A stretch of DNA of 47,546 bases from Bacteroidales bacterium (GTDB taxonomy: Bacteria; Bacteroidota; Bacteroidia; Bacteroidales; UBA10428), in assembly GCA_016931575.1 (NCBI GenBank), contig JAFGEO010000011.1, forward strand, positions 1 through 47,546, given 5' to 3'. The notes below the pieces were generated by a model, which was not told where the DNA came from, made no database searches, and worked only from the letters and a program-made list of their open reading frames with translations. Both the position numbers and the translations under genes were made by a program. Position 1 is the first letter of the stretch, and each line of letters opens with the position of its first letter. Shown here in pieces: positions 1 to 47,546 of the stretch.

Positions 1-306
1 CCTGCGACCTTCTATTACTGGAAAAAGAAGCTAAAGAAGAACAATAACAACACTCCGGATTTTATTCCGCTACTTGTAAAGTCATCCCCAAATTTTCCTG
101 GTCAACCCCATTCAACTCAGACTGAAATCCCGCAAGCCGGACAGACAGATGCGCTGCTGGAGGGAGTTTATCCCAATGGAACCCGGCTTCGGATAATAAA
201 AGACCTGTACCTTGCTCAGCTTCGATCCTTAATCTGCCTTTTGATTGACGCTCATGTTCCACCTTCACCAGTCTTTAAGCTACTTATTCTATCCCCTGCT
301 GGTTGA
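1..306 (+). CDS. IS66 TnpA-like accessory protein, C-terminal part
   Basis: The frame is open from the first base to a TGA at 304-306, giving 101 residues of a gene that begins outside the window. The order of motifs fits the small IS66 accessory protein: a basic start (FYYWKKKLKK), then FIPLL, then near the end a YPNGTRLRI segment and a leucine-rich tail (LAQLRSLICLL). In IS66 elements this protein accompanies TnpB and the TnpC transposase, but its exact role is unclear. Here the downstream tnpB is broken, so the gene is a relic even though the visible frame is intact. The assignment rests on motif pattern only. Confidence 0.6.
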   Translation, partial: PATFYYWKKKLKKNNNNTPDFIPLLVKSSPNFPGQPHSTQTEIPQAGQTDALLEGVYPNGTRLRIIKDLYLAQLRSLICLLIDAHVPPSPVFKLLILSPAG

Positions 307-353
307 CATGCCTAAAAGCTTTTTATACCCTGAGCGGCATTGTAACATCATAA
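290..353 (+). pseudogene. Frameshifted fragment of IS66 TnpB
   Basis: Starting at 290, a frame overlapping the end of tnpA reads YPLLVDMPKSF. After a run of five T residues (320-324) the sequence must shift by one base to continue as YTLSGIVTS before a TAA at 351-353. Joined together this resembles the conserved IS66 TnpB start (YxxPxDMRKSFDGLSGIV). One extra T in the homopolymer explains the break. The remaining roughly 90 residues of TnpB are absent. Confidence 0.55.
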
Positions 354-406
354 GATTTCCAGCTGCCGAACCCACTCTGCAACTACCGGATTCGAATAGT
401 GGCCGG

Positions 407-449
407 CAGGTACTCATCCGATGACTTCGAGTCATCGGATGAGTACCTG
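407..449. repeat. Perfect 20-bp inverted repeat with 3-nt loop
   Basis: Arms at 407-426 and 430-449 are perfect reverse complements around the loop TCG (427-429). No T-run follows on either strand, so it does not look like a standard intrinsic terminator. It lies 13 bases beyond the stop codon of the subtilase gene on the minus strand and about 50 bases past the IS66 remnant. It could protect or end the subtilase mRNA, or be a scar of transposition. Confidence 0.8.
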
Positions 450-462
450 TAACCCTATATTT

Positions 463-2343
463 CTACAGCATCTTCCTTGCCGCCTCAACCGATTTCTTCG
501 GATTGATCAGCAGCACTTTCGGATCTTCGCTTGAAGGCGTGGCATTGTCAATGATGATCCTTTTTACCTCTAAGGCTGAGAGGCCGGGATTAACCGCCAG
601 GATCTTTGCTGCAAGGTTCACCACATTAGGCGAGGACATCGACGTTCCGGAGTACTGCACCCTGTCACCCCCGGGTATATAGCTCTCCACCTCGTAGCCG
701 TTGGCAAATACATCCACGCTTTCACCCTCCGTGGTAAAGCTGGTCTTCTTGCCTTCAATATCGACGGCACCTACTGTCAGGATGTTCGGAAAGTTGAAGC
801 TTGAAGGTACTGATCCGGCAAAATCGACGTCGTTATTGCTGTTTCCGGCTGAAGTGACAAACAGGATTCCTGGTGCCCCTTCCATGGCTTTTGAGAATGC
901 TTTTTCATGGACAGCGAACATCTTACGGGCAATTTCAACCCGTTCTTCCTCGCTGTTGCCTACCCCATTCTTCTGCAGGGTTGGCAGGATATCGATCCGG
1001 ATGTCGACACTCCAGCTCATATTTACAACCCTGACATTATTGACTTCGAAATAGGAAATTACATCCTCATACATTTTTGCCCATCGCTCTGCCGTTTCCA
1101 TGGTAAGCACGTCGGGCATATTTTTCCAATCGAATGTCAGGCGGGCAACCAATACCTGCGCAAAGGGGTTACCCTCTAACGCAATACCTGCTACATGGGT
1201 ACCATGATTGTAAGTCCCCAGTAAATTCAGCACTTCAAAAAATGCTTCGTATTCCTCCGGACTCATTTTGGCAGTTGCTTCTTTCAGCTTACGGGCGGGT
1301 TCACTATCCTTATTGGCAATGAGATCGATCAGACCCTTATCCATTTCCTGCATTTCAGCAAGGTCTTCCATCTGGTGTGCCTCCGGGATCAGCAGATCCG
1401 TTGATTTGCGTCCCTCATAATCATAGGCAACACCATGGATATCATCCACATAGCCATTGTTGTCGTCATCCTTCCCATTCACTTTTTCTTTCTTGTTGGT
1501 CCAGATATTCTTTCCGGGGAAGAGATCCACATCCACGCCGGTATCCCAAATACCAACCACAATGGGTGAATAGCCTTCGTTAACTTTCAGACTGACATTC
1601 CGGTCTGCCCAGATATCCACCTTCGCGATCTCCACAGCCTTACGCTTGAGCAGATCCGCCATAACTTCACTGTAGGCACCGGTATAGGGGATATAATAAT
1701 CCTGGGTACTCCGGATCCCCAAGATGCCCGCAGCAATATCCAGGGGAATATACCCTTTTGAATTGTCGACGACATCCTGAAGTTCACCTTCCACATACCC
1801 TGTAATGAGATTTTGGGTATAGATATCTGCCCGTCCTTTGCGAGACTCAACGGTTTCCTGGATTTTATCGAAAGGAATGGGATCGAGTATCTCGAGGAGG
1901 TTCTTCTTTATCAGGTCGGCGAGTTCATCACCCTCCAGCTCAGGAGATTCCTTAAGGGCACGTGCATAAGCTTCATATTCGCAGCTGCGGATCAGCTGCT
2001 CCGACTCCTTATCTGCCAGTTTTCTTGCTTGCTGCAGATAGTTCAATGCTTGTTGGTAATCCCCTTCAAGGTGGGCAATGGTCATCAGGTTGCCATAATA
2101 CTCCTTAAGGATCGACTTATCCCCAAACTCATATTTTTCCAGGTCGGATTTCAGGTCCTTTTTGACGGCTTCGGCAAGTTTGAGTAATTTATCATTATCC
2201 TTCAGCAGCATAGCGACATTCATTTCCTCCAGCTGGTAGTTGTGTTTTGGCAGGTCCTCTGCCTTTTCGATCTTCTGTTTTCCCTGGCTGTAGGCAACAT
2301 GGCAAAAGAAGATAATTCCGAAAAATAAGGCGATTTTTTTCAT
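463..2343 (-). CDS. Exported S8 family (subtilisin-like) serine peptidase
   Basis: A 626-residue protein starting at the ATG at 2343, chosen because it opens directly into a signal peptide (MKKIALFFGII, cleaved after AYSQ); the 21 upstream in-frame residues look non-coding. Residues about 30-250 form a charged, mostly helical region specific to this group, and the catalytic domain follows. The triad is readable: Asp267 (IWDTGVD), His380 (HGTHVAG) and Ser568 (GTSMSSP), with oxyanion Asn501 (SAGN). A spacer of about 80 residues rich in Glu and Lys separates the Asp and His motifs. A DDDNNGYVDD stretch just after the Asp motif, typical of Bacteroidota subtilases, probably binds calcium. No T9SS tail is visible, so the product is probably periplasmic. 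The substrate is unknown. Confidence 0.9.
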   Translation of the reverse strand: MKKIALFFGIIFFCHVAYSQGKQKIEKAEDLPKHNYQLEEMNVAMLLKDNDKLLKLAEAVKKDLKSDLEKYEFGDKSILKEYYGNLMTIAHLEGDYQQALNYLQQARKLADKESEQLIRSCEYEAYARALKESPELEGDELADLIKKNLLEILDPIPFDKIQETVESRKGRADIYTQNLITGYVEGELQDVVDNSKGYIPLDIAAGILGIRSTQDYYIPYTGAYSEVMADLLKRKAVEIAKVDIWADRNVSLKVNEGYSPIVVGIWDTGVDVDLFPGKNIWTNKKEKVNGKDDDNNGYVDDIHGVAYDYEGRKSTDLLIPEAHQMEDLAEMQEMDKGLIDLIANKDSEPARKLKEATAKMSPEEYEAFFEVLNLLGTYNHGTHVAGIALEGNPFAQVLVARLTFDWKNMPDVLTMETAERWAKMYEDVISYFEVNNVRVVNMSWSVDIRIDILPTLQKNGVGNSEEERVEIARKMFAVHEKAFSKAMEGAPGILFVTSAGNSNNDVDFAGSVPSSFNFPNILTVGAVDIEGKKTSFTTEGESVDVFANGYEVESYIPGGDRVQYSGTSMSSPNVVNLAAKILAVNPGLSALEVKRIIIDNATPSSEDPKVLLINPKKSVEAARKML

Positions 2344-2721
2344 GGTGTAAAATGTCTGGTTTTTTAGTGGTTCATTGAAATACCATCTCCGGCATCTATC
2401 CGGCATGGAGGTATCCGGTGTTTGGCATTTCAGGATGCTTAAGGTAGTAATTTTTACCCGGACAAAGCTTGACTTTGATCAGTAAAAACCGATGGACAAC
2501 ACAGAATGAAGATTAGTAATCTTCCCACAGTTTGAAATTACGGATTCTGCCTGCAAAGCAGCCTAAGCCCCGATGAGCGGGTTCGCAACCGCGCATCCAG
2601 TTGCACGGCATTTTACACATGAACAGAAAAAAAACCGGTAAATCTTTATCTACCAGGGGTTAATGCTAACTTTCCGGATTTTCTATTCCGGAATCCACAC
2701 TGTTTTGTCAGTCCTTTATCC
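2344..2721. other. Intergenic region with a structured GC-rich block
   Basis: This 378-base gap separates the subtilase start from the end of the next minus-strand gene. Bases about 2535-2620 are more GC-rich than the AT-rich flanks and contain a short hairpin near 2578-2596 (GGTT, CGC, AACC, extended by a GC stem). On the minus strand a 31-codon frame could be read there, but it has no recognisable homology. I saw no convincing promoter or terminator. Confidence 0.35.
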
Positions 2722-3333
2722 CTATCTGAATGATAGCACAGCCTCTTTGGGAGCCTCTGCAGGAGCAGGAGCATCCTTTGTCTTCTTACCCTTTCCCATC
2801 AGTCTTTTCCCGAAATCGACATGCAGGGCAAACGATAGGGTAACCGGCGGGAAATTTTCTGAAAACAAAGTGACCGGATCATTCCGAAGTGCCGATACGG
2901 CGGACTTGTATTCATCCGATTTCAGTGGGAACAAGATGTCAAAGTCAAGGCCGTAATGTTTATTTTTCCCAAAGCGGAACTCATTTCCGATCCCCACAGT
3001 AAAACCATAATAGGTCTTATTATAGTCAACTACCGATTCTTCATCGATAAAGGTGGTATACCCATAGAAAGCTTTCAGATTTGGTCGGTATTTCCTCTTT
3101 TTTGTCATAAGCAGGTACACATTGGCACCTCCCCCATAGGCATATTCAATTCCGTTATGTCCGGCAAGTGCGAACATTTCAAATCGTTTTACAGGTGCAA
3201 ATCCAACACTCACTCCCATTCCTCCATAGTTCAAACCTTTTCCTACACCAATACTGACGGGCTGATATTTCTGGGCCTGTATGCCCTGTGCCGCCATGAT
3301 CAATATGAAAATATAAATAAGCTTCTTCATCAT
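2722..3333 (-). CDS. Outer-membrane beta-barrel-like protein
   Basis: A 203-residue protein with a clear signal peptide (MMKKLIYIFILIMAAQ, cleaved after IQAQ). The body alternates aromatic and small or polar residues with many glycines (GVGKGLNYGGMGVSVGF, YGFTVGIGNEFRFG), the pattern of an eight- to ten-stranded small barrel in the outer membrane. The tail (MGKGKKTKDAPAPAEAPKE) is charged and rich in Ala and Pro and probably disordered. Start codons at 3333 and 3330 are equally possible. It lies downstream of the T9SS cargo gene on the same strand, but a terminator separates them. I do not recognise a named family; the barrel fold is inferred from composition. Confidence 0.6.
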   Translation of the reverse strand: MMKKLIYIFILIMAAQGIQAQKYQPVSIGVGKGLNYGGMGVSVGFAPVKRFEMFALAGHNGIEYAYGGGANVYLLMTKKRKYRPNLKAFYGYTTFIDEESVVDYNKTYYGFTVGIGNEFRFGKNKHYGLDFDILFPLKSDEYKSAVSALRNDPVTLFSENFPPVTLSFALHVDFGKRLMGKGKKTKDAPAPAEAPKEAVLSFR

Positions 3334-3476
3334 TTAAAGATTTAATTCATACCCAAAGGATTAAATATACTTGAAAATGAAGGAAATGGTTTCCGAAAGG
3401 GGGGATAAACTCTTGCTGAATTTAAATGATATTGCTCATCAATCGCCTGCTTAGCCACTGCCAATGTCATCAAATG

Positions 3477-3500
3477 AAAAAGGGAACCGATAGGTTCCCT
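3477..3500 (-). terminator. Intrinsic terminator after the T9SS cargo gene
   Basis: An 8-bp stem (3481-3488 with 3493-3500, loop GATA) is followed on the minus strand by five U residues. It sits 21 bases past the stop codon of the gene at 3522-5198. Confidence 0.75.
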
Positions 3501-3521
3501 CAAAATTTCATCCTGGTGTAT

Positions 3522-5198
3522 TTATTCCAGCACAAACTGTTTGCTTACCTCGCCTGAAGCGGTTGTTAGTTTCAGCACATAATTTCCGGTTGCAAAACCT
3601 CCCAGGTTCAGTTCAGCAGAAACATCGTTAATGATCTCTTCGGTGAGGAGGATACCTCCCATATTGTAGATCCCGATGGTCAGGATCTCCTCATCGGATT
3701 TTATCCGGATGTACTGGTCGGCAGGATTAGGGTAGAGTTCTACATACAGAACACCTTCCACTTCCCGGGTAAGGACCTCATCATCCGGACCGACAACAGA
3801 AATGAGGATGGTGTTATTATTGGTTACGACGTCCACCATATAGACGGTATCATATACGACCAGGGTATCGTACAAATCCCCCAAAGAAGACACATTCAGG
3901 TACATGGTATCGAGCGGGGAATCATCGATTCCGTCATTTACTTTCAAATATACCGGGATAGTCTGGTCTTCAAACACTTCAGGAGCTACCAGCAGGGGGT
4001 GTGCGGTTTCCCTGTACACCATATCGAGTTCCAGATCACTTGACCAGGTATAACTTACCGAACGCCCTTCCGGGTCAGAGGAGCCGGATCCGTCGAGTAT
4101 GACCAGTCCCCTTTCCCTTACCGTCTGATCAGGGCCTGCATCGGCAACAGGATGTAAATTATCATGGATGACATGGATCCCGACAATATCGGTAAACGAA
4201 TTTGAATGCCCGTCGTTAACAGTCAGTCCAAAACTGAGGACTTTATTCGACATATAATGCGGGGTTGTGAAGCTGGGAGTTGCTGAATGATTATCCGAAA
4301 GTGTAATACCGGTTGGGGAAGTCCATGAGTAGCTGATTGTCTCACCTTCAGGATCGAATGAACCGCTGCCGTCCAGTGTCACCTCCACACCTTCCTCCAC
4401 ATACTGGTCGGGGCCCGCATCGGCTACCGGCCTGGGATTTACCTGACCTGTTGCCAGGGTGACGTATCCAAAGACGCTGGTATTGTTCCAGGCCAGATCT
4501 TCGGTACGGTCATACTCATCGCTCGGATCATCCGCATCCCATGCGCTCTGAACATCCCGGTTACCAACGGCATAATCTCCGTCTGAATTATCGGAATCTG
4601 CTCCCATGACATCAAAACCGATCGCACTGTTTACATAATCCTGAAAATCTTCAGGCATCGCTCCATCCTGCATCACACAGGTCCAGGGGATACCTATTTC
4701 AGCAATCCAGCCTCCGGCAGCACTTGATTCCATGTAATACAGGAAATCTTCACGATCAGCCCGTCCAGGTGACTCAACGGAATCCAGTCCCCGGCATATT
4801 CGCAATTGAGTGGTAGTCGAACCATAGGAAGTAGTGACAGTGTTTGTATCTAGCTGCAGGAAAACGTCAAACGCATCAAACTCCCATTGATTCCCCACGA
4901 ACCATTCATAATCGTGCTCAATATCATCCAATACGTAGCAAATCAAATATAAGTAATCCATGTCCCAGCACGTCTGGAATGAAAGATTAAAATCAGCTTC
5001 GCCCTCATAACCGGAAGCATTAAAAACATAGGTGGTCTGGACTTCTCCATACCAATCCTCTGCTATCCCATCCATAGCAGGTTGTGCAGATGCAAAAGGA
5101 ATTTCCATGGTCTGCACGGGTTCAATAGGGACAGCTTTTAGGAATGGAGTGATAAAGAGTGTCAGTGTAAATAGTTTGAATAGCAGAAATTTTTTCAT
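3522..5198 (-). CDS. T9SS-secreted protein: CBM9-like domain, two PKD-like domains, sorting domain
   Basis: A 558-residue protein. A signal peptide (residues 1-22) is followed by a beta-sandwich domain (about 30-250) that begins AQPAMDGIAEDWYGE and contains YLYLICYVLDD and DAFDVFLQLD, the look of a CBM9 or DOMON carbohydrate-binding fold. Two tandem PKD/REJ-type Ig domains follow (about 255-345 and 350-440), each opening with PVADAGPDQ and containing LDGSGSxDPEG. The last 75 residues, with YPNPADQYIRI, IYNMGG and a terminal KQFVLE, form a type A T9SS sorting domain. The product should be exported across the outer membrane and anchored or released. It lies directly downstream of the giant hybrid sensor on the same strand, so it may be a target. 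No catalytic domain was recognised. Confidence 0.85.
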   Translation of the reverse strand: MKKFLLFKLFTLTLFITPFLKAVPIEPVQTMEIPFASAQPAMDGIAEDWYGEVQTTYVFNASGYEGEADFNLSFQTCWDMDYLYLICYVLDDIEHDYEWFVGNQWEFDAFDVFLQLDTNTVTTSYGSTTTQLRICRGLDSVESPGRADREDFLYYMESSAAGGWIAEIGIPWTCVMQDGAMPEDFQDYVNSAIGFDVMGADSDNSDGDYAVGNRDVQSAWDADDPSDEYDRTEDLAWNNTSVFGYVTLATGQVNPRPVADAGPDQYVEEGVEVTLDGSGSFDPEGETISYSWTSPTGITLSDNHSATPSFTTPHYMSNKVLSFGLTVNDGHSNSFTDIVGIHVIHDNLHPVADAGPDQTVRERGLVILDGSGSSDPEGRSVSYTWSSDLELDMVYRETAHPLLVAPEVFEDQTIPVYLKVNDGIDDSPLDTMYLNVSSLGDLYDTLVVYDTVYMVDVVTNNNTILISVVGPDDEVLTREVEGVLYVELYPNPADQYIRIKSDEEILTIGIYNMGGILLTEEIINDVSAELNLGGFATGNYVLKLTTASGEVSKQFVLE

Positions 5199-5227
5199 AG
5201 TACAGGAGTTTGGTTAAAATTTTAAAG

Positions 5228-5256
5228 ATCAGTACATGACTGACTTTTGTACTGAT
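5228..5256 (-). terminator. Weak hairpin after the hybrid sensor gene
   Basis: An 8-bp perfect inverted repeat (5228-5235 and 5249-5256, 13-base loop) lies 43 bases downstream of the sensor stop codon. On the minus strand it is followed by an AU-rich stretch (CTTTAAAATTTT) rather than a clean U-run, so termination is plausible but not certain. Confidence 0.4.
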
Positions 5257-5298
5257 GCATAGATTGATAAATTGGTTGCTTTGCAGAGAATATTTTGA

Positions 5299-8200
5299 TT
5301 AACCAAGATACTTTTCAATAGTTTCCAGCAGGTCCATTTTTCGCAGGGGTTTAACAAGGAAATCGTTGCAGCCCACATCCAGGCATTGCTTACGGTGGTT
5401 GGTCTGGTCGTAAGCAGTTTGCACAATGACCGGGATATCCTTGTTGCTTTCCCGTATCAGCTTCATGGCATTGATGCCCCCCATCCGTGGCATCTTCAGA
5501 TCCAGCAATACCAGGTCGAATTCCAGACCATCATCCACTTTTTCAAGGAGTTCCACCCCATCCTCACAGTGGATGATGCTCACCCCGGTGTCCCTCAATA
5601 TCGCTTCAATGAGCAGGAAGTTCGACTCCTCATCTTCGGCAACCAGGATCTTTTTTCCGCTCCATGAGAAACGCTTTTCTACAGATTGTCCGGATTTTTG
5701 TTTATCAAGATTTGCTGTTTTGAAAGGAAGGGTAAAATAGAATGTAGACCCTGAGTCATCGCGGCTTTCAGCCCAAATTTTCCCCCCGAGCAATTCAGCA
5801 ATGACTTTTGCAAAAGCCAGTCCCAGCCCTGAACCCCTTTCCACTCCCGGCTTATCATCCTCAGCAACGGTGAAGAAGCGGTCAAAGATCTTATTGATGT
5901 GTTCAGGTTTGATACCGATTCCGGTATCTTTCACAAAGAAGGTAATCCACTTTTCCTCAAGTTTGTCAATACCAACCGTAATATACCCTTGTTCAGTGTA
6001 CTTAATAGAATTCTCAAGTAATTTGGAGAATATCTGGTAGAGTTTTTTCCCATCGGTGTACATGACTATCGGCTGATCCGGGAGGTTAGCCAGGATGTTA
6101 AGCTCAGGCTTCTCACGTGAAGCTTTGGCCCGGGTAGTGGAAATCAGGTCCCGAAGCAGGTCGTTCAAATTGCATGCACCGTATTCAGGTTGCAGTTGCC
6201 CGGTCTGCATGCGGCTAAAATCGACAATATCCTGGATGAGCCGCAGCATACTTTTCCCGCTTTCGTTGATGATCCTAAGGTAATATTCACGGCTGAACCG
6301 GTCATCGATCTTTTCAGTAAGCAGGTTGACAAACCCAATGATAGCATTCATTGGGGTGCGGATCTCATGGCTCAGATTTTCAAGGAAGGCGGTTTTTAAC
6401 CGGTCGCTTTCCTCGGCAATTTCCTTAGCAGCCACGAGGTCCTGTGTCCGTTCTTCGACCAGCTCTTCGAGGCGTGTACGGTGCAATTCGAGCTCCTTGT
6501 TTTGTTTGACGATCTGGTCCCTCTGGATGGTAGCCAGATCACGTTGTTTAATAATTCTTTCGTTTTGATCAGCTATTTCACGGCTTCTTTTCTCCAGCTC
6601 CCGGGTACGCTCGGATACCTGTCTGGCAAGCCTGGAATTCTGCTGGCTCATATGCCTGACACGAATCCTGTATACAGAAAAGATCACAAGTGCCACAAGG
6701 GCAACCATCAACCCTATGAACCAAACGGTTTTGTAGAATGGTGGATGAACAATGACTTTTATGCTTGCCCCTGTATGATTCCAAACCCCATCATGATTGG
6801 ACCCTTTCACATGGAAGACATAGGTCCCCGGCGCCAGGTTGGAATAGGTGGCAAAATGCTGGTCTCCGACCTTTTGCCAGGTATCCTCGAAACCTTCAAG
6901 CCTGTACATGTATTGGTTCCGGTGCCCCTGCGTATAGTTCAGCGAAGCGAAGTCCAGGGTAAAGATATTTTGACCCGGGTAAAGATGGATCTCCCTGGCA
7001 GTCACGATATTTTCTTTAATAGATGCTTTCCCTTTTTGCTTCATCCCCTGTCGCCCCATAATTTTTAAATTGGTGAACACCAGGGGGGGCGAGAACCGGC
7101 AGGACTGGATCTCATCGGGTTTGAAATTCGTGACCCCTTCATTCCCTCCAAAGAAAAGTACCCCTTCCAGGTTGCAGAAACAGGCATTGGGTCTGAAGGA
7201 ATTTCCCTGCAGCCCATCCTCCTTTGTATAATTGGTAAAAAGATTCTTTTCGAAATTAAATTTGGATATGCCCTGGTTGGTACTGATCCACAGGTTCCCT
7301 TCCGGATCTTCGCTGATAGAAGCAATGCTATTCCCTGCCAGTCCTTCGGCCACTGTAAAATAAATGAACCTGCCTTTTTTGTCCCACAGATTAAGCCCGT
7401 TATTAGTGCCTATCCAGATCCTGTTCTTTGAATCTTCAAACAAGGTGGTAACCCACTTATCAGAAAGGGTATTCAGATCATTAAGAGAAGAAGTATAAAA
7501 TTCCACTTTCTCCCTATCCCTGTCATAAACATACAAACCATTGTAGGTAGCGATAAGAAGTCTCCCTTTCGAATCATTGAGTAGATACAGGGATTCCTGT
7601 TGAGGGAAGCCCTCCTCAAAGCCTTTCAGTTTAACCTGGGAAATAGTCCGGCTTTTAAGGTTCATAACATGAACACCTCCCTCAGAAGCAATCCAGAGGG
7701 TATCTCCTTCACGAAGAAGGTCCCAAACCTGATTTGCCTGATTTTCACCGGAAGCATTATGGGCAAAATGAACGAAGGTTTGGCTTTGCTTTTGGTAGCA
7801 GCTGATACCCCCGTCATAATAGCCAATCCAGATATTCCCGTCACGGTCTTCTTCCAGGCAAAGTGGTTTATTCCCCAGGATCGATCTGCTGCTCCCCTGC
7901 CGGGCCACAAAATGCTGATAATCCCCCCGTCCCTTTTTATCCAGAATAAGGCCCGAACCATCCGTCGCATACCAAAGGTTATGCTCCTCATCCTCCAGGA
8001 TGGCTGTGATCTCGTTTTGCAGGTCGGGACCCAGAATTTCTGTCATGCTGTGGAACATTTTCCGATGGGTGTTCACATAGTCAATGGGCGCATTATAATG
8101 TCCGATCCAGAAATTTCCGGCGCGGTCCTCAAAGAAAATTCGTACCGCATCAGAATTGATACCCAGCCGGTTTGGTTTCGAATACCTGAATGCAGAGAAG

Positions 8201-9129
8201 CCTGTGCCCGAAGGCTCCTTGTAAAGCAGTCCACCTCCGTCGGTAGCTACCCACAGCAGGCCCTGCTGATCGGTCTTGATATCCCAGATATAATCGCTTT
8301 CAATTTTATACTCCCCGGTTTGCGATGAGGAAAACCAGGTACATTTACCTTCTTCAGGAAAATAGCGCAGCAGCCCCTCCCCGTTGGTGCCGATCCAGAT
8401 CGTTCCCTCAGCATCTTCACCGATGCTCCGGATATCACCATCCGAGAAATCCTTTTTTCCGGCTTTCAGATCCGGTTTTTTCAGCACCATATCATCAAGA
8501 GAAAGGCAGAGTACCCCATGGCCGATAGTTGCAATCCAGAGCATATTAGATCGGCTGAGAAATATACTTCGCAGATCATACGCCAACAGATCTTCACCTC
8601 CTTTTAACAGGTCCTCAAGCTTGGTAAAATGAGCAGAGTTCGCTTCTTTCCGGACCACTCCTCCCTCCCTGGTTGCAATCCAGAGGTTGCCGTCCTTATC
8701 TTCAGCAATCTTCCGGATGTTGTTGTCAGGCAGCCCTGTCTCTTCGGTATACCGGGTGAAATTATCCTTCTTAACGTTGTAGAGGTTAAGCCCGTTCTGA
8801 GTTCCCACCCAAAGATTCCCCTTGCTGTCTGAAAAGATCGTGCTTACCGCATTACTGCAAATGCTGTATGGATCATTCCGCCGGAAGGTGTATGCGTTGA
8901 ACTGAATTCCATCATACCGATACAGCCCATCGGTGGCACCCATCCAGATAAACCCGAAATTATCCTGTTCAAAAGCTTCAACATGATTTGGTGAAATAGT
9001 TCTGGCAGCTTCAATATTCTCAAAAATATAATCAGAAACCGGAAAAGTACCGTTGGATCCGTAAAGCCGGATATATCCCTGAAATAGCAGACCAAGCGAT
9101 AAAGCAACTATCCGTATGACCCTCATCAT
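5299..9129 (-). CDS. Hybrid two-component sensor: two-component propeller, Y_Y_Y, HisKA, HATPase, receiver
   Basis: The start is set at ATG 9129, where a signal peptide or anchor begins (MMRVIRIVALSLGLLFQG); the longer frame would use GTG at 9204. The protein is about 1276 residues. The periplasmic part holds some 12-14 propeller repeats of the type GNLWxGTxxGLNLY, then a Y_Y_Y domain (about 740-785, with LAPGTYVFHVKGSN) and one transmembrane helix (about 799-820). A coiled coil leads to HisKA (LSHEIRTPMN, His near 920), HATPase (LLENSIKY, DTGIGI, GSGLGLA) and a receiver domain (VAEDEESN, LLDLKMP). The chain stops at the receiver: the AraC-type DNA-binding domain usual in this class is missing. 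Such sensors commonly detect glycans. Output is therefore probably through an unlinked partner. Confidence 0.92.
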   Translation of the reverse strand: MMRVIRIVALSLGLLFQGYIRLYGSNGTFPVSDYIFENIEAARTISPNHVEAFEQDNFGFIWMGATDGLYRYDGIQFNAYTFRRNDPYSICSNAVSTIFSDSKGNLWVGTQNGLNLYNVKKDNFTRYTEETGLPDNNIRKIAEDKDGNLWIATREGGVVRKEANSAHFTKLEDLLKGGEDLLAYDLRSIFLSRSNMLWIATIGHGVLCLSLDDMVLKKPDLKAGKKDFSDGDIRSIGEDAEGTIWIGTNGEGLLRYFPEEGKCTWFSSSQTGEYKIESDYIWDIKTDQQGLLWVATDGGGLLYKEPSGTGFSAFRYSKPNRLGINSDAVRIFFEDRAGNFWIGHYNAPIDYVNTHRKMFHSMTEILGPDLQNEITAILEDEEHNLWYATDGSGLILDKKGRGDYQHFVARQGSSRSILGNKPLCLEEDRDGNIWIGYYDGGISCYQKQSQTFVHFAHNASGENQANQVWDLLREGDTLWIASEGGVHVMNLKSRTISQVKLKGFEEGFPQQESLYLLNDSKGRLLIATYNGLYVYDRDREKVEFYTSSLNDLNTLSDKWVTTLFEDSKNRIWIGTNNGLNLWDKKGRFIYFTVAEGLAGNSIASISEDPEGNLWISTNQGISKFNFEKNLFTNYTKEDGLQGNSFRPNACFCNLEGVLFFGGNEGVTNFKPDEIQSCRFSPPLVFTNLKIMGRQGMKQKGKASIKENIVTAREIHLYPGQNIFTLDFASLNYTQGHRNQYMYRLEGFEDTWQKVGDQHFATYSNLAPGTYVFHVKGSNHDGVWNHTGASIKVIVHPPFYKTVWFIGLMVALVALVIFSVYRIRVRHMSQQNSRLARQVSERTRELEKRSREIADQNERIIKQRDLATIQRDQIVKQNKELELHRTRLEELVEERTQDLVAAKEIAEESDRLKTAFLENLSHEIRTPMNAIIGFVNLLTEKIDDRFSREYYLRIINESGKSMLRLIQDIVDFSRMQTGQLQPEYGACNLNDLLRDLISTTRAKASREKPELNILANLPDQPIVMYTDGKKLYQIFSKLLENSIKYTEQGYITVGIDKLEEKWITFFVKDTGIGIKPEHINKIFDRFFTVAEDDKPGVERGSGLGLAFAKVIAELLGGKIWAESRDDSGSTFYFTLPFKTANLDKQKSGQSVEKRFSWSGKKILVAEDEESNFLLIEAILRDTGVSIIHCEDGVELLEKVDDGLEFDLVLLDLKMPRMGGINAMKLIRESNKDIPVIVQTAYDQTNHRKQCLDVGCNDFLVKPLRKMDLLETIEKYLG

Positions 9130-9570
9130 AGACAATAACAATATGTGGTACTTGGAGGAAGACAACTCTTCATGTAAAATCACATCTAAAATTTTACGGA
9201 ACACTGGTCAGGTATTCCCCGTGGTCATATAGCTAGCTCCAAGTTAGCAAACTTTATTCAAAACTGAGGAATTTTTATTTTGAAATATTTTCCGGGACAG
9301 CAACGCAACCTTTTCTTAAAAATAACATCTATAGGATTAAAGAGATGTTTTAAAGGAATGTATCCAACCGGATATACACTCTGGTAGAGGTCATTTAAGG
9401 CACTTTAGGTGAGTTTTTTCGGCAAACTTTCCATAACAGGACATCTTAGGGTAGGATGTCCTGTTATTTTTTTTTTCGCCTGATCTCATATCCTGGTACA
9501 AAACCTTCAAAATCCTTACCAACAAATCACTGGCATCATTCTTGTGTTTTAAAAAGTAAAAGATGCAGCG
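9130..9570. other. Divergent intergenic region with an orphan plus-strand terminator
   Basis: This 441-base gap lies between the start of the hybrid sensor (minus) and the STAS gene (plus). It is AT-rich and holds no gene-sized frame. A strong terminator at 9433-9476 reads on the plus strand although no plus-strand gene precedes it in the gap. A TATTTTG sequence at 9276-9282 could serve as a -7 element for a short transcript ending there. Confidence 0.5.
9433..9476 (+). terminator. Strong intrinsic terminator without an upstream gene
   Basis: A perfect 13-bp stem (9433-9445 with 9455-9467, 9-base loop) runs into ten T residues (9467-9476). No plus-strand coding sequence precedes it in the gap. 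It therefore ends either a small RNA or a leader transcript of the STAS gene that begins 95 bases later. Confidence 0.85.
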
Positions 9571-9924
9571 ATGAAAAGGGAGATAAAAATATCAGATGAG
9601 CGTCCCACCGGCAGGGAAGTGATAGTTTCCTTCCGGAACCATGGCACCCTGGGCTTGTTAAAACATGGCTTCATCCAGTTTACGCTCAAGGAAGTGATCC
9701 AGGAAAAAGGATCCCGATTAATCATGGACATTACAGGAGTGAAACTTATTGACAGTGATAGCATTGATATCCTCAATCTGCTTTCCCGTCTTGGCCGCAA
9801 ATATGATTCCGTCATCTGGTTAAGGGGTGTTGAGCCTGAAGTCCTGGAGCTGCTTGCCCTGGCAAAAAAATATGCAGTATTTGACATTCAGCATGTCGAA
9901 CCCGTGAATGAAGAAGTTGCCTGA
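9571..9924 (+). CDS. STAS-domain protein, anti-sigma-factor-antagonist type
   Basis: This 117-residue protein is essentially a single STAS domain. The core motif LIMDITGVKLIDSDSIDIL (residues 50-68) matches the strand-turn-helix in which SpoIIAA-type antagonists carry the phosphorylated serine. Ser62 follows Asp61 at the expected place, with Ser64 as an alternative. The tail (VEPEVLELLALAKKYAVFDI) fits the last helix and strand. Members normally shuttle between phosphorylated and free forms through a partner kinase and a PP2C phosphatase. No kinase is next to it, but a SpoIIE-type phosphatase is encoded at 37032-39269. The gene is monocistronic, with terminators on both sides. Confidence 0.72.
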   Translation: MKREIKISDERPTGREVIVSFRNHGTLGLLKHGFIQFTLKEVIQEKGSRLIMDITGVKLIDSDSIDILNLLSRLGRKYDSVIWLRGVEPEVLELLALAKKYAVFDIQHVEPVNEEVA

Positions 9925-9951
9925 CTCTCCTCTTTATTCTACTATAAACTC

Positions 9952-9987
9952 AAATTCCCGCTGATACGTTCATGCGGGAATTTTTTT
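9952..9987 (+). terminator. Intrinsic terminator of the STAS gene
   Basis: A 10-bp stem (9952-9961 with 9974-9983, 12-base loop) is followed by a T-run reaching 9987. It overlaps the last codons of tcdA on the opposite strand. Confidence 0.8.
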
Positions 9988-10701
9988 AATCAGATCCCTT
10001 ATGACCTCTGCAGCACAGAAACAGCCAAACACTGCCGGCATATAGGATATGGTACCAACAACCGAGCGTTTATTCCCGCTGCCGTCGGTCACCATAATAC
10101 TTTCCGGGTCTACTTTTTCAGGAGAGAAGACCACCTTCAGGCCCTCATAGACCTTGCGCTTATGCAAGGCTTTACGTATCATGTAGCCAAACTTGCATCC
10201 AAAGGAATCCTCCATCCTGCTGATCCTTACCTGTGACGGATCCATCTTTCCTCCCGACCCGAAAGAGCTGATGATGCAAAGCTCCCTTTTCACGGCTTCT
10301 TCAAGCAGGTCGACTTTCGGGGTGAGCGTATCAATGGCATCGATAACATAGGCATACTTTTCAGCCAGTACCAGAGGAATATTTTCACTGCTGAGGAATT
10401 CATCAATAATTTTGACTTCGCATTCCGGGTTAATATCCCTGATTCGCCCGGCCACCAGCTCTGTTTTTTGTCTGCCCTCCGTAGAAGTCAGGGCAATTAG
10501 CTGCCGGTTACGGTTTGAAGGCTGCACCACATCACAATCGACAAGGGTGAATTTTCCAATACCGGCCCGGGTAAGCTGCTCGGCAGCATAGGCACCGACT
10601 CCACCCAGGCCTGCAATCAGGACATGCGCCTTCCGCAGACGCTCCAGGCTCTCTCCACCCAGCAGCAATTCGGTTCGGCAAAGCCAGTTTGATTCATTCA
10701 T
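9970..10701 (-). CDS. tcdA: tRNA threonylcarbamoyladenosine dehydratase (TcdA/CsdL, ThiF-like)
   Basis: A 243-residue E1-like enzyme that uses ATP to cyclise t6A37 of ANN-decoding tRNAs to ct6A. The N-terminal half carries the nucleotide-binding motif GLGGVGAYAAE (about 31-41) and the adenylating signature VDCDVVQPSNRNRQ (about 53-66) with its conserved Asp and Arg. The family-typical segment SSFGSGGKMDPSQVRI follows, and DAIDTLTPK is the usual Asp loop. It differs from ThiF and MoeB in lacking zinc-binding CxxC pairs. The start overlaps the end of the tatD-like gene by four bases, so translation is probably coupled within the operon gltX, tatD-like, tcdA. Confidence 0.9.
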   Translation of the reverse strand: MNESNWLCRTELLLGGESLERLRKAHVLIAGLGGVGAYAAEQLTRAGIGKFTLVDCDVVQPSNRNRQLIALTSTEGRQKTELVAGRIRDINPECEVKIIDEFLSSENIPLVLAEKYAYVIDAIDTLTPKVDLLEEAVKRELCIISSFGSGGKMDPSQVRISRMEDSFGCKFGYMIRKALHKRKVYEGLKVVFSPEKVDPESIMVTDGSGNKRSVVGTISYMPAVFGCFCAAEVIRDLIKKIPA

Positions 10702-11357
10702 GGTAAACGCTGAAAACAGGTTAAAAAGTTACTTTCAATCAATTCCTCCATGGCAGCAAGGGATAAACCCCGGAGCAGAGCAGCTTTTTCATAAACCCCG
10801 GAGATAGAAAATCCCGCATCATCGGTCTCCAGGAATATTTTATCTTCCGGCAGGCTGCTGAAGGCTTTGAAGGCCTTGCTGTCCTCCCTGAACAACATGG
10901 ACCCGAACGAGAGGTAAAAACCCTGTCTGATAAGCTGTTGCGCCATTTCTGCTGAAGCGTTGAACCAGTGGATGATCCAGGGAGTACCGGTTGGCATTTC
11001 CCGGTGAACCTCAAATACTTCCTGATAGGCCCGTACGCAATGGATTATCAGGGGTTTCCCCAGCTCCTTTGCCAGTTTAACCTGCTCAAGGAAAGCCCTA
11101 TGTTGAAGCGGAAAAGGAACCTTGCAGGCCTTATCCAGTCCTGTTTCCCCAATAGCAAGCACCGATTCGTGCTTTGCCATATTAGTAACAGATTCCAGAT
11201 CCTTCTGCAGGCTAGTTTCACGGATTTGCCAGGGGTGCAGTCCGGCAGAATACAATCCAGGCTTCGCAAGTTCCTGCCCCTGGTTATGAAAGAGATTCCG
11301 TAAAACCCGGTCGGCTTCACCCGGATCGGCGGCATGTCGGTGAATATCGATTTTCAT
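10698..11357 (-). CDS. TatD-family metal-dependent hydrolase
   Basis: A 219-residue TIM-barrel hydrolase, somewhat shorter than the 255-260 residues of classic TatD. Metal ligands are readable: His6 and His8 in the opening strand (DIHRH), Glu71 (GETGLD), His106 (IIHCVRA), His130 (WIIHWFNAS) and Asp179 (LETDD). TatD enzymes are Mg-dependent 3'-5' nucleases or deoxyribonucleases acting in the cytoplasm on damaged nucleic acid. The gene lies 36 bases downstream of gltX and overlaps tcdA by four bases, so it is the middle gene of a tRNA-related operon. The exact substrate of this short subgroup is unknown. Confidence 0.85.
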   Translation of the reverse strand: MKIDIHRHAADPGEADRVLRNLFHNQGQELAKPGLYSAGLHPWQIRETSLQKDLESVTNMAKHESVLAIGETGLDKACKVPFPLQHRAFLEQVKLAKELGKPLIIHCVRAYQEVFEVHREMPTGTPWIIHWFNASAEMAQQLIRQGFYLSFGSMLFREDSKAFKAFSSLPEDKIFLETDDAGFSISGVYEKAALLRGLSLAAMEELIESNFLTCFQRLP

Positions 11358-11393
11358 GCTTGCTGAATTAGGGGATTTACAAAAGACAGGGCC

Positions 11394-12914
11394 TTACCTG
11401 ATCCGTTCCAGGGCATTTTCGATCCGAAGCAGTGTTTCAGCTTTCCCCAGCATCTCGAAAATATCAAAGAGGTGGGGTCCCTTAGCCTCTCCGACCACGG
11501 CAATACGCAAGGGATTCATCACTTTCCCGAATCCGAGATCATGGCCGGTGACATAGGCCTTGATCTTTTCTTCCAGGAGAGCCGATGTAAAGTCTTCCTC
11601 AGCTTCAAGGATCCTCAGACAATCTGTTACAATCCTTGCTGTATCCTCTTTCCAGAACTTCCTGACAGTATTTTCATCGTATACCTCCGGTGCCTCGAAG
11701 AAATAGGAACCCTGCTCCCAGATATCTTTCACAAACACGGCACGCTCTTTCACACTTTCCACCACTTTACCGGCAAACCATTTCTCCGCGGTTATGCCTT
11801 TTAGTTTCAACTCTTCAAGGAACAGAAGGGTCAGCTCCTCCGTAGATTTATTCTGCAGGTACTGCTGGTTGTACCACTTAGCTTTCTCAGGATCAAAACG
11901 GGCACCTGCCTTATTCACCCGGTCAAGGGAAAAAGCTTTCACCAGTTCGGACAGGGAGAATAGTTCCTGTTCCGTTCCCGGATTCCATCCCAGCATGGCC
12001 AGGATGTTGATCACGGCTTCCGGGAAATACCCTTCTTCGCGGTATCCGGCAGCCAGTTCGCCATCGGGAGCTTCCCACCGTAGAGGAAATACCGGGAAGC
12101 CTTCCTTATCACCATCGCGCTTACTCAGTTTCCCCTTCCCGGAGGGCTTCAGAATCAGTGGCAGGTGTGCAAAGGCAGGGCATTCATCTTCCCATCCAAA
12201 AGCACGGTACAACATGATATGCAGCGGCAGGGAGGGCAGCCATTCCTCACCCCGGATCACATGTGTGATCTTCATCAGGTGGTCATCCACGATATTGGCC
12301 AGGTGATAGGTTGGCAGTCCGTCCGACTTAAAAATTACTTTATCATCCAATGTTGAAGTATTGAACCTTACGGTTCCCCGTATCAGGTCTTCCTGGCTCA
12401 CTTCAACATTTTCGGGCATCTTAAAACGCAGCACGAAAGGAGTCCCGGCTGCAATCAGTTCAGAAGTTTGCTGCTCCGTCAGCGACAAGGAATTCCTCAT
12501 CTGCAAACGGTTATGCTGATTGTAGGAAAAAGTTCTTTTCTCCTGCTCATAGTCGTTGCGCAGTTTCTCAAGTTCCTCAGGGGTATCAAAAGCATAATAG
12601 GCCCAGTGGTTATTCACCAGCTCATCGGCATACCGGCGGTATATCTCACTGCGTTCCGATTGCTTGTAGGGCCCGAATTCTCCACCTTCCCTTACTCCCT
12701 CATCAGGTACCAGTCCGAGCCAGTTCAGGGATTCATTGATATAATCTTCCGCCTCTTCCACCAGGCGGGTCTGGTCGGTGTCTTCAATTCTCAGAAGAAA
12801 ATCCCCACCGTGTTTTTTCGCAAACAGGTAGTTGAACAGGGCTGTTCTGACACCTCCGATATGAAGGGGGCCTGTCGGGCTTGGGGCAAATCGTACGCGT
12901 ACTTTTCCTTTCAT
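11394..12914 (-). CDS. gltX: Glutamyl-tRNA synthetase
   Basis: This class I aminoacyl-tRNA synthetase charges tRNA-Glu in the cytoplasm. The start is the ATG at 12914: a longer frame would need TTG at 12935, which falls inside the -7 promoter element. The protein is then 506 residues, normal for bacterial GltX. It opens with KVRVRFAPSPTGPLHIGG, which contains the HIGH-type motif, and carries the KMSKS-type motif as KLSKRDG about halfway along. The anticodon-binding helical domain fills the C-terminal third (EKIKAYVTGHDLGFGKVMNPLR). It heads the operon with the tatD-like gene and tcdA. The short leader and an inverted repeat in the promoter suggest regulation of initiation. Confidence 0.97.
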   Translation of the reverse strand: MKGKVRVRFAPSPTGPLHIGGVRTALFNYLFAKKHGGDFLLRIEDTDQTRLVEEAEDYINESLNWLGLVPDEGVREGGEFGPYKQSERSEIYRRYADELVNNHWAYYAFDTPEELEKLRNDYEQEKRTFSYNQHNRLQMRNSLSLTEQQTSELIAAGTPFVLRFKMPENVEVSQEDLIRGTVRFNTSTLDDKVIFKSDGLPTYHLANIVDDHLMKITHVIRGEEWLPSLPLHIMLYRAFGWEDECPAFAHLPLILKPSGKGKLSKRDGDKEGFPVFPLRWEAPDGELAAGYREEGYFPEAVINILAMLGWNPGTEQELFSLSELVKAFSLDRVNKAGARFDPEKAKWYNQQYLQNKSTEELTLLFLEELKLKGITAEKWFAGKVVESVKERAVFVKDIWEQGSYFFEAPEVYDENTVRKFWKEDTARIVTDCLRILEAEEDFTSALLEEKIKAYVTGHDLGFGKVMNPLRIAVVGEAKGPHLFDIFEMLGKAETLLRIENALERIR

Positions 12915-12932
12915 GCTCTCAAAAATTTCCTG

Positions 12933-12940
12933 CAAAGATA
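12933..12940 (-). promoter_or_regulatory. -7 promoter element of gltX
   Basis: On the minus strand this reads TATCTTTG, a perfect match to the Bacteroidota -7 element TAnnTTTG. It lies 18 bases upstream of the gltX ATG, implying a leader of roughly a dozen bases. Confidence 0.65.
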
Positions 12941-12946
12941 TAACAA

Positions 12947-12969
12947 ATCGGAAAGTGGCACTTTCCGAT
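12947..12969. promoter_or_regulatory. 10-bp inverted repeat in the gltX-tdh divergent promoter region
   Basis: The arms ATCGGAAAGT (12947-12956) and ACTTTCCGAT (12960-12969) are perfect reverse complements around GGC. It lies just upstream of the gltX -7 element, where the spacer and -33 box should be, and 13 bases before the proposed tdh -33 box. That position suits an operator. As a transcribed hairpin it would need a longer RNA and has no U-run. Confidence 0.5.
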
Positions 12970-12982
12970 GAGTATTATCATA

Positions 12983-13010
12983 TTGGCGGAAAAGATTAAC
13001 TTGTATCTTG
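12983..13010 (+). promoter_or_regulatory. Probable promoter of tdh
   Basis: TTGG at 12983-12986 and TATCTTG at 13004-13010 are about 17 bases apart, close to Bacteroidota -33/-7 spacing. The -7 element lacks one T relative to TAnnTTTG. The tdh ATG follows at 13039. Confidence 0.5.
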
Positions 13011-13038
13011 CAAGCCTAATACAGATATCAGCTTATCC

Positions 13039-13992
13039 ATGGAGAATATACTCATTATCGGGGCATCAGGACAGATCGGTTCAGAGCTGACCCTGGCACT
13101 TCGGGAACGATACGGAAACGATCATGTCTTTGCTTCCGACATAAAAGAACCTGCTGAAGACGTGCGGGAATCAGGACCTTTTTACATGCTGGATGTCATG
13201 GATGACAAGCACCTCATCCATTTTGTCATCCGCCACAAGATCACGCAGATCTATCACCTGGCGGCAGTGCTATCGGGAAATGCCGAGAAATTACCGGTTC
13301 AGGCCTGGCAGATCAATATGAACAGCCTGATGAATGTCCTCGAAATTGCCAAACTGGTAGAGGAAGTCAGGCAGGTATTCTGGCCCAGTTCCATTGCCGT
13401 ATTTGGTCCGAGTACACCCAAAGAGAACACTCCCCAGCTGACAATCATGGAGCCTGCCACAGTATACGGGATCAGCAAGCTTGCCGGAGAACGGTGGTGT
13501 GAGTATTACTATAAGCGATACGGCGTGGACGTGCGAAGCCTGCGCTATCCGGGCCTGATAAGTTACAAGACGGAAGCCGGGGGAGGTACTACCGACTGGG
13601 CTGTTGAGATATTCTATGCTGCACTGCGTGAAAAAGCCTATACCTGTTTCCTCGCTGAAAACACCCGCCTGCCGATGATGTTTATGCCCGATGCCATCAA
13701 TGCCACCATTGCCCTTATGGAGGCCCCTGCAGAAGAGGTCCGGTTTCATATCGGCTACAATATCAAAGGATTTAATTGCACACCTGCAGAACTCACTGCA
13801 GCTATCCAAAAGCACATTCCGGATTTTAAGATCGGGTATGCACCTGATTTCAGGCAGGAGATTGCTGATACCTGGCCCGACTCTGTAGACGACCATTACG
13901 CGCGCTGCCATGATCACTGGAAAAGCCGGTACGATATTGATACAACCACCGATATTATGCTGAAGAATCTGAAGGAAAAGCTGAAGCTCTGA
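13039..13992 (+). CDS. tdh: L-threonine 3-dehydrogenase, SDR type
   Basis: A 317-residue short-chain dehydrogenase of the extended epimerase-like group. GASGQIG (residues 8-14) binds NAD; Ser117/118 (WPSSIAVFG) with Tyr143 and Lys147 (YGISK) form the catalytic set. RYPGLISY and GGGTTDWAVEIFYAA are typical of the SDR-type threonine dehydrogenases of Cytophaga and Flavobacterium rather than of sugar epimerases. It oxidises threonine to 2-amino-3-ketobutyrate, the substrate of Kbl encoded at 18072-19262 on the same strand, which strengthens the assignment. Between them lies a minus-strand block of six genes, so the pair is not a simple operon. A sugar epimerase function remains a weaker alternative. 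Confidence 0.85.
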   Translation: MENILIIGASGQIGSELTLALRERYGNDHVFASDIKEPAEDVRESGPFYMLDVMDDKHLIHFVIRHKITQIYHLAAVLSGNAEKLPVQAWQINMNSLMNVLEIAKLVEEVRQVFWPSSIAVFGPSTPKENTPQLTIMEPATVYGISKLAGERWCEYYYKRYGVDVRSLRYPGLISYKTEAGGGTTDWAVEIFYAALREKAYTCFLAENTRLPMMFMPDAINATIALMEAPAEEVRFHIGYNIKGFNCTPAELTAAIQKHIPDFKIGYAPDFRQEIADTWPDSVDDHYARCHDHWKSRYDIDTTTDIMLKNLKEKLKL

Positions 13993-14028
13993 TCAAGGTA
14001 TTCGCCGGAAGGAAGTCCCGGGACTCCC

Positions 14029-14886
14029 CTATAGGGTTTCCTGTTTATTCTTTGATTCCCTGATGATATCAAGCGTTGCCCTGTAGATACTGCTCCTTCT
14101 CTCCTGGCGTTTCTTTTCTGCAATTTCGTTGGTGTTCTCCAATCCTCCCATATAGTATCTCTGATACCAGGGAAGTATGGACAAAATTGCATCAAGAAGG
14201 GTATATTGATAGGCTACAAATACGCTCAGCCCCACGAGGGATCCGCTCAGAATGAATGAGTTCAGCGCATCAGGGACATCTCCCGCATATAACTGGCCCA
14301 GGCCAGGAATAACCAGGCTCAACGCGTATGCCAGGTTTGGATTGGGCTTATACAACATTTTTTTCAGACTGAAAAGGGAATCAATTTTAGCACAGGCCAG
14401 GGAGTCAGTTTCTACAATCTTTTTGAAGTAATACCTTGAAGTGTCAAATTCTGTCAGACCAAAATGTGTAATCCCAAAGAGAAGGTTTATTTCATCGTTA
14501 TACTGCCGGTAAACGGTATCATGGACAGAGTATAAGTTGATGAGTGCCCGTTTATAGGCCTCCTCCTGGATGCGGGTGGAGATATTCCGGATTTCTGCAT
14601 TAACCAGGAGGCTGTCATCATGCGTTATCCGGATAACCTGGTCGTAGTAGTACCGAGCATGAGTCCAGTCGCCCTGATTCAGGTAACAATCCCCGATTTT
14701 GAACAGAAGGTATGCATCTGAAAAATTATCATGAAAGCTGACCCGCTGGTACTCCTTCAGGGCAAGACTGTAATTTCCCCTCAGGTACTGCTGATCGGCA
14801 AATGATAATGCAGAATCGGCGGTATATTGTCCGGATAGCAGTCCGGAATTAATACTGATGAATGTAATAATCAACAACCTTCTCAC
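14029..14886 (-). CDS. Exported TPR-like protein with C-terminal PGLGQLYAG membrane region
   Basis: A 285-residue protein starting with GTG at 14886, overlapping the preceding gene by 38 bases. A signal peptide (RRLLIITFISINSG) leads into helical repeats (about 22-170) resembling TPRs (YLRGNYSLALKEYQRV, YLNQGDWTHARYYYDQV). The C-terminal part has hydrophobic segments around NPNLAYALSLVIPGLGQLYAGD and ILSGSLVGLSVFVAYQYTLL, then a basic tail rich in Lys and Arg. The upstream gene product shares the PGLGxxYAG segment, so the two are related. Last gene of the block that also encodes a YidD-like protein. The function is unknown; a role in envelope assembly is an inference from context. Confidence 0.65.
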   Translation of the reverse strand: MRRLLIITFISINSGLLSGQYTADSALSFADQQYLRGNYSLALKEYQRVSFHDNFSDAYLLFKIGDCYLNQGDWTHARYYYDQVIRITHDDSLLVNAEIRNISTRIQEEAYKRALINLYSVHDTVYRQYNDEINLLFGITHFGLTEFDTSRYYFKKIVETDSLACAKIDSLFSLKKMLYKPNPNLAYALSLVIPGLGQLYAGDVPDALNSFILSGSLVGLSVFVAYQYTLLDAILSILPWYQRYYMGGLENTNEIAEKKRQERRSSIYRATLDIIRESKNKQETL

Positions 14887-15679
14887 GATAGTCCAGATTC
14901 TGATTTAAAGTATAGAGACGTGCCGCTTTTGCCGATCCATAGATATTCCCGATATAAAATCCAAAAGACAGGGAACCCATGATCCAACCATAAACGCTTT
15001 CGATACCGTGCTCCTTAAAAGCCCTGTATGCCTGGTAGCCGGTTCCAGAGATGAACAATACCGAAAAGATCGCATCTTTCCATTTGCCGGCATATACCTT
15101 CCCTAATCCGGGGACCACGGCAGAAAGTGACGCGGCGAGGAACCTGTTTTTGTGCCTGAGGTTAAAGGCTTCATTGTAAAGGTCGAGCAGGTCCTTATTC
15201 AGCAGGTCCTGCTGCAGTCCGTCGAGGTTCAGGCTATATTCCGGATAGGAAATCAACCGCATGGTGAGGTCCAGGTTATTCTTAAACCCTTCATCCATTG
15301 GGTAATCGTCGAGCATCAGGCGGATGTTGCCGGGGTTCCCGCTAAGCAGGCTGATTTTTGAATACTCCTTCAGCAGGTCCGTACCGGTTATTTCCCGGGG
15401 GTCATTCAAGCTTTCGAAAGCCCTCATTCCTTGATCATATTCCCCTGCGAAACGGTACGATTTAAGCATCTTTGCCTGGTACTGCTCATTGGACCTGTCC
15501 AGAAAAACAAGCCGCTCATACTCTTCGGCAGCGAAGCCATACTGGTTGGTATTGAACAGAAATCCGGCATAGGCCTCAATCTTTTCCTGGCTAAAAAGAT
15601 TATCATCCTGTGAAAAAGCCGGGAGAGCAACCATCGCCAAAACAACAAGTAACCTAATCTTTTTTCTCAACAGGGTCAT
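14849..15679 (-). CDS. Exported repeat protein with PGLGKVYAG membrane region
   Basis: The start is set at ATG 15679, where a signal peptide begins (MTLLRKKIRLLVVLAMVALPAFSQ); the upstream frame overlaps yidD. The protein is 276 residues. A helical, TPR-like part (about 25-170; FNTNQYGFAAEEYERLVF, YRFAGEYDQGMRAFESL) is followed by hydrophobic stretches at LAASLSAVVPGLGKVYAGKW and AIFSVLFISGTGYQAYRAF and a further segment near SLSFGFYIGNIYGSA. It overlaps yidD by 26 bases at its start and the next gene by 38 bases at its end, so the three are translated from one message. Homologous in its second half to its downstream neighbour. No named family recognised. Confidence 0.65.
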   Translation of the reverse strand: MTLLRKKIRLLVVLAMVALPAFSQDDNLFSQEKIEAYAGFLFNTNQYGFAAEEYERLVFLDRSNEQYQAKMLKSYRFAGEYDQGMRAFESLNDPREITGTDLLKEYSKISLLSGNPGNIRLMLDDYPMDEGFKNNLDLTMRLISYPEYSLNLDGLQQDLLNKDLLDLYNEAFNLRHKNRFLAASLSAVVPGLGKVYAGKWKDAIFSVLFISGTGYQAYRAFKEHGIESVYGWIMGSLSFGFYIGNIYGSAKAARLYTLNQNLDYREKVVDYYIHQY

Positions 15680-16064
15680 AATTTTTATGGGTATGTGGGT
15701 GAATGGAATAATCCCCTGCGGCAAATCCATGGCAGCGGGTCAGCCGGTCAAGGGCACTGCAAATTCCGATAAGGATCCCGTACTCTTTTATCGATTCCAT
15801 AGCATAAACCGAACAGGAAGGTGTAAAAACACAGGCATCCACATCCTGCGATGAAATAAACTCCTTATAGATAAGAAACAAGGCCGAAAAAATCTGATTT
15901 GCCTCATTGCTGGTTGAGGTATACTGGCGGTACGATACTTTCTGATCCTGCACATCGAACTGATGATAGTGGGTACTGATAAGATCCTCCTGTCCTGAAC
16001 TCAGGAGGGGAAGCAGGAGTGCGAAGACCAAGCCTAACAACCTGTATTTGTATTTCATATGCAT
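15654..16064 (-). CDS. yidD: YidD-like membrane insertion efficiency factor with N-terminal signal peptide
   Basis: This is a 136-residue protein. The second half is recognisably YidD: Cys78 and Cys84 in CVFTPSC, SVYAMESIKEYG, then LDRLTRCHG with Cys111, and a closing NYDPV. YidD assists YidC and Sec in inserting inner-membrane proteins. Classic YidD is about 70-90 residues, with a short amphipathic N-terminus and no export signal. Here a signal peptide (YRLLGLVFALLLPLLSSGQ) and about 50 further residues precede the core, which would put the conserved part outside the cytoplasm. ATG codons at 16064 and 16058 are both possible. It overlaps the next gene by 26 bases. The symbol marks homology, not proven function. 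Confidence 0.75.
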   Translation of the reverse strand: MHMKYKYRLLGLVFALLLPLLSSGQEDLISTHYHQFDVQDQKVSYRQYTSTSNEANQIFSALFLIYKEFISSQDVDACVFTPSCSVYAMESIKEYGILIGICSALDRLTRCHGFAAGDYSIHPHTHKNYDPVEKKD

Positions 16065-16226
16065 GCCTTTTACCGTTCCGGACCAGGAAAATTACCTGGA
16101 CAAGGACAGGGATGTATGTTTGAACACAAAAATAGCATTGTTTTTTTAAGGACAGGAAAATCAAAATGCTTTTTACAGGATCGGAGGTTTCAAGGTGCTT
16201 ATTTCAGAGTACGACCGGGCAAAAGC

Positions 16227-16637
16227 TCAGTAAAGGATAAGCAACCTGATAAGGTATATACTGGTCAGTGCCACCCCGTTCACAACACAGCCCAGGAAAG
16301 CCTGCTTTGTCCTTTCACTGTCCTGCGAAACCTTATAAACATAAGCAATTCCAACCCCACTTAGGAGAAGACCCCAGTAAAACGGGGGGATGCCGTATAA
16401 TTTATCGACTTCAGCATTGGGCTGGGGGACCATCTGTACTGCACCTTTAACGGCCGGAAGCAAGTCCATCTCAAAAGGGGCCCTGGTTAATTGATCCTGA
16501 ATAACAGCACATTCCAGCTCATTCAGCACCAGCAGCTCATTTTGAAGCTGTTCGGCATTATAGGAAAACAGATCGGCGGCGGAAAGCGGGAGCATGCTAA
16601 GCAGGCAGAAAGCCAGCAAAACAGAAATTTTTTTCAT
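16227..16637 (-). CDS. LFSY-family small two-helix membrane protein (copy A)
   Basis: A 136-residue protein starting at ATG 16637 with a signal peptide (MKKISVLLAFCLLSM, cleaved near SAA). The mature part begins ADLFSYN, a motif shared with the proteins at 17447, 23940 and 24614. A soluble stretch of about 55 residues follows, then two predicted helices: GIPPFYWGLLLSGVGIAYVYKV and, after the polar loop SQDSERTKQA, FLGCVVNGVALTSIYLIRLLILY. This is the most divergent copy: the tryptophan-glycine-cysteine of TM1 is WGL here, and a proline-rich spacer replaces the TLxELQ segment. It lies 44 bases downstream of the LolA-like gene and is probably co-transcribed. The family is not one I can name. 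Confidence 0.7.
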   Translation of the reverse strand: MKKISVLLAFCLLSMLPLSAADLFSYNAEQLQNELLVLNELECAVIQDQLTRAPFEMDLLPAVKGAVQMVPQPNAEVDKLYGIPPFYWGLLLSGVGIAYVYKVSQDSERTKQAFLGCVVNGVALTSIYLIRLLILY

Positions 16638-16681
16638 TTTTAACCAATGCTGAGGTATTAATTTATCTGGTCCGATCCGGC

Positions 16682-17380
16682 TCAAAGTGCCCGGATACCT
16701 TGTTTAAAATTTGCAGGGTCGAAGTGGTATAGCTGATCCTGTTGGGTATCATTGACCCGGATGTTTTTATAGGTTGTTACCTGGTATACCTCCTTTTCTC
16801 CGGAATAGGTTATTTCCACGATCCTGCCCGGGAATGTCAGACCGCCCGCAAGAACATAATCCTCGAAAAATTGCTTTTTGATGATCTTATCCTCTGTACT
16901 GAAGAAAATGATGCCATACATATTTTTATTCTTCGAGGAGATCATGATCTTCCCTACATGGTCCTTCATACTCCTGGAAGGGCTCCAGGTGGTAATTACC
17001 ATTCCTTCGGAATTCTCCACACTTTCCAGCGTGAAATCACTTTCCTCAAGACCGAAATTATCCAGCTGGTTGTTCAGGACCATATGATAGATCGAAAAAT
17101 CCGAAAAATCCGGAATAGTCTGACGTGTAGCAATGGCTCCGTCGATGATCTGGTACAAACTGGTATCTGAGGTTATCCATGTTTCTTTCTTGGGAAAATA
17201 GTTTTCGTGGATAATGGTCCCCTCGTTTTTATCATAGTAAAATTTACCCATCACCAGCTGGGCAGCTGTTTCCGATTTCCCTTTGATCGAGTATTCTCCG
17301 GAAATTCTGTAGTAGTTTTGGGCATACCCCGAAAGAAAAAGGCTGAGTACCAGCCCGGTAATAAGGAATTTCTTAATCAT
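16682..17380 (-). CDS. Periplasmic protein, possibly LolA-like
   Basis: The start is set at ATG 17380, where a signal peptide begins (MIKKFLITGLVLSLFLSGYAQ), giving 232 residues. The rest alternates strands: YYRISGEYSIKGKSETAAQLVMGKF, IISSKNK-type turns, KKQFFEDYVLAGGLTFPGRIVEITY and ending NFKQGIRAL. The mix of 'calculate on a film of strands' segments and a phrase such as LTFPGRIVEI resembles the outer-membrane lipoprotein-sorting (LolA/LolB) fold, but the match is loose. It sits between two LFSY-family genes in the same orientation (66 bases after copy B, 44 before copy A), so it may act with them. It could equally be an uncharacterised periplasmic protein. Confidence 0.5.
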   Translation of the reverse strand: MIKKFLITGLVLSLFLSGYAQNYYRISGEYSIKGKSETAAQLVMGKFYYDKNEGTIIHENYFPKKETWITSDTSLYQIIDGAIATRQTIPDFSDFSIYHMVLNNQLDNFGLEESDFTLESVENSEGMVITTWSPSRSMKDHVGKIMISSKNKNMYGIIFFSTEDKIIKKQFFEDYVLAGGLTFPGRIVEITYSGEKEVYQVTTYKNIRVNDTQQDQLYHFDPANFKQGIRAL

Positions 17381-17446
17381 ACACTGAATCCATTTTTTAG
17401 TGCAAACTTGTTGAAGCAAAAGAAATACATTTTCTGATATTTTTAG

Positions 17447-17878
17447 CTAGTAGAAAGCTGACATGGCAACGATATAGTATACCGTTAAACCGAGGGCCCA
17501 GCTTATACATCCCATAAAAGATTTCCTGGTTTCATCATTGTCCTCTGCCACGAGATAAACCACAATAACCCCTGCCGGTCCCAGGAAACATCCCCATAAA
17601 AAGGAAGGGATTCTCAGCACACGCTGCCCGCTTAAGGATCCCGGATCAATGAAACTGCCCGAGCTCCCGGACAGCCCCCGTACCCAGTCGGGATGAATCA
17701 GTTGCAGGTCCGACAACGTAATCCCCTCATGCGCTGTAACGAAGTCTTCAGCTTTTTGCAAACCGGCCAATGAAGTTTCCGGCCCGGACTGATCATACGA
17801 AAACAGGTTTTCATGCCCGGCAAATCCCGGTAGAAAGAAGACCAGTGCTGCCAACAGGCTAAGGAGTATCTTTTTCAT
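17447..17878 (-). CDS. LFSY-family small two-helix membrane protein (copy B)
   Basis: A 143-residue protein. ATG 17878 was chosen because it starts the signal peptide MKKILLSLLAALVFFLPGFAG; longer in-frame starts at 17890 and 17914 precede it. The mature part starts HENLFSYD, then TLSDLQ (the counterpart of TLAELQ in copies C and D). The pair of helices is IPSFLWGCFLGPAGVIVVYLVA and, after EDNDETRKS, FMGCISWALGLTVYYIVAMSAFY. The cytoplasmic-loop pattern D-N/S-x-x-T-K/R is kept. It is the first gene of the minus-strand envelope block and has its own -7 element at 17916-17923. The family is unnamed; the membrane topology is inferred from hydrophobicity. Confidence 0.72.
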   Translation of the reverse strand: MKKILLSLLAALVFFLPGFAGHENLFSYDQSGPETSLAGLQKAEDFVTAHEGITLSDLQLIHPDWVRGLSGSSGSFIDPGSLSGQRVLRIPSFLWGCFLGPAGVIVVYLVAEDNDETRKSFMGCISWALGLTVYYIVAMSAFY

Positions 17879-17915
17879 TGTATTTACCATAGGGTTGAGG
17901 AATATTCCTGACAAT

Positions 17916-17923
17916 CAAATATA
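17916..17923 (-). promoter_or_regulatory. -7 promoter element of the envelope block
   Basis: Reads TATATTTG on the minus strand, an exact TAnnTTTG match, 37 bases upstream of the copy B ATG. No clear -33 TTG was found. Confidence 0.55.
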
Positions 17924-18022
17924 TTAATTTTTTCCCGCCCTCCAGTCAGTGTCCCCTGTCCGGGCAGCATGAAAGAAAACCCGGGAATGGCGTTGAAAGC
18001 CGGTGGGAGACCACATTTGTCA

Positions 18023-18052
18023 TTGTTATGCTATAAGAATTCTCTACCTTTA
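18023..18052 (+). promoter_or_regulatory. Probable promoter of kbl
   Basis: TTG at 18023-18025, a 19-base spacer and TACCTTTA at 18045-18052 (one mismatch to TAnnTTTG) end 19 bases before the kbl ATG. Confidence 0.5.
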
Positions 18053-18071
18053 GTTAACAAAAAAAAGAGCT

Positions 18072-19262
18072 ATGTATACAGCGATAAAGCAGCACCTGCA
18101 GAAAACCCTGGAAGAAATCGAACAGGCCGGTTTATATAAAAATGAGCGTATTATCACCTCACCACAGGACGCCCTTATCCGCCTCAGCACTGGTGATGAA
18201 GTGATCAATTTTTGCGCAAATAATTACCTGGGGCTGTCCTCCCATCCAGACCTGATCAAAGCCGCCAAAGAAGGGCTCGATTCGCATGGTTTCGGGATGT
18301 CGTCTGTCAGGTTTATCTGCGGCACCACCGACCTGCATCAACAGCTTGAGAAGAAGATCAGTCAGTTTTTCGGCACGGAAGACACCATCCTTTATGCAGC
18401 GTGTTTTGATGCAAACGGAGGGGTTTTCGAGCCTCTTTTTACGGAGGAAGATGCCATTATCTCCGATGCCTTGAACCATGCCTCCATCATTGACGGAGTG
18501 AGGCTCTGCAAAGCTAAAAGATACCGCTATGCCAATACCGACATGAAGGAGCTTGAAGAGCGGCTTCAGGAAGCCCGGCAGGACCGTTTCCGGATCGTTG
18601 TTACGGACGGGGTGTTTTCGATGGACGGGAATGTGGCTCCGCTGGATAAGATCTGTGCCCTGGCTGAGAAGTACGATGCACTCGTTATGGTTGATGAGTG
18701 CCATTCTGCAGGAGTTGTGGGTGAAACGGGGCACGGAGTAACTGAATACTTTAATCTCCGTGGCCGGGTCGACATCATCACGGGGACCCTGGGAAAGGCT
18801 TTCGGAGGGGCCATCGGAGGGTTCACCACCGGAAGAAAAGAGATCATCGGGCTGCTCCGCCAGCGCTCCCGCCCCTACCTATTCTCCAATTCCCTGCCCC
18901 CCATGATCGCCAATGCAGGAATTGCCATGTTTACGATGATGGAACGGACCAATACCCTTCAACAAAAGCTTCATGAAAATACGCGCTACTTCAGAGAAGA
19001 GATCCTGCGGCTCGGGTTCACCATTAAGGAATCACAATCGGCCATTGTTGCTGTCATGCTTTTTGATGCCCGGCTATCGCAAAAGTTTGCAGAGGAATTG
19101 CTTCGGCGGGGAATTTATGTTATCGGCTTTTATTACCCGGTAGTGCCCAAAGAACAAGCGAGGATCCGCGTTCAGCTATCAGCGGCACATGAAAGGCAGC
19201 ATCTCGAAAAAGCTGTGCAGGCCTTTGCCGAGGTTGGAAAAATGCTGGGGGTAATCAACTGA
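18072..19262 (+). CDS. kbl: Glycine C-acetyltransferase (2-amino-3-ketobutyrate CoA ligase)
   Basis: A 396-residue PLP enzyme of the alpha-oxoamine synthase family. It cleaves 2-amino-3-ketobutyrate with CoA into glycine and acetyl-CoA, the second step of threonine degradation after Tdh. The PLP lysine is Lys242 in TGTLGKAFGGAIGG. Other family landmarks are NFCANNYLGL, GMSSVRFICGT, SDALNHASIIDG and VMVDECHSAGVVG. SVRFICGT and SxxxHASIIDGVRL favour Kbl over the related BioF or serine palmitoyltransferase, as does the same-strand tdh about 4 kb upstream. It has its own promoter, so the pathway is made from two transcripts. Confidence 0.95.
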   Translation: MYTAIKQHLQKTLEEIEQAGLYKNERIITSPQDALIRLSTGDEVINFCANNYLGLSSHPDLIKAAKEGLDSHGFGMSSVRFICGTTDLHQQLEKKISQFFGTEDTILYAACFDANGGVFEPLFTEEDAIISDALNHASIIDGVRLCKAKRYRYANTDMKELEERLQEARQDRFRIVVTDGVFSMDGNVAPLDKICALAEKYDALVMVDECHSAGVVGETGHGVTEYFNLRGRVDIITGTLGKAFGGAIGGFTTGRKEIIGLLRQRSRPYLFSNSLPPMIANAGIAMFTMMERTNTLQQKLHENTRYFREEILRLGFTIKESQSAIVAVMLFDARLSQKFAEELLRRGIYVIGFYYPVVPKEQARIRVQLSAAHERQHLEKAVQAFAEVGKMLGVIN

Positions 19263-19278
19263 TGACAGCCTGAACGTT

Positions 19279-20670
19279 CTATTCTACTTCTATTTCCCAA
19301 AGGCCGACAGGTACCCTGCCGCGGAAAAAGGTAAATCGCAGATACCGGGCATCAACATATAGACTTTGAAACTGCGGGGAACCCTTTCCCGGACGTTGGT
19401 AGGCATCCGCATATTCATCCCAAACCTCGCCGTCGGTTGAATATTCGATCCTGTACCGGTATATCCAGTGCCCGTATTCAAACCACATGTAGATCGTCCT
19501 GATTTCCCTTTCTTCCTTCAGGTCCACAACGATCCTGGGCTCCTTATCCGTATCGGAGGGCATCCACAGGGTACCGAAATCTCCGTCAAAAAGAAATGAG
19601 GCTAAGTACTCCCGGGATTTCCTGCTGCTTGCACTTTGAAGCCTGACTGCCGGTTTCAGCAAAGTTGCTTGTCGCGGTGAAAGTAATAACAGTCCTGAAG
19701 AATCCATGGAAAGCTCACGGACGTAGATCTGCCTTGTAGGCTTATATACCGAATCGGGAAGATTGGCGTGGAACAATGCAAACCAGCGGGCACCTTTTTT
19801 GAATACCGCCGGACTCCAGGGTGCATAGATACCCTGCTCCGGATCTGTTTTCAGAAGGGGGCTGCTGCTTCCCTGTTCCCATGGTCCCAGGGGACTTTCC
19901 GAGCTGGCATACCGGATCTTTGAGCTGACATAGTCACAATGCCTTTCGGAATAGAGCATAAAATAGCTGCCATCCATCCTGAAAACCGAAGGCCCTCCGG
20001 TATAATCCGGGAGCTTCATTTCCACGGGCGTTTCCAGGAAGGTATGCATGTCGCTGTCAAGTGGTACCGCATAACATTTCCCGTAGCCACAAACCTCCGA
20101 TCCTCCCCAATAGAGGTAAACCCGGCCGTCGTCATCAATAAAACATTCCGGGTCATGGTTTCTTTCCGTCTCTTTGTCATGGTATGTCAGCAGGGGTTTT
20201 CCATCGGGAAGCAGGTTATCCCAGGGGCCCAGGGGATGATCGCTGACACCTGCCCATATCTCCCCTGCAGAACTGACATACATATAGAACCGGCCATCCG
20301 GACCTTCAACCACCGAAGGGGCGGAGACGGGTGCCTTATTGGATGGATCGGTCATACAGCTTAAACGATTTGGCCAGTTCAGTCCCCGAAGGGTCCAGTG
20401 TTTGAAATCGGAAGATTCCCAGACTGCCAGTTCATATCCCCCCCAGGGATCAAAGGTTCCGTAGAGGTAATAAATCCCTTCATGTTCGATAATCGAAGGA
20501 TCGGCCATGTACCCGGGAATGAAGGGGCCTGAAATAGTCCCCGGATCCGTAAAAACCCTGTTTAAAATCTCCCCGGATCCTTCACCGGCATGGTTACAGC
20601 CTGCCAGGTGCAGTCCCAGAAGGATGGCGAACAGGAGCGGCAGGGAAATGTGAAGGTGCAACTTGCTCAT
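19279..20670 (-). CDS. GH43-like lipoprotein with C-terminal F5/8 type C domain
   Basis: A 463-residue lipoprotein: the signal peptide ends in LGLHLAGC with the lipid-modified Cys25. Residues about 45-330 form a five-bladed beta-propeller like GH43. ADPSIIEHEGIYYLYGTFD supplies the probable catalytic base Asp; NHDPECFIDDDGRVYLYWGG and YMYVSSAGEIWAGVSD follow the blade pattern. The C-terminal 130 residues (LFDGDFGTLWMPSDTDKEPRIVVDLK, ending FTFFRGRVPVGLWEIEVE) are a discoidin-type carbohydrate-binding module. GH43 enzymes act mostly on arabinan or xylan side chains, but the specific linkage cannot be read. It converges on kbl with 16 bases between stop codons. No SusCD pair is adjacent. Confidence 0.82.
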   Translation of the reverse strand: MSKLHLHISLPLLFAILLGLHLAGCNHAGEGSGEILNRVFTDPGTISGPFIPGYMADPSIIEHEGIYYLYGTFDPWGGYELAVWESSDFKHWTLRGLNWPNRLSCMTDPSNKAPVSAPSVVEGPDGRFYMYVSSAGEIWAGVSDHPLGPWDNLLPDGKPLLTYHDKETERNHDPECFIDDDGRVYLYWGGSEVCGYGKCYAVPLDSDMHTFLETPVEMKLPDYTGGPSVFRMDGSYFMLYSERHCDYVSSKIRYASSESPLGPWEQGSSSPLLKTDPEQGIYAPWSPAVFKKGARWFALFHANLPDSVYKPTRQIYVRELSMDSSGLLLLSPRQATLLKPAVRLQSASSRKSREYLASFLFDGDFGTLWMPSDTDKEPRIVVDLKEEREIRTIYMWFEYGHWIYRYRIEYSTDGEVWDEYADAYQRPGKGSPQFQSLYVDARYLRFTFFRGRVPVGLWEIEVE

Positions 20671-20684
20671 AACTTTTTTTTTAC

Positions 20685-21491
20685 TTAGTCCCCGGAATTT
20701 ATTTTTCGGAAGGTAAATCTTTCCACCTGCTCCCTGATCACGTTAAGCTCATTCGAAGCAGGTATTTTCTGCAGCAGCTGTTCGGCAATCCTGCGCGCGG
20801 CAAACTGATTATAGGTATGACGGAAGTTCAGGTCGTACACCCAGCTGACACGAAAAAGAATCGAGTCGTAATAGGAACCGACTTCTGTCAGTTTAATAAT
20901 TCTTTCTTCTGAAAAATGTCTCATTAACGCTGCAGGCACCTGGTACCCCGACGGGAATTCTTCCTTATGGATCCTGTGAAAAATTGAGTACTCCAGACTT
21001 ACCCTCCAGATGTCCAGCTTATCGGCATCGCGGATCAGGCAGGAGTAAAACCTTTCTGGCTCATCGGCAGACTCTGGAACGGCAGGAAGATTATGGTTTA
21101 AAATCGCCCTTCGGAGGATCTCTGCCTGAGCATCCGGAAAGACTTTCCGGATCACAGATCCTTCAACTATCCGCCAGGCAATCAGCGAATGATTTTCCGA
21201 TTCGGCATCTGCAAAGGTCCTGTATTTATCGAACTGTTCAAACCTTCCGATATCGTGCAAAACAGCCAGCATATCGGCAAAGGCCAGCTGACCCTCGTCC
21301 ATTCCGAGCGACTTGCCAAGCATACTTATTTCGTCTCTGACCCGGTGGATATGTTCATACTTTAATCGAATATGTTCATGGTATTCCGGATCCGGATTGG
21401 CGAGATACGATTGAGCATAGTCTTCAAAAAATGCAACGACCTGCTGACGCTTGTCTTTTTCAAGAGCCTGAAAAAATGATTTGTCTGTCAT
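20685..21491 (-). CDS. HD-domain phosphohydrolase
   Basis: A 268-residue cytoplasmic protein. The metal-binding HD pair is in LAVLHDIGRFEQF, with upstream HIHRVRDE and downstream NHSLIAWR, ILNHNLP and RDADKLDIWR supplying further His and Asp ligands. Members hydrolyse nucleotides or cyclic dinucleotides and related phosphomonoesters. The substrate is not obvious. It lies 14 bases upstream of the GH43-like gene and on the same strand, so they may share a transcript. A candidate small RNA with a terminator lies between waaA and this gene, so it probably has its own promoter. Confidence 0.82.
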   Translation of the reverse strand: MTDKSFFQALEKDKRQQVVAFFEDYAQSYLANPDPEYHEHIRLKYEHIHRVRDEISMLGKSLGMDEGQLAFADMLAVLHDIGRFEQFDKYRTFADAESENHSLIAWRIVEGSVIRKVFPDAQAEILRRAILNHNLPAVPESADEPERFYSCLIRDADKLDIWRVSLEYSIFHRIHKEEFPSGYQVPAALMRHFSEERIIKLTEVGSYYDSILFRVSWVYDLNFRHTYNQFAARRIAEQLLQKIPASNELNVIREQVERFTFRKINSGD

Positions 21492-21614
21492 TGTTCCTGA
21501 GATATTCCTGGCACTGCAAAACGCAAAATTAGTGCGTTGGGTTCAAAGAATCGCTGTAATGATGATAAAAAAATGGAAATATCCCAAAACCCCGGCATCC
21601 CTCCTACTCATACT

Positions 21615-21634
21615 AAAAAAAGCCCTTATGGGCT
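21615..21634 (-). terminator. Intrinsic terminator between waaA and the HD gene
   Basis: Stem AGCCC/GGGCT (21621-21625 with 21630-21634) with loop TTAT, followed on the minus strand by seven U residues (opposite A 21615-21621). Confidence 0.75.
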
Positions 21635-21703
21635 CTGTAAAGCGTCTCTACGCTGGATTCTATAATAAGACATCCCCCAGGGGATGTGAGTGTTTTAGTT
21701 TTA
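21615..21703 (-). ncRNA. Candidate small RNA with three hairpins and a terminator
   Basis: On the minus strand a TATATTTG -7 element (21710-21717) is followed by a region of about 90 bases with no reading frame. It holds three hairpins: stem of 7 bp with a 2-base loop (21671-21686), stem of 5 with a 4-base loop (21641-21654) and a terminator hairpin (21621-21634) followed by seven U residues. The layout is that of a compact independent transcript. It could instead be the 3' end of the waaA message, whose stop is at 21751, or a leader of the HD gene. Confidence 0.5.
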
Positions 21704-21709
21704 CAGGAA

Positions 21710-21717
21710 CAAATATA
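21710..21717 (-). promoter_or_regulatory. -7 promoter element for the candidate small RNA
   Basis: Reads TATATTTG on the minus strand, an exact TAnnTTTG match. It lies 34 bases downstream of the waaA stop codon. The -33 region has only a weak TTAAC. Confidence 0.45.
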
Positions 21718-21750
21718 CAGCAAGGAGTTTATCCGGGTGTTAACCTGATA

Positions 21751-22983
21751 TTAAGCCTTCGTTAAGAATGAAAGGATTGTTTGCGTTGCGCCCAGGTTTT
21801 TTTGTATGAATTCCGAAGTTGCCATGGATACGGTATTCAGGGCCTGTTTGTCCTTCTGCAGGGAATCAAATTTTTCTTTTAGTTCCCCGTAGCTGTTTAT
21901 CGGGAAAGCACCTCCCGACCGTACGAGCATAACTGCTTCCAGGAATTTTTCATGACGGGGGCCGAACAGCACCGGAATCCCGTATACTGCAGGCTCCAGT
22001 ACATTATGTATGCCCCTGCCAAATCCGCCCCCGATATAAGCAACCTGGCCATAGCGATAGAGCGAGGAAAGCATGCCGATATTATCGATGATCAGCACCT
22101 TGAAATCCCTCACTTTTTCAAGCGAAGATTTTGAAAAAAGGAGGGCTTTATCACCCAGTTTATCCGTTATCTGCAGAAGATGTGCAGCACCTATTTCATG
22201 AGGGGCAAGGATGTAACATGCGTCCGAAGGATCCGAGAGGATATATTCTGTCAGCAGGGCTTCATCTTTCGGCCAGGTACTGCCCAACACAAAAGTAAAA
22301 CGCCCTTCCGAGAATTTTTCAGCCACCGGAATGTTCCTGGCTTCACCGGCGATTTCATAAACCCTGTCAAAACGGGTATCCCCGGCTATGCTTACCGGGA
22401 GTGAGGGATATTTGGCAAGAAGACTGGCTGACAGCTGGTCCTGAACAAAAATTTGCCGGTAGAAGGTCAGCATTTTCCGGTACCAGCCCCCCCAGGGTTT
22501 AAAAAAGAGCTGTCCGGGTCTGAAAATGGCTGAGATCAATACTAACTCCGTACCAAAGTTTTTAGCTTCATGGAGAAAGTGGTACCAGAATTCATACTTA
22601 ATGAAGATGGCACATTCAGGTTTGGCGATTTGCAGGAACTTGCGTGCATTTTCTTTTGTGTCAAGCGGCAGGTAGTAAATAAAATCTGCTTTCTGGTAAT
22701 TTTTTCTGACTTCGTATCCCGAAGGTGAAAAGAATGTCAGCAGGATCCGGGCATTGTTGTGCTGCGATTTCAATTTTTCTATCAAGGGTCTGCCCTGTTC
22801 AAATTCCCCCAGCGAAGCACAATGTATCCAGATAATCTGGCCAACACCCTCCAGGTCTTGCTTCATCTTCTCCTGCCAGCCTTTCCGGCCCTCGATCCAT
22901 AAGCCAGCTTTGTCATTGAAAAAGGATGCAATCCAGATGACGGCAAAGTATAGCCGAATACCAATGTTATAGAAAAACAACAT
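21751..22983 (-). CDS. waaA: 3-deoxy-D-manno-octulosonic acid (Kdo) transferase
   Basis: A 410-residue GT-B glycosyltransferase that adds Kdo from CMP-Kdo to the lipid A precursor at the inner membrane. An N-terminal anchor helix (FFYNIGIRLYFAVIWIASFF) is followed by IWIHCASLGEFEQGRPLIE with the catalytic Glu, the family-typical TFFSPSGYEVRKNY, KYEFWYHFL, and, near the C-terminus, YIGGGFGRGIHNVLEPAVYGIPVLFGP. Length and motif order match WaaA of Gram-negative bacteria. The matching cytidylyltransferase kdsB lies 4.4 kb away on the same strand. A TATCTTG element at 23009-23015 may be its -7 box. Confidence 0.95.
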   Translation of the reverse strand: MLFFYNIGIRLYFAVIWIASFFNDKAGLWIEGRKGWQEKMKQDLEGVGQIIWIHCASLGEFEQGRPLIEKLKSQHNNARILLTFFSPSGYEVRKNYQKADFIYYLPLDTKENARKFLQIAKPECAIFIKYEFWYHFLHEAKNFGTELVLISAIFRPGQLFFKPWGGWYRKMLTFYRQIFVQDQLSASLLAKYPSLPVSIAGDTRFDRVYEIAGEARNIPVAEKFSEGRFTFVLGSTWPKDEALLTEYILSDPSDACYILAPHEIGAAHLLQITDKLGDKALLFSKSSLEKVRDFKVLIIDNIGMLSSLYRYGQVAYIGGGFGRGIHNVLEPAVYGIPVLFGPRHEKFLEAVMLVRSGGAFPINSYGELKEKFDSLQKDKQALNTVSMATSEFIQKNLGATQTILSFLTKA

Positions 22984-23189
22984 CTCCCCTCAAGTTTTAA
23001 AACCGCCCCAAGATAGCTGTTTTAAAGCAAAAACTTTGCAGAATCCATTTTGAAAATTCGCGTGTTTCCCTGATAAATCCGAATGGTTTAAATAAATCTG
23101 CATTGAACTTTTTTACTGCAGGCTGGTTTAACAAACAGATATTTATTTATAATCTTTCTAAATAAGAAGTTTAATTAAAAAATAATAAT

Positions 23190-23789
23190 ATGGCATTTGA
23201 ATTACCAACACTGGAATATGCATACGATGCTTTAGAGCCTCACATAGACGCACGTACGATGGAAATTCATCATACAAAGCATCATGCAGCATACATAAAC
23301 AATTTAAATAACGCGATAGCCGGGAGCCCGCTGGAAGGGCATTCCATCGAAGAAATCCTGGCGAAAGCCGGCAGCCTGTCACCAGCAATCCGCAATAACG
23401 GTGGAGGGCATTACAACCACAATCTTTTCTGGAAAGTGATGGGTCCAAATGGAGGCGGAGAACCTTCAGGAGGGTTGGCAGAAGCCATTGTATCGGCATT
23501 TGGATCTTTTGAAAATTTTAAAAAGGAATTTTCCGCGGCGGCAGCAACACGCTTTGGCTCTGGCTGGGCCTGGCTGGTGAAGACAGACAAGGGACTGCTT
23601 GTCAGCTCCACGCCCAACCAGGACAATCCGCTGATGGATGTTGCCGAGGTGAAAGGCACGCCTATTCTTGGTTTGGATGTATGGGAGCATGCCTACTACC
23701 TGAATTATCAAAACAGGCGCCCCGACTACATTTCAGCGTTCTGGAATGTGGTAAACTGGGAAGAAGTCAGTTCGAGACTGAAAGTTTAG
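23190..23789 (+). CDS. sodA: Superoxide dismutase, Mn-type residues
   Basis: A 199-residue Fe/Mn superoxide dismutase that converts superoxide to oxygen and peroxide. Metal ligands are His27 (MEIHHTKHH), His77 (GGHYNHNLF), Asp163 and His167 (DVWEHAYY). The residue that tunes metal choice is on the C-terminal side: Gln144 in TPNQDNPL, with glycine at the N-terminal position (NNGGGHYNH). That is the Mn (or cambialistic) arrangement. The second enzyme at 25164 has the opposite one. It ends in a terminator at 23814-23839 and is followed by two LFSY-family genes. The symbol is inferred from these residues only. Confidence 0.93.
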
Positions 23790-23813
23790 TACCTCAGATT
23801 TACATAGTAAAGA

Positions 23814-23839
23814 TCCGGCCTTAGTGCCGGACTTTTTTT
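23814..23839 (+). terminator. Intrinsic terminator after the Mn-type SOD gene
   Basis: Stem TCCGGC/GCCGGA (23814-23819 with 23826-23831), six-base loop, then C and seven T residues. A near-identical copy lies at 24487-24511. Confidence 0.85.
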
Positions 23840-23867
23840 GCGCTTTTTCACAGTTTACCCGCCCATC

Positions 23868-23899
23868 TTGTGGATGTTATCAGAAATAGCTGTAATTTG
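23868..23899 (+). promoter_or_regulatory. Probable promoter of LFSY copy C
   Basis: TTG at 23868-23870, 22 bases, then TAATTTG at 23893-23899; the ATG is at 23940. The same arrangement is conserved upstream of copy D. Confidence 0.5.
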
Positions 23900-23939
23900 G
23901 AAGCAGTATATAGTTAATAACCATTCTAAATTCTATCCA

Positions 23940-24362
23940 ATGAAAAAAATCCTGATTACTCTTGTTCTGGGCATGATGGCACTAAACTTAAGCTTTGCCG
24001 GCAAGGCAGATCTTTTTTCGTACGATTCGGATGCCCTGAATAATGAACTTCATGCCCTCACAGAATTGGAGACTTATGTTCAAAGCTATCCGGACGTAAC
24101 ACTCGCTGAACTACAAGTTGAAAACCATCCCCTGATGGACAATCTGATGTTTGCCAATCTTTCAAACGGGATGTTGAATTCATTGACTGGCGCGCCCGTT
24201 CTGGGTATAAATGGATTCTGGTGGGGATGCGCTTTTAATTGGGTTGGGATCCTTATTGTCTACCTGGTTGCTGATGACAGCGAACAAACAAAGAAAGCAC
24301 TCTGGGGCTGTATCGTTAATTCCATTCTGTTAGGAGGATCATCAATATTCGCTTATATTTAG
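23940..24362 (+). CDS. LFSY-family small two-helix membrane protein (copy C)
   Basis: A 140-residue protein. ATG 23940 was chosen because it opens the signal peptide MKKILITLVLGMMALNLSFAG; the longer frame reads back into the promoter. The mature part starts KADLFSYD and contains TELETYV and VTLAELQ. The two helices are GFWWGCAFNWVGILIVYLVA and ALWGCIVNSILLGGSSIFAYI, joined by the polar loop DDSEQTKKA. If the signal is cleaved, the N-terminus is periplasmic and the KK loop cytoplasmic, in line with the positive-inside rule. About 42 of the first 60 residues match copy D. It stands between the two SOD genes with its own terminator and promoter. Confidence 0.75.
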   Translation: MKKILITLVLGMMALNLSFAGKADLFSYDSDALNNELHALTELETYVQSYPDVTLAELQVENHPLMDNLMFANLSNGMLNSLTGAPVLGINGFWWGCAFNWVGILIVYLVADDSEQTKKALWGCIVNSILLGGSSIFAYI

Positions 24363-24486
24363 ATCCAGGATATCTTCCCGCATTCTGGCAGGAGCCCTGC
24401 TTTTTTAATAATCTTTTCTCCTGTGCAGGTTTTGCTTTTTACCCATAGAATTTATATTCCGCATTATTTAACAGATAACCATATAA

Positions 24487-24511
24487 TCCGGCTTTAGTGC
24501 CGGATTTTTTT
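24487..24511 (+). terminator. Intrinsic terminator after LFSY copy C
   Basis: Stem TCCGGC/GCCGGA (24487-24492 with 24499-24504), six-base loop, then seven T residues. Duplicate of the terminator at 23814-23839. Confidence 0.85.
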
Positions 24512-24539
24512 GCGCTTTTCATAGTTTAAATCCGTGAGA

Positions 24540-24571
24540 TTTGTAGATGTTACCAAAATTTATGTAATTTG
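24540..24571 (+). promoter_or_regulatory. Probable promoter of LFSY copy D
   Basis: TTTG at 24540-24543, 21 bases, then TAATTTG at 24565-24571; the ATG is at 24614. Both boxes are conserved in the copy C promoter. Confidence 0.5.
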
Positions 24572-24613
24572 GAGCATGTATTTACCTTTACACTGATTAA
24601 AAATTTCGATGCT

Positions 24614-25072
24614 ATGAAAAAGACTATGTTTACCCTGGTGCTGGGTATGTTGGCACTGAACTTAAGCTTCGCCGGATCGGCAGATCTTTTCTCGTACAAT
24701 TCGGATGCAGTGAATAAAGACCTCCAACCTATTCAAGAACTGGAACTTTATGTCGCCGGCAATCCAACTGTAACCCTGGCTGAATTACAAGCTGAAGAAA
24801 ATGGACTTATCAGTGATCTGAATCTGGTGGGCAATTCCAGCGGCATGAGCACTTCCCTTTCAGGTGAACCTGCATTGGGTATTCCTGGATTCTGGTGGGG
24901 ATGTGTCATTGGACCTGTAGGAATCCTGGTTGTACATCTGGTTGCAGAGGATAGTGCAGAAACCAAGAAAGCTATTTGGGGTTGCCTCGCTTCCTATGGT
25001 GCATCTGCGTTAATTACTGTAGGATACTATGGCTGTATGCTGATCCTTTATGGCTCGTTCTACGCCTACTAG
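24614..25072 (+). CDS. LFSY-family small two-helix membrane protein (copy D)
   Basis: A 152-residue protein starting at ATG 24614 with the signal peptide MKKTMFTLVLGMLALNLSFAG. It continues SADLFSYN, QELELYV, VTLAELQ and SSGMSTSLSGEPALG. TM1 is GFWWGCVIGPVGILVVHLVA; the loop is EDSAETKKA; the second hydrophobic region is longer than in the other copies, AIWGCLASYGASALITVGYYGCMLILYGSFYAY. It is clearly a tandem duplicate of copy C. The strong terminator at 25084 separates it from the Fe-type SOD gene, so co-transcription with that gene is unlikely. No function known. Confidence 0.75.
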   Translation: MKKTMFTLVLGMLALNLSFAGSADLFSYNSDAVNKDLQPIQELELYVAGNPTVTLAELQAEENGLISDLNLVGNSSGMSTSLSGEPALGIPGFWWGCVIGPVGILVVHLVAEDSAETKKAIWGCLASYGASALITVGYYGCMLILYGSFYAY

Positions 25073-25083
25073 AGAAATATTAA

Positions 25084-25120
25084 GCTAAGCGCAGGCTAAG
25101 TGCTGCGCTTAGCGTTTTAT
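25084..25120 (+). terminator. Strong terminator after LFSY copy D
   Basis: Perfect 11-bp stem GCTAAGCGCAG/CTGCGCTTAGC (25084-25094 with 25103-25113), eight-base loop, followed by GTTTTATTATT. Confidence 0.85.
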
Positions 25121-25163
25121 TATTACGTTACACAATCCTGTTCCTGAATACAAAACCTGCCTT

Positions 25164-25739
25164 ATGTCATTTGAATTACCACAACTTCCGTATGCGTTAG
25201 ATGCCCTGGCACCCGCAATCAGCAAAAAAACCCTGGAATTCCATTATGGCAAGCACCACCAGGCGTATGTGAACAATCTGAACGGCCTGATCCCCGGCAC
25301 TCCTTACGAACAAATGAGCCTGGAGGAAATCATCAAATCCGCCGAAGGAGGTATTTTTAATAATGCCGCCCAGATCTGGAACCACAGCTTTTATTTTTCA
25401 TCCTTCAGCCCTCAGGGTGGTGGGGAACCGGAAGGTCTTTTCCTGACCGCCATTCAACAAAGTTTTGGCTCCTATGCTGAGCTGAAAGATCAATTCTCCA
25501 AAGCAGCGGCAAGCCTGTTTGGTTCAGGCTGGGCCTGGCTGGTCAGGAAGAATAACGGTGCACTCAAGATCATCCAGGGTTCCAATGCGGAAAATCCTTT
25601 ACGGGAAGGCCTGGTACCCATCCTGACCTGCGATGTCTGGGAACACGCTTACTACCTGGATTATCAGAACAGGCGCCCCGACTACATTAAAGCTTTCTGG
25701 GACATTATCGACTGGAAGGTTGTGGGGAAGAGATTTTAG
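25164..25739 (+). CDS. sodB: Superoxide dismutase, Fe-type residues
   Basis: A 191-residue enzyme of the same family as the protein at 23190. Ligands are His27, His74 (IWNHSFYF), Asp157 and His161 (DVWEHAYY). The second-sphere glutamine is on the N-terminal side: Gln70 in NNAAQIWNH, while the C-terminal position holds Ala142 (SNAENPL). This is the classic Fe-SOD arrangement, opposite to the first enzyme. Having one enzyme of each type is common where iron or oxygen supply varies. It starts 91 bases after LFSY copy D. The symbol is inferred from these residues. Confidence 0.93.
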   Translation: MSFELPQLPYALDALAPAISKKTLEFHYGKHHQAYVNNLNGLIPGTPYEQMSLEEIIKSAEGGIFNNAAQIWNHSFYFSSFSPQGGGEPEGLFLTAIQQSFGSYAELKDQFSKAAASLFGSGWAWLVRKNNGALKIIQGSNAENPLREGLVPILTCDVWEHAYYLDYQNRRPDYIKAFWDIIDWKVVGKRF

Positions 25740-25842
25740 ATCCTGCTTTTTATCACCTGATCAATTTGTTCTAATGCCCGCCCTGAAGGACGCGGTTAAT
25801 GAGGTGCATCTGCCCCAACCATACTTCGCATTCCCTGCTTTG

Positions 25843-26934
25843 CTAAACGCGGTTGGCCCCTTTTAACTGCCGGTAATGACAAAACTGCAATTCCTTTTTT
25901 TCAAGATCCCAAAGGTGCAGGCCATTGCCATGACACCATTTGTGCATGTCGCAGTCTTTACACTCTCCTGTTTTTGTCCATTCGCGGTTGCGCATGATAT
26001 CAAACCCGTTCTTCCATATCTCCTGAAAGTCCCGTTCATAGATGGATCCCTGAACAATGCTCCGGTCAATATTCGGGCAGGAGCTCACCGAGCCGTCAGC
26101 CAGGATGGAACCGATGTGGATCCCGGCGCGGCAGAAGAAAAAGCCGTCCCGTACAACCCCTTCGTAGGGACCCGTAAAACCCTCACAGCTAAAACTGACT
26201 TTCATTCCCTGGTAATTCCGGTTTTCCGCAATAAAATCCATGAGATAGGTAAACTGTTCCGGCTTCAATTTCATCAGCTTATTGTCGGCCGCCCTTCCGA
26301 TCGGGGCGATGGTGAATAACCTCCAGGCCTTCACGTTCAGCCCGGAAAGCAGGTCACGCAGGGCCGGTAATTCTTCAATGTTTCGTTGATTTACGCAGGT
26401 CACCAGGTCGTAATTGAGGTATTTCTCTGCCGTAACCAGGCTGAGGGCTTCCACAAGCTTATCATAAGAACGCTGATTATTGCGAAGCCAGTTATGGCTT
26501 TCCTTTAACCCGTCAAAGCTAAAGGTGAGCGAGCCCATGCCAGCACTCATCAGCTTTCGGTGCCGTTCCGGGGTATATGCCAATGCGTTGCTGACCATTC
26601 CCCAGCGCAATCCCATTTTCCGGAGCTCCATACCGATTTCCTCCAGATCATTCCGCAGCAGGGGTTCCCCGCCGGTGATCACGATGGTGAGTTTTTCAGG
26701 ATCGATGAAGGGTCGTAGCTTCCTCATCTGCTCCAGGAATACCTCGGCGGGCATGTCGGGAATGTGTGAATCAGTCAGGCAATCGCTCCCACAGTGCAGG
26801 CAATTCAGGTTACACCTGAGGGTGCACTCCCAGAACAGGTATCGCAGTTCATGAATTTTAGCCTCGTTGCTAATGAATTTGTTGTAGATATTCAGCAGGA
26901 ACCGCTTCCTTAACCCTAAACCTTTCTGCATCAA
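25843..26934 (-). CDS. Radical SAM/SPASM enzyme of the rSAM/lipoprotein system
   Basis: A 363-residue protein. The iron-sulfur motif is C41-C45-C48 (CNLNCLHC), followed by ITGGEPLLRNDLEEI, and FSFDGLKESHNWLRN, all normal for radical SAM. The C-terminal part carries SPASM-like cysteine clusters (CRAGIHIGSILADGSVSSCPN and CKDCDMHKWC), which bind auxiliary clusters in peptide-modifying enzymes. It overlaps the adjacent lipoprotein gene by four bases, the arrangement of a known but functionally obscure Bacteroidales pair (I recall it as TIGR04133 with TIGR04134). The neighbour is the presumed substrate. The modification is not known. Confidence 0.85.
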   Translation of the reverse strand: MMQKGLGLRKRFLLNIYNKFISNEAKIHELRYLFWECTLRCNLNCLHCGSDCLTDSHIPDMPAEVFLEQMRKLRPFIDPEKLTIVITGGEPLLRNDLEEIGMELRKMGLRWGMVSNALAYTPERHRKLMSAGMGSLTFSFDGLKESHNWLRNNQRSYDKLVEALSLVTAEKYLNYDLVTCVNQRNIEELPALRDLLSGLNVKAWRLFTIAPIGRAADNKLMKLKPEQFTYLMDFIAENRNYQGMKVSFSCEGFTGPYEGVVRDGFFFCRAGIHIGSILADGSVSSCPNIDRSIVQGSIYERDFQEIWKNGFDIMRNREWTKTGECKDCDMHKWCHGNGLHLWDLEKKELQFCHYRQLKGANRV

Positions 26935-27329
26935 TTTGCTTTAGGATTTAGCATCACCTTCAAAGAAAGTTCAGCATTGCTGATTGAATCGGTGAGGGAA
27001 GCAGTTTTTTCCCAGTATACGCCGTTTTCATCCCCATCAACATCACTAAAAATGATGTCATAGTTAGTATTCGGTTCCGCACGGACCATAAAAAAGCCTT
27101 CGACATCGGTAAAAGCAGTTGTTCCGTTTTGGTCAACCGCAACGCGGATGCCGGATATTGGTTCACGTGTTTCGGAATCGGATACATATCCCTGAATGGT
27201 CACACTTTGCCAGTCGTCCTGCGGCATCCCATAACATGCCTGAAAAGTAAAGGCAACCGCCGAGAGGCTGAAAAGCGCGAAAAAACGGGTATACGCTAAA
27301 CGCTTGATCTTTTGAATAATATTGTTCAT
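26931..27329 (-). CDS. Putative lipoprotein paired with the radical SAM enzyme
   Basis: A 132-residue protein with a basic N-terminus, a hydrophobic signal (FFALFSLSAVAFTFQAC) and Cys32 as the likely lipidation site, immediately followed by YGMP, the hallmark I associate with the rSAM-paired lipoproteins. The remainder (VTIQGYVSDSETREPISGIRVAVDQNGTTAFTDVEGFFMVRAE) is a carboxypeptidase-regulatory-like Ig domain. Its stop overlaps the start of the radical SAM gene by four bases, so their output is coupled. It may be modified by the radical SAM enzyme in the cytoplasm before export, but that is an inference. It is transcribed away from kdsB's terminator with a 76-base gap. Confidence 0.8.
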   Translation of the reverse strand: MNNIIQKIKRLAYTRFFALFSLSAVAFTFQACYGMPQDDWQSVTIQGYVSDSETREPISGIRVAVDQNGTTAFTDVEGFFMVRAEPNTNYDIIFSDVDGDENGVYWEKTASLTDSISNAELSLKVMLNPKAN

Positions 27330-27398
27330 AGCCTGGTCTTTTTAAGGTATCAGTATAGTAATGACTGAAGAAGGACCAAAACGTTGCTTCGGAAAAGC

Positions 27399-27422
27399 AA
27401 AAAAATCAGATCAAATCTGATT
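27399..27422 (-). terminator. Terminator overlapping the kdsB stop codon
   Basis: An 8-bp stem (27404-27411 with 27415-27422, loop CAA) includes the kdsB stop codon at 27406-27408. It is followed by seven U residues on the minus strand. Confidence 0.7.
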
Positions 27423-28164
27423 CCAGGGCTTTCTTCAGGTCTTCCGGGGTATCGATCCCAAAGCTCTCGAAAAGGGTTTCTGCAGTTTTGATGCGGTAAC
27501 CATTTTCCAGCCAACGCAGCTGTTCGAGCGACTCCGCCTTTTCCAGGCGTGCAATGGGCAAACGGGTGATCTCAGCCAGCACATCGCTCCGATAGGCATA
27601 CATCCCCAGGTGCTGATAGAATTTGTGGAACAGATGCCAGCTTCCCGTTTCAGCATCCCTAAGGTATGGAACCGGAGAACGGCTGAAGTAGAGTGCAAAC
27701 CCCTGGTTATCGGTTACCACCTTTGGACGGTTGGGGTCCAGGATAACAGCTTCCTCCCCAACCAGCCTGATAAGGGTTGCAATATGTGTTGCCCCGTCTG
27801 CAAAACAAGCCTTCAGGTCTTCAATCTGTTCCTTCCTCACAAAAGGTTCATCACCCTGGATATTGATCACCACGTCAAAGGAGCTACCCAGCAGCCCTGC
27901 ATACCGGGTATAGGCCTCAAAACAACGGTCAGTGCCACTTTTATGATTCGGTGAGGTCATCACTGCTTTCCCTCCAAAATCAAGGACCGCTTTTTCGATA
28001 CGCGTGTCATCTGTAGCTACAACGACATGTTCCAGACTCTCCCCTGCCCGCTCATATACCCGTTGGATCATCGTTTTCCCTTTGATATCGGCAAGCGGTT
28101 TACCGGGGAAACGGGAAGATGCATAGCGTGCCGGTATAATTCCGATAAAGCTTGGCATGTGCAT
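27406..28164 (-). CDS. kdsB: 3-deoxy-manno-octulosonate cytidylyltransferase
   Basis: A 252-residue nucleotidyltransferase that makes CMP-Kdo, the donor for WaaA. It opens IIPARYASSRFPGKPLADIKGKTMIQRVYE with the CTP-binding glycine/arginine loop, followed by VVVATDDTRIE, MTSPNHKSGTDR and VVINIQGDEPF, all diagnostic. SRSPVPYLRDAE and YHQHLGMYAYR-like sequence (FYQHLGMYAYR) complete the set. The length matches the family. ATG codons at 28164 and 28158 are both possible starts. Its stop codon lies inside a terminator hairpin, so transcription probably ends there. The sigma-54 activator gene diverges from it. Confidence 0.96.
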   Translation of the reverse strand: MHMPSFIGIIPARYASSRFPGKPLADIKGKTMIQRVYERAGESLEHVVVATDDTRIEKAVLDFGGKAVMTSPNHKSGTDRCFEAYTRYAGLLGSSFDVVINIQGDEPFVRKEQIEDLKACFADGATHIATLIRLVGEEAVILDPNRPKVVTDNQGFALYFSRSPVPYLRDAETGSWHLFHKFYQHLGMYAYRSDVLAEITRLPIARLEKAESLEQLRWLENGYRIKTAETLFESFGIDTPEDLKKALESDLI

Positions 28165-28212
28165 AACTAATAATTTTGGTAGGAGTAAATATGCAAAAAA
28201 CTTTTAATATTG

Positions 28213-28220
28213 TAATTTTG
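28213..28220 (+). promoter_or_regulatory. -7 promoter element upstream of the sigma-54 activator operon
   Basis: TAATTTTG exactly matches TAnnTTTG; a second copy lies at 28171-28178. No clear -33 box accompanies either. The chosen ATG is at 28311, giving a leader of about 85 bases. Confidence 0.4.
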
Positions 28221-28310
28221 TCAGGCTGCAAAAAGCTTCTTTTTAAAGGAAATGTAGTGAAACAGGCCAACTTAGGCCAAAGCTTAACTGACAAATTTTC
28301 TTATAAAAAA

Positions 28311-29540
28311 ATGGACGATCAACGCATTAAGCAACGCTTCGGTATCATTGGGAACTCCATCGGGTTAAACCGGGCGATAGACATCGCTGTACAGGTTGCT
28401 CCCACAGACCTTTCAGTATTAATTACCGGAGAAAGCGGGGTGGGTAAGGAAGTATTCCCTCAAATCATCCATTCCTTCAGCTCCCGGAAACATGGTTCCT
28501 ATATCGCCGTGAACTGTGGGGCTATTCCTGAGGGAACCATTGATTCTGAACTTTTCGGGCACGAAAAAGGGTCCTTCACCGGAGCCTATGACAGCCGCAA
28601 AGGATATTTTGAGGTAGCCAGCGGCGGGACGATCTTCCTGGATGAAGTTGCTGAACTGCCGCTATCTACTCAGGTTCGTTTGCTTCGTGTACTGGAAACC
28701 GGTGAATTTATGCGGGTTGGATCTTCCAAAATCATTAAGACAGATGTCCGGGTGATTGCTGCTACCAATGTTGATATTCAGAATGCGATCAGAGAGGGTA
28801 AATTCAGGGAAGACTTGTTCTACAGGCTGAACACGGTCCCGATCATTATCCCCCCCTTGCGCGACCGAAAAGAAGACATCCACCTCATTTTCAGGAAATT
28901 CGCTGTAGACTTTGCTGAAAGAAACCGGATGCCTTCCATTAACCTTACCGATGATGCGGTAAAAATCCTGATGAACTACCGCTGGCCGGGAAATATTCGC
29001 CAGTTGAAAAATATTACTGAGCAAATTTCAGTTATAGAAACAAACAGGGAGATTGATGCGCAGGTTTTGCGTGGATACCTTCCCGATTTTTACGAGGACA
29101 AACTCCCCGCGCTGTACAGGGGTTCCATCGACGAAAAGACTTTCAGTACAGAAAGAGAGATCCTGTATAAAATTCTCTTCGACATGAAAAGCGATATGGG
29201 AGATCTGAAAAAACTGGTGCTTGAAATGATGCAGAAAGGGGTCATGGATGGCGACCTGCATGAAAACAATGCCCGGATCATTCAGAAATTGTATGAAAAC
29301 GAGCCCCAGAATACTCAGAAAGAACAAACAATAGAGTATCGTCGCCCCGAGGATGAAACTATTCAGGATACCGAGGAAATTATTGAGGAGTCGCTATCCC
29401 TGGAAGAAAAAGAGAAGGAGCTCATCACAAAGGCCCTGTATAAACATGAAGGAAAACGTAAGCATGCTGCACAGGAATTAGGAATTTCAGAAAGAACCCT
29501 GTATAGAAAAATCAAAGAATACGACTTAAACGACCTATAA
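28311..29540 (+). CDS. Sigma-54-dependent activator without a receiver domain
   Basis: The start is set at ATG 28311 (MDDQRIKQRFGIIGNS), the usual opening of the AAA+ domain; an upstream frame from 28176 would add 45 residues without a domain. The protein is 409 residues. Walker A is GESGVGKE (40-47), GSFTGA (87-92) is the sigma-54 contact loop in a known variant of GAFTGA, and GGTIFLDEVAELP is Walker B. A helical linker of about 100 acidic residues leads to a C-terminal Fis-type HTH (KHAAQELGISERTLYRKIKEY). No receiver or sensor domain is present, so control must come from partner proteins or expression. Its stop is one base from lptE. Confidence 0.9.
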   Translation: MDDQRIKQRFGIIGNSIGLNRAIDIAVQVAPTDLSVLITGESGVGKEVFPQIIHSFSSRKHGSYIAVNCGAIPEGTIDSELFGHEKGSFTGAYDSRKGYFEVASGGTIFLDEVAELPLSTQVRLLRVLETGEFMRVGSSKIIKTDVRVIAATNVDIQNAIREGKFREDLFYRLNTVPIIIPPLRDRKEDIHLIFRKFAVDFAERNRMPSINLTDDAVKILMNYRWPGNIRQLKNITEQISVIETNREIDAQVLRGYLPDFYEDKLPALYRGSIDEKTFSTEREILYKILFDMKSDMGDLKKLVLEMMQKGVMDGDLHENNARIIQKLYENEPQNTQKEQTIEYRRPEDETIQDTEEIIEESLSLEEKEKELITKALYKHEGKRKHAAQELGISERTLYRKIKEYDLNDL

Positions 29541-29541
29541 T

Positions 29542-30060
29542 ATGTCCCGAATAAAATCTATTCTTCTATCACTTGCACTGCTTTTACTTGCGGCCGGCTG
29601 CTTTACTGTCAGCTATGACCTTACCGGGGGTGTAAACATCGATTATTCCAAGATTCAAACCGTGTCCGTTCAGTATTTCAGCAACCGGGCATCACGGATC
29701 GAGCCCTCGCTCAGTCAGAATTTCACGGATGCGCTGAAGGATTACCTGGAAAGCAATACGAAACTGCGCGTTGTAAATTCCATAGGGGATGTGGATTTTT
29801 CGGGAGAGATCACAGATTACAGGATTGAAGCCGCAGCAATAGCTGCGGGTGATGTAGCGGCTAAAACACGCTTTACCATTACCCTCAGGGTAAAGTATAC
29901 CAGCTCTGTTGAACCTGACAAGAGTTTTGATACCAGCTTCAGCCGTTACCGGGAATTTGACAGCACAACCGATTTCAGCTCTGTTGAAGCCAGTCTGACC
30001 GAGGAGATCATCGACGAGATCATCGAGCAGATCTTTAATAAAGCTTTCGTAAACTGGTAG
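29542..30060 (+). CDS. lptE: LPS assembly lipoprotein LptE
   Basis: A 172-residue lipoprotein with Cys20 as lipidation site (LALLLLAAGC). LptE plugs the LptD barrel and helps place LPS in the outer leaflet. FTVSYDLTGGVNIDYSKIQTVSVQYFSNRASRIEP and DFSGEITDYRIEA follow the LptE pattern in Bacteroidota, as does the length. It starts one base after the sigma-54 activator and is followed 18 bases later by a conserved helical protein and then secG. The same order occurs in other Bacteroidota, as far as I recall. No lptD was seen. Confidence 0.82.
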   Translation: MSRIKSILLSLALLLLAAGCFTVSYDLTGGVNIDYSKIQTVSVQYFSNRASRIEPSLSQNFTDALKDYLESNTKLRVVNSIGDVDFSGEITDYRIEAAAIAAGDVAAKTRFTITLRVKYTSSVEPDKSFDTSFSRYREFDSTTDFSSVEASLTEEIIDEIIEQIFNKAFVNW

Positions 30061-30078
30061 CCCTGGAAAGAATGCATC

Positions 30079-31224
30079 ATGAGCGCAGATAAACTGATAC
30101 AATATATTGAAGAGCCTGACAGACTAAATGCCATGAGTCTCGCGAGACTGGAAGAATGGATCGAACAATACCCCTTCTTCCAGACGGCCCACCTTCTGCG
30201 TGTCAAAAACCTGCAGAACCTTCATGATAAAATAGACAAGCAGGTACTTAATCTGACAGCTGCCTATGTCGGAGACAGAAAAGTACTCTACTACCTGCTC
30301 CATAAGTTTCATGAAACCCAGGAGGCGCCTGCGGAAAATGCAGAAGAGGCAAGACTGCATGATAAGGATATCAAGGATTCCATGCAGGAGAACATCTCGG
30401 ATACCATCACCAGACAGGTAGACATCTACAGCATGGAGCCCGGGCATGAAATTGAACTCATCCCGGGTCTGGCGATCGATGTCCGCAAGGAATACGGGGA
30501 TGGTGTTGAGTTCGACGAGTTTGACAATTTTTTTGCCAATACCAGGAACCTTAAGCAATCTGAACTGCTTGAGATAGCAGATGAAACGGAAACAGTAACC
30601 GAAGCTGACCATCAGGAAGCTGAAATTCAAGACGACCAGCAGGAAGATTCCTTCACATTCGATCTGGACATTGAAGAAGAAGAAACCGGGGAAACAGTCT
30701 CCACGAAACAGCCCATTGAAGATCAGCCCCATGCAGAAAAAGAGGTATACAACTCAGAGGAAGAGCTTGACCGGCAGCGATCCCGTTCATTCACCGACTG
30801 GCTTGACCATATCAATTCAACGGAATCCCGGGAAGAAGAGCCCATCCCCCGGGAGAAGCCTGTCCGGGAAGAAATTCCCCTGGAACGGCCCTACGATCTC
30901 AGGAAACTGGTCCCGGATACTGGTGGAACAGGCGATACCGCCAGCCCCTCACCAGCCTCATTCTCGCTGATCGATAAATTCATTCAGGAAAATCCCAGGA
31001 TCCTCCCTCTTGAAAAAACTGCCACCAATGAAGATATGTCTGCGGAGAGTATCAAGGAACATGAGAGTTTCTTTACCGATACGCTGGCCAAAATTTATAT
31101 CAAACAGGGCAATTATGCCAAGGCAATTTTTGCTTACGAAAAATTAAGCTTGAAATATCCGGAAAAAAGTACTTACTTTGCGGGTCAAATTTCAAAAATT
31201 AAGAAACTTATACATAAATCATAA
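30079..31224 (+). CDS. Conserved TPR-like cytoplasmic protein between lptE and secG
   Basis: A 381-residue protein with no signal peptide. The N-terminal part (about 1-100) is helical (LIQYIEEPDRLNAMSLARLEEWIEQYPFFQTAHLL). The middle (about 110-310) is rich in Glu and Asp with little order. The C-terminal 70 residues end in a TPR-like motif (SFFTDTLAKIYIKQGNYAKAIFAYEKLSLKYPEK). The position between lptE and secG suggests a conserved operon. I do not recognise a function; it may be a scaffold for envelope biogenesis. Confidence 0.7.
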   Translation: MSADKLIQYIEEPDRLNAMSLARLEEWIEQYPFFQTAHLLRVKNLQNLHDKIDKQVLNLTAAYVGDRKVLYYLLHKFHETQEAPAENAEEARLHDKDIKDSMQENISDTITRQVDIYSMEPGHEIELIPGLAIDVRKEYGDGVEFDEFDNFFANTRNLKQSELLEIADETETVTEADHQEAEIQDDQQEDSFTFDLDIEEEETGETVSTKQPIEDQPHAEKEVYNSEEELDRQRSRSFTDWLDHINSTESREEEPIPREKPVREEIPLERPYDLRKLVPDTGGTGDTASPSPASFSLIDKFIQENPRILPLEKTATNEDMSAESIKEHESFFTDTLAKIYIKQGNYAKAIFAYEKLSLKYPEKSTYFAGQISKIKKLIHKS

Positions 31225-31235
31225 ATCCAGAAAAA

Positions 31236-31466
31236 ATGGGAAGCACTGGAATATATTTCGTAACCGCATTGATCATTCTTGTTTGTATTTTACTGATATT
31301 GGTTGTACTTGTACAAAACTCAAAAGGCGGCGGACTGGCTGCCAATTTTGGGGCCTCCAACCAGGTAATGGGTGTCAGAAGGACTACTGATTTCCTTGAA
31401 AAAGCAACCTGGACACTGGCCATCATTCTGCTTGTTTTAAGCATTGTTGCCAGCGCAGTAATGTAG
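31236..31466 (+). CDS. secG: Preprotein translocase subunit SecG
   Basis: A 76-residue inner-membrane protein with two helices: IYFVTALIILVCILLILVVLVQ and TWTLAIILLVLSIVASAVM. The diagnostic loop NSKGGGLAANFG follows TM1, and FLEKATWT leads into TM2. SecG is the small, non-essential subunit of SecYEG that stimulates SecA cycling. It ends the operon; the terminator is at 31572-31605. Confidence 0.95.
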   Translation: MGSTGIYFVTALIILVCILLILVVLVQNSKGGGLAANFGASNQVMGVRRTTDFLEKATWTLAIILLVLSIVASAVM

Positions 31467-31571
31467 ATCCCTGAAAGATCTAACTTATTCCCCACGCAGA
31501 AACCATCTCTTCAGCCTGAAGAAGCACAGCCAGTTGTTTCGCATACGGGAACGGTCTCAGAATAATATTGA

Positions 31572-31605
31572 AGTGTCAGGCTCATGACAGTCTGACATTT
31601 TTTTT
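31572..31605 (+). terminator. Intrinsic terminator of the lptE-secG operon
   Basis: An 8-bp stem with one G-T pair (31572-31579 with 31592-31599, 12-base loop) followed by eight T residues (31598-31605). Confidence 0.7.
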
Positions 31606-31820
31606 GGCAAATTCAAAAGCCGGGTAAATATGTCGTATTTATTTGAATCACAGGTTTTTACTGAATTTTAGCCCAAATTTCGACAAATATCCTTACCAAA
31701 CAGGTGTGAAAAAATGTCCTGCATTTTCCCATAATTGTCCGAAATATGGCCTTGGCATAAAATATGTATCTGCCCTGACAGTCTTGATACGAAATGTCTA
31801 ATTTAAAAGAATAAATAACT
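31606..31820 (+). other. Upstream region of groESL
   Basis: About 215 AT-rich bases between the secG terminator and groES. No CIRCE element (TTAGCACTC with its inverted half) was found, so HrcA control in the usual form is not visible. No convincing TAnnTTTG promoter was seen either. The region must nevertheless hold the heat-shock promoter. Confidence 0.4.
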
Positions 31821-32099
31821 ATGTCTAACGTGAATATTAAACCTCTTGACGATAGAGTTCTGGTTGAACCACAGGCAGCTGAAGAAAAAACAGCCAGTGG
31901 AATTATCATTCCTGATTCTGCTAAAGAAAAACCACAAAGCGGGAAAGTTGTCGCTGTAGGTCCCGGAACCAAAGATGTAACGATGGGTGTAAAAATTGGC
32001 GACACCGTACTTTACGGTAAATATGCCGGTACTGAACTAAGCCTGGGTGGCAAGGATTACCTTATTATGCGCCAGTCAGACATTCTTGCAGTAGTCTAA
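31821..32099 (+). CDS. groES: Co-chaperonin GroES
   Basis: A 92-residue protein that caps the GroEL ring. [43 protein letters not shown] is the complete family signature; the mobile loop ([12 protein letters not shown]) contacts GroEL. It ends [12 protein letters not shown]-like sequence ([35 protein letters not shown]). It is followed by groEL 31 bases later and is undoubtedly co-transcribed with it. Confidence 0.98.
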
Positions 32100-32118
32100 T
32101 TAATCGTTAATACAATAA

Positions 32119-33768
<1,650 letters not shown>

Positions 33769-33789
33769 TCTTCACCTCCTGAAATGATA

Positions 33790-33823
33790 AAAGAGGCTTC
33801 CTTCGGGCAGCCTCTTTTTTTTT
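33790..33823 (+). terminator. Terminator after groEL
   Basis: Stem of 9 bp (33790-33798 with 33809-33817, 10-base loop), followed by nine T residues. A shorter U-run on the minus side may let it serve the converging pcm gene too. Confidence 0.85.
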
Positions 33824-33856
33824 AGGTAAGTTTCCTCCTGCCTTTTGCCTCCTGCC

Positions 33857-34582
33857 TTAATAAGGCATCCCCCATTCATTCACCATGGGAACAAAAAGCA
33901 CGGAAAGCACTGATTTCTTTACGATCTTCCCCTGTTTTTTTTTCAGCAGTACCAACTCCTGGACATAGCGCTCTCCCACGGGGATGATCAGGCTTCCCCC
34001 TTCCCTGAGTTGCTGCGTTAGAGGTTCTGGGATCCTGCCGGGAGCGCAGGTTACGATAATGGCATCAAAGGGGGCATGTTCGATCCAGCCTCGGTAGCCG
34101 TCTCCGATCTTTACCAGAATATTCGCATATCCCAGGCTTTCAAGCCTTCTGATAGCCTGCTGTCCGAGCTCCGGGATCACTTCAACCGAGAAAACCGAAT
34201 CACAGATCTCAGCGAGAATAGCAGCCTGGTAACCTGAACCGGTACCTACTTCCAGTACCTTATCAGCAGGCTTCAGCTCAAGGATCTCAGTCATATAGGC
34301 CACAACATAAGGCTGAGAGATTGTCTGACCGTAACCGATAGGCAGCGGACCGTCTCTATAAGCCTGGTTCTTAAGGTGTTCAGGGACAAAACGGTGCCGT
34401 TCAACCTTGCGCATGGCACTGACAACCTCCGGGGAACGTATCCCCCTGGCAATAAGCTGGTTTTCGACCATTTTGGCACGCTCTTCCTTATAGGAATCCT
34501 GTGCGCAGGTGCAGGATGAAAATGAAAGAAGAATGAGAAAAACCTGCAACCTGTACATGCTTGTCCAGGCAGATTTTTTCAT
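33857..34582 (-). CDS. pcm: Protein-L-isoaspartate O-methyltransferase with export signal
   Basis: A 241-residue SAM-dependent enzyme that methylates isoaspartyl residues of damaged proteins for repair. MVENQLIARGIRSPEVVSAMRKVERHRFVPE and GQTISQPYVVAYMTEILEL are family signatures; LEVGTGSGYQAAIL (about 110-123) binds SAM, and PFDAIIVTCAPGRIPEPL and LREGGSLIIPVG complete the set. The N-terminal 28 residues are a signal with Cys24 in LSFSSC, a possible lipobox. The cytoplasmic enzyme of other bacteria has no such signal, so this one is probably exported or anchored. ATG codons at 34582 and 34558 are both possible. It converges with groEL. Confidence 0.9.
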   Translation of the reverse strand: MKKSAWTSMYRLQVFLILLSFSSCTCAQDSYKEERAKMVENQLIARGIRSPEVVSAMRKVERHRFVPEHLKNQAYRDGPLPIGYGQTISQPYVVAYMTEILELKPADKVLEVGTGSGYQAAILAEICDSVFSVEVIPELGQQAIRRLESLGYANILVKIGDGYRGWIEHAPFDAIIVTCAPGRIPEPLTQQLREGGSLIIPVGERYVQELVLLKKKQGKIVKKSVLSVLFVPMVNEWGMPY

Positions 34583-34739
34583 TTTTTATGTGAAGTTACA
34601 AGATAAATCCGGAAAGGCGAAGGCTATCGACCCGCTTTCTTATTTCGAGGGCATCCCCCCTGCCAGGGTATTCACAGATTTTTCCGGACTTATTGCCGGC
34701 TGCCTCTATGACTGTTGCCTGTGATATGGGTTGTGCCAC

Positions 34740-36452
34740 CTATTCTATACTAAATTCAAGGGTTGATTCAGTATAATTACCCAGCTGATCAAATGCTTTA
34801 ATATGAAGCTTGTGTTTCCCTTTTGCCAGGTTTTGGAGCATCCCTGTCGATAGTTTTTCTGCCGTTCCATCCAGACTGTAGGTAATGTTCTTAAAGCCCA
34901 CCACAGCGTCGGTTGCTGACATAAAAACCACTGTATGTGAAGGATAAACGTCTAACCCATCTTTCTTACCCAGGGGGCGGGTGCCAAAACTTACCATAAT
35001 GGCGGGTCCGCCATTGTCAACTTTCACACCAAATTTTTCCCGGCTGGTGTTATCTACATTGTCATAGCCGGTATATTCAATCTGGCTGTACCCTTCCTTA
35101 GCGATGGAAAAAGGCTTATCGTAATCCATTGGATTTCCTCCGTCAATCGCATAGGCAATGCGATTAATTCCTGCTTCAGAATCGCTTGCTTTCAACGCGA
35201 TTTGTGTTTTGCTGCAGATGAATAGGGTATCCCGGGTGGTAAATTCAGGTCCCTGGAAACCGTAAGTCAGTTTTGGACCTGTCAGGTCGATATAGGGAAT
35301 GTTGGTTTTTTCGTTGGCAGTCTGACTGGTAGAACGGTTATTCACATAATCCACCGCATACGACTTGATCAGCAGGTTACCAGAAGACTGCGTCAGATTT
35401 ACCGGGTTTTCATAAACCAGGTATTCCCCGTCGTTCACGGAATAGCGGACTTCTTTCACCCCGGCTTTATTATCAAAAGAGGTAAGTTTAAGTTGTGACC
35501 GTCCGGAGGAAAATTCTTTCCCACCGGCGAAAAAACTTTTCCCGACGACTTCTTCAATGATGGTGGGTGCAGTTTTATCCACATAAAAATCAAACCGTTT
35601 AACAGCTTCTTTATTCCCAACCTTATCGATGGCATAGTAGCTGATGGAGTGTTCATCCTGTGAAAGGTACGCAGCCTGAATGGGGTAGGTATACGCTTTT
35701 TCGGCATTCTCATCAATGACGTAATAAATCACCTTAACCCCGGTACCTTTATCATCCGTGCTCAGAATAATTTTTGACCGCGCTGAAATAACATTTTCGT
35801 GCCGGTCCCCTTCGATCTCTAAGTTTGAAACGGGAGCATTTTTGTCCAGCACCAGTACCTGTTCATGTACTTCCTCGACGTTGCCAACATGGTCCACCGC
35901 ATAATATTTAAGCATGTATTCCTTCTCCTGCTCCAGTTTTATTACCGAGGAGAAAGGCTGATAGGCTGCGCCATCCAGGGAGAAATAAATATTCCCGACA
36001 CCTGAGCCTGCATCTTTTGAAGCCAGGTTGATGACAGCGTTCCCCCCGATGTGAAGTTTATTTCCCTCCCTGTATAATGTAGCGTCCCCATAATCAACCG
36101 AAGTCACCGGGGCATAGCTGTCCGAATAAATTTCAAAAATAATATCACGTTCAGGATAGATGGTTTTCCGGGTAACCGGGTCAACGCAGGAGGGAGAGCG
36201 AACCGTATTGTAGCCTTCCGTATCGAGGTACATCGGATTGGAATACTCCCTGGTTTCCTCACTCATCAGTCTGTGCATTTCTGAATCCTCATCTTCCGAC
36301 GTCGACAACCAGAGGTAAATTGGCAGACTTTTCTGAATGTATAGTTTCCCATCCGGTGCGGTATATGTCTTTTTCTCATGTTGAAGCGGCTCCTGACCGA
36401 AGCTTACCCATCCGTAAACCAGTAAAGCAATGATTAGCAAAGGTTTTGACAT
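34740..36452 (-). CDS. Exported multi-domain protein with OmpL47/Ig-like repeats
   Basis: A 570-residue protein with signal peptide MSKPLLIIALLVYGWVSFGQ. After about 100 residues it is made of at least four repeats of about 95 residues, each with a turn such as GSGVGNIYFSLDGAAYQPF and a second half YYAVDHVGNVEE, ISYYAIDKVGNKE, IKSYAVDYVNN or YTGYDNVDN. This is the pattern of the OmpL47-type repeat and chitobiase C-terminal-like Ig folds. It lacks a T9SS tail and any catalytic motif. It probably acts as a periplasmic or surface scaffold. The next gene downstream is pcm, but with a 157-base gap. Confidence 0.7.
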   Translation of the reverse strand: MSKPLLIIALLVYGWVSFGQEPLQHEKKTYTAPDGKLYIQKSLPIYLWLSTSEDEDSEMHRLMSEETREYSNPMYLDTEGYNTVRSPSCVDPVTRKTIYPERDIIFEIYSDSYAPVTSVDYGDATLYREGNKLHIGGNAVINLASKDAGSGVGNIYFSLDGAAYQPFSSVIKLEQEKEYMLKYYAVDHVGNVEEVHEQVLVLDKNAPVSNLEIEGDRHENVISARSKIILSTDDKGTGVKVIYYVIDENAEKAYTYPIQAAYLSQDEHSISYYAIDKVGNKEAVKRFDFYVDKTAPTIIEEVVGKSFFAGGKEFSSGRSQLKLTSFDNKAGVKEVRYSVNDGEYLVYENPVNLTQSSGNLLIKSYAVDYVNNRSTSQTANEKTNIPYIDLTGPKLTYGFQGPEFTTRDTLFICSKTQIALKASDSEAGINRIAYAIDGGNPMDYDKPFSIAKEGYSQIEYTGYDNVDNTSREKFGVKVDNGGPAIMVSFGTRPLGKKDGLDVYPSHTVVFMSATDAVVGFKNITYSLDGTAEKLSTGMLQNLAKGKHKLHIKAFDQLGNYTESTLEFSIE

Positions 36453-36494
36453 GGCACTCTGTATTTTTAGGTAATTATTTTGTTATACTTTTTA

Positions 36495-36875
36495 TCAGGC
36501 GATGTAGGTTTTGTAGGTAAAGGGCAATTCAGAAATATCCGCATACTCTTCACCGGCTTCTTTCATCTCATCATCGTTCTCCATATAGTGCCATTCAACC
36601 ATGATCGCTTTTCCTTTTACCCTGATCCGGGCCAAGATGGTGAAAAGCTCATTCAGAGCCCGTTGAGAGGCAGAATTGAAATACATGATCTGCACCTTAA
36701 AAACTGTATTCTCATTGGGATTGGCGACGTATTCATCCAGCCACTTAAAGACAGGGGTATAAAAACCTATCACGTCTTCGGGAAGGGATTTGCCTACAAT
36801 TTCAAATTTACCTTCATTTTTATTCAGGGTGATGTCCGGAGTGTCATCGCTACCGGTTAAAATAAGCGGTTCCAT
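36495..36875 (-). CDS. SiaC-like regulatory phosphoprotein (DUF1987)
   Basis: ATG 36875 was chosen; the longer frame would start with TTG at 36884. The 126-residue protein has the SiaC/DUF1987 pattern: TPDITLNKNEGKFEIVGKSLPED, FYTPVFKWLDEYVANP, FKVQIMYFNSASQRALNELFTILARI. In Pseudomonas, SiaC is phosphorylated by SiaB and dephosphorylated by the PP2C phosphatase SiaA, and controls a diguanylate cyclase. The upstream gene (37032-39269) encodes a SpoIIE/PP2C phosphatase, and both lie on the minus strand 156 bases apart, giving two of the three partners. No SiaB-like kinase was seen in the window. Confidence 0.75.
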   Translation of the reverse strand: MEPLILTGSDDTPDITLNKNEGKFEIVGKSLPEDVIGFYTPVFKWLDEYVANPNENTVFKVQIMYFNSASQRALNELFTILARIRVKGKAIMVEWHYMENDDEMKEAGEEYADISELPFTYKTYIA

Positions 36876-37031
36876 GTATTCCAAATTAACTTAGTTTCTC
36901 TTAAAGTTACATATTCTTTTTATCCGGGGAAGAAAAACTTACCAAAAATCTATCCGTCACCCCTGTTCAGGGAGGTTATCAGGGGGACTTAAGTATCAGG
37001 TTCCCATCAGTATCAGTGCCCTGATCCGCCC

Positions 37032-39269
37032 CTATTGCAAAAGTTGTCCGATCTTTTTGATGAAGGTCTTCAAATCTATTGGCTTGGCAATATAGTCATC
37101 TGCGCCAACCTGGAAGGCCTCCCGGTCATCCTCATCCAGGTGCATGGCCGTTTGGATGATCACCGGGATATCCTTTCTGTGCTGTTTGATAATTTTTGTG
37201 GCGTCGTATCCATTCATCCCGGGCATATTGATATCCATCAGGATCAGATCGACTTCGTTGTTCTTTACAAATTCGACAGCTTCAAGTCCATCCTTAACCC
37301 TGACCAGATTAACCCTGGTTTGTTTCAGCACTGCAGCCATCAGGAAGTAATTGACATCCGTATCCTCAGCAATCAAAATGGTCTTATCACTCCAGTCAAT
37401 ATTCTCGGCTGATTTAGCCGGCGAAACTTCGGCCCCTAAGCGTATTCCAATGATCAGGATATCATCCAGCTGAGTGTGTTCCCCGCGCCAGTCATCAAAA
37501 GCCTTGTCGAGAAGCCTGGCCTGGTCCTTCATGCTATGAGTATGAATGCTCAGCAGCGTATCCTTGAACCTCCTCGACATGAATTTAAGCCCCTTGTCAC
37601 CTCCAAACTGGTCCACGTAGCCGTCCGAGAAGAGATAAATGCGGTCGTCGGTTTCCCAGTTGATACTGATCCTGCTGAAAGAGATATCCTTCTTCTGGTG
37701 GTAGCTCACGGGCATCTTATCAGCCTTATACTCAATGATCTCTTTATTTCTGATGATATAAAGCGGATTGTTGGCGCCGGCATATTGCAATTTTCTATTC
37801 TTAAGATCGATCAGGCAAAGCGCGATATCCATTCCATCCTTAGGTTCCGTAATATCTCCCGTCTGGTGCAGGGAGGTAATGATCATTTCCCGGAGCTGAT
37901 TCAGGATATCATCCGCATTCAGGTTGCTGATATGCTGGTTGATTACGATCTTATTGACAATCTCATTCAGGTAGGCTACTCCCAGCATGCTCATAAAAGC
38001 CCCCGGAACACCATGTCCTGTACAATCGGCCACTGCCAGAATGAGGGTACCCCCCTTTTGAGCGGTCCAGTAAAAATCGCCGCTAACAATATCTTTTGGC
38101 TTATAGAGTATAAAGTAATCATTAAAGGCGGCAGAGAAGAATTCCTCCTGTGGGAGTACAGCTTTCTGGATCCGTTGGGCATACAGGATGCTGTCGGTAA
38201 TTCTCTTCTTCTGCTTTTCGGCCAGTTCATGCTGCTCCCCGATCTTATTCTTCTGGCGCTCGATCTCGTTATTTTGTTCCATCAGGAGCCGGTTTGCCTT
38301 TTTCTTGGCACGTGATTGCATCAGAACCAGAAACACAATCAGGATGAAGAATCCCAGCAGAACGATTAAGGCGATGATCTGGGTCCGGCGGGTCTCTTCT
38401 CTGGCTTTCAGTTGTTGGTTCTCTGCTTCTTTCCTGGCCTTTTCCTTTTCATTCAATTCATTCTGCTGGTTGAGCAACAGGTTTTGATACTGCATCTCAC
38501 GATTCTGTTCAAGGACTTCGCCCAGGGTATCGCGCATGCTGCTGACAGCTTCCTGTGAGCTCCGGGCCTGCAATTCTGCCTGATTCTTTTCACTGACCAG
38601 AGCCTCCCTTTCCTGTTTTGCAATCTGTTTTTGAATCGCAGTATAGTACGAATTATATTCTGTGAATTTCTGTGAATTGCCAAGCGCATCATAGTTATCA
38701 GCCAGAATTTTACAGCTCTCGGCGAGCAGGGAGTTCATTTCGTTACTTCGCTTTGTCTGCTCTATCCCTGCAGCTTTCTGGTTAGCCAGTTCAGCCCGGC
38801 TGTTGGACTCTGCATAATATTTCAGCGATTGGAATGACCGGGCTATGTTAAGCAAATCCGAGATTTCCCCGGTCAGGTCTTTTCGCTTTCTATGAATGGC
38901 GAGGCTTTTCTCATAGTATTTAATGGCCGATTGGTAGTCCTGTTGTTCATCCGAGATTACCCCAATGTTGAAGTACAGGGTTTTCAGGGCATTTTCATTT
39001 CCCATAGCCTCATTGACCTCTGAAGCCAGGATGTAGTATTTTATCGCCTCCGCTTTTACATCAATGCTGTAGTACGTGTTTGCCAGCAAATTATAATATC
39101 GGGCCAGTTCGGTCTTATTACCCTGAGCCTCATACTGTCCGATAAGATTTTTGTATTCCTCGATCCTGGACTGAATGTTATCGGTATAACCGGATCCAAG
39201 GCATAAACCACTAATGAATATCGCTGATATAAAGACACTTAATATTTTCCTACTATTCAGAAAGCCCAT
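37032..39269 (-). CDS. TPR-SpoIIE phosphatase-receiver protein (SiaA-like)
   Basis: The start is set at ATG 39269, where a signal/anchor begins (MGFLNSRKILSVFISAIFISGLCL). The protein is about 745 residues. Periplasmic TPRs (about 30-200; YYNLLANTYYS, LYFNIGVISDEQQDYQSAIKYYEKS) are followed by a coiled coil, a transmembrane helix (IIALIVLLGFFILIVFLVLM) and a second coiled coil. Next comes a SpoIIE/PP2C phosphatase (KDIVSGDFYWTAQKGGTLILAVADCTGHGVPGAFMSML), with metal-binding Asp and Gly. A receiver (LIAEDTDVNYFLM, LILMDINMPGMNGYDA) ends the chain. Receivers normally sit N-terminal to SpoIIE, so the order is unusual. The likely target is the SiaC-like protein encoded next door; the STAS protein at 9571 is another candidate. 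Confidence 0.85.
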   Translation of the reverse strand: MGFLNSRKILSVFISAIFISGLCLGSGYTDNIQSRIEEYKNLIGQYEAQGNKTELARYYNLLANTYYSIDVKAEAIKYYILASEVNEAMGNENALKTLYFNIGVISDEQQDYQSAIKYYEKSLAIHRKRKDLTGEISDLLNIARSFQSLKYYAESNSRAELANQKAAGIEQTKRSNEMNSLLAESCKILADNYDALGNSQKFTEYNSYYTAIQKQIAKQEREALVSEKNQAELQARSSQEAVSSMRDTLGEVLEQNREMQYQNLLLNQQNELNEKEKARKEAENQQLKAREETRRTQIIALIVLLGFFILIVFLVLMQSRAKKKANRLLMEQNNEIERQKNKIGEQHELAEKQKKRITDSILYAQRIQKAVLPQEEFFSAAFNDYFILYKPKDIVSGDFYWTAQKGGTLILAVADCTGHGVPGAFMSMLGVAYLNEIVNKIVINQHISNLNADDILNQLREMIITSLHQTGDITEPKDGMDIALCLIDLKNRKLQYAGANNPLYIIRNKEIIEYKADKMPVSYHQKKDISFSRISINWETDDRIYLFSDGYVDQFGGDKGLKFMSRRFKDTLLSIHTHSMKDQARLLDKAFDDWRGEHTQLDDILIIGIRLGAEVSPAKSAENIDWSDKTILIAEDTDVNYFLMAAVLKQTRVNLVRVKDGLEAVEFVKNNEVDLILMDINMPGMNGYDATKIIKQHRKDIPVIIQTAMHLDEDDREAFQVGADDYIAKPIDLKTFIKKIGQLLQ

Positions 39270-39602
39270 ATTGTTTTTTAACTTTAAGTTACAAAGCCTG
39301 CCGGAGAATATAGGCAGGCCGTTAGTGACATGCATCACTACTATCTAATGATTAAGATCACTGATTTTGGAGAGGACGGGGCATTCAGGAAAAGAAAAAC
39401 CCGGAAAGTGAGTACACACGGAAGATGATCACCGGCATTTCCTTAAAGATGGTAGTTTTACCAGGGCCATCCCGTTGGTACAGATAAAGCTTCCGGGCAG
39501 CTTCAGCAGTATAGCCTTTCCCCCGGAATCCGGGATTGCCTGTTTGCTCTCTGTTGCAGGACAGGAGAAGACAATCTGCAAACCTTAGCCATTAAGCTGA
39601 AA
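39270..39602. other. Gap downstream of the GG-leader peptide gene
   Basis: This 333-base stretch lies between the peptide stop and the start of the SpoIIE gene. Short frames of up to 60 codons exist on the minus strand but start without ATG and shift frame, so no gene can be called. No terminator, promoter or repeat was found with confidence. Confidence 0.4.
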
Positions 39603-39752
39603 TCAAACCATTAAGTCCCAAAGGTTCAGAATGATCACTTCCCCCGGCGACTTGGGTTTGTCTGATTTACCTAATCCTCCACGAATACACAACATCTCAT
39701 CCGGTTGTAATTCTTTTGGCTCTTTTTTTAATTCTTTCTTGAACATATTCAT
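39603..39752 (-). CDS. GG-leader small peptide, candidate signal or bacteriocin-like precursor
   Basis: A 49-residue peptide starting at ATG 39752 (a second ATG at 39746). The first 24 residues are a leader rich in Lys and Glu that ends LQPDEMLCIRGG, with the double glycine at 25-26. The spacing and the EM..IRGG pattern match double-glycine leaders of Bacteroidota natural-product precursors. The core after the double glycine would be 23 residues (LGKSDKPKSPGEVIILNLWDLMV), acidic to neutral with a hydrophobic end and no cysteine. It starts 9 bases after the LytTR regulator stop and follows the kinase and regulator on the same strand. No C39 peptidase transporter was seen. Shorter than most annotation cut-offs. 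Confidence 0.6.
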   Translation of the reverse strand: MNMFKKELKKEPKELQPDEMLCIRGGLGKSDKPKSPGEVIILNLWDLMV

Positions 39753-39761
39753 ACTATCTGG

Positions 39762-40520
39762 TTATGATACAAACTGTTGCATCGTATTTATAAAAATATC
39801 CTTTTTACTTCGGGCAACGGGAATGCGGCTCTCATCGCTCATCTCCACATACCCACCATCGGTCCTCACATACATCACCACATGGTTCAGGTTAATAAGG
39901 TGTGAGTTATGGATCCTGAAAAATGTGTCGGGACAGAGCATCTGCTGATACTCATTCAGACATTTCGAAACCATGATTACACGGCCCGTATCCAGAAAAA
40001 TCCTGGCATAACTGCGATCAGATTCCAGTCTGACAATAGATTCCACCGGTAAATATTCGTATCCCTTGCTGTTGGATACCACCAGTTTCCTGGGTGCATG
40101 GTGTGCAAGATTTTCAAGCAGGACATCATAGTCCATCCTCCCGGATCCTGTACGGTCTTGAATACGGTTCACCGCGTCCAGGAAATCTTTGATATCAATG
40201 GGTTTCAGCAGATAATCCAATGCGCTGTGCTTAATCGCACTGATAGCGTACTTATTATGCGCAGTGATAAAAACCACCTCGAAATTCCGGGTTTTCAGCA
40301 TCCTGAGGAGATCGAAACCTGTTCCGTCAGGCATTTCCACATCCAGAAAAACTATATCCGGTTGCAGCCCAATTACAGCCCTGGCTCCCTCTTCGACATT
40401 TTTCGCAATCCCGGCAATGGAAAATTGCGGACAATATGAATGGATCAGGAACTTCAGAGATTCGATAGCTCCTGCATCGTCATCGACAATTAGCACGCGT
40501 ATGTTTTGTATCTGTTTCAT
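39762..40520 (-). CDS. LytTR-family response regulator
   Basis: A 252-residue regulator. The receiver (about 1-125) holds DDD at 13-15, the phospho-acceptor Asp60 (DIVFLDVEMPDG), a T in VVFITAH and the Lys in YLLKPID. The LytTR DNA-binding domain fills the C-terminal half (KLVVSNSKGYEYLPVESIVRLESDRSY, FFRIHNSHLINLNHV, VARSKKD). LytTR regulators control peptide signalling, bacteriocin and virulence genes in many species. The stop of the kinase and the start of this gene meet without a gap (40521/40520), and the small peptide gene follows 9 bases downstream. Confidence 0.93.
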   Translation of the reverse strand: MKQIQNIRVLIVDDDAGAIESLKFLIHSYCPQFSIAGIAKNVEEGARAVIGLQPDIVFLDVEMPDGTGFDLLRMLKTRNFEVVFITAHNKYAISAIKHSALDYLLKPIDIKDFLDAVNRIQDRTGSGRMDYDVLLENLAHHAPRKLVVSNSKGYEYLPVESIVRLESDRSYARIFLDTGRVIMVSKCLNEYQQMLCPDTFFRIHNSHLINLNHVVMYVRTDGGYVEMSDESRIPVARSKKDIFINTMQQFVS

Positions 40521-42482
40521 CTAATTCAATACGGGTAAGTTAAATTCGACTTTAGTTCCATTGCATTCCTTGTTCTCATCGAGCACATCGCTGTACATGA
40601 CACTGAATTTCCTCCCATAGATCCGGTTCAGGAGTTTAATCCGGTTCTCTGTAATCGCAGTGCCCTTTGACTTATGCATACTTACACAGTTTTTCTTTAG
40701 TTCCCCGGCTTTCTTCCTGCCGATCCCATTGTCGCAAATGCTGCAATGAATATTCCGGTTCCGGTATTCCAGTCTGATTTCCACCTTTCCTTTCCCTTCC
40801 TTATTCTGCAGCCCGTGTATAATGGAATTCTCAACATAAGGCTGCAACAGGAAGGTAGGGATCCTGAACATCAGGGGATCAATTTCATCGTCCACAATGA
40901 TCTCATATTCCAGTCGCTTATCAAAGCGGATGGCCTCAAGCTCGAGGTACATCCGCAGTGCTTCCAGTTCATCATGCACCGTACTCAGCTTTGAACCGGC
41001 ATTATCCAGGGTACGTCGCAGGAAACCCGAAAACAGTTGAAGGTAATTGCCGGACGACCGGGTATCATTCCTGAGCAGGAAGGCATGAATTGAATTCAGG
41101 ATATTGAAAATGAAATGCGGGTTCATCTGCGACCGTAAATTTTCCTGCGATAACTCGGCGATCTTCTTTTGGGAACGAAGGAGGACCTGCTGGATTACCA
41201 GCAAGGTCAGCAGTAACAGGAGGAGGATGCCCGCCCACAGGTAGCGTATGTGGGTGCGGTTGCGTTGTATGATCTGGTCTTTCTCAACATTTTCAGATTT
41301 AGCCAGCGCAAAGAGGCCTTCAAGTTCATCCAGGCGCTCCAGGGCTTCATTGCCTTCCCAGCTTAACTTCAGCTTATTATAGTGCTGCAGATGCGCAAGG
41401 GCCTGTCTGAAGTCACCCCTGGCCGAGTCGGCTTTAAACAGGTAATCGTATAGCTGGAGTTGCAGTACGGGGTCTTCCAGTTCATTTGCCAGGGAAAGGC
41501 TTTTTGTCAGGTAGGAGGCAGCCTTATTATAGTTTTCTGCCTCCAGGTTCATATATCCGTAATGCATCAGGATATAGGCCTCGTCCGCGGCCATCTTATA
41601 CCTTTCGGCCAGTTGAAGCGCCCTTTGATAGCAGGTGTCAGAGGCCTTTAGCTGGTTAAGCTGGTAGTGGATGCTACCCAGGATCATCAGGGATTTGATC
41701 TGACCAGCATAATTTCCCACCTGCTCCCGCATACGATAAGAATTCAGGGCAGGTTCCAGAGCTTCTTCATATTTTTCTTCCTCGTTGAGAAGATTCCCCA
41801 GGTTGTAGTATAAAGTCCCAAGCATCCGGAAGTCCTTTATAGTTTCGGCCATAGCAACAGCCTTTTGCAGGTGAAGATGTGCCTTTTCATAGCTCCCGAC
41901 CTTTTGATAGAGGACAGAAATGCTGTTTTCCACTGCGATAGCCCCGTCGGTATACTTAGTTTTCTCAAACCATTCCCCGGCTTCCAGGAAATAGTTAATG
42001 GCCTCATCGATCTGACCGGTATTCATCTTGATGCTTGCCAGGTTGTGCAGGATTTTGGCAGCCTGAAGCTGATCGTTCTGTTTTCTGGCCAATACCAGGG
42101 CTTCATTGAAATTTCGCTCTGCAGCCGGATAGTCCCCCTGCGCCAAATAATCACCGCCGAGGACTGTCAAACTTTTGGCCATGCCCAGGGTATCCTTTTC
42201 AGCCTTGAACAAGCTAAAAGCCTGGTTGGCATAATCCCTGGATTTTGAAAGATCCAGATAAGCATATTCACGGGCGATCTTCAACATAATCCCGGCACGT
42301 ATCGGGGTTGAATCTTCCTGATTAAGCAGGACAAGCAGTGAATCCACCTCATCAGCAGCCTGAACGAAAACAGGGTTGAAAAAAAGCAAAAAGCACCCCA
42401 GCAGCAGAATGACAGGGTTTCTTTTGCTGGATAACAGGTCGGGTTTAACCGGGTATTTCTGCTTAGATGTGGTTTGGAACAT
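40521..42482 (-). CDS. LytS/YehU-type sensor histidine kinase with TPR domain
   Basis: A 653-residue kinase. After an N-terminal anchor (NPVILLLGCFLLFFNPVFVQ) come about eight TPR-like repeats (about 75-385; LGGDYLAQGDYPAAERNFNEAL, LYYNLGNLLNEEEKYEEALEPAL). A transmembrane helix near 412-433 (LWAGILLLLLLTLLVIQQVLL) leads to the cytoplasmic part. His_kinase signature is MNPHFIFNILNSI, and the HATPase motifs are YVENSIIHGL and CDNGIGRKKAG. The TPR part would be periplasmic, so it could bind a peptide or protein there. It belongs to the LytS/YehU class normally paired with LytTR regulators, and the next gene is exactly that. Ends at 40521 with no gap to the regulator. Confidence 0.9.
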   Translation of the reverse strand: MFQTTSKQKYPVKPDLLSSKRNPVILLLGCFLLFFNPVFVQAADEVDSLLVLLNQEDSTPIRAGIMLKIAREYAYLDLSKSRDYANQAFSLFKAEKDTLGMAKSLTVLGGDYLAQGDYPAAERNFNEALVLARKQNDQLQAAKILHNLASIKMNTGQIDEAINYFLEAGEWFEKTKYTDGAIAVENSISVLYQKVGSYEKAHLHLQKAVAMAETIKDFRMLGTLYYNLGNLLNEEEKYEEALEPALNSYRMREQVGNYAGQIKSLMILGSIHYQLNQLKASDTCYQRALQLAERYKMAADEAYILMHYGYMNLEAENYNKAASYLTKSLSLANELEDPVLQLQLYDYLFKADSARGDFRQALAHLQHYNKLKLSWEGNEALERLDELEGLFALAKSENVEKDQIIQRNRTHIRYLWAGILLLLLLTLLVIQQVLLRSQKKIAELSQENLRSQMNPHFIFNILNSIHAFLLRNDTRSSGNYLQLFSGFLRRTLDNAGSKLSTVHDELEALRMYLELEAIRFDKRLEYEIIVDDEIDPLMFRIPTFLLQPYVENSIIHGLQNKEGKGKVEIRLEYRNRNIHCSICDNGIGRKKAGELKKNCVSMHKSKGTAITENRIKLLNRIYGRKFSVMYSDVLDENKECNGTKVEFNLPVLN

Positions 42483-42513
42483 CCTAAAATTATTACCGGT
42501 TTTTCCCTAATGA

Positions 42514-42520
42514 CAATATA
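42514..42520 (-). promoter_or_regulatory. Possible -7 element of the kinase-regulator-peptide operon
   Basis: Reads TATATTG on the minus strand (TAnnTTG variant), about 32 bases upstream of the kinase ATG. No -33 box assigned. Confidence 0.35.
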
Positions 42521-42638
42521 CATACCAGAAACACGTAAGCCTCAGACAATTAATATGATAATTTTTTCAAAGTTTTCTCATTCTGTCCGCATTTGTTGTA
42601 CTGGATGTCCGGAACCGCACAGTCTGAAGGAAGGATAA

Positions 42639-42661
42639 GGGCAGCCTGCACGAGGCCGCCC
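42639..42661 (-). terminator. Hairpin downstream of susD
   Basis: Two 4-bp stems (GGGC/GCCC and GCCT/AGGC) separated by an A-C mismatch, with a 5-base loop, lie about 75 bases past the susD stop. The following sequence is pyrimidine-rich (TTATCCTTCCTT) on the minus strand, so it is a weak terminator at best. Confidence 0.35.
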
Positions 42662-42733
42662 CGATCCTGCTAAAACACTAAACATAGAAGTCAGCATTGA
42701 CTCTCACGTTTGTGGTTCCAAGCAATGTCTTTA

Positions 42734-44122
42734 TCAGAGATTCGGATTTGCATCCGTTTCGGCTTTCGGAAGTGGAATAATCAGGTCTTCTGAGTTCCAT
42801 TCCAGGTTACCGATACTTCTTTGCCAGCGCTTATAATCGTGCAGGCGGTGACCTTCGAAGATCAATTCGCGATATCTCTCAAAGCGGATATCATCGAGGG
42901 TAACAGAACCCACATCTACCAAACCTGCTCTCTCCCGAATCACGTTGATATCATCCACCGGACTGTTGGTTCCTACCTGGCTGGCGCCCTGATCGAGGAG
43001 TATCTGGTTTGCTTCGGCGCGGGTAAGGTACATCTCTGCCAGGCGTATGAAAGTAACATTGGTATTATATTCCAGCCATTTTGCGGAATAGATTCCCCTG
43101 GCACGCTGTCCGAACCCTTCATAGTACATAGTGTTCACCTCGCTGTGACTGGTAAGGCCATACTGGACTATGCCGCGGGCATCCTCTGCATCGTAGGTCG
43201 CGGCAAGGAATTCTTCGGTGATCACCATCTCTGATCGTCCATTGGCGTTTGTGCTGGCAAAGAAAGGAGTCATCCCATCATTATTTGCACCTTCATTATC
43301 CAGTTCTGACTGGGCCCATGTCATGATATCCTCGGTACTGTTCACCGATTGATTATAGGCATAGAACACATCGCCTACCAAGGCATACATTCCGGATTCG
43401 ATTACCGAATCGGCCATAGCGGCTGCCTGTTCAAAATTCCCGATCGTCAGGTAATAACGGCTCAGCATAGCCATTGCCGCATACCGGTTTGCAAAGAAGG
43501 TTTCATCGACCGGCAAAAGATCAGCAGCGGCTAACAAATCTGCTTCGACCTGAGTAAAAACTTCCCCAACCGTTGCCCTCGAAGGATAGGTAAGGTCATC
43601 TGCACTCATCACCCCATCCGTGGCCAGCGGAACCGCAGGTGAGTTCATGGCTCCGGTTCCATAGGGAAGCCCGAAAAAGCGTGTCAGATCAAAATGCAGG
43701 ATTCCTCTAAGGAACCGTGCATCGCCTTCCAACTGGCTACGGGTAACATCATCTTCAACGATATCCAGGTTCTCAAGGATCAGGTTACAGCCATTGATGG
43801 CGCGGTAGCTATAGCGCCAGGCATATTCCCCCCACATAAAGGTAGGTACCAATGACTTGTTTTGAAGATCTTCAAGTTCCTCATAAGTTCCTGTGAACCA
43901 AATCTCGCCTGTATCTGCCAGCATTTCAGCAAAATGGAACATGTAGCGCGTATAGTTCCTTCTGGCATAAGCATACGAACTGTTTCTGAGGCTTTTTAAT
44001 CCATCGGATGTACTCAAAGCTTCCTCAATATTCTGGGAATCAGTAGGTATCACATCCAGTTTTTCTGTGCAGGCACTTATCGTGCCAACAATGATAAGTA
44101 ATATGAATATATAGCGTTTCAT
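42734..44122 (-). CDS. SusD/RagB-family outer-membrane lipoprotein
   Basis: A 462-residue lipoprotein with Cys18 as lipidation site (LLIIVGTISAC). SusD proteins cover the SusC barrel and bind the glycan or peptide. RSQLEGDARFLRGILHFDLTRFFG and YTYLTRAEANQILLDQG-type sequence (LAEMYLTRAEANQIL) are diagnostic, as is the C-terminal ELIFEGHRLHDYKRWQRS. It ends DANPNL, slightly shorter than the usual NPNLxQNPGY. SusC lies 24 bases upstream on the same strand, so the pair is an operon. The substrate is not visible from the sequence. No glycoside hydrolase lies within the window next to it. Confidence 0.95.
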   Translation of the reverse strand: MKRYIFILLIIVGTISACTEKLDVIPTDSQNIEEALSTSDGLKSLRNSSYAYARRNYTRYMFHFAEMLADTGEIWFTGTYEELEDLQNKSLVPTFMWGEYAWRYSYRAINGCNLILENLDIVEDDVTRSQLEGDARFLRGILHFDLTRFFGLPYGTGAMNSPAVPLATDGVMSADDLTYPSRATVGEVFTQVEADLLAAADLLPVDETFFANRYAAMAMLSRYYLTIGNFEQAAAMADSVIESGMYALVGDVFYAYNQSVNSTEDIMTWAQSELDNEGANNDGMTPFFASTNANGRSEMVITEEFLAATYDAEDARGIVQYGLTSHSEVNTMYYEGFGQRARGIYSAKWLEYNTNVTFIRLAEMYLTRAEANQILLDQGASQVGTNSPVDDINVIRERAGLVDVGSVTLDDIRFERYRELIFEGHRLHDYKRWQRSIGNLEWNSEDLIIPLPKAETDANPNL

Positions 44123-44146
44123 AATTGCTCTTTTATAGCTGTTTAA

Positions 44147-47100
44147 TTATAATGTGACATTGATCCCGAATGTGAACCCCCTGGCCTGTGGTGTGGCATA
44201 ATATTCGACCCCCTGGGAAATGTTCAGCTGGGTTTGACTCTGTCTGGTTCCGGTTTTGGTTACCTCCGGATCCCAGCCTTCGAAGTCGGTTATTGTCCAA
44301 AGGTTCAACCCGGAAACATAAACCTTAATCCTTTCTACATAAAACTGCCTGCTTATTTTTGCTGGAAGGGTATAGGACAGCGAGACATCTTTTAACCTGA
44401 TATAACTCCCATCTTCAATCCAGCGCGAGGACATCCTTCCTCCGTTATCTTCTCCCAGGCGGGCCTGAGGTACATCTGTGATATCACCAGGCTCCTGCCA
44501 TCTTTCCATCTGATCGATGGTTTGGTTATCCAATCCACCCGCATTATTGGAGGTATAAATACCCTGGAAACGATAAATCTCGTTGCCCTGGACAAACTGG
44601 AAGAAGACATTCAAGGCAACCCCCTTATAGGAGAATGAGTTAATAAACCCACCATAATAATCAGGATGTGGACTGCCCACATTGCGGAATTCTGCTTCTG
44701 CGTAGTCATTCGTTGTTTCACCGGTTTCGGTATAGTACAGAGCATCTCCATTATCCGGATCCACACCGGCATATTCGGGCATATAGAAGAAACCTATAGG
44801 CTGACCCTCTTCAACACGGCTTTGATCAACCGTGATAGGCTCAATCAGTTGAGTCACTACGTTCTCATTGAAGGTGATATTAAAGCTTACATTCCAGATA
44901 AAGTTTCCAAAAACCGGAGTGGCATTCAGTACAAATTCAAAACCTTCATTCTCCATTTCCCCGACATTTTCCAGGATGCTGATGTATCCGTTGCTCATGG
45001 GTATTGCTCTGTTCAACAGCATATCACTGGTTTTCTTAAGGTAGTAATCAAATTCTCCCGAGATTCGGTTCTTGAGAAATCCGAAATCCATTCCAACATC
45101 GAGTTGAGCCGTTTTCTCCCATCGCAGGTCGGAACGTCCGATCTGTGAGGCGTAGAAACCTGTCTCCGTGGTATAATGCCATGCATCCACCAGGTTCATA
45201 TAGCTATAATCAGCAATGCTGGCGTTTCCGGTCATTCCATAGGATGCCTTTGGTTTCAGGAAGAAAATCCAGGGTAGCCTCTCCATAAAGTCTTCTTCAG
45301 AAACAACCCAGCCACCGCTGAATGAATAGAAATTACCAAAACGTGAATCCTCACCAAAACGGCTGGATCCATCCATTCGGTAGCTGCCGGAAATCAGGTA
45401 GCGATTTGCCAGCTTGTAGTTTGCAGTGGCAAAATATGAAAGGAATGTCGTTTGGGTTTTCTGTGAGGTAAAGAAGGAGTTTTCAGAAGCTCCGGCCATA
45501 TCTTCAAAGGCATCACTTGGATAGGTTTTAGCCTGAATACTTCCTATTGAAAAATCTTCCTGCTGAAATGACATTCCCGCAATGACGTTCAAAGAATGCA
45601 CTTTCCCGAAGTCCTTATTAAGCGTAAGATAATTATCGAACTGAAGACTATTATTAGCTACCGAACGCCAGGTTCCGTTACCAGCAGGCTGTCCGTCATC
45701 AGTTTTAGGGCTTTGCCTTTCTTCCTCCCGCTGATGAAAATTATCGACACCGACCAAAGATGTAAGTTTTAGCACCTCCGGGATAATGTTCAGGTTGGCC
45801 TGAAAGCTCCCCATTGTCCTGGAGGTGATCACCTGACTTTTGTTATAGCGTTCGGCAAGCAAACTGTTAAAATAGATCGCATCCGGATTGGGTTCGCCAT
45901 CCTCAAGATAAGCAGGAGTGATTGGAGCCTGGGCAATTAACTGCATCGGGGTAGCAAAAGCATTGTCGTCAGCTACACGATCAAGAGTTGTCTGCGCATA
46001 GTTAACCTTTGCAGAAACATCGAAAAACCTGTTTACCTTATGATCCAGGTTGATTCGACCACTGGCTCGCTTGAGATTATTCTTGATCAGCAAACCCTCC
46101 TGGTCAGAATAAGAAAGACCGGCATAATACGCACTGTTTTCGTTTCCTCCGCTAATATTCAGATAAGTTTCATGCGAGATTGCCTGATCCTTAAAAGCCA
46201 GAGCCTGCCAGTCAGTATCTGCCGTATCCCGTGGCCAGAAGAAATAATCGCGTATAGCCTGTTCACCATCTCCGGGGCCATAATATTCATCACCCCAATA
46301 ATCCACATTCTCAATTGCTTCGCCTAAGAGTTCGAGGTATTCTGCAGCGTTCAGCATTTCAATCTGATTGGTAGGCTGGCGGGTAGAATAAGAATAGCCC
46401 ACATCGATCCTGGATTTTTGACCTGCGCGTCCCGACTTGGTGGTAATGATCACCACTCCGTTTGCCCCCCTTGATCCGTAAATGGCGGAAGCGGAGGCAT
46501 CCTTCAATACCTGTATGGACTTAATGTCGTTAGGATCAAGCGTGATCAGCGGGTTCATAGGCTGGTTTGTGTTGATCCCGAAGTCCTGATTGGCAATAAT
46601 AATCCCGTCCACAACATAAAGGGGCTGATTAGAAGCCGTGATAGAGTTCGTACCACGTACCCTAATGTTAAAAGCTTCTCCGAGTTTTCCGGTAGTACTT
46701 GTCATAAGCACGCCTGAGGTTTTTCCCTGGAGAGCTGATTCGAATGTCGTGGTGGGTACCTGTTGCATGTCTTCGCCCGAAATAGAGCTTATGGAACCTG
46801 TCAGGTCCCTTTTACTTCTAGGCCCGTAACCGACTACTACGACCTCATCAAGGTCCATTGCGACAGGGCTCATGCTAATATTGATCTCTGTCTGATTCGT
46901 AATATCAACTTCCCGGGTTTCCATACCAACAAAGCTGAAAACAAGAGTATTAACTCCTGCAGGCACCTGAATGGAATAATTACCATTTGCATCGGTTATT
47001 ACCCCTGCGGAAGTTCCTTTAGCAAGAACTGTCACTCCCGGCAGTGCCCGGGAGTCATCTGCTGAGACCACAACGCCTGTGATGGTCTTCTGGCCATAGA

Positions 47101-47155
47101 TAAGGGCCATACTGACATACCCTAATGTCAATAGTAAAAAGATACTTTTTTTCAT
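44147..47155 (-). CDS. SusC/RagA-family TonB-dependent transporter
   Basis: A 1002-residue outer-membrane transporter. A signal peptide is followed by the carboxypeptidase-regulatory-like domain (TITGVVVSADDSRALPGVTVLAKGTSAG), then the TonB box region (LDEVVVVGYGPRSKRDLTGSIS), the plug (VPTTTFESALQGKTSGVLMTSTTG, IRVRGTNSITASNQPLYVVDGI, ASASAIYGSRGANGVVIITTKSG) and a beta-barrel ending YATPQARGFTFGINVTL. No STN domain precedes, so sigma signalling through it is unlikely. It forms a pair with the SusD gene 24 bases downstream. The upstream 391 bases to the window edge hold no recognised regulator. Confidence 0.97.
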   Translation of the reverse strand: MKKSIFLLLTLGYVSMALIYGQKTITGVVVSADDSRALPGVTVLAKGTSAGVITDANGNYSIQVPAGVNTLVFSFVGMETREVDITNQTEINISMSPVAMDLDEVVVVGYGPRSKRDLTGSISSISGEDMQQVPTTTFESALQGKTSGVLMTSTTGKLGEAFNIRVRGTNSITASNQPLYVVDGIIIANQDFGINTNQPMNPLITLDPNDIKSIQVLKDASASAIYGSRGANGVVIITTKSGRAGQKSRIDVGYSYSTRQPTNQIEMLNAAEYLELLGEAIENVDYWGDEYYGPGDGEQAIRDYFFWPRDTADTDWQALAFKDQAISHETYLNISGGNENSAYYAGLSYSDQEGLLIKNNLKRASGRINLDHKVNRFFDVSAKVNYAQTTLDRVADDNAFATPMQLIAQAPITPAYLEDGEPNPDAIYFNSLLAERYNKSQVITSRTMGSFQANLNIIPEVLKLTSLVGVDNFHQREEERQSPKTDDGQPAGNGTWRSVANNSLQFDNYLTLNKDFGKVHSLNVIAGMSFQQEDFSIGSIQAKTYPSDAFEDMAGASENSFFTSQKTQTTFLSYFATANYKLANRYLISGSYRMDGSSRFGEDSRFGNFYSFSGGWVVSEEDFMERLPWIFFLKPKASYGMTGNASIADYSYMNLVDAWHYTTETGFYASQIGRSDLRWEKTAQLDVGMDFGFLKNRISGEFDYYLKKTSDMLLNRAIPMSNGYISILENVGEMENEGFEFVLNATPVFGNFIWNVSFNITFNENVVTQLIEPITVDQSRVEEGQPIGFFYMPEYAGVDPDNGDALYYTETGETTNDYAEAEFRNVGSPHPDYYGGFINSFSYKGVALNVFFQFVQGNEIYRFQGIYTSNNAGGLDNQTIDQMERWQEPGDITDVPQARLGEDNGGRMSSRWIEDGSYIRLKDVSLSYTLPAKISRQFYVERIKVYVSGLNLWTITDFEGWDPEVTKTGTRQSQTQLNISQGVEYYATPQARGFTFGINVTL

Positions 47156-47546
47156 AGGTAACAGATATGTTTAATGTTAAGAAGGATCGATTTGAGAAAA
47201 GATACCTGGGGGAAAGAGTATATCGAAAGAAGTAATCCTATTATAAACCTAAAATTTTCATTGATTGGAACTTTCGCCACCAGGTATCGTGTTAACCTGA
47301 TACTAAAGTGCAGATTTACAGATGATTCTCAAGGGTGAAATTACCGAATGGCAGATATGGGTTTCCGGTTGGAGGGATGGAGTTTCCGGGAGCGTATCCT
47401 TGCAGGATCGACTACTTATTCGGTAAAGGAGGAACTGTGGACCTGATTAATTGCATCGCCGTCGGCAAGCCTATGGCGACCGAGGGACGGTTTTGCCTGA
47501 ACTTATTTGTCATGGGTTTATAGAAGGGTTGATGGTTTATGGTTTA
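47156..47546. other. Upstream region of susC at the window edge
   Basis: This 391-base region should contain the susC promoter, but no TAnnTTTG element was found on the minus strand. Near 47455-47490 a GC-rich stretch (CCGTCGG with CCGAGGGACGG) can fold into competing short stems and is followed by TTTT. A 62-codon plus-strand frame there shows no family resemblance. Confidence 0.35.

Follow-up and report, generated by a model that had tools for sequence, protein, structure and literature searches.

A small open reading frame (ORF) of 49 residues, lying directly behind the genes of a TPR-bearing histidine kinase and a LytTR regulator in a Bacteroidales genome, is very probably a gene, to judge from its sequence and those of its counterparts. 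The best reading of the locus, to which we give an even chance, is that the product of this gene is secreted and sensed by the kinase. All three genes are on the minus strand of the window (the whole 47,546-nucleotide stretch analysed), which is contig C127 of genome G000 (4.8-Mb assembly, 168 contigs, completeness 98.3%, contamination 4.35%). Their coordinates, shared strand and gaps of 0 and 9 bases appear in the ORF listing as an earlier note on this DNA had given them, and the Pfam domain calls agree with its description of a kinase with TPR repeats and a LytTR regulator. The features are as follows.

39603..39752, minus strand: very probable gene of a putative peptide precursor, 49 aa, ATG start, GG-type leader (ORF, chance controls, HMM, alignment of seven)
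39675..39752, minus strand: leader, residues 1-26, ending in IRGG, with predicted cleavage after GG (sequence; best-conserved part of the alignment)
39606..39674, minus strand: predicted mature core, residues 27-49, 23 aa, no Cys, 2 Ser/Thr, net charge 0 (follows from the predicted cleavage)
39762..40520, minus strand: response regulator, 252 aa, receiver and LytTR DNA-binding domain (Pfam; Asp motif)
40521..42482, minus strand: LytS/YehU-type histidine kinase, 653 aa, predicted periplasmic TPR solenoid (Pfam, motifs, structure model)
42512..42527, minus strand: candidate sigma-54-like -24/-12 element TGGTATGTATATTGTC (weak alone, shuffle p 0.08)
42584..42621, minus strand: tandem palindrome-like sites TGTnC-n5-CGnACA, 22 bp apart, candidate enhancer sites (PWM)
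42734..44122, minus strand: gene of a SusD-type lipoprotein, immediately upstream of the kinase gene (PF14322 1.6e-21, PF07980 5.1e-20)
44147..47155, minus strand: SusC-type TonB-dependent receptor gene (Plug 3.5e-21, TonB_dep_Rec barrel 4.2e-16)

Recurrence of the small gene

LytTR relatives were drawn from three sources: a set of 99 relatives, where 59 genomes matched at E ≤ 1e-30 and 30 loci were taken; the GTDB species collection, from which the best 80 of 229 relatives were used; and 393 genomes of the order, 23 of which matched at E ≤ 1e-66. The 131 distinct LytTR loci listed (match of at least 200 residues) are part of all matches. A regular expression for a leader ending in GG or AG, composed after the first matches were known, was run on ORFs of 30 to 110 aa immediately before or after the LytTR gene. 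Such an ORF adjoins the LytTR gene in 7 of the 131 loci, that is, in 7 of the 10 most similar ones (at least 47.7% identity) and in none of the other 121, among which a few peptides may have been overlooked because some loci stop near the LytTR gene. The antisense control gave 0 of 131. By the same expression the ORF is absent from the remaining three of the ten (G022 at locus L011, L053 and L060); five related loci of genus g4, that of G022 among them, lack it. A match at L011 obtained in a wider, stricter scan was discarded as due to chance; it falls inside the kinase region.

The positive loci are those of the window, G005, G006 and G003 (genus g1), G010 (g3), and G012 and G014 (g5). The earlier note had staked its proposal on conservation of the frame, and the gene does recur with the kinase/LytTR pair in seven genomes of three genera. 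The order of the three genes that it described holds within g1, where the peptide ORF follows the LytTR gene by 9 to 40 nt, and not in G010, G012 and G014, where it is placed between the kinase and LytTR genes.

Chance produces such frames rarely: dinucleotide shuffles of the 460 nt downstream of the LytTR gene satisfied the expression in 4 of 5000 cases. In a leave-one-out HMM search, the window ORF ranked first among the non-training ORFs of 797 (E = 4.7e-4), and so, counting it, did six of the seven left-out peptides; the G003 peptide failed (E = 1.9, outranked by an unrelated ORF at 0.38). When a model built from all seven was run on 23 family genomes, it recovered these same seven at E ≤ 2.2e-15 and gave no further match below 7.2e-5. 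Used directly as a query against the 99 relatives, the window peptide gave, besides itself, weak matches alone (best 0.061), the syntenic G005 gene being among them at 0.63.

The kinase, its promoter and the upstream genes

At E ≤ 1, Pfam assigns the kinase TPR_12 (1.1e-27) and His_kinase PF06580 (3.9e-20), and the regulator Response_reg (5e-20) and LytTR (1.3e-12). The H-box is intact, N- and G-box motifs are present, and the Asp motif of the receiver is intact; the NPHF of the H-box is DPHF in G012 and G014. Hydrophobic stretches lie near residues 24 and 417 with the TPR domain between them, in keeping with the periplasmic TPR part proposed earlier. In the structure model (alignment of 34 kinases, mean pLDDT 81.8, pTM 0.53), TPR helices run from about 42 to 372 and are followed by a long helix containing the membrane stretch.

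A Foldseek search with this model returned LGN/Pins-type chains, which are eukaryotic TPR scaffolds, as its first 24 matches; lower in the list were two peptide quorum sensors, NprR at TMt 0.72 and RapJ, together with its peptide, at 0.70. In the profile search by sequence, the top matches were likewise engineered TPR proteins and LGN, and RapF was matched over residues 33-368 (3.2e-23). In fold and profile, the predicted TPR solenoid of the kinase resembles those with which the RRNPP receptors NprR and Rap bind signal peptides, but generic TPR scaffolds such as eukaryotic LGN score higher; NprR and Rap receptors are cytoplasmic and are not histidine kinases. The predicted solenoid would allow peptide binding. 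TPR is also a generic fold, which counts against the preferred reading.

Pairwise identities in g1 were 30 to 36% for the sensor domain (30 to 40% with the truncated G003), 56 to 62% for the kinase core and 64 to 77% for LytTR. Among the peptide-less G013, G016 and G020, they were 63 to 66%, 74 to 78% and 67 to 70%; for G022 against these three, 42 to 45%, 64 to 69% and 53 to 55%; and for G012 against G014, 53%, 60% and 78%. The whole kinase diverges faster in g1 and, since its core does so as well, ligand binding is not marked out by the rapid change of the sensor. Hypervariability of the receptor was considered as a sign of ligand diversification; the TPR-to-core ratios (1.55 to 1.79 in g1, 1.40 to 1.84 in g4) overlap and do not separate the groups. 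In the LytTR tree, the peptide-bearing loci form one group with weak support (45/27); in the kinase tree, they require two changes.

Upstream of the kinase, a PWM built from seven other upstream regions (window and G006 excluded) found its best match in the 47.5-kb window at the tandem palindromes, some 100 bp ahead of the start of the kinase gene (20.5 bits, against 11.3 to 17.5 bits in five shuffles), and its best match in the G006 locus likewise lies before the kinase (19.7). A stretch of another contig of the same genome, L134, scores higher (22.2), so that the PWM score alone is not specific to the kinase promoter. The -24/-12 element was scored with the sigma-54 consensus. In 9 of 9 upstream regions examined, the palindromes lie 93 to 114 bp upstream of a candidate sigma-54-like element (in G022 the second-best match for that element); the sigma-54 scores are individually weak (shuffle p 0 to 0.10). 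G013, which has 78 bp between the genes and is outside the nine, has no palindrome site there by the PWM.

The tandem palindromes were first read as LytTR autoregulation, a reading that was dropped because the sigma-54-like element lies downstream of them in all nine regions, an arrangement that looks like enhancer and promoter, and because similar palindromes in the same genome adjoin an NtrC-family sigma-54 regulator and an ABC/TolC-type operon; no LytTR site was found in the upstream regions examined. The simplest reading of the kinase promoter is sigma-54 control by an enhancer-binding protein. In the window's own genome, the operator-like pattern had 14 strand matches (up to 3 mismatches, two spacings) at about 11 places, against none for the reversed pattern. 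These matches outline no clear regulon in this genome, and none is directly at a C39 exporter, the site on contig C150 being inside a reading frame.

SusC/SusD-type genes stand directly upstream of the kinase in ten of the orthologous loci whose upstream DNA was available, with the peptide (window, G005, G006, G010, G012, G014) or without it (G013, G016, G020, G022), and in some loci a further small gene intervenes. SusD was confirmed by Pfam in the window, G005, G010, G012, G020 and G022, and SusC in the window and G012; the others were recognised by eye. The SusD frame of G016 looks broken, and the contigs of G003 and G018 end before this region. Because the g4 loci lack the peptide and SusC/SusD genes are upstream either way, the kinase cannot depend on the peptide everywhere. 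This context fits a nutrient-sensing role, which therefore stays in play: the pair would be the two-component system of a SusC/SusD uptake locus, its TPR domain reading imported oligomers or the state of SusCD, and the small peptide would be an accessory or modulator in some genera alone. We regard this as the strongest competitor, at roughly half the weight of secretion and sensing. It accounts for the constant neighbours and for the peptide-less loci, but the type of SusD changes (PF14322/PF07980 in the window, G005 and G020; PF12771/PF12741 in G010, G012 and G022) while the kinase and LytTR stay, and the GG leader and its recurrence are left unexplained.

The peptide and its possible export

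In the alignment of the seven peptides, that of G012 being read from an internal Met, which gives 43 aa out of a frame of 54, the end of the leader is the best-conserved part. The consensus EKL...EM..IRGG is followed by a core with a recurring P, D/E and I run (VEEDIIII, PDDDILII, PEDIIIQP, PGEVIILN), to which the G005 and G003 cores conform less. The double-glycine leader described in the earlier note is thus borne out, with AG in place of GG in G006. Cores are 16 to 26 residues long and contain 0 to 2 Ser/Thr; six of the seven have no Cys and one has a single Cys.

The window peptide had no Pfam match at E ≤ 1 and, in NCBIfam at E ≤ 5, a single weak YdeI-family match (0.12, far under the cut-off). 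Five of the seven peptides were scanned with Pfam and NCBIfam, and none scored above a cut-off, lanthipeptide and RiPP models included. Below the cut-offs, the G003 leader weakly matched ComC (0.23), BlpC (0.051) and type-A lantibiotic leaders.

Alternatively, the operon might serve to make the peptide as a bacteriocin-like or RiPP product, whose expression the kinase/LytTR pair would regulate. RiPP precursors of Bacteroidales are known to carry GG leaders (PMC10352776), and a model of class I lanthipeptide leaders picks up the G014 leader weakly, at 0.099 and under its cut-off. We nevertheless hold this to be unlikely: inspection by eye of the neighbourhood ORF lists revealed no modification enzyme beside the precursor, no immunity gene or exporter was recognised among the neighbours looked at, and the cores are poor in Cys, Ser and Thr.

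The earlier note saw no C39 transporter in view and supposed that export would need an unlinked one. The genome has three C39-domain matches, all on other contigs (C112, C102 and C150) and none linked to the operon, and two of them are full-length exporters. That of C112 (729 aa) has an HlyD-type partner and its own GG peptide 2.3 kb upstream, whose leader end LSYNDMLAVRGG resembles that of the window peptide, LQPDEMLCIRGG; that of C102 (726 aa) also has its own GG peptide near. The C150 match is in a shorter frame (554 aa from the first ATG). Overall, 18 of the 23 family genomes have a C39 match, as do two (G018, G022) of the five g4 genomes whose locus has no peptide gene. In five of the seven peptide genomes (G000, G003, G005, G006, G012) it lies in a frame of at least 729 aa and in G014 in one of 403 aa; G010 (98% complete) has no C39 exporter, its sole match being in a 289-aa protein. 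G010, together with the AG of G006, would suit a small protein acting uncleaved in the cell, for instance as a modulator of the kinase or LytTR, the GG end being no cleavage site; we consider this very improbable given that the leader end is the most conserved part and that long C39 frames accompany most of the peptides.

A possible circuit and related clusters

Secretion and sensing of the peptide is the best-supported reading, through its recurrence with the pair, the small Cys-poor cores, the exporters in the genome and a TPR fold resembling NprR/RapJ. The TPR proteins close to other GG-leader ORFs of the order and the weak ComC and BlpC matches of the G003 leader also speak for it. Against it stand G010 without an exporter, the g4 loci without the peptide, the SusC/SusD context and the sigma-54-like promoter. 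The circuit proposed in the earlier note is partly supported, by the recurrence, the GG leader, the TPR domain and the exporters; no LytTR autoregulation was found, and five g4 loci lack the peptide. The three genes would form a peptide-signalling two-component unit as follows. The 49-residue precursor would be cut after GG by an unlinked C39 (PCAT) exporter, which would send out a core of about 23 residues. Either directly or after coming back in across the outer membrane, the core would arrive in the periplasm, where it would bind in the groove of the TPR solenoid; the LytS-type kinase would then phosphorylate the LytTR regulator, as expected from their families, and the phosphorylated regulator would switch its target genes.

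LytTR regulators in peptide pheromone circuits are known from Firmicutes. With ComCDE/Blp of streptococci, the locus shares a GG-leader peptide, a sensor kinase and a LytTR regulator in one cluster, and a short, unmodified-looking core. It differs in its kinase, which has a predicted periplasmic TPR solenoid and two hydrophobic stretches whereas ComD/BlpH sensors are of the polytopic membrane type; in having no linked C39 exporter; in its Gram-negative host; and in a promoter that appears sigma-54-like rather than equipped with LytTR sites.

With FimS/FimR of Porphyromonas gingivalis it shares a TPR sensor between two transmembrane helices, and the NCBIfam FimS equivalog NF053520 matches the window kinase at 5.4e-17 (61.3 bits, under its 600-bit cut-off). 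FimS is described as a periplasmic TPR sensor whose ligand is unidentified, a polypeptide having been proposed (PMC11053733). In P. gingivalis, a streptococcal peptide is reported to repress fimA independently of FimS/R (PMC5431200), which speaks against FimS as the receptor of that peptide.

The Bacteroidales RiPP survey places TPR and HK/RR genes near GG-leader precursors and suggests a signalling role; rSAM enzymes are present in 8 of 9 such clusters and a C39 exporter in 7 of 9 (PMC10352776), whereas none was recognised beside the window operon. A survey of quorum sensing through two-component systems does mention Bacteroidetes; TPR has no match in the passages searched (PMC8895600). The literature searched, which took in few subscription journals, yielded no account of a TPR-kinase/LytTR operon with a peptide gene in Bacteroidota.

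Similar leaders also occur elsewhere in the order. Run on the 393 genomes, the leader HMM matched 32 times at E ≤ 0.1, in 29 of them, the window and G005 accounting for two matches; of the remaining 30, the top 20 (E ≤ 0.0482) were examined with larger flanks. A TPR protein lies within 1 kb of the GG-leader ORF in 16 of these 20 loci, and in 12 of the 20 this protein contains a CHAT domain as well. The TPR model had drawn proteins from eight of these loci (all eight Pfam-confirmed); among the 12 outside its training, 8 were positive. Random points fell within 1 kb of a TPR gene in 1988 of 13185 cases over all control stretches (kinase loci included), in 789 of 4754 in the window and, for two sets of stretches from the same genome, in none of 6917 and none of 3300. 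Some of these clusters also carry a sigma-factor-like gene and a C39 exporter, as seen by eye and regular expression, and so does C112. In 395 genomes across the phylum, the HMM gave, besides the window's own, 9 matches in 8 genomes at E ≤ 0.05; outside the order, none of the 9 weak matches had a TPR neighbour in its 1.5-kb flanks.

The TPR-CHAT/GG-peptide clusters thus resemble the window operon in their leader and in the closeness of a small GG-leader ORF to a TPR protein, and differ in having a CHAT-domain output, often with sigma-factor-like and C39 genes, instead of kinase/LytTR. Because most of the GG-leader loci examined in the order have a TPR protein close by, we tentatively suggest, at clearly less than even chances, that Bacteroidales possess a general, hitherto undescribed kind of signalling: GG-leader peptides would be recognised as ligands by extracytoplasmic TPR receptors, and the outputs of these receptors would be interchangeable. 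The outputs would be LytS kinase/LytTR in the window, a HisKA kinase at L210, a SpoIIE phosphatase at L215 and, most prominently, TPR-CHAT proteins, which sigma-factor-like genes and C39 exporters often accompany.

Small GG-leader proteins beside TPR proteins may have been overlooked in this order. For kinases of this kind, the recurring peptide offers a candidate ligand that can be tested in synthetic form, at a length of about 23 residues. FimS has the same general design as the window kinase. Since the peptide gene recurs beside counterparts of the kinase and LytTR genes, a peptide-signalling circuit is possible in these bacteria, and a Gram-negative host may thus possess a circuit like those of Gram-positive bacteria.

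The gene downstream of the window peptide

The next gene on the same strand after the window peptide, at a spacing of 264 bases, was assigned from domain matches:

37032-39338, - strand, TPR-SpoIIE-receiver protein

At another locus (L215), a different double-glycine (GG) peptide likewise adjoins a TPR-SpoIIE protein. When the peptide loci of the related genomes G005 and G003 were compared, the TPR-SpoIIE-receiver gene was not kept beside the peptide in either.

Other GG peptides and C39 proteins

Contig C112 of the window's own genome (28000-44000; L132) carries one cluster, and contig C102 (L133) a second GG peptide, with a hydrophobic core, adjoining the C39 exporter of that contig:

L132:1946-2419, +, sigma-factor-like gene
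L132:2409-5243, -, TPR-CHAT protein (CHAT, 9.7e-60)
L132:5415-5561, +, GG-leader peptide, 48 aa
L132:7867-11393, +, C39 exporter and HlyD partner
L133:9250-9417, -, GG-leader peptide, 55 aa

Clusters resembling that of C112 were found again in the order Bacteroidales, with TPR-CHAT present at 12 of the 20 GG-peptide loci fetched.

G010, a peptide genome devoid of a C39 exporter, hosts the following protein:

L254:2926-3795, +, 289-aa C39-domain protein (C39-domain match, 7e-15)

It combines a hydrophobic N-terminal stretch with the C39-domain match, lacks the exporter part, and gave no match in an NCBIfam search at 1e-4.

Operator-like palindromes at other loci

Operator-like palindromes lie near each of two small secreted-looking proteins, which are similar in their W-containing C-terminal ends:

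L252:6601-7008, +, small secreted-looking protein
L253:5496-5849, -, small secreted-looking protein

On contig C152 of the window's genome (20000-32000; L251), two units diverge:

L251:2712-5427, -, NtrC-family sigma-54 regulator and likely kinase
L251:5789-7911, +, ABC/TolC-type operon

The intergenic region between them contains tandem palindromes resembling those upstream of the window kinase; 93 bp further along lies a sigma-54-like element.
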